NCBI GenBank assembly: GCA_030540435.1
Contig: JAUNWG010000011.1
Coordinates: 1-35,972, forward strand
Source: Eubacteriales bacterium
GTDB lineage: Bacteria; Bacillota; Clostridia; Oscillospirales; Butyricicoccaceae
Direction of reading: 5' to 3'
Length of the DNA stretch: 35,972 nt
Part shown: positions 1-35,972 of the stretch, piece by piece
Layout of the letters: every line of letters starts with the position of its first letter
Position numbering within the stretch: the first letter of the stretch is position 1
The notes under the pieces: generated by a model
The model's input: only the letters and a program-made list of their open reading frames with translations
Told to the model about the DNA's origin: nothing
The model's database searches: none
Position numbers and translations under genes: made by a program

Positions 1-1
1 C

Positions 2-301
2 CAGATTGCACATATCATATTCATTGCGGTAGCAAAGACTGTACTATCATTGGAAGATATTCAGATCATGCTTCGGCTGCAGGAGCAGACTTACAGCCAT
101 CAGGCAGCTTATGAGTATTTTTGTCAGGAGTTTCAGAACATATTGCAGTATGTATTTGGGACTAAATCCACACTGGAGCCAATTGGTTCGGATGAAACCG
201 GTGAAAAGCTGTTGCTGCGAAATACGATTTTTTCGGTCGCATATAAAATCTATCTGGATAAATGCTTTGATTATTTAAAAAACAAGGATAAATTGAGTTG
301 A
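2..301 (+). CDS. C-terminal end of an unknown protein (5' truncated)
   Basis: The frame is open from base 2 to a TGA at 299-301, so the gene starts upstream of the window. About 99 residues are visible. A TTG at 50 could act as a start, but it has no convincing ribosome binding site and the frame is open before it, so a truncated gene is more likely. The visible part looks helical and rich in aromatic and charged residues, and ends in a lysine-rich tail (KNKDKLS). I recognise no family. A terminator follows 29 bases after the stop, so this is the last gene of its transcript. Confidence 0.6.
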   Translation, partial: QIAHIIFIAVAKTVLSLEDIQIMLRLQEQTYSHQAAYEYFCQEFQNILQYVFGTKSTLEPIGSDETGEKLLLRNTIFSVAYKIYLDKCFDYLKNKDKLS

Positions 302-329
302 CCACAGAGCGAAACAAATCGTTTCATTC

Positions 330-360
330 ATCACGCTGCATTCGGTGCGGCGTGATTTTC
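330..360 (+). terminator. Rho-independent terminator after the truncated first gene
   Basis: Arms ATCACGC (330-336) and GCGTGAT (350-356) pair perfectly. An inner GCA/TGC closes a TTCGG loop, and the stem is followed by TTTTC. It separates the first gene from the glycosyltransferase promoter at 408. Confidence 0.8.
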
Positions 361-407
361 ATATATAAGCAAACACGACAGCTGGAAATCTCTTGGCGGA
401 TCATTCG

Positions 408-436
408 TTGACTTTATGTGTGTAGGGTGTTATCAT
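408..436 (+). promoter_or_regulatory. Promoter of the glycosyltransferase-MarR gene
   Basis: The -35 box TTGACT (408-413) and the -10 box TATCAT (431-436) are 17 bases apart, with an extended TG at 428-429. The start codon lies 77 bases after the -10 box. A GTAATTAC palindrome at 471-478 sits in the leader and could be an operator. Confidence 0.7.
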
Positions 437-470
437 GCTTTTACTTGAGGAATAGATGGGGTGGAAAATT

Positions 471-478
471 GTAATTAC
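471..478. promoter_or_regulatory. Possible operator palindrome in the GT-MarR leader
   Basis: GTAATTAC is a perfect 8-base palindrome, 35 bases after the -10 box and 36 bases before the start codon. MarR proteins usually bind AT-rich palindromes near their own promoter, so autoregulation by the fused domain is conceivable. A site this short can occur by chance. Confidence 0.25.
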
Positions 479-513
479 CATATTTCCCCGGAGAAATTAG
501 GAGTTTAGATAAA

Positions 514-1875
514 ATGTCAAATGATATCGAAAGCAATACATCAGAAAATATGGATAAAATGATGCCTTTCATCAGTATTATTGTTCCTGTATATCAGGCG
601 GAAGCCACGCTGCCGCGTTGTGTAGAGAGTGTTTTGAAACAGGATTTTGAGGATTTTGAGCTGATATTAATTAATGATGGAAGTACGGATTGTTCAGCTG
701 AAATCTGTGACCGCTATAGGAAACAGGATGACAGGGTTCGTGTCGTACAGAAAGAAAATACAGGCGTTTCAGATAGCCGGAATATCGGACTTCGCATGGC
801 AAAGGGAAAATACATCCAATTTCTTGACAGTGATGACTGGCTGGCCCCGGAGGCCTGTCGTTTGCTTTTTAGTGCTGCCGAGAACAATCACTGCGATCTT
901 GTGATCGCAGATTTTTACCGTGTGATCGATGACAGGATCGCGCGAAAGGGCGCGATCAAAAAAGAGGGCCTTTTGGATTGCGATACATTTTCTACGTATT
1001 TGATGGAACGACCTTCTGATTTTTACTACGGTGTATTATGGAACAAGCTGTTCCGCAGGGACTTGATAGAACAATATAAAATATATCTGGATGAAGATAT
1101 TTCCTGGTGCGAAGACATCATCTTCAATCTGGAGTATTTTATTCGTATGGAGACCGTATATGTTTTGCGTGTACCGATATATTACTATGTAAAAAGTAGC
1201 AAGTCACTTTCCAACAGTGGGATTTCGCTTTCCCGTGTGATTCAAACCAAAATGCTGGTATCTGAATATTATAAAGAATTCTGTACACAAACAGCAAAAA
1301 ATGGCAAGTCTGATAAAGTTCCGATGTATCGTTTTTATCTGCGCGGGGCAACGGATGGAAGAATTTCGGGCCATTCGGGCAGGCTGGGAGAAGAAAGAGT
1401 AAGCCTGAATTTGGATATCGCTGCATGTGATGGAATATTTTCTGAGCAATACTTGGAAGAAAAATGCCTGCAACACTGTATGAAAACAGCAGCATACCAG
1501 TCTGACCTGACAACAGATGAGCTGTCGGTATTATTTTGTATCCATCAGTATCCAAAGCTGCGAAGCAGAAAAGAGATCCGCGAATTGACACGACTTTCAA
1601 AACGAAAAACGAAGACGATCCTGCAGAAGCTCAGATTACTTGGGTATATCGACTGGATAGAGGACATAGGAACAGAAGCCGCAAAAGAAAAGCATGATTT
1701 CAATGAGATATACATTTTGCCTGTTGCGGAGCCAATCATTGATATACTGAACTCTGTTGAGCAGAGACAAAAAGAAATCAGGTTTTTGGGGTTTAGCGAG
1801 GAAGAAAAAGAACAGTATGAGACGTATATCATGCGAATGAAACAGAATATTATTCATGCATTGACAGCAGAATAA
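514..1875 (+). CDS. Family 2 glycosyltransferase fused to a MarR-like winged-helix domain
   Basis: The protein has 453 residues. Residues about 19-245 form a GT-A fold family 2 glycosyltransferase: the ISIIVPVYQAE strand, NDGSTD (54-59) for nucleotide-sugar binding, and DSDD (105-108) as the metal-binding DXD-type motif. Such enzymes transfer a sugar from a nucleotide donor to a surface glycan or lipid acceptor at the inner membrane face. Residues about 331-450 look like MarR: LTTDELSVL, a helix-turn-helix with recognition helix near SKRKTKTILQKLRLLGYI (362-379), a wing, then two long C-terminal helices (GFSEEEKEQYETYIMRMKQNI). No membrane segment is evident. The ATG at 514 follows a TTAGGAG site. 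The ORF is continuous, so the fusion is not made by a frameshift. The acceptor is unknown. The C-terminal half could be a non-DNA-binding remnant, but its MarR layout is clear to me. Confidence 0.8.
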   Translation: MSNDIESNTSENMDKMMPFISIIVPVYQAEATLPRCVESVLKQDFEDFELILINDGSTDCSAEICDRYRKQDDRVRVVQKENTGVSDSRNIGLRMAKGKYIQFLDSDDWLAPEACRLLFSAAENNHCDLVIADFYRVIDDRIARKGAIKKEGLLDCDTFSTYLMERPSDFYYGVLWNKLFRRDLIEQYKIYLDEDISWCEDIIFNLEYFIRMETVYVLRVPIYYYVKSSKSLSNSGISLSRVIQTKMLVSEYYKEFCTQTAKNGKSDKVPMYRFYLRGATDGRISGHSGRLGEERVSLNLDIAACDGIFSEQYLEEKCLQHCMKTAAYQSDLTTDELSVLFCIHQYPKLRSRKEIRELTRLSKRKTKTILQKLRLLGYIDWIEDIGTEAAKEKHDFNEIYILPVAEPIIDILNSVEQRQKEIRFLGFSEEEKEQYETYIMRMKQNIIHALTAE

Positions 1876-1998
1876 CATTATTTTGCTTGTTTATTTTATA
1901 TGTCTAAAAATATAAAGCGATAGCCGAAAATATCTATGGTATGTGTGCAACAAGCATAAAAAACATGGGGAAATTTTGTGTAGAACGAGTGTATGTGG

Positions 1999-2027
1999 TT
2001 GCAAGTGGCACTATATTGTGCTAAAAT
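1999..2027 (+). promoter_or_regulatory. Promoter of the aminotransferase gene
   Basis: TTGCAA (1999-2004) and TAAAAT (2022-2027) are 17 bases apart, with an extended TG at 2019-2020. The leader before the ATG at 2085 is about 50 bases. The rest of the gap after 1875 holds no gene that I can see. Confidence 0.7.
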
Positions 2028-2084
2028 CAACTATAAGCGTTTCATTTGACGCTGTATTCGTTATGCATGTTAGGAGAGATTATC

Positions 2085-3275
2085 ATGGAATATAAGATAG
2101 CTGACCATATTGCGGCAATGAAGCCGTCCGCAATTCGTGAAATTTTTAAGGTGCTGGTTGACCCGGAGGTTATTGCGCTTTCTGCAGGCTCCCCGGACTC
2201 CGCTTCGTTCCCGAAGGATGAAATGGCTGCGATCGGCGCTGAAATTTTTGAAAAGCAGACCGCTGTTGCATTGCAGTACGGTACAACAGAAGGCTATCAG
2301 CCGCTGCGCGACTTGACCTTTGATAGAATGAAAACAAAATACAATACCGGTTCGGATGATGATGACCTCATTATCACCACCGGCGGCCAGCAGACCATCA
2401 GCCTGTTTACGCAGTCTATGATTAATCTGGGCGATACCATTATTTGTGAGGAGCCGAGCTTTATCGGTGCACTCAATGCGTTCCGCAGCTTTGGTGCAAA
2501 GCTGAAGGGCGTCCCGATGGACGATGAAGGCATGTGCATGGATAAGCTGGAGGAAGCGCTGCAAACCACAGAAAATGTAAAGTTTATCTATGTGATTCCG
2601 ACCTTCCAGAACCCGACCGGACGTACCATGTCGCTGGAGCGTCGTCGTCAGCTGCTGGAGCTGGCAAAGAAGTATGACGTTTTGATCTTGGAGGACAATC
2701 CGTATTTCGAACTGCGCTATGAGGGTGAACCAGTTGCAACCATCAAGTCTATGGATACCGAAGGTCGTGTTGTATATGCAGGTTCCTATTCCAAGGTTCT
2801 GTCTCCTGGTATGCGTATTGGATACTGCATTGCGAATAAGGACATTATCAATCGCATGGTCGTGTGCAAGCAGGTAAGCGATGTACATACAAACCTGTAT
2901 TTCCAGATGCTGGTTGCGAAATATCTGGAAACCTGCGATATCGATGCGCATATCGCGGACATTTGCAAGCTGAACAAGATCAAGCGTGACGCCATGCTTG
3001 AGGCTTGTGACAAATATATTGATAAGCGCGTTGTGTTTACGCATCCGAATGGCGGCCTGTTTGTCTGGGGCGAGCTGCCGGAAGGCTGTGACAGCTTTAA
3101 GCTGTGCCAGCTGATTACACAGAAGAAGGTTGCTTGTGTACCAGGCAATGCATTTACTGCTGATCCGGATGCCGTGTCCAATGGCTTCCGCATGAACTTC
3201 TCCCTGCCGAGTCTGGAGCAGATCGATACTGCATGCAGCCGTATCGGTGAAGCTGTACAGGAATTTCTCAGATAA
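2085..3275 (+). CDS. PLP-dependent aminotransferase, class I/II (2-aminoadipate/aromatic type)
   Basis: This 396-residue fold-type I aminotransferase resembles the LysN/ARO8-like group, which moves an amino group from an amino acid to a 2-oxo acid in the cytosol. The ALSAGSPD opening, the PTFQNPTG motif (172-179), EDNPY (203-207) and the PLP lysine in AGSYSKVLSPGMRIGY (K237) are all present. The frame opens with a TTG at 2046, but the ATG at 2085 follows AGGAGAG at 2072-2078, and MEYKIADHIA is a natural start, so I use 2085. Its own promoter lies upstream and tagO follows after 31 bases. The substrate cannot be read from sequence; aminoadipate, aromatic or branched-chain amino acids are all possible. 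Confidence 0.88.
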   Translation: MEYKIADHIAAMKPSAIREIFKVLVDPEVIALSAGSPDSASFPKDEMAAIGAEIFEKQTAVALQYGTTEGYQPLRDLTFDRMKTKYNTGSDDDDLIITTGGQQTISLFTQSMINLGDTIICEEPSFIGALNAFRSFGAKLKGVPMDDEGMCMDKLEEALQTTENVKFIYVIPTFQNPTGRTMSLERRRQLLELAKKYDVLILEDNPYFELRYEGEPVATIKSMDTEGRVVYAGSYSKVLSPGMRIGYCIANKDIINRMVVCKQVSDVHTNLYFQMLVAKYLETCDIDAHIADICKLNKIKRDAMLEACDKYIDKRVVFTHPNGGLFVWGELPEGCDSFKLCQLITQKKVACVPGNAFTADPDAVSNGFRMNFSLPSLEQIDTACSRIGEAVQEFLR

Positions 3276-3306
3276 ATGCTGAAAAACACCGTTTTAGAGG
3301 TGCTAT

Positions 3307-4461
3307 ATGGATGAAATATATCAGGTAGTGATTAAAGTTCTTGTGGCGTTTTTTGCAGCTGGCATCCTTTCCTTTCTGCTGACGCCGCCGGTCAAACGCC
3401 TGGCACACCGCATCGGTGCGATTGATGTACCAAAGGACGCGCGCCGTATGCATAAAAAACCGATTCCGCGGCTTGGCGGACTGGCGATTTATCTCGCATT
3501 TATTATTGTCAGCGTTGCGCTGAACAAGTTAACGGTGCAGAATATAACCATTTTGATCGGTTCGGCTATCATTGTAGTGCTTGGCATTTTTGATGACCGC
3601 AATGCGCTGGGCGCAAAGTTTAAGTTCTGTGTCCAACTGATTGCAGCGGCAATTCCTGTTGTGTTTGGCAATTTGCGGATTGAGCTGATTACCAATCCGA
3701 ATTTGCTGAGCGATCACTTGTATTTACAGTTTGGCGTTATGTCCATTCCGATCACGATCATCTGGATCGTTGCCATTACCAATGCCGTCAACCTGATCGA
3801 TGGTCTGGACGGTCTGGCTGTTGGTGTTTCCGCAATTGCCTGCATGACAATGCTCGCAGTTTCGCTGCTGATTAACGAGATTGGCATTGCTGTGATTCTG
3901 GCTGCGCTTGCTGGCGCATGTGTCGGTTTTATGCCGTATAACCTAAATCCGGCAAGTATTTTCATGGGGGATACCGGCTCGACTTTTCTTGGCTATATGC
4001 TGGCGACTCTTTCCATTCAAGGCATGTTCAAGGTATATGCGATTATTTCCTTTGCAGTACCGTTCCTGATTTTGGGACTGCCGATTTTCGATACAGCGTT
4101 TGCATTTCTGCGCCGCATCCTATCAGGACGCAGCCCGTTTTCGCCTGACCGTGGTCACGTCCATCACAGATTGATCGACATGGGCTTTAACCAGAAGCAG
4201 ACAGTTGCGATTTTGTATGCAATTTCTACTGTGCTGGGACTGCTCGCTGTTGTGCTGACGACTTCGGGCGAGCTGCGTGCCATCATCATGGTTGCCGTTG
4301 TTTTGGTCACGCTTATTGTCGGCGGATTTATTTATCTGTCTATGGAACGGCATAAGATGGAGCGGCATGAACAGGAATTGCAGGAAAAGATCCGCGAGCA
4401 CGGCAGTGAAACAGAAAACGAAGAGGGTTCCGAAGGGAATCATAATTGCGGAGGAACTTGA
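3307..4461 (+). CDS. tagO: Undecaprenyl-phosphate GlcNAc-1-phosphate transferase (TagO/WecA type)
   Basis: This 384-residue polytopic membrane protein of the MraY/WecA/TagO family transfers GlcNAc-1-phosphate from UDP-GlcNAc to undecaprenyl phosphate, the first step of teichoic acid or other lipid-linked surface glycan synthesis. Signatures: DVPKDARRMH (40-49), the FDD pair (D96-D97), NLIDGLDGL (162-170), MGDTGS (220-225) and the C-terminal HVHHRL loop (284-289). About ten hydrophobic segments are visible. An AGAGGTG site precedes the ATG. The last 40 residues are a charged cytoplasmic tail. wecB starts 3 bases after the stop, so the two are probably co-translated and work together on UDP-sugar supply and lipid-linked glycan initiation. 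Confidence 0.92.
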   Translation: MDEIYQVVIKVLVAFFAAGILSFLLTPPVKRLAHRIGAIDVPKDARRMHKKPIPRLGGLAIYLAFIIVSVALNKLTVQNITILIGSAIIVVLGIFDDRNALGAKFKFCVQLIAAAIPVVFGNLRIELITNPNLLSDHLYLQFGVMSIPITIIWIVAITNAVNLIDGLDGLAVGVSAIACMTMLAVSLLINEIGIAVILAALAGACVGFMPYNLNPASIFMGDTGSTFLGYMLATLSIQGMFKVYAIISFAVPFLILGLPIFDTAFAFLRRILSGRSPFSPDRGHVHHRLIDMGFNQKQTVAILYAISTVLGLLAVVLTTSGELRAIIMVAVVLVTLIVGGFIYLSMERHKMERHEQELQEKIREHGSETENEEGSEGNHNCGGT

Positions 4462-4464
4462 AAG

Positions 4465-5610
4465 ATGAAATCAATTAAAGTAATGACTGTTTTCGGCACC
4501 CGTCCGGAGGCGATTAAAATGGCGCCGCTGGTGCACGAGCTGGAGCGGACAGAGGGTATCACATCCATCGTCTGCGTGACGGCGCAGCATCGGCAAATGC
4601 TGGATCAGGTCATGGATATCTTCCAGCTGAAGGCGGACTATGATTTGGATATCATGCAGCCAAGACAGACGCTTGCGACTATTACGACCAAGTCTCTGGT
4701 GGGTCTGGACGAAGTATTGGAGCAGGCAAAGCCGGATATCGTTCTGGTGCACGGTGATACTTCGACGACCTTTGCCGGCGCGCTGGCGGCCTTTTATCAT
4801 AAAATACCGGTCGGTCATGTAGAGGCAGGTCTGCGTACATTTGATAAATATTCTCCGTTCCCGGAGGAAATGAACCGCAAAATGACCGGTCAGATTGCAG
4901 AGCTGCATTTTGCGCCGACGGAACGCAACCGCCGTAATCTTGCGGCAGAGGGTATTACAGATGGCGTTATCGTATGCGGCAATACAGTTGTCGATGCGAT
5001 CCATTCGACGGTCAAGCCGGATTATGTATTCCGCGATGAAACGCTGCGCACACTGGATTTTGATAACCGCCGTGTTATTCTGGTGACAGCACACCGCCGT
5101 GAAAATTATGGTGAACCAATGGAAAATATTATGCGTGCACTGCGCCGGCTGGCGGATGCATACGTAGATGTTGATATTGTTTATCCGGTACATCTCAGCC
5201 CGTATGTCCGTGAAACAGCAGACAAATATCTGTCCGATCATGCACGCATTCATCTGATCGAGCCGTTGACGGTTGACGAGATGCATAATCTGATGGGGCG
5301 TTGCTATATGGTCATGACGGATTCCGGAGGACTGCAGGAGGAAGCGCCAAGCCTTGGAAAGCCGGTTCTGGTCCTGCGCCGGGAAACTGAGCGTCCCGAG
5401 GCAATTGAAGCCGGGACGGTTCGTCTGGCAGGTGTCGATGAGGAAACGATCTACTCTATGGCGTGCACGTTGCTGGATGATGACGCAGAATATCAGAAGA
5501 TGGCACATGCAGTTAATCCGTATGGTGATGGACGGACTTCCCGCCGTATTGTTCAGATGATCCGACATCATTTTGGCGTAGCTTCTGCACCGGAGGAATT
5601 CCGGCCTTGA
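4465..5610 (+). CDS. wecB: UDP-N-acetylglucosamine 2-epimerase (non-hydrolysing)
   Basis: This 381-residue cytosolic enzyme (WecB/MnaA) converts UDP-GlcNAc to UDP-ManNAc, a precursor of teichoic acid linkage units and capsules. Family motifs run in order: VFGTRPEAIKMAPL (9-22), HGDTSTTF (96-103), GHVEAGLRT (117-125), PFPEEMNR (131-138), and the C-terminal TDSGGLQEEAPSLGKPVL with RPEAIEAGT. Length is normal. GAGGAACTTGAAAG upstream gives a good ribosome binding site inside the end of tagO. It follows tagO by 3 bases, so both probably feed the same surface polymer. Confidence 0.93.
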   Translation: MKSIKVMTVFGTRPEAIKMAPLVHELERTEGITSIVCVTAQHRQMLDQVMDIFQLKADYDLDIMQPRQTLATITTKSLVGLDEVLEQAKPDIVLVHGDTSTTFAGALAAFYHKIPVGHVEAGLRTFDKYSPFPEEMNRKMTGQIAELHFAPTERNRRNLAAEGITDGVIVCGNTVVDAIHSTVKPDYVFRDETLRTLDFDNRRVILVTAHRRENYGEPMENIMRALRRLADAYVDVDIVYPVHLSPYVRETADKYLSDHARIHLIEPLTVDEMHNLMGRCYMVMTDSGGLQEEAPSLGKPVLVLRRETERPEAIEAGTVRLAGVDEETIYSMACTLLDDDAEYQKMAHAVNPYGDGRTSRRIVQMIRHHFGVASAPEEFRP

Positions 5611-5622
5611 CGAGGAGCATTT

Positions 5623-6432
5623 ATGTCTGAAAAACCAGAAAACAAAAAGAAGCGTGAACAGCCTAAGAAGAGAAAAAAGCTGCGGCTGACACCGCGTCGT
5701 ATTGCATGGATCGTTTTTCTGTGCGTAGTTGTACTTGCAGTAGTTGCTGCCGCTGTATTGCCGGGAAAGAGTACAGGGATCACGCTCCCACAAGGCAGCG
5801 CCGCAGGGCAAGCTGTGGTCACGGAAAAGACCCAATATCATTTGACCAATGCGGATATTACAAAGGAAAATGTCCAGCAGGTCATTGCAAGTCTGGAACG
5901 CCCGGATACGTATTCTGTATCTGTTACCAATACACTATATTGGAATGGCGCATGGAATCAGATCCATGCAGTACAGTATGTGCGTGACGGCGTGTGCCTG
6001 ACAGAATATTATGATGCCAACGGCAATGCCGAGCGGTTTGAAGCGGTAAAGGACGCTGCATACTACGCGTGGCGCCGTGGTGGTACGGTACAGTATTCCG
6101 GCGCAGCTGGAGTGGTTTCTGCAGACGCAGCAGGCATGATCCCGACCTACGAAACAGTCATTGAAGAGGATCCGGCCAATATTACGGAAGCTGGCTTGCG
6201 TACAGTAAACGGGGAATCGTGCATTTATGCAACGGTTTCTAATGCGACCACCGGTTACAGCCTGACCTACTGGGTTTCCACAGTCAGCGGGTTGTTGGTG
6301 CAGGCAGACTATACACGCAGTGGTGAGCTGGTGCGCAGTGTAGTTGTTGACAATGTACAGCAGGTCGAGCCTGCCGCATCATTGTTTGTCATGCCGAATG
6401 GCACATCACTGCTGCCGGAAGAGTCAGAATAA
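5623..6432 (+). CDS. Membrane-anchored extracytoplasmic protein of unknown function
   Basis: This 269-residue protein has a very basic N-terminus (residues 1-27, mostly Lys and Arg), one hydrophobic segment (about 28-46) and no lipobox, which suggests a single-pass protein with its body outside the cell. Residues about 65-265 look like alternating beta strands (TYSVSVTNTLYWNGAWNQ, VVVDNVQQVEP). This recalls LolA/LppX-type lipid-binding folds, but I cannot assign a family. It lies 12 bases after wecB and ends at a terminator, so it is the last gene of the tagO-wecB unit. A role in envelope glycan or lipid handling is inferred only from position. Confidence 0.75.
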   Translation: MSEKPENKKKREQPKKRKKLRLTPRRIAWIVFLCVVVLAVVAAAVLPGKSTGITLPQGSAAGQAVVTEKTQYHLTNADITKENVQQVIASLERPDTYSVSVTNTLYWNGAWNQIHAVQYVRDGVCLTEYYDANGNAERFEAVKDAAYYAWRRGGTVQYSGAAGVVSADAAGMIPTYETVIEEDPANITEAGLRTVNGESCIYATVSNATTGYSLTYWVSTVSGLLVQADYTRSGELVRSVVVDNVQQVEPAASLFVMPNGTSLLPEESE

Positions 6433-6438
6433 AAGAAC

Positions 6439-6472
6439 AAAGGACGGATTGCAGCGATGCGCCGTCCTTTTT
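6439..6472 (+). terminator. Rho-independent terminator after the tagO-wecB unit
   Basis: AAAGGACGG (6439-6447) pairs with CCGTCCTTT (6462-6470) around a 14-base loop and runs into a T tract. It lies seven bases after the upstream stop. The next gene begins 21 bases later, so its transcript arises by read-through or from a promoter I do not see. Confidence 0.85.
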
Positions 6473-6492
6473 AGTGGACGGGAGAAAATAAC

Positions 6493-6915
6493 ATGAATTG
6501 TCGTTGGAGCGCATTTGGCTGCCTGCCGGATGCTGCGAAACAGATCCGCACAGAGATTTTTGTGCGGGAACAGGGTTTTGACGAAGAATTTGATGACATG
6601 GATATGTGCAGCTACCATGCGCTGCTGCAACGCGACGGCAGAGATATTGGTACCGCACGGATCTTTTTTGAAGATGACAGGCAGACTATGCACATTGGAC
6701 GCGTTGCAGTTTTAAAATCCGAACGCGGCAGTGGAAGTGGTTCCATATTGCTGTCTGCTTGTGAGCAAAAAGCAAAACAGCTTGGAGCACAGCGTGTTAT
6801 TTTGGGCGCACAGTGCCGGGCGATGAAATTTTATGAACGAAACGGGTTCCGGGCGTTTGGCGAATGCTTTGACGATCAGGGATGCCCGCATCGGATGATG
6901 GAGAAGGAATTATGA
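6493..6915 (+). CDS. GNAT family N-acetyltransferase (ElaA/YjcF-like)
   Basis: This 140-residue single-domain GNAT protein should acetylate an amine using acetyl-CoA in the cytosol; the substrate is unknown. IRTEIFVREQGFDEEFDDMD (residues 18-37) is typical of the YjcF/ElaA subgroup. The acetyl-CoA loop falls in RVAVLKSERGSGSGSILL, and NGFRAFGECFDDQGCPHRMM is the usual C-terminal strand pair. A GGGAGA site lies 8 bases before the ATG. Its stop overlaps the start of the next gene (ATGA), which points to coupled translation. Confidence 0.82.
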   Translation: MNCRWSAFGCLPDAAKQIRTEIFVREQGFDEEFDDMDMCSYHALLQRDGRDIGTARIFFEDDRQTMHIGRVAVLKSERGSGSGSILLSACEQKAKQLGAQRVILGAQCRAMKFYERNGFRAFGECFDDQGCPHRMMEKEL

Positions 6916-8168
6916 ATTACTTGGATATTTCACCAGAGGTACGTCAGCTTGGGCAGGAGGCGGAGCAGGCGATCCGTCCGCTGTTTGAGCGTATTGAAGC
7001 GATCAGTGAACGGAATACAGAAAAAGTTTTGGCAGCATTTTCAAAAAATCGCGTTGCGGAAGCAATGTTTGCCGGTACAACAGGCTATGGCTATGATGAT
7101 CAGGGCCGCGAAACACTGGATAAGATTTACGCAGATATTTTTGGGACAGAGGCTGCGCTGGTGCGCATTGGCTTTGTAAATGGCACCCATGCGCTGTGCT
7201 GTGCGATGTATTCTGCGGTAAAGACCGGGGATGTTGTCCTGTCGGTCACAGGTCCGGCATATGACACGCTGATGAACACGATCACTGGTGATATGGCTGG
7301 CAGCATGAAGCAGTATGGGATCGGCTATCGTCAGGTCGAAATGAAGGATGGTTTGCCCGATCTGCCTGCGATTGCGCAAGCCGCAGCTGCATCCGATATC
7401 AAGCTGGTATTTATCCAGCGCAGCAAGGGCTATGCGGTGCGGGAGTCGCTGTCCTGCGAACAGATCGGCGCTGTTTGTGATACCGTACACAAAGTCAATC
7501 CAAACGCCGTCATTATGGTTGATAACTGCTACGGCGAATTTGTTGAGGAGCTGGAGCCGACACAGGTTGGTGCAGATATCATCGCAGGCTCTTTGATTAA
7601 AAATCCGGGAGGTGGACTTGCGCCAACAGGTGGATATATTGCAGGCCGTAAGGATCTTGTTGAAAATGCCTCCTATCGCTTGACTGCGCCGGGAATTGGC
7701 GGCGAATGTGGCTGTACGATGGGGCAGAGCCGTTTGTTATATCAGGGACTGTTTCTTGCGCCGCACACCACAGCACAGGCACTGAAAACAGCAATTTTCT
7801 GCGCAAAGGTTATGCAGATGATGGGCTTTGAAGTGCATCCGCTGCCGGAAGATGTCCGTCACGATATCATCCAAACCATTGCCTTTGGCGCACCGGAGCC
7901 TCTGTGCCGTTTCTGTGAGGGAATTCAGGCAGGTGCGCCGGTCGATTCCTTTGTCACACCGGTTCCATGGGACATGCCAGGCTATGATGATCCAGTCATC
8001 ATGGCGGCAGGGGCGTTCGTACAGGGAGCCTCTATTGAACTGTCGGCAGATGCACCGATGCGTGAACCGTATGTGTGCTATATGCAGGGCGGTTTGACGT
8101 ACCCATCCGGCAAGGCAGGCATCCTCCTCGCTGCGGATCGTATTCGCAAGGCAGGATATGGAAAGTGA
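6912..8168 (+). CDS. Methionine gamma-lyase family PLP protein (YnbB-like)
   Basis: This 418-residue protein belongs to the fold-type I PLP family often named methionine gamma-lyase family or, historically, aluminium resistance protein. Features: AGTTGYGYDDQGRETLD, RIGFVNGTHAL, FIQRSKGYAVRESL (168-180), VDNCYGEF (203-210) and the PLP lysine in SLIKNPGGG (K230). It is expected to act on sulfur amino acids in the cytosol, but family members are poorly characterised. The frame is open from 6882, but the ATG at 6912 follows GAGAAGGAA and overlaps the GNAT stop by 4 bases, so I use 6912. The GNAT partner may modify a related amine; that is inference. Confidence 0.87.
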   Translation: MNYLDISPEVRQLGQEAEQAIRPLFERIEAISERNTEKVLAAFSKNRVAEAMFAGTTGYGYDDQGRETLDKIYADIFGTEAALVRIGFVNGTHALCCAMYSAVKTGDVVLSVTGPAYDTLMNTITGDMAGSMKQYGIGYRQVEMKDGLPDLPAIAQAAAASDIKLVFIQRSKGYAVRESLSCEQIGAVCDTVHKVNPNAVIMVDNCYGEFVEELEPTQVGADIIAGSLIKNPGGGLAPTGGYIAGRKDLVENASYRLTAPGIGGECGCTMGQSRLLYQGLFLAPHTTAQALKTAIFCAKVMQMMGFEVHPLPEDVRHDIIQTIAFGAPEPLCRFCEGIQAGAPVDSFVTPVPWDMPGYDDPVIMAAGAFVQGASIELSADAPMREPYVCYMQGGLTYPSGKAGILLAADRIRKAGYGK

Positions 8169-8200
8169 TCACTTTTCTCATCCGCAAACGGCGGAATTTC

Positions 8201-8229
8201 TTGTGATATTGTGCCAGTTGTGGTACACT
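8201..8229 (+). promoter_or_regulatory. Promoter of the ruvCAB operon
   Basis: TTGTGA (8201-8206) and TACACT (8224-8229) are 17 bases apart, with an extended TG at 8221-8222. The ruvC ATG is 32 bases after the -10 box. I saw no LexA-type box next to it. Confidence 0.6.
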
Positions 8230-8261
8230 AATGGTGTAGATTGTAGCAGTGGGAGGTATCT

Positions 8262-8759
8262 ATGATTATTCTGGGAATTGATCCGGGATATGCCATCGTA
8301 GGCTATGGCGTCATCCGCTCCGAGCGCGGACAGCTGACGCATATCCGTCATGGCGCAATCACAACACCTGCTGGTGTCCCGCTGCATCTGCGTTTACAGG
8401 AAATATATAGTGATATGCTGATACTGCTGGACACCTTCCAGCCGGATGCTGTCGCAGTGGAGGAGCTGTTTTTTAATACGAACATTACAACGGGCATTCA
8501 GGTCGCACATGCACGTGGTGTGATCCTGCTTGCATGTGCGCAAAAGGGAATCACACCCGCAGAATATACGCCGTCCGAGGTCAAGCAGTCGGTTGTCGGC
8601 TATGGGCGTGCAGAGAAGCATCAGGTCATGGAGATGACACGCATGATGCTCAAGCTGCCGCGTATGCCGAAGCCGGATGACGCTGCTGATGCGCTGGCGC
8701 TGGCGATTTGCCATGCACACGTAGCCGGTTCCCAGCTTACCAAAAGGTCTGACATGTAA
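8262..8759 (+). CDS. ruvC: Holliday junction endonuclease RuvC
   Basis: This 165-residue resolvase cuts Holliday junctions during recombinational repair together with RuvAB. The catalytic acidic residues are visible: D7 in GIDPG, E67 in VAVEELFF, and D140/D143 in KPDDAADALALAICH. GGGAGG lies 8 bases before the ATG. The length is normal for the family. Its stop codon overlaps the A of a downstream ATG, but the true RuvA start is probably the TTG at 8786. The gene is first in a ruvC-ruvA-ruvB operon. Confidence 0.96.
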   Translation: MIILGIDPGYAIVGYGVIRSERGQLTHIRHGAITTPAGVPLHLRLQEIYSDMLILLDTFQPDAVAVEELFFNTNITTGIQVAHARGVILLACAQKGITPAEYTPSEVKQSVVGYGRAEKHQVMEMTRMMLKLPRMPKPDDAADALALAICHAHVAGSQLTKRSDM

Positions 8760-8773
8760 TGTTTTCATCGGAA

Positions 8774-8779
8774 AAGGAG
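8774..8779 (+). promoter_or_regulatory. Ribosome binding site that fixes the ruvA start
   Basis: AAGGAG lies 6 bases before a TTG at 8786. It favours that TTG over the upstream in-frame ATG at 8759, which overlaps the ruvC stop and lacks a comparable site. Confidence 0.7.
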
Positions 8780-8785
8780 CAATCG

Positions 8786-9400
8786 TTGTTTTATTATCTG
8801 GAAGGCACTGTTGCGCTGATCGAACAGGAGCTGGCGGTCATTGACTGCGGCGGTGTGGGCTATGCCTGCCGTACTTCGCAAAACACCTGCGCCGCAATTC
8901 AAACCGGCAAAAAAGCGCGGCTGTATACCTATCTGCACGTTCGGGAGGGCGCATGTGACCTATACGGCTTCAAGGAGCAGGAGGAGCTGCGCTGCTTTAA
9001 AATGCTGCTGGGTGTTTCCGGTGTCGGCCCGAAGGCTGCGCTGGCGATCCTCAGCTCTGCGCCAACGAGCCAGATCGCGCTGTCCATTATTACCGGAGAT
9101 ACCAAATTCCTGACCCGCGCACCGGGCATTGGCAAAAAAATCGCCCAGCGTATTTGTCTGGAACTGAAAGACAAGCTCGCAAAGGAGCAGGAAACGCTGC
9201 ATTCCGGCGGCGGCTTGGTCATGATCTCTTCGGAGCAGAGTGGCGAGGAGAATCCGGTCAGCGAGGCAATTTCTGCCCTGATGGTGTTGGGGTATTCGCA
9301 GGCGGAGGCAATGCATACATTGGAGGGCTTATCTGTAGACAGCAGTATGTCCGCAGAGGACCTGATTCGTGCCTGCCTGAAAAAGCTGGCAGCGCAGTGA
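8786..9400 (+). CDS. ruvA: Holliday junction DNA helicase subunit RuvA (TTG start)
   Basis: This 204-residue protein forms the tetramer that binds four-way DNA junctions and loads RuvB. From the TTG it begins (M)FYYLEGTVALIEQELAVIDCGGVGY, matching the canonical RuvA N-terminus (an OB-fold strand). Two helix-hairpin-helix motifs follow: LLGVSGVGPKAALAILS and APGIGKKIAQRICLELKDK. The C-terminal RuvB-contact domain ends in DLIRACLKKLA. The ATG at 8759 would add nine residues with no counterpart in RuvA. ruvB follows after 16 bases. Confidence 0.94.
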   Translation: MFYYLEGTVALIEQELAVIDCGGVGYACRTSQNTCAAIQTGKKARLYTYLHVREGACDLYGFKEQEELRCFKMLLGVSGVGPKAALAILSSAPTSQIALSIITGDTKFLTRAPGIGKKIAQRICLELKDKLAKEQETLHSGGGLVMISSEQSGEENPVSEAISALMVLGYSQAEAMHTLEGLSVDSSMSAEDLIRACLKKLAAQ

Positions 9401-9416
9401 TTGAGGAAAGCAGCTT

Positions 9417-10469
9417 ATGAGTATTGAATTTGATGATAATTTTTCCGACCGCATTGTTACTTCGTCGCAGATGCCGCAGGATGAAAGCGAACCGACCCTC
9501 CGACCACAAACAATGGCGGAATATATTGGGCAGACAAAGGCAAAAGAAAATTTATCTGTTTTTATTGAAGCCGCAAAGCGGCGTGGCGAGCCGCTGGACC
9601 ATGTCCTGCTGTATGGCCCACCGGGACTTGGAAAGACAACGCTTGCCGGCATTATTGCCAATGAGATGGGTGTCAACATCCGCGTCACCAGCGGTCCGGC
9701 GATTGAAAAGGCAGGCGATCTGGCTGCACTGTTGACAAATCTCAGTGAAAACGATATCTTATTTATTGACGAAATTCATCGTCTGAACCGCAGCGTTGAG
9801 GAGATCCTGTATCCCGCGATGGAGGATTATGCGCTTGATATCATTCTTGGCAAAGGTCCATCTGCGCGGTCAATCCGGTTGGATCTGCCAAAATTTACGC
9901 TAATCGGTGCAACGACCCGCGCTGGTCAGATGACATCCCCGCTTCGTGACCGTTTCGGTGTGATGCTTCGGCTGGAGCTGTATTCACCGGAGGAACTGCA
10001 AACCATTGTCACACGTTCGGCAGAGATCCTCAATGTACAGGCAGATCGCGCCGGCACATATGAAATCGCGCGCCGCTCTCGCGGCACACCGCGTATTGCA
10101 AACCGAATGCTGCGCCGTGTACGCGATTTTGCGCAGGTGCAGTTTAATGGCGTTATTACGAAAGAGGCGGCGGACACTGCGCTGCGTGCGCTTGAGGTCG
10201 ATGAGCTGGGACTGGATTCCATTGACCGCCGGATGCTGCGCAGTATCATAACGACGTTTGGTGGCGGCCCAGTCGGGCTGGAAACATTAGCGGCAACGAT
10301 CGGTGAGGAAGCAGTCACGCTGGAGGATGTATACGAACCATACTTAATGCAGATTGGCTTTTTGAACCGTACCCCGCGCGGACGCTGTGTCACAGCACTG
10401 GCATACGACCATCTGGACATTCAGCCGAATATGCCGTCTACGCCAGAGCAGCTCCAGTTAGGAGATTAA
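9417..10469 (+). CDS. ruvB: Holliday junction branch migration ATPase RuvB
   Basis: This 350-residue AAA+ motor drives branch migration on RuvA-bound junctions. Walker A is GPPGLGKTT (67-75), Walker B LFIDEIHR (115-122), sensor 1 LIGATTRAG with the DRFG arginine region after it, and the C-terminal winged helix contains [23 protein letters not shown]. Length is normal. GAGGA precedes the ATG. It ends the ruvCAB unit; no clear terminator separates it from glmM, though an inverted repeat (10487-10492 with 10509-10514) lies in the gap. Confidence 0.97.
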
Positions 10470-10552
10470 GCAGGAAATATTCACATTGTGCGGTATGTTT
10501 GAACAGCACGCACAGTATTTTATCTGATAGAATTAGAAGAGGAGTATGAATT

Positions 10553-11896
10553 ATGGGAAAGTATTTTGGAACTGATGGCATCCGCGGTGTCGTCAATGTA
10601 GAATTGGACGCACATCTGGCATTTAAGGTCGGCCGCGCAGTTGCATATGCCCTGGCGCAGCAGACCAACCACCGCACCAAAATTCTGATCGGTAAGGATA
10701 CCCGCATTTCATCCGATATGCTGGAAGCAGCATTGATTGCAGGAATCTGTTCTTCTGGCAGCGATGTGGAATCACTGGGCGTTATCCCGACACCGGCAGT
10801 AGCTTACTTAACCATCAAGCATAAGGCGGATGCAGGCATTGTCATTTCTGCCTCGCATAACCCGTATGAGCACAACGGCATTAAAATTTTTGCTGGCGGC
10901 GGCTACAAGCTGTCGGATGAACTGGAAGCACGAATTGAGGAGTATATCGACCACGTTGATGATCTTCCGCGTGCAACGCATAATAACATCGGGCACGTGC
11001 TGAAGGCGAAGATGGACGCCATCGAGGAATACACCGACCATGTGGCAGATACGATCAAGGGTGATCTGTCCGGTCTGCGTGTTGTTGTTGACTGTGCAAA
11101 TGGTGCATCCTCCGCAACCGCTGCGACGCTGTTCCGAAAGCTCAATCTGGATGCTTCCATTCGCTATTATGAACCGGATGGCTGCAATATCAATGATCGC
11201 TGCGGTTCCACCCATTTGGAAGCGTTGCAGGATCTTGTCCTCAAGGGAGGCTATGATGTTGGCGTTGCATTTGACGGCGATGCAGACCGCTGCCTGATTG
11301 TTGACGACAAGGGCGAAGTGCTCGATGGCGATCGCATTATGGCAGTCTGTGCAGCAGAGCTGAAAAAGCAGCAGAAACTCCGCGGCAATGCGTTTGTTGC
11401 AACCATTCTTTCCAATATGGGGCTTCATGCCTATGCAAAGGAGCACGGTATGAGCATTGTCTGCTCAGATGTCGGTGACCGCTATGTACTTGAAAAAATG
11501 CTGGAGAACGGTTACATCCTCGGCGGCGAGCAGTCCGGCCATATTATCTTCCTTGAATATGCAACCACCGGCGACGGTCAGCTGACAGCAGTCCAGTTCT
11601 TGAAGATGCTCAAGGACAGCGGCAAGCGTGCTTCTGAAATTGCTTCGGAGGTCGTTCCGTGGCCTCAGATCATGATTAACGTCAAAGTACCGACCGCATT
11701 GAAATATTCCCTGTCTGACCGGGCAGAGGTGCAGGACGCGATCAAGAAGGAAGAAGAAAGTCTGGGTGAAGGTCGTATCTTGGTTCGTCCGTCCGGTACA
11801 GAACCGCTGGTACGCGTTATGGTTGAAGGTATTGACAAGGCGCGTGTCTATGGTGCAGCAGAAAATGTTGCGAAAGTCATTGAAGCTATTATTTAA
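10553..11896 (+). CDS. glmM: Phosphoglucosamine mutase
   Basis: This 447-residue cytosolic enzyme converts glucosamine-6-phosphate to glucosamine-1-phosphate on the way to UDP-GlcNAc, the substrate used by the TagO and WecB proteins encoded earlier. Motifs: GTDGIRG (6-12), the phosphorylated serine in SASHNPYEHNG (S101), the metal loop DGDADRC, GGEQSGH for sugar specificity, and RPSGTEPLVRVMVEG in the phosphate-binding domain 4. AGAGGAG precedes the ATG. A terminator follows directly. I see no glmS-type ribozyme or other leader signal. Confidence 0.96.
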   Translation: MGKYFGTDGIRGVVNVELDAHLAFKVGRAVAYALAQQTNHRTKILIGKDTRISSDMLEAALIAGICSSGSDVESLGVIPTPAVAYLTIKHKADAGIVISASHNPYEHNGIKIFAGGGYKLSDELEARIEEYIDHVDDLPRATHNNIGHVLKAKMDAIEEYTDHVADTIKGDLSGLRVVVDCANGASSATAATLFRKLNLDASIRYYEPDGCNINDRCGSTHLEALQDLVLKGGYDVGVAFDGDADRCLIVDDKGEVLDGDRIMAVCAAELKKQQKLRGNAFVATILSNMGLHAYAKEHGMSIVCSDVGDRYVLEKMLENGYILGGEQSGHIIFLEYATTGDGQLTAVQFLKMLKDSGKRASEIASEVVPWPQIMINVKVPTALKYSLSDRAEVQDAIKKEEESLGEGRILVRPSGTEPLVRVMVEGIDKARVYGAAENVAKVIEAII

Positions 11897-11916
11897 CGGA
11901 TAGAACAAAAAGCAAC

Positions 11917-11955
11917 TGGGTGAGATCCACAAGTCAAAGGATCTCACCCATTTTT
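11917..11955 (+). terminator. Bidirectional terminator between glmM and the ABC ATPase gene
   Basis: TGGGTGAGATCC (11917-11928) pairs perfectly with GGATCTCACCCA (11939-11950) and is followed by TTTTT on the plus strand. On the minus strand the same stem is followed by a T-rich run (complement of 11905-11912), so it can also end the convergent operon. Confidence 0.88.
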
Positions 11956-13088
11956 CATGTGCAGTTTATATCAGATGACCGTATTTCATCCTTTGAAACC
12001 AACATACTGCGCTGCCGTGCCAGTTCCATCAATTGCCTGTTACCCTGATTCATTGTTCCAAAGCGCTCCAGACAGCAGATCACCTTTTTACAACGGCACA
12101 AGACTTCTTGTGCATGCTGTACTGTCGTATCTGTAATCGGTTCAAAGGCACATTCTGTAATGACTTGGCAGGCGAGTGCATTTGCAACAGGATAGTCCAC
12201 ATCATTTTCATGCAGGATACCGGCGGCAAAAGGAATACCGAGCCGTTGCAATCGGCGATAAACAGGGATTCCAGTGCCGTCACCGCCAATGACAAAAACC
12301 TGCGGTTTGCCCTGCGGCGCATCCAACTCCAGAGAGCCGTATAGACCGGTATAGCTGCCGCGGTCTACGCGATACAGCGTGCGGATATAATCATCTGTAA
12401 AAACTTCTTCTGGTGTGCCATAGCGGTCCACATGGTCATCCCGGATGCAAAGCACATGATCTGATATTTTCTGTGCAAGGTCCAGCTCATGCAAGGACAT
12501 AATGACCGCAAGATTCTTTCGTCGAACCAAGTCCTTTAGGATGGACAGAAGCTCCAGCTTATGACGGATATCCAAAAAAGAAGTCGGCTCATCCAATACC
12601 AGAATGTCCGGTTCCTGACAGATGGCCCGCGCCAGCATGACCCGCTGTCGTTGTCCGTCACTGATGCAATTAAAATCACGCGCTGCCAGCTCGGTGACAT
12701 GAACCAGTTCCATTGCTTCCCGAACTTGTTTATGGTCGTGTGCAGATAGAATACCCAACCGCCCGGTATAAGGGAAGCGTCCGGATTCCACGACCTCCTC
12801 ACAACGCATCAGCTCAGGCTCAGCCCATCCGGTCATCATGACAGACACCGTTTGCGCAAAGTCGCGTTCATTGAGTTGATGGATCGACTGTTTGCCGAGA
12901 TATACTGTGCCGGAGATCGGTTCCAGCTGGCGTGTGATACTTTTTAATATCGTAGATTTGCCCGCGCCATTCGGACCGATCAATGTCAGAATCTGCCCGG
13001 GGCGAATGGAAATTTCAATATCACGGATCAAAGGCTTTTTGTTATAGCCTACGGCGAGGCGGGCCGTGTGAAGAATCTCTTCTTTCAT
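11955..13088 (-). CDS. FecE/BtuD-type ABC transporter ATPase with an extra C-terminal domain
   Basis: This 377-residue cytosolic ATPase is predicted to power the adjacent FecCD permease. Walker A is GPNGAGKST (38-46), the signature is a variant ISDGQRQR (142-149), Walker B is ILVLDEP (162-168) and the H-loop is H200. A normal ATPase of this family would end near residue 255. Residues about 262-377 form an extra domain that starts VFVIGGDGTGIPVYRRL, looks Rossmann-like and is cysteine-rich late on (CRCKKVICC, 331-339). It is the last gene of the cobalamin-riboswitch operon, 7 bases after the permease gene. A corrinoid or other tetrapyrrole substrate is inferred from context. Confidence 0.88.
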   Translation of the reverse strand: MKEEILHTARLAVGYNKKPLIRDIEISIRPGQILTLIGPNGAGKSTILKSITRQLEPISGTVYLGKQSIHQLNERDFAQTVSVMMTGWAEPELMRCEEVVESGRFPYTGRLGILSAHDHKQVREAMELVHVTELAARDFNCISDGQRQRVMLARAICQEPDILVLDEPTSFLDIRHKLELLSILKDLVRRKNLAVIMSLHELDLAQKISDHVLCIRDDHVDRYGTPEEVFTDDYIRTLYRVDRGSYTGLYGSLELDAPQGKPQVFVIGGDGTGIPVYRRLQRLGIPFAAGILHENDVDYPVANALACQVITECAFEPITDTTVQHAQEVLCRCKKVICCLERFGTMNQGNRQLMELARQRSMLVSKDEIRSSDINCT

Positions 13089-13095
13089 CTGCGCA

Positions 13096-14109
13096 TCATC
13101 CTTTCCGTGTATTGCGATGCAGCATCATCCAAATGACGACCGGTGCACCGAAAATTGCAGTTACAGAGCTAATACTCAGCTCTGTGGGGGCGAATAACGT
13201 TCGTGCGATCAAATCGCAGAACAGGCAAAATACTGCGCCGCCAAGAAAACATGCGGGGATGATGAAAAGCGGCTTTGCTGTGCGGAACAGACTTTTTACC
13301 AGATGCGGAACTGCGATACCCACAAAGGAGATCGGACCTGCAAATGCGGTGACACAGGCAGACAAAATGCTTGACAGCAGGATCAGCTCCACACGAAACA
13401 GCCGGACATTCACGCCGATATTCTGCGCGTATACCTCGCCCAGCTGATATGCCCCCATTGGCTTGGAAAGCAGGAAGGTGAATACCAGTGAAAGAAATAC
13501 AACCACTGCCATTGTCTGTACATTACTCCATGTCATGCCGGAGAAGCTGCCCATAGACCAGTTATGTAGATTGACAATATTAGAATCATCTGCAAATGTA
13601 ACTACAAAATCTGTGATGGCAGAGCAAATATAGCCGATCATCACACCGCTGATGACCAAAAGGGACATTTTCTTTACTTTGCCGGAAATGAGCAAAATAA
13701 AGCCCATAGAAATCATAGAGCCGACAAAGGCGGCAATGATCAGAGCAGCGGAATTCAAGACCACGCCTCTGCTTAAGAAAAAGATCATTACCAGTGCGAC
13801 TACCAATTTTGCGCCGGAGGAAATACCGAGTACGAAGGGGCCAGCGATTGGATTGGCAAAAAACGTTTGCAGCAGAAAACCGGAAACAGACAGAGCACCG
13901 CCCAAAATAGTAGCCGCCAGCAGGCGAGGGAAACGGATTTCCCAAATGATCGCGGTATTTTCCGTGCTTTGTCCTGTGAGAATTTGCAGTACCTGTCCGG
14001 CGGATAAATCTACACTGCCGGCATTTAGATTAAGGACAAGTAGAGCACAGAGAAGTCCTGCCAGCACTGCGTATCCAATTGCATATCGGGCAAAACGCTG
14101 TTGTTCCAT
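13096..14109 (-). CDS. FecCD-type ABC transporter permease
   Basis: This 337-residue polytopic permease belongs to the BtuC/FecCD family, which imports vitamin B12, haem or siderophores. About ten hydrophobic helices are visible. Family landmarks are IRFPRLLAATILGGALSVSGFLLQTFFANPIAGPFVLGISSGAK in the first half (read as a landmark region around residues 48-91) and GPISFVGIAVPHLVK near residues 265-279, before the cytoplasmic helix that contacts the ATPase. It follows the substrate-binding lipoprotein by 13 bases and precedes the ATPase by 7, a standard operon layout. Confidence 0.93.
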   Translation of the reverse strand: MEQQRFARYAIGYAVLAGLLCALLVLNLNAGSVDLSAGQVLQILTGQSTENTAIIWEIRFPRLLAATILGGALSVSGFLLQTFFANPIAGPFVLGISSGAKLVVALVMIFFLSRGVVLNSAALIIAAFVGSMISMGFILLISGKVKKMSLLVISGVMIGYICSAITDFVVTFADDSNIVNLHNWSMGSFSGMTWSNVQTMAVVVFLSLVFTFLLSKPMGAYQLGEVYAQNIGVNVRLFRVELILLSSILSACVTAFAGPISFVGIAVPHLVKSLFRTAKPLFIIPACFLGGAVFCLFCDLIARTLFAPTELSISSVTAIFGAPVVIWMMLHRNTRKG

Positions 14110-14122
14110 GTGGTTCCTCCTG

Positions 14123-15274
14123 TCAATGTAAACGATGTAAAAAAGTAAGCTGGTCGCTTCCGGAGGCTTCTCCGGTAACGATTGTATGCAGGTCTGTGAT
14201 CATGTCTGCGGCGCCAGTTGTCTGCTGGAACATATTTTTTTCTGTGCACCAGACATTGCCTTCTTTAACTGCCTTAAAATCCGCCAGCAATGCACTTTTA
14301 TCCAGCAGCTGGTCTATGGTTTGCAGCTCGCCATCGATGGTGCTGTTGTAAATGAGATAATCCGCATCCTTTGCCGCAGCATAGAAGGCTTCCATCTGCA
14401 TGTTCATCGTGGACAGCGCATTTTCATCCACATTTAAGTCGTCGGCTGAAAGGACATAGCTTCCGCCCGCCAGCTCAATCATTTTTGAAATATAGTCTCC
14501 CGGTTTGCGTACATTGGCATAACCATTGGAGCTGATGTAAAAAAACGCGACGGTTTTTCCGGTACTGCTGCCGGTTAGGATATCGTCCAGCTGTGTTACC
14601 TTTTGATCAAAATAATCTACAGCTTCCTCTGTTTTACCGAGCAGCAACCCATACAGCTTGATCCACTCCATCCGTCCCAGCGGATGCGATTCATAGCTGG
14701 AACGCTCTACCATTACTGGAATACCGAGGCTTTCCAGCTGTTCTTGTGTTTCTGGGTTGTGATAGATCATTGTCGATTCAATTGCCATGCTGCAGTTTTC
14801 GGATATTACTGTCTCATAATCCGGGGTGTTGTATTTGCCGACGTAGAGGATATCTTCGTTTTCCATTGCCTGTTGGATTTCCGGCAAACTCCAGTCCGCC
14901 AGTGCCGTACTGGTCATACGGACAGCGTCCAAGGAATCCAGGCCGCAGAATAAATCCATTGCGGAGGAGGCTGCAACATAGATATTTGCAATCGGCTGCT
15001 GCAAGACAGTAATATCACTGTCAAGTCCTTCCGGCGTATCTTTACCTTCCGGCACAAGCAGGAATTGGTCTGTGTCACCAATCGTAATCAGTGAATAGCC
15101 GCCATCATAATAATCTACAGAAAATTGGTTGGCATATTGCAATTCCATACTGCCCGTTGGCGTCATGTCCGCCCAGCCTCCTGTAGATTCCGACTCGGCA
15201 GAGCTGCTGCAGCCGGTCAGACAGCAGATGCAGACGATCAACGCAACAGACATCCATTTTTTTAATGCTTTCAT
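14123..15274 (-). CDS. ABC transporter substrate-binding lipoprotein (FecB/BtuF-like)
   Basis: This 383-residue lipoprotein has a signal peptide and lipobox CLTGC, with C22 as the lipidated residue, and a long-helix clamshell fold of cluster A-II. The NGYANVRKPGDYISKMIELAGG stretch matches binding proteins for metal chelates and corrinoids. It would capture ligand outside the membrane and deliver it to the permease. Its ATG overlaps the stop of the upstream lipoprotein gene (ATGA), which implies coupled translation. The ligand cannot be read directly; the B12 riboswitch upstream favours a corrinoid or cobalt tetrapyrrole, with haem as the main alternative. Confidence 0.85.
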   Translation of the reverse strand: MKALKKWMSVALIVCICCLTGCSSSAESESTGGWADMTPTGSMELQYANQFSVDYYDGGYSLITIGDTDQFLLVPEGKDTPEGLDSDITVLQQPIANIYVAASSAMDLFCGLDSLDAVRMTSTALADWSLPEIQQAMENEDILYVGKYNTPDYETVISENCSMAIESTMIYHNPETQEQLESLGIPVMVERSSYESHPLGRMEWIKLYGLLLGKTEEAVDYFDQKVTQLDDILTGSSTGKTVAFFYISSNGYANVRKPGDYISKMIELAGGSYVLSADDLNVDENALSTMNMQMEAFYAAAKDADYLIYNSTIDGELQTIDQLLDKSALLADFKAVKEGNVWCTEKNMFQQTTGAADMITDLHTIVTGEASGSDQLTFLHRLH

Positions 15275-16179
15275 TTGGCTTCAATGGTCGAGGAATCGAA
15301 GTACAGCGTATAGTCGATTTCATGCGGCGTACTCATTGCAGTGGTATCCGCAGAAACCGGCATTTTGTAATCAAAACCGGTAACAGGAATTTCAAATGTA
15401 GAATTGCCTTCCGTATTTATCAGGTCATACTGCACGTCAGCTACCTTCATATAGTCATAGTTTGAGCTACTCCAAACAATTTTCGCTGTAGCCTTACCAT
15501 CTTTGATCGTCAGCTCAGCAGGGGAGTCCACGCTTGCGCGTCCAGAACCACCGTCCAGTGTGACATCCACTGTATACGTGCCATCTGCCAGATTGAGACT
15601 TTCCGGTGTGGTGATCACACCATCGGCAAAGGCATCGACCGGAAGGGAATCCGCACGGAATACCAATGTGCGGTCATACCATTTTTCCTTGTTCTTGCTA
15701 AACGCTGCACAGTCAATGCCTGCGTCCAGTGCTGAAACCGGAACCGTGAATGTATGTTTACCGTCCGCAGTTTCTTCAAACGGGATATAGTCGCTCTCAT
15801 TTGCCTCAGCTGCTTGCTCGCCGGTACCCATATATACATACAGATAGCCTGTGCCGCTCATCGTCATAACCGCGGTCATTTCACCGCTTTTTACCGTCAG
15901 CTCACACGCTGTGATATGAAACATACTGGAGCTGGAATCGACAGTGACCGGGTAGACACCATCTTTGACCTTGTCGCCGGTAATCGGCTCCATACCGTCT
16001 TCCACCACTTCTTCGCGTGTTGTCATTTCAGCGGCAGTCGCAACCTTGCTGTCAGCAGAACCGATATCGGCGGAACCAGTTGCCGAGCTATTTGCGTCAG
16101 GTGTGTTCCCACAGCCGGACAGCATAGACACTGCCATTGTCAGCGCCATCATGGCAGCCAAAAATTTCTTATTCTTCAT
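15271..16179 (-). CDS. NEAT-like lipoprotein with two internal repeats
   Basis: This 302-residue lipoprotein has a lipobox LSGC (C23), a Ser/Ala/Asp-rich linker (about 27-68) and two related beta-rich modules, 71-178 and 196-297. Each begins DGxYxVxV, then has xLTVKSG or LTIKDGK, then a S-x-x-Y-x-Y-like segment. The second module resembles NEAT domains, which bind haem on Gram-positive surfaces, but a clear axial-ligand YxxxY motif is not evident, so NEAT is a working label. The protein probably binds a tetrapyrrole and passes it to the binding protein encoded next, whose start overlaps its stop by 4 bases. Confidence 0.6.
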   Translation of the reverse strand: MKNKKFLAAMMALTMAVSMLSGCGNTPDANSSATGSADIGSADSKVATAAEMTTREEVVEDGMEPITGDKVKDGVYPVTVDSSSSMFHITACELTVKSGEMTAVMTMSGTGYLYVYMGTGEQAAEANESDYIPFEETADGKHTFTVPVSALDAGIDCAAFSKNKEKWYDRTLVFRADSLPVDAFADGVITTPESLNLADGTYTVDVTLDGGSGRASVDSPAELTIKDGKATAKIVWSSSNYDYMKVADVQYDLINTEGNSTFEIPVTGFDYKMPVSADTTAMSTPHEIDYTLYFDSSTIEAK

Positions 16180-16193
16180 TGCTTTTCCCCTTT

Positions 16194-16229
16194 CAAAAGG
16201 AAGGCGGCCCGAGATTGCCCCGCGCCGCC
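16194..16229 (-). terminator. Weak intercistronic hairpin between the cbiK-like and NEAT-like genes
   Basis: On the minus strand, GGCGGC (complement of 16224-16229) pairs with GCCGCC (complement of 16203-16208), followed by a short T-rich stretch. It lies between two genes of one operon, so it may reduce rather than stop transcription into the transporter genes, or protect the upstream transcript. Confidence 0.4.
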
Positions 16230-16254
16230 CAGTATCATTTATGAGATTCAGAAA

Positions 16255-17265
16255 TTACTGATTCAGGGAATCGATCGCTGCCTGTGCATGGTCAATATAG
16301 ATCTGGCGAATTGCCTCGTTTTCGCCCAGACCACGGAGCAGGCACTCGACCTCATAGCCGGCATCCTCGAAGGTCGTCTTCCAGGAACCTTCCTCGTCTC
16401 CTGCCATGTCGTTGTTTGCATGGTCACCAGCTACGACCATCAGCGGCTCCAGAATAACGCGCTTGTAGTTTCCTGCCTGAACCTTGGCGAGTACATCGTC
16501 CAGAGACGGGGTTGCTTCAACTGTGCCTACGTAATAGTTGTCATAACCGTCAGCTGTCAAAAGATCCTGCATTTTCTGGTATACTTCATTCGATTCTGCT
16601 TCTGTGCCATGGCCCATGAAGCAGATTGCAGTCTCGCCGTCGTCATATTCCGCAGTCCAATCGGTGATTGCCTTTTCAACTCTTGCGAAATCGTCGTTAC
16701 TGGACAGCAGAGGCTCACCGAATACGACCTTGTCAAATGCATCTGCATATCCACCCACTGCTTCTACCAGTTCATCGTATTCCAGTCCATGCATCAGATG
16801 GGTCGGCTGAATAACCAGATTCTTTACCTCGTTGTCGACTGCACGTTTCAGGGCAGCATCAACGTCATCGATCAGAATGCCATCACGCTTCTGGACATGG
16901 TCAATGATGATGTTAGCGGTAAAACCTCTTCTTACAGAGAAATCCGGGAATGCGTTATCCAGATCGTTCTCAATTGCACCGATGGTCAGGCGGCGGCTGT
17001 CGTTAAAGCTGGTGCCGAAGCTGAGAACCAGCAGCTCGTTATCGCCGATATCATCTTGGTTGCGGATGTCGTCCAGAGAAGCATCACCAGTATCATAGTT
17101 CTCTTCATCATCCGCATCAGCTACCTCGCCGGAGCCAGCAGCCGTAGTAGATGCAACACCGGAACCGGTATCAGTTGTTTCATTGTCTGTCTTGGAACCA
17201 CAGCCAGCCAGCAGCATGGTCACTGTCACAGACAGGGCAAGCAGTACAGCGGTCAGTTTTTTCAT
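16255..17265 (-). CDS. cbiK: Exported CbiK-like cobaltochelatase lipoprotein
   Basis: This 336-residue protein is CbiK-like (anaerobic sirohydrochlorin cobaltochelatase, which inserts Co2+ in B12 synthesis), but carries a signal peptide and lipobox LLAGC (C22) and an acidic Thr/Ser/Gly linker to about residue 72. Chelatase landmarks: LLVLSFGTSF (78-87), IQPTHLMHG (152-160) with H156, MGHGT (217-221), VGTVEATPSLDDVL (246-259) and VVAGDHANNDMAGDE (277-291) with H282. The catalytic histidine regions are kept, so it may be active outside the membrane or may bind a tetrapyrrole. An exported CbiK is known in Desulfovibrio. An AGGAGGG site precedes the ATG. It is the first gene after the cobalamin riboswitch. 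Confidence 0.9.
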   Translation of the reverse strand: MKKLTAVLLALSVTVTMLLAGCGSKTDNETTDTGSGVASTTAAGSGEVADADDEENYDTGDASLDDIRNQDDIGDNELLVLSFGTSFNDSRRLTIGAIENDLDNAFPDFSVRRGFTANIIIDHVQKRDGILIDDVDAALKRAVDNEVKNLVIQPTHLMHGLEYDELVEAVGGYADAFDKVVFGEPLLSSNDDFARVEKAITDWTAEYDDGETAICFMGHGTEAESNEVYQKMQDLLTADGYDNYYVGTVEATPSLDDVLAKVQAGNYKRVILEPLMVVAGDHANNDMAGDEEGSWKTTFEDAGYEVECLLRGLGENEAIRQIYIDHAQAAIDSLNQ

Positions 17266-17342
17266 AACAAAACCCTCCTAAGTAATTTTTTCAAACAATT
17301 GCAGGAAGGCACAGAAATCCCACATTCCGCTCTGTTGCCGAG

Positions 17343-17378
17343 AAAAAAGCAATGCCCCTTACGCATGGTGTAAAGAGC
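17343..17378 (-). terminator. Riboswitch-controlled terminator upstream of the cbiK-like gene
   Basis: On the minus strand GCTCTTTAC (complement of 17370-17378) pairs with GTAAGGGGC (complement of 17354-17362) around a 7-base loop, with two G-U pairs, and is followed by a T6 run (complement of 17343-17348). It lies between the riboswitch and the start codon and is the likely expression platform. Confidence 0.7.
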
Positions 17379-17465
17379 AGCACAATTTATCCGCCACCGC
17401 AGGCAGCATCAAAAACAGTACGACCAATACCTCGTGATCTGGAATATAGTATTCCTGTACCAAAT

Positions 17466-17655
17466 AAACGGCAGGTTTCCTGACTTGAGGCTCATTACAG
17501 AAAGCAGCCTTCCCGGCATAAATGCCAGTGGCCGTGCGAACGCACATTACTTTGTGCTCCCCTGTCACAGTGACGAGATCGTACAGGATTCACACCTGTT
17601 TCCCTTTTACCCTCTGATTCTGCGGTTTTGCGCAGTCAGAGGCACCGATTATTTT
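17466..17655 (-). ncRNA. Cobalamin (adenosylcobalamin) riboswitch
   Basis: Read on the minus strand, this leader shows the class hallmarks in order: GGTGCC near its 5' end, GGGAAACAGGTGTGAATCC, a CACTGT segment, GGCCACTGG, GCCGGGAAGGC, and the B12 box AAGTCAGGAAACCTGCC at the 3' end (complement of 17469-17485). The receptor is complete. It lies about 200 bases upstream of the cbiK-like gene with a terminator between, so high cobalamin should switch the operon off by transcription termination. Confidence 0.95.
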
Positions 17656-17728
17656 ATTCAATTGTTTCGAGCGCATCTGGAAAGTCAGAATTCTGAATTT
17701 CTTTGTTATTCAAATAACGCTTAAAAGA

Positions 17729-17734
17729 ATTATA
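17729..17734 (-). promoter_or_regulatory. Likely -10 element of the riboswitch operon
   Basis: On the minus strand TGTTATAAT gives a perfect TATAAT with an extended TG, about 70 bases before the recognisable riboswitch core. No good -35 hexamer is visible 16-18 bases upstream, so the extended -10 probably matters. Confidence 0.55.
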
Positions 17735-17845
17735 ACACAGAAAAGCTGAGAAAGATAGAGCCAGATATCAAAGTCTGGAATAAATATGATATTTTTTAAT
17801 CGGGATTTGGCAGCATAACAGTTTTTGGGTCTCTTGCACGTTGTG

Positions 17846-17882
17846 ATAGAGAGAAAGAACGCCGCACGATTGCGCGGCGTTC
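17846..17882 (-). terminator. Rho-independent terminator after the second aspartoacylase-like gene
   Basis: GAACGCCGC and GCGGCGTTC (17857-17865 and 17874-17882) pair perfectly over nine bases around an eight-base loop. On the minus strand the stem is followed by TTTCTCTCT. It ends the ATP-grasp to aspartoacylase region and insulates the riboswitch operon. Confidence 0.8.
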
Positions 17883-17905
17883 GTGTATGCTGTTTTATAA
17901 GCCAA

Positions 17906-18841
17906 TCAGCCATGCAGACGGCGAATAATACGGAATGCCGTGGTCTGCTCATTGATCAGCGGGGCAGAATGGGAGAAGAATACAATGCCGTCACACGGCG
18001 CATAAACACGATTGATGACATATCCCTCCAAAGGATGGATGATTTGCGCCAATTCGTCACCATAGGAAACTTCATCCCCTGGATGTTTGATTCGCATGAA
18101 AATGCCGCCGCAGGGTGACTGCACAGAACGCAGCTCATCCTCTTGGATGATGGAAGCAATGTAGCCGCTGTGGCAATGATATTTCAGGATGCCCATGCGG
18201 GACAGGAAACGCAGAACGGAAACGATCGCGATACGAGCGGATTCCTCATCAATATGGTCGGTTTCCTTGGTATAAACGGAGAATGCATTGGTATCCCAAA
18301 TCTGCCAGTTATAATTTAATGTACCGGTATCATACGGACGCGGCTTGCGGATCAGTGCATACGGCAGACCGAACAGGTTCGCCAGAGATGTAGATTGGAA
18401 ACCGGTATCCATCATGCGGACATGCGGAATAAAGTCGCCCCGCATATAAAAAGAAGGGAATTGGATACCATACCGGTAGCCCTGAACCTTTTCAAAAATA
18501 CCAGCGGCAATACGTTGCGTTGTTTCACCGTGGTCATAGCCCGGATACATACGGTTAATATCTGAATTATCCATCGCCCAGAAACGTTTGCCGATATTCA
18601 TGGAATAATGGTTCACGGAAGGAACTACAAGGATCTCATTGCCCTTAACAAGCAGGCCGCGTTTTTCAAACCGTTCAAGCGTATGTACCAGCTGGGAGCA
18701 GATATATAGCTGTTGGATCTCATTGCCGCGCATTGCGCCTACGATACACACGGATTTTTCGCCGCGGCCAAACCGATACCCGGTTATGTTCAGTGGGTCG
18801 CGATATGGGGAGGGAAGTTCAAACAGTGTTTCCTTATTCAT
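17906..18841 (-). CDS. Aspartoacylase/AstE-like protein with a degenerate zinc site
   Basis: This 311-residue protein belongs to the succinylglutamate desuccinylase/aspartoacylase branch of the M14 fold. An ungapped comparison with its neighbour shows that the first zinc motif HGDE has become RGNE (R38, E41), and that the second ligand His, in DIHAS, is Pro (P129). DINRMYPG (94-101), carrying the substrate-binding Arg, is kept. The C-terminal beta domain (PCGGIFMRIKHPGDEVSYGDELAQI) is intact. It is therefore probably not a zinc hydrolase by the usual chemistry; a regulatory, binding or scaffold role for the partner is likely. The frame is open to 18883, but the ATG at 18841 follows AGGAGGAC and overlaps the upstream stop by 8 bases. 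Confidence 0.8.
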   Translation of the reverse strand: MNKETLFELPSPYRDPLNITGYRFGRGEKSVCIVGAMRGNEIQQLYICSQLVHTLERFEKRGLLVKGNEILVVPSVNHYSMNIGKRFWAMDNSDINRMYPGYDHGETTQRIAAGIFEKVQGYRYGIQFPSFYMRGDFIPHVRMMDTGFQSTSLANLFGLPYALIRKPRPYDTGTLNYNWQIWDTNAFSVYTKETDHIDEESARIAIVSVLRFLSRMGILKYHCHSGYIASIIQEDELRSVQSPCGGIFMRIKHPGDEVSYGDELAQIIHPLEGYVINRVYAPCDGIVFFSHSAPLINEQTTAFRIIRRLHG

Positions 18842-19793
18842 TTTCGATGTCCTCCTCATATTCATCGTCCAGAATGCGTGCAATCAATGAACCGCTATAT
18901 ACGACCGGATATTCACGCAGGGTAAATACCCTGCCGCTTACTTCCGCTTTGACGTTATGAAGAATCTCACCAGTAGCCGGATAGACGATATCACCGATAT
19001 GATCCCCTTCATTGACATGCGTCCAGTGCTCAATTGCCGGTATAAAAATACCGGATGCTTCCGCGTTGATAAAGCTGACATGGCGGTCACGCGATACGAT
19101 TGGCTCCCGAACCGCTGGCGCCTCGCCGGACCAGATACCCATTTCACACATGATGCGGAAAATACCGTCGACCAGCTGTATGCCGTAGTCCTTTGTAATA
19201 CGCATACCTACACCCATCTCAGCGACCAGGCAGGGGACTCCTGTGACATTCAGACTGTATGCCAGTGTTGCCTCCAGAACAGTTGCGGAAGAGTGCACCC
19301 AGACAAAATCCGTGTTCAGCAGCTTGGCATATGGCAGCAGAACATCTGCGGACAGCTCATTGACACGCACCTGCGGAGTCTCTCGCAGGAAAATATTCGA
19401 TGCATGGATATCAATCGTCATATCAGCACTGGCCATATCCTGCATGATCTGCGCCGCGACATATTCTGTTGTTGCGCCGGTGTTTGTTCCCGGAAAAATA
19501 CGGTTCATGTCCAGATCGAACATTGGAACAGAGCGGGTAATGGAATCGATGCCCAGCGGATTCAAAGCAGGATAGATGTCTACAATGCCATGTAGCAGTT
19601 CGGGATGCGCGTTGATCCGGCGTGCCAGCTCATAACAAACATATTGCCCTTCCAGCTCGTCACCGTGCGTACCTGTTATGACACAGATACGTTTCATGCC
19701 GGAATGGGCGCCTTCCTCCGGTTCAAACCGGTTTTTGATGATTTTCCAGCGTTCATCGACCGGCAGACCGACAGATACAACTTCTTGAATCAT
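18834..19793 (-). CDS. Aspartoacylase/succinylglutamate desuccinylase family zinc hydrolase
   Basis: This 319-residue protein keeps the full zinc site: H43 and E46 in TGTHGDELEG, and H130 in MTIDIHAS. It also has the DMNRIFPG arginine motif (95-102) and a likely catalytic Glu in LVAEMGVG (E192). Family members remove acyl groups from amino acids, or trim amide-linked residues, by a carboxypeptidase-like mechanism. A C-terminal beta-sandwich-like domain (about 225-305) follows. There is no signal peptide, so it is cytosolic. AGGGATAATTC precedes the ATG. The substrate is unknown; its position after ATP-grasp and transglutaminase genes suggests a small peptide or an amide conjugate made by them. 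Confidence 0.86.
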   Translation of the reverse strand: MIQEVVSVGLPVDERWKIIKNRFEPEEGAHSGMKRICVITGTHGDELEGQYVCYELARRINAHPELLHGIVDIYPALNPLGIDSITRSVPMFDLDMNRIFPGTNTGATTEYVAAQIMQDMASADMTIDIHASNIFLRETPQVRVNELSADVLLPYAKLLNTDFVWVHSSATVLEATLAYSLNVTGVPCLVAEMGVGMRITKDYGIQLVDGIFRIMCEMGIWSGEAPAVREPIVSRDRHVSFINAEASGIFIPAIEHWTHVNEGDHIGDIVYPATGEILHNVKAEVSGRVFTLREYPVVYSGSLIARILDDEYEEDIENE

Positions 19794-19821
19794 GAATTAT
19801 CCCTCCATAACGCCATAATAA

Positions 19822-19844
19822 CCGGCAAGCGTGATACTTGTCGG
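19822..19844 (-). repeat. Inverted repeat upstream of the aspartoacylase pair
   Basis: CCGGCAAG (19822-19829) and CTTGTCGG (19837-19844) match at seven of eight positions around seven bases. It could be an operator or an mRNA hairpin in the leader of the pair. There is no T tract, so a terminator is unlikely. Confidence 0.4.
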
Positions 19845-19873
19845 TCAATATGGTGTGTTTTTATGCTATTTTA

Positions 19874-19889
19874 TACTCTATATAGAGTA
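19874..19889. promoter_or_regulatory. Perfect 16-base palindrome after the transglutaminase gene
   Basis: TACTCTATATAGAGTA is fully self-complementary, two bases past the transglutaminase stop codon in the 97-base gap before the aspartoacylase pair. It has no spacer and no following T tract, which suits a dimeric repressor site better than a terminator. No regulator gene is visible nearby. Confidence 0.45.
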
Positions 19890-19890
19890 G

Positions 19891-20682
19891 TTACAGGTCG
19901 CGGACTGTTACATTTACGGTTTGTTTTTGTGAAACGGTATGCAGCTCATAGCCCGGTATACGGAAAAAGCCCTTATCCAGGATACAGTCATTGTAATCAC
20001 GTCCTCTGGTCAGACAAATATAATCACTGTTGATCATGCAATTATTGGTAGGGTCAAGGCCGCACCAACGCTTGCCGTCAAAAATTTCAATCCATGCATG
20101 GGTTTCTCCCTCGCCATACAGGTAACCAACGACATAGCGTGCCGGGATGCCATCACGGCGGCACAGTGCGATCATCAATTGTGTATAATCCTGACATACA
20201 CCCTTGCCGAGCGCTGCTGCTTCTTCTGCTGTCGTATGTACATTTGTTACACCTTTTTCATACGTCATGGTGTTGTAAAGCAGATGCATCCATTCCTGCG
20301 CACGGGTAACAGGATCGACACTTGTGATTTCTGCCCCAGCATATATCGCTTCAATTGCTTTGCCCGGATGTGTCAGCTCGGAAGGATAGCGGTAAATCGG
20401 GTGCAACGGACCTTCAATATACGGCGTATCCTTTACCCACGCGATGCCGGAAACAGAGTAAGAAAACGTATCATGCTCATAATAACAGTCACCGATCCAC
20501 ATGGTTGTGCCCCATTCATCTGTAACAGCTGACAGATGCTCAGTGGGTGTTACATCTTTCTTTAAGTCGCAGATGATCTGACGGCTGTCTGTGGTAGGGA
20601 CAAGCCGCAGGGAAAAGCTGTGTGAGATAATCGGGGTATCAAATTCGAGCTTTTTACAGTGCGAAAAATACAGCTTTCTCAT
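19891..20682 (-). CDS. Transglutaminase-like cysteine protease-fold protein
   Basis: This 263-residue protein has an N-terminal beta-rich module (about 1-95, the usual bacterial transglutaminase N-terminal region) and a papain-like transglutaminase core. The catalytic triad is visible: C163 in GKGVCQDYTQ, H195 in ETHAWIE and D210 in GLDPTNN. Such proteins either cleave or form amide bonds. It has no signal peptide and is probably cytosolic. It lies 20 bases after the alpha-E gene. The trio with alpha-E and permuted ATP-grasp was noted by Iyer and Aravind in their comparative work on amidoligases, as a predicted peptide synthesis or modification module; its chemistry is unproven. Confidence 0.88.
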   Translation of the reverse strand: MRKLYFSHCKKLEFDTPIISHSFSLRLVPTTDSRQIICDLKKDVTPTEHLSAVTDEWGTTMWIGDCYYEHDTFSYSVSGIAWVKDTPYIEGPLHPIYRYPSELTHPGKAIEAIYAGAEITSVDPVTRAQEWMHLLYNTMTYEKGVTNVHTTAEEAAALGKGVCQDYTQLMIALCRRDGIPARYVVGYLYGEGETHAWIEIFDGKRWCGLDPTNNCMINSDYICLTRGRDYNDCILDKGFFRIPGYELHTVSQKQTVNVTVRDL

Positions 20683-20702
20683 ACACTTTAAACTCCTTAC
20701 AA

Positions 20703-21383
20703 TTATTCAGTAATCAGCTGCATCAGCTGGCGGGCGCATTCTCTGCGCCAGCCCGGCACATGCATTACTTCCTCACGCACACGTGCGTGGAGACAGTCAA
20801 GGATTTCATCATCATATGCGATGCCGCTCTGCTTGAGGCGCGGTGTCATTTTACATAATGCGCGTTCAATAGCTGATGTTGGAAAGCTCAGGCGCAGATA
20901 AAGGTCAAGCCGCTCAACATAGCGACCGCATTTGATCACGCTGCGTGCGCGCTGGTCGAATACATTGTCGTCAATGCTTGCCCAGAATGCCAGAAGGTAA
21001 TCCTGTACTGGTAATAATGCCATAGTCGGTACGTCCGAATGGGAGGAAGCAGCATAGATATCCAGAGACATCTGGATGTAAGCCAGTGAATCGCTTGTGA
21101 TCTCATTGCGCAGTACAATGCCGTTGTCATACGAGCGGTTGAGCGATGTAAAAATAGAATTCGGGTCATCCTTGTCAAACAGGAAGCGATGGATAAAATC
21201 CGATTCACTCTCATAAATATTCGGGATATCCAGACGCTCGCACAGTTTTTTATATGCATCGGCCTGACTATCGATCATTTGGTCATAATAATTATAAAAC
21301 GCATTTAGTGTGGTATACACACGTTCTGTATATCGTCCCAGCCAATAAAGGCTGTCTCTTTTTTCTACCGAGAAAGTACCCAT
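20703..21383 (-). CDS. Alpha-E domain protein (DUF403)
   Basis: This 226-residue, all-helical protein matches the alpha-E family: the N-terminal RDSLYWLGRYTERVYTTLNAFYNYYD motif region (9-34), conserved LRNEITSDSLAYI, and GRYVERLDLYLR with its Glu/Arg pair. The domain nearly always accompanies transglutaminase-like and circularly permuted ATP-grasp genes. Its activity is unknown; conserved acidic residues suggest a binding or catalytic role in peptide handling. Its start overlaps the end of the ATP-grasp gene by 19 bases, so the two are translationally coupled and probably made in fixed ratio. Confidence 0.88.
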   Translation of the reverse strand: MGTFSVEKRDSLYWLGRYTERVYTTLNAFYNYYDQMIDSQADAYKKLCERLDIPNIYESESDFIHRFLFDKDDPNSIFTSLNRSYDNGIVLRNEITSDSLAYIQMSLDIYAASSHSDVPTMALLPVQDYLLAFWASIDDNVFDQRARSVIKCGRYVERLDLYLRLSFPTSAIERALCKMTPRLKQSGIAYDDEILDCLHARVREEVMHVPGWRRECARQLMQLITE

Positions 21384-22678
21384 GTGTCCTTAAATCCTCC
21401 TCCTTGCGATGAGTTAACAATAAACGAATCCGGATTGCGCGAGAAACGGGTCAGACCGCTTGCCCAGACCTTGGTTTCCGCTCCGCTGAGTACAAATGCA
21501 CGAAGGTCTGCCTTACGCATGACGCGCTTGCCTTCATCCATGATTTCCAGATCACGGAAGTCAATGACCTCCTGTGCGATAAAGCGGCGTGGCTCACGCT
21601 CGATGAGCGCTCTCCAGTCTGCCAACTCCTGTTCAGACATTTTGTCGCCAAATACAACGCCATAGCCGCCTGCTTCTGCAACGTCCTTGATAACCAGATG
21701 GTCAAGATTTTCGAGGACAATTTTCTTATCCTCTTCGTACATTGGCAGATACGTAGGTGCGTTATTGAGGATCGGTTCCTCACCCAGATAATAACGAATC
21801 ATCTTCGGAACAAAATAATAAATACCCTTATCGTCTGCAACACCATTGCCCGGTGCATTGATGATGGCGACATTGCCGGCACGGTAAGCAGCCATCAGAT
21901 TTGGAACACCAATAACAGAATCCGAGCGGAAGGTACATGGATCAAGAAACTCATCCGACTGACGACGGTAGACGGCACCAACACGCTGCTTTTTGCCATG
22001 ATCGCCGCGGTAATAAAGCTTACAATCCTGTACAAACAGGTCATTCGGCATCGCAAGAACGCTGTCTGTTTTTTCTGCGAGATAGGAATGCTCAAAAAAT
22101 GCTGCATTATATCGTCCAGGGGTCAGAATAACATTGATGCCGCCGAGATTGACATTGTCCATTGTTTCGCGCAGCATGTTTGCATAGTCGCGGTTATCTC
22201 GGACGGCATATCTGCGGAACACATCCGGGCTTGCTTTGCGGGATAGTGCGCGTGCAATCAGCGGATAGGAGGCGCCGGACGGAATACGTAGATTGTCCTC
22301 AAGTACATACCATGTACCATCCTTTGCCTGTACAAGGTCAATGCCGGAAATATGGCTGTAGATACCTGCGGGCGGAGTAATACCTTCACATTCAGGAAGA
22401 TAGCCGGAGGAGGAAAAAACAAAATCCTCTGGTACAATACCATCCTGAATAATTTTTTTTGCTCCATAAATATCTGCAAGAAACAGATTCAATGCGTCCA
22501 CGCGTTGCTTTAAACCGCGCTCCAGATACTCAAAATCATTTGCCGGAATAATACGCGGGATCGGATCAAATGGAAACAGCTGTTCATGAAACGTTCCGTT
22601 TTTGTATATACCGAACTTTACGCCGTACCGTGCAAGCAGCACGTTTATATTGTCGCCATGAGCGATAATATCCTTCAT
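21365..22678 (-). CDS. Circularly permuted ATP-grasp ligase (DUF404/DUF407 type)
   Basis: This 437-residue protein belongs to the circularly permuted type 2 ATP-grasp family, predicted amide-forming ligases. Landmarks are VLEDNLRIPSGASYPLIAR (126-144), the INAPGNGVADDKGIYYFVP stretch, LVIKDVAEAGGYGVVFG, the metal/ATP region DLRAFVLSG, and a C-terminal glycine-rich SSQGGGFKDTWV. It should activate a carboxylate as acyl-phosphate using ATP and join it to an amine; neither substrate is known. It is the first gene of the operon, following a strong promoter with a structured leader, and GGGAGAG precedes the ATG. Length is in the usual range, with no fused alpha-E or transglutaminase domain. Confidence 0.9.
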   Translation of the reverse strand: MKDIIAHGDNINVLLARYGVKFGIYKNGTFHEQLFPFDPIPRIIPANDFEYLERGLKQRVDALNLFLADIYGAKKIIQDGIVPEDFVFSSSGYLPECEGITPPAGIYSHISGIDLVQAKDGTWYVLEDNLRIPSGASYPLIARALSRKASPDVFRRYAVRDNRDYANMLRETMDNVNLGGINVILTPGRYNAAFFEHSYLAEKTDSVLAMPNDLFVQDCKLYYRGDHGKKQRVGAVYRRQSDEFLDPCTFRSDSVIGVPNLMAAYRAGNVAIINAPGNGVADDKGIYYFVPKMIRYYLGEEPILNNAPTYLPMYEEDKKIVLENLDHLVIKDVAEAGGYGVVFGDKMSEQELADWRALIEREPRRFIAQEVIDFRDLEIMDEGKRVMRKADLRAFVLSGAETKVWASGLTRFSRNPDSFIVNSSQGGGFKDTWVLSR

Positions 22679-22711
22679 GGGAACTCTCCCTTTCTAAAAT
22701 AATATGCGATG

Positions 22712-22758
22712 AAAAACAAAAAGAGCAAAGATACCCTTAGATGAGGAGCATCTTTGCT
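22712..22758 (-). promoter_or_regulatory. Terminator-like hairpin at the 5' end of the ATP-grasp transcript
   Basis: On the minus strand AGCAAAGAT (complement of 22750-22758) pairs perfectly with ATCTTTGCT (complement of 22724-22732) across 17 bases and is followed by CTTTTTGTTTTT. It begins about where transcription should start. A competing short stem AGATG/CATCT overlaps its left arm. The looped CTCCT could pair with the GGGAG ribosome binding site. Confidence 0.55.
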
Positions 22759-22765
22759 TACTAAT

Positions 22766-22795
22766 ATTTTACGCTGAATTCTATGCAATTGTCAA
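22766..22795 (-). promoter_or_regulatory. Promoter of the ATP-grasp/alpha-E/transglutaminase operon
   Basis: On the minus strand a consensus TTGACA (complement of 22790-22795) and TAAAAT (complement of 22766-22771) are 18 bases apart. The predicted start falls near 22759, at the edge of the leader hairpin. Confidence 0.75.
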
Positions 22796-22801
22796 GGTAC
22801 A

Positions 22802-22824
22802 TTCCTGCATATCAAAGGCAGGAA
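22802..22824. repeat. Inverted repeat in the divergent ATP-grasp/asnB regulatory region
   Basis: TTCCTGC (22802-22808) and GCAGGAA (22818-22824) pair perfectly around nine bases, immediately upstream of the ATP-grasp -35 box and about 70 bases before the asnB -35 candidate. It may be a regulator site. Apart from this, the promoters and the leader hairpin, the 354 bases between the two start codons hold no gene that I can see. Confidence 0.35.
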
Positions 22825-22892
22825 ATGCATCAAAAATCGACCATGATTTCGTGAATATTCCACAAAATATATATTAAATTCTGGAGATAAAA

Positions 22893-22920
22893 CTGAAAAA
22901 TAACGATAAAAGATTATACT
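22893..22920 (+). promoter_or_regulatory. Possible asnB promoter
   Basis: CTGAAA (22893-22898) and TATACT (22915-22920) are 16 bases apart; the -35 box is weak. It would give a leader of roughly 105 bases before the asnB ATG. I looked for a T-box in this leader and saw none. Confidence 0.35.
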
Positions 22921-23032
22921 GGTACCACTTTATAAGCATACAGCGTGTATGGGCGAATATTACATTATTTTGCAGCATAAAATGACTGGAGTTTCATTTT
23001 CAATTGTGATTTTCAGAAATGGAGGCAGAGCT

Positions 23033-24856
23033 ATGTGCGGAATTGCAGGACTTGTAGGAGAAATTCCGTCAGCACGGGTATTGGAACGGATGCAGCAGAC
23101 CATGCGCCGCCGCGGACCAGATCAGAACGGCATCTGGATTGGCGAAGGTGCAGCGATGCTACATGATAGGCTTGCGGTTATTGATATTGAAGGCGGTCGG
23201 CAGCCTATGCTGCGCCGTATCGGTGAAGATGAATATATTATTGTATATAATGGTGAATTGTATAATACACAGGAGCTGCGGCAGCAGCTTTGCGCGCTCG
23301 GACATATATTTTCTACACACTCCGATACAGAGGTCGTCCTGACTGCTTATCTGGAATGGGGAGAGGCATGTCTGAATGTGCTTAATGGAATTTATGCCTT
23401 TTCAGTGTGGGATATTCATAAAAAATCGCTGTTTTTTGCACGAGATCGCATTGGTGTAAAGCCATTCTTCTTTACACATAAAAACGACAACTTTTTGTTT
23501 GCTTCAGAAATAAAAACATTGCTTTCACATCCGGATATTCATGCGGAGATCGATCTGGAATCCATTTGTGAGCTAATGTTGGTCGGGCCGGGGCGTACAC
23601 CAGGATATGGGGTATTTTGTGATATTCAGGAGCTTCCAGCAGGATGGTGCGGAACGTATTCTCGGACAGATGGCGTGCGTCTACGGCAATATTGGAAGCT
23701 GGAGGACAAGGAGCACACGGACAATACGGAGCAAACCGTGGCACATGTACGGGAGCTTGTAGTGGATGCTGTCAAACGGCAGCTTGTTTCTGATGTTCCG
23801 CTGTGCACATTCCTCTCCGGGGGTCTGGATTCCAGTATTATTTCTGCAGTTGCCGCAAAAGAATATGCAGAGCAGGGAAGAACATTGGATACGGTATCAG
23901 TCACTTATCGCGATAATGCAAAATATTTTAAAAAGTCTCATTTTCAGCCGAATAGTGATGATACCTTTATTAATAAGATGAATGACGCGATCGGTGCCAA
24001 AAATCATCTGGTCATCCTTGATACACCTCAGCTGGTGCAGGCGCTGTTTGAAGCGGTGGAGGCACGTGATTTACCGGGGATGGCAGATGTTGATGCATCG
24101 CTGCTGTTGTTCTGCCGGGAAATTAAGAAGATCAGTACAGTTGCATTGTCCGGTGAGTGCGCAGATGAAATTTTCGGTGGATATCCCTGGTATCGTGATG
24201 CGGATATCCGGCGCAAGGCGGGATTCCCGTGGGCGCAGTCTACAGAATACCGTGCGTCATTTCTGCGGGAGGAATGGCGGCAGCAGATTGATGCAACTGC
24301 TTATGTCGACGAGAAATACCGCCAGACGATTGCACAGGTCATACCAGAGGGTATTCACAGCGATGATGACCGACGTATCCGGGAAATGACGCGACTGAAT
24401 TTCGGCTGGTTTATGCAGACTCTTCTCGATCGAAAAGACCGTATGAGCATGTTCAGTGGACTTGAGGTTCGTGTGCCGTTCTGCGACCACCGCATTGCAG
24501 AATATCTCTACAATGTACCGTGGGAAATGAAGGATTTAAATGGCATGGAAAAGGGGCTGCTACGTGAAGCTGTACGGGGCATTTTGCCAGAAGAAATCCG
24601 TGTTCGCAAGAAAAGTCCGTATCCAAAAACACACAACCCGGCGTATATGCGTGCAGTCTCCAATCTGCTGCGGCAGATCATAGACGAAGGAACCTCACCG
24701 CTGTTCGATATCGTAAAGAAAGAGGCGCTTGAGCAGCTGTTGACAGAAAGCCGCGCACAGCCGTGGTATGGACAGCTGATGCTTACACCGCAGACAATTG
24801 CATATTTCTTACAGCTGCATCACTGGATGGCGCTCTACCATGTGACAATTCGTTGA
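23033..24856 (+). CDS. asnB: Asparagine synthase, glutamine-hydrolysing
   Basis: This 607-residue enzyme makes asparagine from aspartate, glutamine and ATP, or serves as a relative that amidates another carboxylate. C2 after the start Met is the N-terminal nucleophile of the class II glutaminase domain (MCGIAGLVGE; also RRGPDQNG, VYNGELYN, SDTEVVL). The synthetase domain has the pyrophosphate loop LSGGLDSS (261-268), SGECADEIFGGYPWY, and DRMSMFSGLEVRVPF. The frame is open from 22949, but the nucleophile must be residue 2, and GGAGG precedes the ATG at 23033. It is transcribed away from the ATP-grasp operon; sharing of a regulatory region is possible. Confidence 0.93.
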   Translation: MCGIAGLVGEIPSARVLERMQQTMRRRGPDQNGIWIGEGAAMLHDRLAVIDIEGGRQPMLRRIGEDEYIIVYNGELYNTQELRQQLCALGHIFSTHSDTEVVLTAYLEWGEACLNVLNGIYAFSVWDIHKKSLFFARDRIGVKPFFFTHKNDNFLFASEIKTLLSHPDIHAEIDLESICELMLVGPGRTPGYGVFCDIQELPAGWCGTYSRTDGVRLRQYWKLEDKEHTDNTEQTVAHVRELVVDAVKRQLVSDVPLCTFLSGGLDSSIISAVAAKEYAEQGRTLDTVSVTYRDNAKYFKKSHFQPNSDDTFINKMNDAIGAKNHLVILDTPQLVQALFEAVEARDLPGMADVDASLLLFCREIKKISTVALSGECADEIFGGYPWYRDADIRRKAGFPWAQSTEYRASFLREEWRQQIDATAYVDEKYRQTIAQVIPEGIHSDDDRRIREMTRLNFGWFMQTLLDRKDRMSMFSGLEVRVPFCDHRIAEYLYNVPWEMKDLNGMEKGLLREAVRGILPEEIRVRKKSPYPKTHNPAYMRAVSNLLRQIIDEGTSPLFDIVKKEALEQLLTESRAQPWYGQLMLTPQTIAYFLQLHHWMALYHVTIR

Positions 24857-24862
24857 AAATAT

Positions 24863-24891
24863 TTGCATGTGTCTACCTGTTGCGGTATGAT
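24863..24891 (+). promoter_or_regulatory. Promoter of the NUDIX gene
   Basis: TTGCAT (24863-24868) and TATGAT (24886-24891) are 17 bases apart. Transcription would start about a dozen bases before the GTG start codon, leaving a very short leader. Confidence 0.55.
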
Positions 24892-24909
24892 ATGAATGGG
24901 TGAATATAT

Positions 24910-25518
24910 GTGGAAGAATTACTGGATATCTATGATGAGAACTGGAATCAGATCGGCTGTGCATCACGAAGCCGTGTGCACGCAGAGGGGCTGTTGCATC
25001 AGGTAGTGCATTGCTGGGTAGTTGGCAAAACCAGTCCTGTGTTATATTTTCAACAGCGGGCGTATGACAAGCAGGATTTCCCCGGATATTTCGACCTTGC
25101 CTGTGGTGGTCACATTGATGCAGGCGAGACGCCGGAACAAGCAGTGGCTCGAGAGCTAGGTGAGGAGATCGGTCTGAAGTTAACGCAAGGAGAATTCATT
25201 TCGCTGGGAAAATACCGCGCTCCGGATTTTCAAATACCGGGGTATTATGATCGGACGATTTCCAATGTGTTTGTGCTGCGGCAGGATGTCCCGTCTTTTT
25301 CACTAGGGGAAGAGGTTGCACGTATGATCTATGTGCAGGTGTCTGATTTCTGCCGTATGGAGTTGGCGGGAGCGGTGAAAATACCCGCTTATACGCTGGA
25401 TGGGAGTAAAGTTTCTATCCATCGGAGCAAATGGTGTTGTCATGACGGTGAATTTGCAGCAGTTGTACTGCCATACCTGCGCACGGCTTTCCCACATAGG
25501 ATTTTTTCAGGAGATTGA
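24910..25518 (+). CDS. NUDIX hydrolase (isopentenyl-diphosphate isomerase-like subgroup)
   Basis: This 202-residue protein has a complete NUDIX box at 67-89 (G-x5-E-x7-RELGEEIGL) with metal-binding E82, E85 and E86. The N-terminus (M)EELLDIYDENWNQIGCASRS with VHAEGLLHQVVHCWVV resembles YfcD/IDI-like NUDIX proteins, which hydrolyse a nucleoside diphosphate linked to another moiety; the substrate is unknown. The start is a GTG with a weak site; an overlapping ATG at 24908 is in another frame. It has its own promoter, so it is probably independent of asnB. No terminator is visible before the RNase P RNA promoter, whose -35 box overlaps its stop codon region. Confidence 0.82.
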   Translation: MEELLDIYDENWNQIGCASRSRVHAEGLLHQVVHCWVVGKTSPVLYFQQRAYDKQDFPGYFDLACGGHIDAGETPEQAVARELGEEIGLKLTQGEFISLGKYRAPDFQIPGYYDRTISNVFVLRQDVPSFSLGEEVARMIYVQVSDFCRMELAGAVKIPAYTLDGSKVSIHRSKWCCHDGEFAAVVLPYLRTAFPHRIFSGD

Positions 25519-25542
25519 CAAAATTGTGGATTTCAGTATAAT
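25515..25542 (+). promoter_or_regulatory. Promoter of rnpB
   Basis: Consensus TTGACA (25515-25520) and consensus TATAAT (25537-25542) are 16 bases apart. The -35 box overlaps the NUDIX stop codon. This is the strongest promoter in the window, as expected for a stable RNA. Confidence 0.9.
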
Positions 25543-25548
25543 AAAACG

Positions 25549-25900
25549 CAGTGAGTAAAGTAAACAGCCGCGTAAGCAGTGCCGAAAGGCCGTTTATGAG
25601 GAAAGTCCGGGCTGCACAGGGCAGGATAACGGATAACGTCCGCCGGAGGTGACTCCAGGAAAAGTGCAACAGAGATATACCGCCGTGGTTTTCCGCGGTA
25701 AGGGTGGAAAGGCGAGGTAAGAGCTCACCAGTCCTGCAGGTAACTGTGGGATTCTGTAAACTCTATCCGCAGCAACACCGCAGAGGGACACATAGGGGCT
25801 GCCCGTCCCGTCCCGAGAAGGTGGCTAGAGGCGTGTGGTAACATACGTCCCAGATAGATGGCTGTTCCAATGACAGAACCCGGCTTACTCTTTGCTCACT
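25549..25900 (+). ncRNA. rnpB: RNase P RNA, bacterial class A
   Basis: This is the catalytic RNA of RNase P, which trims the 5' ends of tRNA precursors. Conserved regions are present in order: GAGGAAAGTCCGGGCT near the 5' end, ACAGAGATATACCGCC, GGTAAGGGTGGAAAGG followed by CGAGGTAAGAGCTCACC, and the 3' AGATAGATGGCTG and ACAGAACCCGGCTTAC elements. The terminal P1 helix forms from GTGAGTAAAG (25551-25560) and CTTTGCTCAC (25890-25899). End positions are set from P1 and the promoter and could be off by a few bases. Confidence 0.95.
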
Positions 25901-25920
25901 TCTTAAAAAAATAAGTGTCC

Positions 25921-25954
25921 CAAATGATTGGGAACAGGATGCGGGAATCCTGTC
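25921..25954 (+). other. Two tandem hairpins after rnpB
   Basis: CCCAA/TTGGG (25920-25924 with 25929-25933) is directly followed by ACAGGAT/ATCCTGT (about 25935-25941 and 25948-25954). Neither has a T tract after it. They may mark the rnpB 3' end or the murD leader; a normal terminator is not visible here. Confidence 0.35.
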
Positions 25955-26052
25955 GCACAGTATGGATTCCTGACTATAAATGAAATAAAACGATGGTTTT
26001 GTCTGTGCAGGAGGAAATGCTTCTGCAGCTTACCATCCGGAGGCAAGAAAAA

Positions 26053-27450
26053 ATGAGTGCATTTGATCGTTTTCTGGAATCCATGAGCGGAAAAAGCGTC
26101 ACTGTGATTGGCATTGGTGTCAGCAATACGCCGCTCAACAGCCTGCTGCTGGAAGCAGGTGCGAATGTCACCGTACATGATCGCAAATCGATAGATGATC
26201 TTGGTGAGATCTATGAGGGACTTGCAGATCTTGGCGTTCAGTTCTGTGTCGGCAATGATTATCTGAAGAATCTGTCTGGTGACTATATTTTCCGTACCCC
26301 GGGCATGCATCCGAACCAGCCGGCATTGGTAAAGGCACGTGAGCAGGGAAGCATCATCACCAGCGAGATGGAAGTATTCATGCGTGTGTGCCCGTGTCCG
26401 ATCTTTGCGATCACTGGCTCGGATGGAAAAACCACAACGACAACGCTGACTGCGGAGATTCTGAAAAAGGCAGGCTATGCCTGCCATCTCGGCGGCAATA
26501 TCGGACGTCCGCTGCTGGCGGATGTACCATTCATGACAGAACAGGATATCGCCGTTGTCGAGCTTTCCTCGTTCCAGCTTATGAATATGCAGTGCTCACC
26601 TGCGGCTGCGCTTGTCACCAATGTCACGCCGAATCATCTTGATGTCCACAAGGACATGGCAGAATATATTGAAGCCAAGACCAATATTTTTGTCAATCAG
26701 AAGCCCGGCGCCAAGCTGGTACTCAATGCGGATGATGCTGTTTCACAGGATTTCAAGCCAGCAGACGGCGTAGAACTGTTATATTTTTCTATGAAGCAGC
26801 CGGTTGAAAATGGTGTCTATCTGCAAGACGGCGTTATTTGGTACGCAGAAGACGGCAACCGCCGCAAAATCATGGATGCTTCTGAAATCCGTATTCCGGG
26901 GGCACACAACATTGCAAACTATATGGCGGCCACTTGCCTGACGCATGGAAAGGTATCCTTTGAGGATGTCCGCGAGGTCGCACATACCTTTGGCGGCGTG
27001 GAGCATCGTTTGGAGCTTGTTCGCACATTGAACGGTGTTCGCTACTATAATGACTCCATTGCATCCAGCCCAACAAGAACAGCAGCTGGTCTGCGTGCAT
27101 TTGACCAAAAGGTTATCCTACTGGCGGGTGGGCATGACAAGAAAATTCCGTATGATTCCTTTGGCCCGGTTGTCTGCGACCATGTCAAGCGTTTGATATT
27201 GATTGATGCAAATCCGGATGATTCCACTGCACCGGCAATTAAGGCTTCAGTATTGGCTGCTGAAAACTATGATCCGAACGCACTTATGATTGACACATAT
27301 GATGATTTTGAAAAAGCAGTTAAGGGCGCTGCCGCTGCTGCGGAAGATGGTGATATCGTACTGATGTCTCCTGCCAGCGCATCGTTTGATATCTTTAAAA
27401 ATTTTATGGAGCGAGGCAACCGTTTTAAGGACATTGTCCGCTCGTTGTAA
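26053..27450 (+). CDS. murD: UDP-N-acetylmuramoylalanine--D-glutamate ligase
   Basis: This 465-residue cytosolic Mur ligase adds D-glutamate to UDP-MurNAc-L-Ala in peptidoglycan synthesis. It shows the N-terminal UDP-binding domain (VTVIGIGVSNTPL), the ATP P-loop TGSDGKTTT (121-129), the central ELSSFQLMNM, NVTPNHLDVHKDM with the carbamylated Lys region after it, and the C-terminal domain with NDSIASSPTRTAAGL and LLAGGHDKK, then SPASASFDIFKNF. The frame opens at 25993, but GGAGG lies before the ATG at 26053, whose product begins MSAFDRFLESMSGKSVTVIG. It stands alone, away from other mur genes. Confidence 0.94.
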   Translation: MSAFDRFLESMSGKSVTVIGIGVSNTPLNSLLLEAGANVTVHDRKSIDDLGEIYEGLADLGVQFCVGNDYLKNLSGDYIFRTPGMHPNQPALVKAREQGSIITSEMEVFMRVCPCPIFAITGSDGKTTTTTLTAEILKKAGYACHLGGNIGRPLLADVPFMTEQDIAVVELSSFQLMNMQCSPAAALVTNVTPNHLDVHKDMAEYIEAKTNIFVNQKPGAKLVLNADDAVSQDFKPADGVELLYFSMKQPVENGVYLQDGVIWYAEDGNRRKIMDASEIRIPGAHNIANYMAATCLTHGKVSFEDVREVAHTFGGVEHRLELVRTLNGVRYYNDSIASSPTRTAAGLRAFDQKVILLAGGHDKKIPYDSFGPVVCDHVKRLILIDANPDDSTAPAIKASVLAAENYDPNALMIDTYDDFEKAVKGAAAAAEDGDIVLMSPASASFDIFKNFMERGNRFKDIVRSL

Positions 27451-27469
27451 TAGGAATAGAGATTCTGAG

Positions 27470-27499
27470 CCGCCGGGCATAAGCTCCGGCGGTTTCTTC
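27470..27499 (+). terminator. Rho-independent terminator after murD
   Basis: CCGCCGG (27470-27476) pairs with CCGGCGG (27486-27492) around nine bases and is followed by TTTCTTC. The ABC-F start codon is only about 20 bases later, so that gene relies on read-through or an unseen promoter; the stem could also be an attenuator for it. Confidence 0.8.
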
Positions 27500-27520
27500 G
27501 TCGCACAGAAAGGAGCAGCC

Positions 27521-29296
27521 ATGGTATTACTCAACGCAGAGCATATCTCCCTGAGCTGGGGTGAAAATACATTGTTTGATGACGTCGGTTTTGCACTTGA
27601 GGAGCACGACAAGGTGGGATTTATCGGCATCAATGGTACCGGAAAATCCACCTTCCTGCGTATCCTTGCAGGTTTACAGGAGGCAGACAGCGGCACGATC
27701 ACATTGGCGCGCGGTGTGCGCATTGGATATCTACCGCAGGAACCGGATTTTTCCGAGCCGGTCACTGTGTTACAGCAGGTATTCCGCGGTGCATCTACTG
27801 CATTCGCGCAGGAGCGCGCTTACGAAGCAAAAATGCTGTTGACCCAGCTGGGGGTTACGGATTTCGACAGAGATGTGCGGCTGCTGTCCGGTGGACAGAA
27901 AAAGCGCGTTGCGATCTGTTCCGCGCTCATCAATCCAAGTGAGATCCTGATTTTAGACGAGCCGACGAACCATATTGACAATGAAACTGCCGCATGGCTG
28001 GAGCAGCAGCTCAAGGCATATCGCGGCGCGATCGTGATCATTACGCATGACCGTTATTTTCTCAACCGTGTTACCAACCGCATTTGTGAGCTGGAGCATG
28101 GGAAGCTGTATTTTTACGAAGAAAACTACGAGGGTTATGTGGAGCGCAAAGCAGAACGTATGGCCAGTGCTGCTGCATCTGAACGCAAACGCCAAAGCCT
28201 GCTGCGGCGCGAGCTGGAATGGATGCGCCGTGGCGCGCGGGCACGCGGGACCAAGAGCCGCAGCCGGATCGAGCGGTATGAAGCGCTTTCGGCACAGACA
28301 GCGCCAGAGGAAGCAAGTTCTGTGGAGATGAAATCCATCTCCACCCGTCTCGGCAAAAAGACGATCGAAGTCAGTGGGCTGTATAAGAGCTGGGACAGCA
28401 CGACCTATATCCGGGATTTCAGCCTGAATGTCGCCCGCGACGATCGCATTGGCATTGTGGGGCGCAACGGCACCGGAAAATCCACATTCCTGCGTATTCT
28501 TGCAGGGCAAGCGCAGCCCGATAGCGGTGAGATATCGTTTGGCGAAACCGTCCGTGTGGGCTATTTTGCACAGGACTGCGGGCATATGGACGAAAATCGG
28601 AAAGTAATTGAATTCATCCGCGACATCGCGGAAACCGTGCGCACGCCGGATGGCACGTTATCCGCCGCACAAATGTTGGAAACCTTCTTGTTTTCCGGTG
28701 AGTCACAATGGACACGCATTGGCAGCCTTTCCGGCGGAGAGAAACGCCGTCTATACCTGCTCAGTGTCCTGATGAGCGCACCAAATATCCTGTTACTGGA
28801 CGAGCCGACCAATGACCTTGACATCGAAACGTTGACAATTCTGGAAAATTATCTGGACAATTTTGACGGCGCTGTGCTGGCCGTCTCACATGACCGGTAT
28901 TTTCTCGATCGCATTGCCAACCGTATTTTTGAATTCCGTCAGGGTGGCAGTGTACAGGAATATCTGGGGAACTATGCGGATTATTTGGAAAAGCGTGCGC
29001 CAGCCACCGATTCTGCGCCGAAGAAAACAGAGCGCGCTGCTAAGCCGCGTGCCAAAGCTGCCGCAAAGCCAAAGCTCAGCTACAAGGACCGCTATGAACT
29101 GGAGCACATCGACGATGAGATCGCCGTGCTGGAGCAAAAGCTGGCGACATTAAAGCAACAGCTACAGGAAAATACCACAGATTTTATCGCCCTTCAGCAG
29201 CTGACAACGGAATCGGAGGAGGTAAGCGCACAGCTGGACGCAAAGACCGAGCGATGGATTGAATTGCAGGAGCTTGCAGAGCAAGAGAACAGCTGA
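27521..29296 (+). CDS. ABC-F family ATPase (Uup-like)
   Basis: This 591-residue soluble protein has two ABC domains and no membrane segment. Walker A motifs are GINGTGKST (36-44) and a second GRNGTGKST; signatures are LSGGQKKR and LSGGEKRR; Walker B regions give LDEPTNH and LDEPTNDLD. An arginine-rich linker (RRGARARGTKSRSRIERYE) joins the domains, and a coiled coil ends the protein (YKDRYELEHIDDEIAVLEQKLATLKQ region), as in Uup. Such factors act on the ribosome or DNA, not as transporters. The frame is open to 27386, but AAAGGAG at 27509 and the MVLLNAEHISLSWGE start favour 27521. An antibiotic-resistance role is possible for ABC-F proteins but nothing here shows it. Confidence 0.92.
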   Translation: MVLLNAEHISLSWGENTLFDDVGFALEEHDKVGFIGINGTGKSTFLRILAGLQEADSGTITLARGVRIGYLPQEPDFSEPVTVLQQVFRGASTAFAQERAYEAKMLLTQLGVTDFDRDVRLLSGGQKKRVAICSALINPSEILILDEPTNHIDNETAAWLEQQLKAYRGAIVIITHDRYFLNRVTNRICELEHGKLYFYEENYEGYVERKAERMASAAASERKRQSLLRRELEWMRRGARARGTKSRSRIERYEALSAQTAPEEASSVEMKSISTRLGKKTIEVSGLYKSWDSTTYIRDFSLNVARDDRIGIVGRNGTGKSTFLRILAGQAQPDSGEISFGETVRVGYFAQDCGHMDENRKVIEFIRDIAETVRTPDGTLSAAQMLETFLFSGESQWTRIGSLSGGEKRRLYLLSVLMSAPNILLLDEPTNDLDIETLTILENYLDNFDGAVLAVSHDRYFLDRIANRIFEFRQGGSVQEYLGNYADYLEKRAPATDSAPKKTERAAKPRAKAAAKPKLSYKDRYELEHIDDEIAVLEQKLATLKQQLQENTTDFIALQQLTTESEEVSAQLDAKTERWIELQELAEQENS

Positions 29297-29315
29297 ATCA
29301 AGATATCCGACAAAA

Positions 29316-29398
29316 AATCCCTTCTGAACACCGGTTGACCGCAGTTGATATAACTGCATGCAGCACGGTGAAGCAGAAGGGATTGCTTTATTTTTTCA
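29316..29398. terminator. Large bidirectional terminator between the ABC-F and GH13 genes
   Basis: AATCCCTTCTG (29316-29326) pairs perfectly with CAGAAGGGATT (29374-29384). Inner CACCG/CGGTG and GCAGTT/AACTGC pairs extend it into a long cruciform. It is followed by a T-rich run on the plus strand and by TTTTTT on the minus strand, so it can end both convergent genes. Confidence 0.9.
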
Positions 29399-29406
29399 GA
29401 TACGCC

Positions 29407-30717
29407 TTAAAATACCTGCCAGTAAGCGGCGAAATACGGAGGAAGCTCAGAACCGCCGCCGAAATCGTGCACGTCACCGGTAATCAGATCGCGTGCGCGT
29501 CCGGCATCGGCGTTAAAGTGCGCGGTAAACGGCTGATCGTCTGCGTTGATGACGACCATGACACGCTCGCCCTCGAAGGCGCGCTCAAAGATCACCTGTT
29601 TATTGGTCAGCAGGCGGGTGGTAAAGTCGCCATAGCACAGCGCCTTGGAGTCTTTCTTTGCTGCTGCCAGCTTGGAAATAAATTCCGTCAGTTCGTTAAA
29701 CTGTGGCTCTTCAAAGCACGGACGGAGGTTTGCATCCGAACCGCTCTGCTTCTGCGCCTTTTCGCCCCACTCGCTGCCGTAGTAAATGCATGGGATACCT
29801 GGCATGCCGATCATCAGTGCATAAATCAGCGGAAGATGCTTTTCGTTGGTCAGAATAGAAGCCACGCGTGTGACGTCATGGTTGTCGACAAAGGACAGCA
29901 GATGCTTTCCCTTATACGTTGTCCAGTATTCCGGCCCGAACTGACGCTGGAGAGAATGGGTGATCTCAAACATGTTCATCGAATTGAACGACGAATACAG
30001 CCCCTTGTAGCAGTCATAATTGGTGCAGGAGTGCAGCATATCCTCCTGCAGGAACGGGCTGCAGTCGCTGCTCATGACCTCGCCGACCAGATAAAACTCC
30101 GGCTTGAGCGAGTCGCAGAACGAACGCAGGCGGCGGATAAAATCGCGGTCGAGCGAATATGCTACATCAAGGCGCAGACCGTCGATATCAAATTCCTCGA
30201 CCCAGCCGCGGATACAGTCAAAAATATGCTGGATGACCGCTTCATTGCGCAGGTTCAGCTTGACCAGTTCATAATGGCCTTCCCAGCCTTCGTACCAGAA
30301 GCCGTCATTGTAGTTGGAATTGCCCTCGAAGCTGATGTTGAACCAGTCTTTATACGGGGAATCCGCTTTCTTTTCCTGTACATCGCGGAATGCCCAAAAA
30401 CCGCGTCCGACATGATTGAATACGCCATCCAGTACAACGCGTATGCCGTTTTTGTGAAGGGTATCGCAAACCGCAGCGAAATCCGCATTCGTGCCCAGAC
30501 GGCAGTCGATCTTGCGGAAATCCCGTGTATCATAACCGTGGCTGTCCGATTCAAAGACAGGGGAGAAGTAAATCGCATTGCAGCCGACAGAAGCGATGTG
30601 CTCTGCCCAGTCTCCAACCTTTTTGATGCGGTTTACTGTCTTGCCGTCGTTTTCCCACGGCGCACCGCAGAAGCCCATCGGATAAATCTGATAAAAAACA
30701 CTTTCATATGCCCACAT
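29407..30717 (-). CDS. GH13 alpha-amylase family glycoside hydrolase
   Basis: This 436-residue cytosolic enzyme has no signal peptide and a (beta/alpha)8 GH13 fold. Conserved regions: DGVFNHVG (97-104), GLRLDVA (180-186) with nucleophile D184, VGEVMS (211-216) with acid/base E213, and FVDNHD (276-281) with D278. It probably cuts short maltodextrins or related alpha-glucosides inside the cell, like maltogenic amylase or neopullulanase-type enzymes, but lacks their N-terminal domain. A short C-terminal beta domain ends the protein. An AAGGAGG site lies before the ATG. It is a single gene with its own promoter and no sugar transporter beside it, so glycogen-derived substrates are possible. Confidence 0.9.
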   Translation of the reverse strand: MWAYESVFYQIYPMGFCGAPWENDGKTVNRIKKVGDWAEHIASVGCNAIYFSPVFESDSHGYDTRDFRKIDCRLGTNADFAAVCDTLHKNGIRVVLDGVFNHVGRGFWAFRDVQEKKADSPYKDWFNISFEGNSNYNDGFWYEGWEGHYELVKLNLRNEAVIQHIFDCIRGWVEEFDIDGLRLDVAYSLDRDFIRRLRSFCDSLKPEFYLVGEVMSSDCSPFLQEDMLHSCTNYDCYKGLYSSFNSMNMFEITHSLQRQFGPEYWTTYKGKHLLSFVDNHDVTRVASILTNEKHLPLIYALMIGMPGIPCIYYGSEWGEKAQKQSGSDANLRPCFEEPQFNELTEFISKLAAAKKDSKALCYGDFTTRLLTNKQVIFERAFEGERVMVVINADDQPFTAHFNADAGRARDLITGDVHDFGGGSELPPYFAAYWQVF

Positions 30718-30767
30718 ATTATAGATATCCTCCTTAATATGAAAAATGAAATGATTATTGCCAAACT

Positions 30768-30796
30768 ATTATATCATATTTGGTGAGAACCAACAA
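30768..30796 (-). promoter_or_regulatory. Promoter of the GH13 gene
   Basis: On the minus strand TTGTTG (complement of 30791-30796) and a consensus TATAAT (complement of 30768-30773) are 17 bases apart, with an extended TG before the -10 box. The leader is about 45 bases. Confidence 0.7.
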
Positions 30797-30838
30797 CAAA
30801 TATGTACAAATTAGCATGGTATTTTTTGCTTCTTTCTC

Positions 30839-30867
30839 TTGCATTCCGGGAAAATTCGTGATAAACT
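30839..30867 (+). promoter_or_regulatory. Promoter of rplS
   Basis: TTGCAT (30839-30844) and TAAACT (30862-30867) are 17 bases apart, with an extended TG at 30859-30860. It would produce a structured leader of about 140 bases before rplS. Confidence 0.6.
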
Positions 30868-30873
30868 TACTAC

Positions 30874-31014
30874 TTGAAACCGGGCAATCCTCTGCTCACC
30901 CGGTCACGGGGCGTGACCACCAGTCAGATGCGGCACTGTATGTGTACGACAGTCAGACAGGACATGAGGTTTTAAAAGGGGCATGATTGTCTAAGATTGA
31001 GAGGAGAAAATACG
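30874..31014 (+). promoter_or_regulatory. Structured rplS leader, possibly an L19 autoregulatory element
   Basis: The leader holds a strong hairpin GGTCACG/CGTGACC (30902-30908 and 30912-30918) with a GGG loop, an alternative CCGGG/CCCGG pairing over the same region, and two CAGTCAGA-like repeats around an ACTGT/ACAGT stem. L19 leaders are known in Firmicutes as ribosomal protein autoregulatory sites. I cannot match this one to the family consensus by eye. Confidence 0.4.
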
Positions 31015-31356
31015 ATGGACTTAGTAAAGGTTCTCGCAGAACAGCAGATCAAGACCGATCTGCCGGAGCTCAAAGTTGGCGATACCGTAAAGGTACACCA
31101 GAAGATCAAGGAAGGTAACCGCGAAAGAATTCAGATTTTCGAGGGTACCATCATCGCTATGAAGCATAGCGGCATCAACAAGTCTGTGACCGTTAGACGT
31201 ATTTCTTACGGCGTAGGCGTTGAGAAGACCTTCCCGGTACATTCCCCGAACATTGCAAAGTTCGAGGTACTGCGCAACGGTAAGGTTCGCCGTGCAAAGC
31301 TGTACTACCTGCGTGGCAGAGTCGGCAAGGCGGCAAAGGTTCAGGAGAAGCTGTAA
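31015..31356 (+). CDS. rplS: Large ribosomal subunit protein bL19
   Basis: This 113-residue protein sits at the 30S-50S interface. The family pattern is clear: [57 protein letters not shown] and the basic end [19 protein letters not shown]. The frame opens at 30997 with a TTG, but GAGGAG lies before the ATG at 31015 and [11 protein letters not shown] is a normal start. It begins the conserved order rplS-lepB-rbgA-rnhB. A terminator follows, so lepB has its own promoter. Confidence 0.97.
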
Positions 31357-31380
31357 TTCCCAGCCTGTATTCAGAACCAC

Positions 31381-31420
31381 AAGGGAGAGGACATTCGCTG
31401 TTCTCTCCCTTTTCGTTTTT
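31381..31420 (+). terminator. Rho-independent terminator after rplS
   Basis: AAGGGAGAG (31381-31389) pairs perfectly with CTCTCCCTT (31403-31411) around a 13-base loop, followed by TTCGTTTTT. Confidence 0.88.
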
Positions 31421-31488
31421 GTAGCTCGGTTTGTCGTGCTGCGAACAGATTATTTCGCTGTTTTTGTCCGTTTCTGCGTAAAATTAGC

Positions 31489-31516
31489 TTGCCAACTTCG
31501 TGTAAAACAGTATAAT
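31489..31516 (+). promoter_or_regulatory. Promoter of the lepB operon
   Basis: TTGCCA (31489-31494) and a consensus TATAAT (31511-31516) are 16 bases apart. It would drive lepB, rbgA, rnhB, yraN and the dipeptidase gene. Confidence 0.75.
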
Positions 31517-31557
31517 ATAAAAATATATGCCTATCCGATGAAAGGATGATTCAATCA

Positions 31558-32124
31558 ATGCGTAAACAAAAAAAATCCAACGAGGAGGAAGCGCCGCAGG
31601 GACGGTTTCATAGCGAGCTGTTTGATTGGGGAGAGGCGCTGCTGATTTCGTTGGCAGCAGTCATACTGATCTTTGTATTTGGCGTGCGTATTATCGGCGT
31701 GCAAGGCTCTTCTATGGTGCCGACGCTGCAGCAGTCAAATCAGCTTTTGGTGTCTAATCTGTTCTATACGCCGGAAAAGGGCGATGTCGTCATTCTGACG
31801 AAGGGCTCCTTTATGGACAGCCCGATCGTCAAGCGTGTTATTGCGACGGAAGGGGATACGGTGGATATCGACTTTGAGACCGGCGAAGTGACCATCAATG
31901 GCGAAATACTCCAGGAGGACTATATCGCTGAGCCAACGACGACTTATTATGATGTGACCTTCCCGCAGACTGTGCCGGAGGGCTGTATTTTCGTCATGGG
32001 CGATAACCGCAATCACTCGACTGACAGCCGTGATTCCCAGCTTGGCATGGTAGACACAAGGTACATCATCGGCAAAGTGCTGATGCGTATTTATCCGTTT
32101 AATGAAATCGGAACGGTAGCATAA
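31558..32124 (+). CDS. lepB: Type I signal peptidase
   Basis: This 188-residue membrane protease removes signal peptides from exported proteins on the outer face of the membrane. One transmembrane segment (about 26-45) follows a basic N-terminus. The catalytic serine is S52 in GSSMVPTL, the general base is K92 in SPIVKRVIA, and the MGDNRNHSTDSRDSQ box follows. This is the short Gram-positive SipS type. The ORF also has an ATG at 31546, but AAAGGA at 31541-31546 would sit right on it; the ATG at 31558 has proper spacing, so I use it. rbgA follows after 12 bases. Confidence 0.94.
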   Translation: MRKQKKSNEEEAPQGRFHSELFDWGEALLISLAAVILIFVFGVRIIGVQGSSMVPTLQQSNQLLVSNLFYTPEKGDVVILTKGSFMDSPIVKRVIATEGDTVDIDFETGEVTINGEILQEDYIAEPTTTYYDVTFPQTVPEGCIFVMGDNRNHSTDSRDSQLGMVDTRYIIGKVLMRIYPFNEIGTVA

Positions 32125-32136
32125 AGGGAGGAATAC

Positions 32137-33039
32137 ATGAATATACAGTGGTATCCTGGTCATATGACACGTACCCGCCGTCAGATGCAGGAAAGTCTGC
32201 GGCAGGTGGATGCTGTGTGTGAGATCGTCGATGCACGCATTCCGCAGGTCAGCCGTAATCCTGATATCGATGAAATCGCGGGGAACAAGCCGCGCCTGCT
32301 GGTGCTCAACCGTACGGATCTTGCTGACCCGGAGGCAACGAAGCGCTGGGCAGCGTACTATAGAAAACAGGGCTATGCTGTTGTTTTAACGGATGCCAGA
32401 AGCGGCGCAGGCGTCAATAAATTTGTAGCTGCTGTACGTTCGCTGTTGTCGGATAAAATCGAACAGTGGAACGCAAAGGGGCAGACTGGGCGCCCTGTCC
32501 GCGTGATGATCGTCGGCATCCCGAATGTTGGTAAGTCGACCTTTATCAATAAGATACTCGGCAGGAAATCTGCCAAGGCATCTGACCGGCCGGGTGTTAC
32601 ACGTGGTCAGCAGTGGTTCCGTATCGAAGGTGGTTTAGAGCTGCTGGATACGCCGGGCATCCTGTGGCCGAAATTTGACGATGAACGCACTGGCATTTAT
32701 CTTGCTGTTACCGGCGCAGTCAAAGACGACGTTGTGGACGTAGAGACGCTCGGCTGCAAGCTGATGGAAATTCTGTATCATCAGGCACCCCAGTCGTTGA
32801 CCGGACGCTATAAGATCCAGCTGCCAGACGAGGAAGAAGAAATTGATTTCCTTGGATACGAGCTGTTGATGCGTGCCGGATGCAAGCGCGGCTTCCTGAT
32901 TTCGGGCGGCGAGATCGATACTGAACGTATGGCGCGTATCCTGCTGGACGAATACCGCGGAGGAAAGCTCGGACGGATCACATTGGAAACACCGGAGGAA
33001 TACGGCGATTTCGACGGGGAGGAATCGGCGCATGGCTGA
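32137..33039 (+). CDS. rbgA: Ribosome biogenesis GTPase RbgA (YlqF)
   Basis: This 300-residue circularly permuted GTPase helps late assembly of the 50S subunit. The G motifs occur in permuted order: NRTD (G4, about 58-61) comes before GIPNVGKST (G1, about 126-134) and DTPG (G3). The N-terminus NIQWYPGHM is diagnostic for the family, and a helical C-terminal domain binds rRNA. AGGGAGG precedes the ATG. Its last 8 bases overlap the start of rnhB, which suggests coupled translation. Confidence 0.95.
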
Positions 33040-33658
33040 GAAGAAACCGCCTGTCCTGCTGACGATGGATAAAGAAGCAGAAATCCGCGCGCAGGGCTTT
33101 ACCGCTGTATGTGGCATTGATGAAGCCGGACGCGGTCCATTGGCAGGTCCGGTTGTTGCCGCAGCCGTTATACTACCGGAAGGGATTCAACTGCCCGGCG
33201 TTAATGACTCTAAGAAAATTACGGAGAAAAAGCGAGAAATACTTTTTGATTTCGTGAAAGAAAATGCCCTTGCGTGGGGCATTGGCGAAGCAAGTGAAAC
33301 AGAAATTGATGAAATCAATATCCTGCAGGCAACATTTCTTGCGATGAAACGCGCTGTGGAAGCCCTACAGGTCCCTGCGGATTTCGCCCTTGTGGACGGC
33401 AACCGAATCAGCGGGCTGGATATCCCGGCGGAATGTGTGATTGGCGGTGATGGCAAAGTGCTGTCCATTGCAGCGGCGTCCATCCTTGCGAAGGTCACAC
33501 GTGACCGCTATATGCGTCAGATGGCGGAGCAGTATCCGCAGTACGGCTTTGAGAAGCACAAGGGCTACGGTACAAAAGCGCATTATGCGGCAATTGAGCA
33601 GTACGGCATCTGCCCATTGCACCGAAAAACCTTTTTAAAAAAGGTGCTTCATACATGA
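33032..33658 (+). CDS. rnhB: Ribonuclease HII
   Basis: This 208-residue enzyme removes RNA from RNA-DNA hybrids, including single misincorporated ribonucleotides. The metal site is visible: D30 and E31 in [15 protein letters not shown], then the VDG aspartate and the [14 protein letters not shown] segment. [24 protein letters not shown] is the family's C-terminal signature region. The first 20 residues are a short extension before the core. The start overlaps rbgA by 8 bases and the end overlaps yraN by 4. Confidence 0.95.
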
Positions 33659-34008
33659 CAACTGGTGAGCGGGGAGAGCGACATGCGGAAGCGTTCCTGC
33701 GCAGAAAGGGTTATAACATCGTAGCGTGCAATTATCGTACACAGTATGGTGAGATCGATTTGATCTGTGCAGATGCGCAGTATCTTGCTTTTGTCGAGGT
33801 CAAGACGCGCAGCAGTACAAAGTTTGGCGCGCCGTGTGAAGCTGTTACAGCTGCTAAGCAGCGGAAAATTATTCTATCCGCCCAGCGGTGGCTACTCCAT
33901 CATCCGACAGAGCTTCAGCCGCGATTTGACGTCGTTGAGGTTCTGGTTTCGCCGGATTATACGACCTGCCGCATTAACCATATTCCCGACGCATTTGAGG
34001 TGGTCTGA
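33655..34008 (+). CDS. YraN family protein (UPF0102, endonuclease-like fold)
   Basis: This 117-residue protein has the PD-(D/E)XK-like core of the UPF0102 family: [29 protein letters not shown], then [13 protein letters not shown]. The likely metal residues are the E/D of GEID and the E and K of EVK. A nuclease role in DNA processing is predicted for the family but not well shown. It is commonly found next to rnhB. It overlaps rnhB by 4 bases (ATGA) and the next gene by 1 base. Confidence 0.9.
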
Positions 34009-34961
34009 TGGATTATTTTGACCTGCACTGTGACACGATTTATGAGTTGAGCCGATACGCGATTTACTCGAAAAATGGCGGCACATTGCGAAGAAACAGG
34101 GGGCAGCTGGATTTGACGCGTGCAGCGCGATTCGGCCATTATGCGCAGGTCTTCGCGCTGTTCTGCGGTGCAAAACCAGTAGAAGACCCTGTCGATGCAC
34201 ATGCGCGATTTACGCATTTGCTGAAAACTGCACAACAGGCATTTTCGGAGAATGCGGACTGCCTGGTGCATTGTAAAACAGCTATAGATTTTTCACAGGC
34301 GAAGCAGCAAGGGAAAACGGCGGCGTTTCTTTCTATTGAAGGCGCGGAGCTGCTGCAAAGCGCGGAAGATATCCGGGCGGCAATCGACGCCGGTGTCCGT
34401 ATTGTCACGCTGACATGGAATCATCGCTCTATTTACGGCTGCGGAGCCTCGACGGATAATAGAGCCGGTTTGACAGCGGCAGGAAAGCAGCTGGCGCAAG
34501 ATTTGTCTGCGAACGGCGTGTTTTTGGATGTTTCCCATCTTTCGGAGTGCGGCTTTTGGGACTTAGCGGAATGCATTTCCGCACCGATTCTCGCGACGCA
34601 TTCAGATAGCAAAGCGGTGTGTCCGCATGTGCGAAATCTGACAGACGCACAGTTCCGCGAGATTGTCCGACGCGGCGGGCTGGTCGGTATCAATTTTTAT
34701 GTGCCATTTCTGACGAAGAAAACGCGCGCCGCCTGTGATGATATTCTGCGCCACATAGAGCATTTCTGTTCGCTTGGTGGAGAAAAGAACCTGAGTATCG
34801 GTGCAGACTGGGACGGCTGCGATCGGCTGCCGGATGGCATCTCGGATATTACTGGCATGGAGCTGCTCGCAGAAGCGCTTGCCCGACATGGCTACTCTGA
34901 TGAACAAATAGCAGATTTATTTTATAACAATGCAAATCGGTTCGTTCTTACGAACTTTTGA
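34008..34961 (+). CDS. Membrane dipeptidase family (M19) metallopeptidase
   Basis: This 317-residue protein has the renal dipeptidase fold, a zinc amidohydrolase-like barrel. Metal ligands: H7 and D9 in FDLHCDTIYEL, the Glu in SIEGAELL, His in VSHLSE and His in ATHSDSKAVC; GADWDGCDRLPDGI holds the late Asp. It should cleave dipeptides, often with a D-residue at the C-terminal side. No signal peptide is visible, so it is cytosolic. Its start overlaps the yraN stop (TGATG), making it the fifth gene of the lepB unit. Peptidoglycan peptide recycling is a possible role. Confidence 0.92.
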   Translation: MDYFDLHCDTIYELSRYAIYSKNGGTLRRNRGQLDLTRAARFGHYAQVFALFCGAKPVEDPVDAHARFTHLLKTAQQAFSENADCLVHCKTAIDFSQAKQQGKTAAFLSIEGAELLQSAEDIRAAIDAGVRIVTLTWNHRSIYGCGASTDNRAGLTAAGKQLAQDLSANGVFLDVSHLSECGFWDLAECISAPILATHSDSKAVCPHVRNLTDAQFREIVRRGGLVGINFYVPFLTKKTRAACDDILRHIEHFCSLGGEKNLSIGADWDGCDRLPDGISDITGMELLAEALARHGYSDEQIADLFYNNANRFVLTNF

Positions 34962-34994
34962 TGATAATGAAATACCCAAGGAGGTTTTCAAAGT

Positions 34995-35972
34995 ATGGAT
35001 TATGTAAGCACAAGAGATAAAACGCGGAAGGTAAGTGCTGCAAAGGCGATCGCTTCCGGTATTGCGCCGGACGGTGGCCTGTATTGCCCGACGGAAATTC
35101 CGAAGCTGACAGCGGATGATTTCGCTGATCTGTGCGCCAAGGATTACCGCGGCAGAAGTGCGGATATCTTGGGCAGATACCTGACAGATTTCACTGCGGA
35201 TGAACTGCAGCAGTATGCGGCACGTGCATATGCAGATGAAAAGTTTGGTGGCTCAGATACTGCTCCGCTGGTCAAACTGGACGAAGGCAAATATATTCTT
35301 GAGCTGTGGCATGGCCCGACCTGTGCCTTTAAGGATATGGCATTGCAGATGCTGCCCCACTTGCTGACAGCATCGCTGCGCAAGACTGGGGAAGATCGCA
35401 CTGCCTGCATCCTTGTCGCGACCTCCGGCGATACCGGAAAGGCTGCTTTGGACGGCTTTGCAGATGTAGAGGGCACCAAGATCATGGTCTACTATCCGGT
35501 AGACGGTGTCAGCACCATTCAGAAGCTGCAAATGGTAACACAGAAGGGCAACAACGTCCAGGTCTGCGCGATCCGCGGCAACTTTGATGATGCGCAGAGT
35601 GCAGTAAAGAAGATTTTCACCGACAAGGCTTCCATCGATAAGCTGGACCAGCAGGGGATGACACTGTCCTCGGCAAACTCTATCAACTGGGGCCGTCTGG
35701 CACCGCAGATCGCATACTATGTTTCTGCATACTGTGATCTGCTCAATCGCGGCGACATTAAGCTGGGTGATCCGATCAACGTCTGTGTACCAACTGGCAA
35801 TTTTGGTAACATTCTTGCAGCTTATTTTGCAAAGCAGATGGGTGTTCCGATCAAAAAGTTGATCTGTGCATCCAATGAAAACAACGTCCTGACGGATTTC
35901 TTTACTTCTGGCGGTACCTATGATCGCATCCGTCCGTTCCACACAACAATTTCCCCGTCGATGGATATTTTA
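34995..35972 (+). CDS. thrC: Threonine synthase (3' end beyond the window)
   Basis: The first 326 residues of threonine synthase are present; the usual length is near 490. The PLP enzyme converts O-phosphohomoserine to threonine. The N-terminus MDYVSTRDKTRKVSAAKAI with DGGLYCP, the PLP lysine in GPTCAFKDMALQ, the TSGDTGKAAL loop and VPTGNFGNILAAYFAKQMG mark the long fungal/E. coli type. AAGGAGG lies 10 bases before the ATG. It follows the dipeptidase by 33 bases with no terminator between, so it may be read from the same transcript. Confidence 0.95.
   Translation, partial: MDYVSTRDKTRKVSAAKAIASGIAPDGGLYCPTEIPKLTADDFADLCAKDYRGRSADILGRYLTDFTADELQQYAARAYADEKFGGSDTAPLVKLDEGKYILELWHGPTCAFKDMALQMLPHLLTASLRKTGEDRTACILVATSGDTGKAALDGFADVEGTKIMVYYPVDGVSTIQKLQMVTQKGNNVQVCAIRGNFDDAQSAVKKIFTDKASIDKLDQQGMTLSSANSINWGRLAPQIAYYVSAYCDLLNRGDIKLGDPINVCVPTGNFGNILAAYFAKQMGVPIKKLICASNENNVLTDFFTSGGTYDRIRPFHTTISPSMDIL

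Follow-up and report, generated by a model that had tools for sequence, protein, structure and literature searches.

A family 2 glycosyltransferase fused to a MarR-type winged-helix module recurs among related bacteria of the Clostridia

The fusion gene and its genomic context

The window, meaning the whole stretch of DNA analysed here (35,972 nucleotides), comprises the first 36 kb of a 45.7-kb contig from the 2.7-Mb genome of a member of the Butyricicoccaceae. An intact gene on the plus strand (514..1875), starting with ATG and preceded by a Shine-Dalgarno sequence, AGGAG, ten bases 5' of the start codon (499..503, plus strand), encodes one polypeptide of 453 aa, in which a family 2 glycosyltransferase (GT2) domain is followed by a MarR-type winged-helix module. 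GC content is 0.39-0.41 over positions 1-2000 and mostly 0.46-0.54 elsewhere in the window, and GC3 is 0.43 for both ORFs in the first 2 kb compared with 0.46-0.66 for the remaining ORFs, confirming the AT-richness that the first-pass annotation had noticed around the fusion gene. The contig begins with a C-terminal fragment of a DUF1836-type protein (2-301; PF08876, E=6e-4, below the cut-off), which shares the low GC3 of 0.43 with the fusion gene, and the two may have a common origin. Further downstream, reading of the sequence by eye indicated a run of minus-strand ORFs (17906-22678) resembling two AstE/AspA-type deacylases, a transglutaminase-like protein, an alpha-E protein and a circularly permuted ATP-grasp protein, after which comes a plus-strand ORF resembling asparagine synthetase.

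The glycosyltransferase domain and linker

Residues 21-187 match PF00535 (Glycos_transf_2) at E=1e-38 (133.3 bits, the cut-off being 23.3), and together with the structural matches this delimits a GT-A family 2 glycosyltransferase domain with C-terminal helices at residues about 17-281 (562..1356, plus strand), carrying the previously named motifs NDGSTD (residues 54-59) and DSDD (residues 105-108; 826..837, plus strand). In the fusion-family alignment, D105, D107 and D108 of this metal/donor motif are invariant, as are E200 and D201, the ED of WCED (1111..1116, plus strand), and the DxD, WCED, YYGVxWNK and YYYVK motifs of the GT part as a whole are invariant or nearly so. D201 probably acts as the catalytic base, judging from other GT2 enzymes, TarS among them. 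The domain is followed by a family-specific linker motif, LGxER, present in the window copy as LGEER (residues 291-295; 1384..1398, plus strand), in which L291 is 100% and G292 and E294 are 94% conserved. The mean frequency of the most common residue is 0.72 in the GT part, compared with 0.38 in the HTH half and 0.42 in the C-terminal half of the MarR part. No transmembrane segment is apparent in the fusion protein.

All whole-model PDB matches listed were glycosyltransferases, the closest structures being CgT, TarP, TarS and RmlT (Z 26-29), with VIA-align Z scores of 29.5 to CgT (5hea), 27 to TarP and 26.8 to TarS, the TarP and TarS matches extending over residues 17-283, and sequence identity to this group over the GT part of 23-28%. 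The wall teichoic acid GT2 transferases TarS, TarP and RmlT, as well as CgT, whose structure is a hexamer, thus resemble the fusion in possessing a GT-A catalytic domain with C-terminal helices. TarS consists of a catalytic domain, a helical bundle, a linker and a C-terminal trimerisation domain, the basic grooves of which have been proposed to bind polymer (PMC5156392). However, the C-terminal part of TarS is built from stacked Ig-like carbohydrate-binding modules that trimerise, whereas that of the fusion has a MarR fold.

Fold and homology of the C-terminal module

When residues 330-453, the span originally assigned to a MarR-like region, were searched alone, the window copy gave no better than E about 0.02 with MarR_2 and HTH_27, under the Pfam cut-off, NCBIfam models were no more decisive for its C-terminal part, and MarR-family chains in the PDB matched that part at a similar level (E about 0.02), which is too weak to settle a MarR assignment from this copy alone. 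Its relatives were decisive: a profile built from five fusions alone reached SlyA/MarR structures at E=5e-10 across nearly the whole MarR fold, and the Pfam gathering score was exceeded in four scanned fusions, by MarR_2 in L068, L069 and L098 and by MarR in L070. An AlphaFold model of the full protein had a mean pLDDT of 86.9, exceeding 90 across most of residues 290-450 except the wing, and the C-terminal domain modelled alone had a pLDDT of 91.8; the stand-alone sequence L090 was present in the alignments behind these models, whereas the five-fusion profile was free of it. The modelled helices are α1 (308-330), α2 (334-345), α3 (352-359), α4 (363-375), α5 (403-423) and α6 (429-451), with wing strands at 379-383 and 396-401, and the dimer helices are already present in the monomer model. 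The match list of the whole model being taken up by the GT domain, the C-terminal domain was modelled and searched on its own. The structural matches listed for it were MarR regulators without exception, with SlyA at the top (Z 14.6, 2.8 Å, 132 residues) and the DNA-bound forms of RovA (Z 14.2) and SlyA among them.

With every MarR element modelled and only MarR regulators among the structural matches listed, the module is complete, including both dimer helices, and extends over residues about 306-453 (1429..1872, plus strand), so that the layout described in the first-pass annotation holds but its start at residue 330 was placed too late. It includes a recognition helix α4, KRKTKTILQKLRL (residues 363-375; 1600..1638, plus strand), with a net charge of +6 over residues 361-376, a wing (residues 379-402; 1648..1719, plus strand) with a net charge of -5 that lacks the D-x-R-R motif, and, following GFSEEE, a C-terminal dimer helix α6 (residues 429-451; 1798..1866, plus strand). 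The profile and model evidence thus identifies the C-terminal part as a genuine winged helix of the MarR type, complete with terminal dimer helices, and the alternative that it is an ordinary helical extension of a glycosyltransferase, to which the weak matches of the window copy alone might have pointed, is practically untenable given the fusion-only profile match, the dozens of stand-alone MarR proteins matched by the same kind of profile, and the exclusively MarR structural matches listed.

Distribution and history of the fusion

Altogether, 31 distinct full-length fusions, the window copy and a phage-collection record included, were recovered from four GTDB families, and the architecture is therefore real and recurrent. 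A search with the C-terminal 190 residues recovered two full-length relatives within the order and a further one on the 4.3-kb phage-collection record, and profiles built from these recovered one more fusion in the class. Profile searches by family then revealed fusions in 23/230 genomes of f28, 5/150 of f13 and 1/98 of f20, corresponding to about 10% of the sampled genomes in one family. A phylum-wide sample of 398 genomes yielded no further fusion at E up to 1e-8, and a profile search of 86 other genomes of the window's own family yielded only stand-alone MarR-sized frames.

In a tree of MarR modules, the fusions group together, requiring two label changes compared with about 26 when labels were shuffled, which is compatible with a single origin of the fusion. 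The distribution is patchy, and in the fusion tree the window copy groups, on a long branch, with L078 (f28) and L097 (f13), both from other families. The separate history proposed earlier for this region is supported: as the window carries the only fusion among 87 genomes of its family and the first 2 kb are low in GC and GC3, horizontal gain of the gene is suggested, with incomplete sampling and loss as alternatives. A phage or plasmid origin was rejected, as no plasmid match and no relative among viral contigs were found and the neighbours on MT839439 look bacterial. This record, MT839439.1 (L017; fusion at 2723-4234), is labelled 'Bacteriophage sp.' but reads as bacterial chromosome, with neighbours that by eye resemble a cobyrinate a,c-diamide synthase and a DUF362-type Fe-S protein. 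Over some 45 residues at its C-terminal end, the fusion ORF of this record looks like an XdhC-type tail, which may reflect an assembly chimera or a second fusion. In addition, the 299-aa family member encoded by L089 (1447-2346, minus strand) stops short of the MarR module and is a natural GT-only derivative; loss of the MarR part by frameshift was rejected there, as no MarR remnant was found downstream.

DNA-reading features, leaders and gene neighbourhoods

As a rule, MarR proteins recognise palindromic sites, placing the wing in the minor groove, and autoregulation is frequent among such ligand-responsive regulators (PMC5487221). The fusion module shares with MarR/SlyA regulators (SlyA 3qpt/3q5f, RovA 4aij, MarR 3bpv) the α1-α6 and wing topology, the dimer helices and a basic recognition helix, but it sits behind a glycosyltransferase, has mostly lost D-x-R-R, varies in wing length and lacks a palindromic leader site. 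The MarR modules of 30 fusions were compared with 65 stand-alone relatives from the same searches. The D-x-R-R wing motif, which makes the minor-groove contact, was found in 3/30 fusions and 31/65 stand-alone relatives (p=0.0004), being absent from the window copy and 27/30 fusions overall; a few fusions retain a D-R-R wing, such as L069 with QDRRL. Wing length ranges from 13 to 57 residues in fusions but is a near-constant 19 in stand-alone relatives, and the least variable helix is α1 in the former, whereas it is the HTH helices that vary least in the latter. Conversely, α4 is more basic in fusions (+3.2 vs +1.6, p=2e-6), and K/R at position 372 is kept in 27/30 of them. L032, L067, L070 and L079 carry long lysine/glutamate-rich wing insertions of up to 57 residues, e.g. 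KKKKKRRPDIRK, through which nucleic acid, membrane or polymer could possibly be tethered electrostatically.

The palindrome GTAATTAC, named in the first-pass annotation as a feature of the gene's own leader, is indeed present (471..478), but it was rejected as an operator: an 8-bp palindrome arises by chance in 29% of shuffles of positions 440-513, another, likewise non-significant inverted repeat in the same leader outranks it, and fusion leaders generally show no palindrome excess. In the genes' own 120-bp leaders, with start codons set by a slightly different rule for each set, shuffles keeping single-base composition only, and some fusion genes closely trailing an upstream gene, the best inverted repeat reached P up to 0.05 in 3/30 fusions, with uniform P values, whereas inverted repeats were enriched among stand-alone relatives (25/65, Kolmogorov-Smirnov p=5e-11; e.g. 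TAATAGTTAGTCGACTAACTATTA), a difference significant between the sets (Mann-Whitney p=6e-5). The palindromes found in stand-alone leaders indicate that the method detects MarR-type operators where these are present, and that the fusion genes are without them. No conserved leader blocks were seen among related fusions, including a same-genus pair. Likewise, flanks of up to about 10 kb either side of the fusions showed no conserved gene neighbours, the sole widespread neighbour cluster being a common ABC-transporter ATPase that is not adjacent to them.

Possible roles of the MarR module

We favour, at about even confidence, the reading that the MarR module serves mainly as a dimerisation and surface- or acceptor-binding part of a surface-polymer glycosyltransferase. 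Under this scenario, a cytoplasmic inverting GT2 (GT-A) enzyme of the TarP/TarS/CgT structural kind would have acquired a whole MarR regulator at its C-terminus, apparently once, and the fusion would then have spread patchily through related bacteria of one class. The module would most probably join the enzyme into a homodimer via α1, α5 and α6, while the basic HTH face would now mainly serve the enzyme, holding a polyanionic acceptor or a membrane surface as is thought for the oligomerisation domain of TarS, instead of reading a palindromic operator beside its own gene. The invariant catalytic residues would fit an active transferase, and the stronger conservation of the GT part than of the HTH half, the wing and α4 differences, the low variability of α1, the chance-level leader palindromes and the lack of conserved neighbours all argue for the same reading, as do the absence of an apparent transmembrane segment and the 31 proteins that carry both domains in one ORF. 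However, the recognition helix is more basic than in stand-alone relatives and keeps K/R at 372, as if the module still bound nucleic acid, a few D-R-R wings persist, as in L069, and, beyond their own leaders, MarR proteins can regulate in trans from remote sites.

A precedent for an enzyme-serving winged helix comes from a clostridial enzyme of polysaccharide loci, whose MarR_2-like winged helix has been proposed to function in substrate recognition and not in DNA binding (PMC4000134). In a surface-polysaccharide setting, that enzyme, like the fusion, pairs a catalytic domain with a winged helix at its C-terminus whose relationship to MarR_2 is distant, but it is peptidase-like with a permuted winged helix, whereas the fusion joins a GT2 to an unpermuted, full MarR module.

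A second reading takes up the first-pass proposal of a trigger enzyme: the fusion would be a working MarR-type regulator of sites elsewhere in the genome, with its DNA binding governed by whether donor or acceptor occupies the GT. This reading remains a serious contender, albeit a less probable one: the MarR architecture is complete, its closest structural matches listed include the DNA-bound forms of RovA and SlyA, four of the scanned fusions exceed the Pfam cut-off, and the recognition helix is basic. Set against these features are the loss of the wing motif and the unconstrained wing length in most fusions, own leaders without palindromes where the same test detects them for stand-alone relatives, a leader that is unconserved even in the same-genus pair, and the lack of conserved neighbour genes as an obvious target. 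Thus, the fusion of a GT2 to a true MarR module stands, autoregulation through an operator in the gene's own promoter finds no support, and the trigger role is weakened. The more specific form, in which a single protein makes up the circuit, an active surface-polymer GT sensing its own donor or acceptor and controlling distant genes via a MarR module whose wing is non-canonical and often rich in lysine, appears rather unlikely.

Enzymes and DNA-binding type domains are joined in one chain in several trigger enzymes and enzyme-regulator fusions, including BirA, PutA, MocR and MarR-GNAT proteins. The GT-MarR fusion differs from these in that its HTH is less conserved than its enzyme and its DNA binding is only putative.

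The MarR module is unlikely to be a passenger, passive and in decay, that is retained only because the fusion is stable, although the far greater variability of the MarR part relative to the GT part, the long branch of the window copy and the complete lack of the module in L089 could be taken in that sense. L089 is a single truncated member against 31 intact fusions across dozens of genera, α1 and the linker motif are well conserved, and the domain is modelled with confidence.

Significance of the fusion

In the open-access literature searched, no description of a GT-MarR fusion, nor of a glycosyltransferase acting as a trigger enzyme, was found. Both halves belong to well-known families. With stand-alone relatives serving as positive control, the leader test helps to separate the regulatory from the oligomerisation reading. 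Either surface-sugar synthesis may be directly linked to gene control in these bacteria, or a whole transcription factor may have been taken over as an oligomerisation part of an enzyme.
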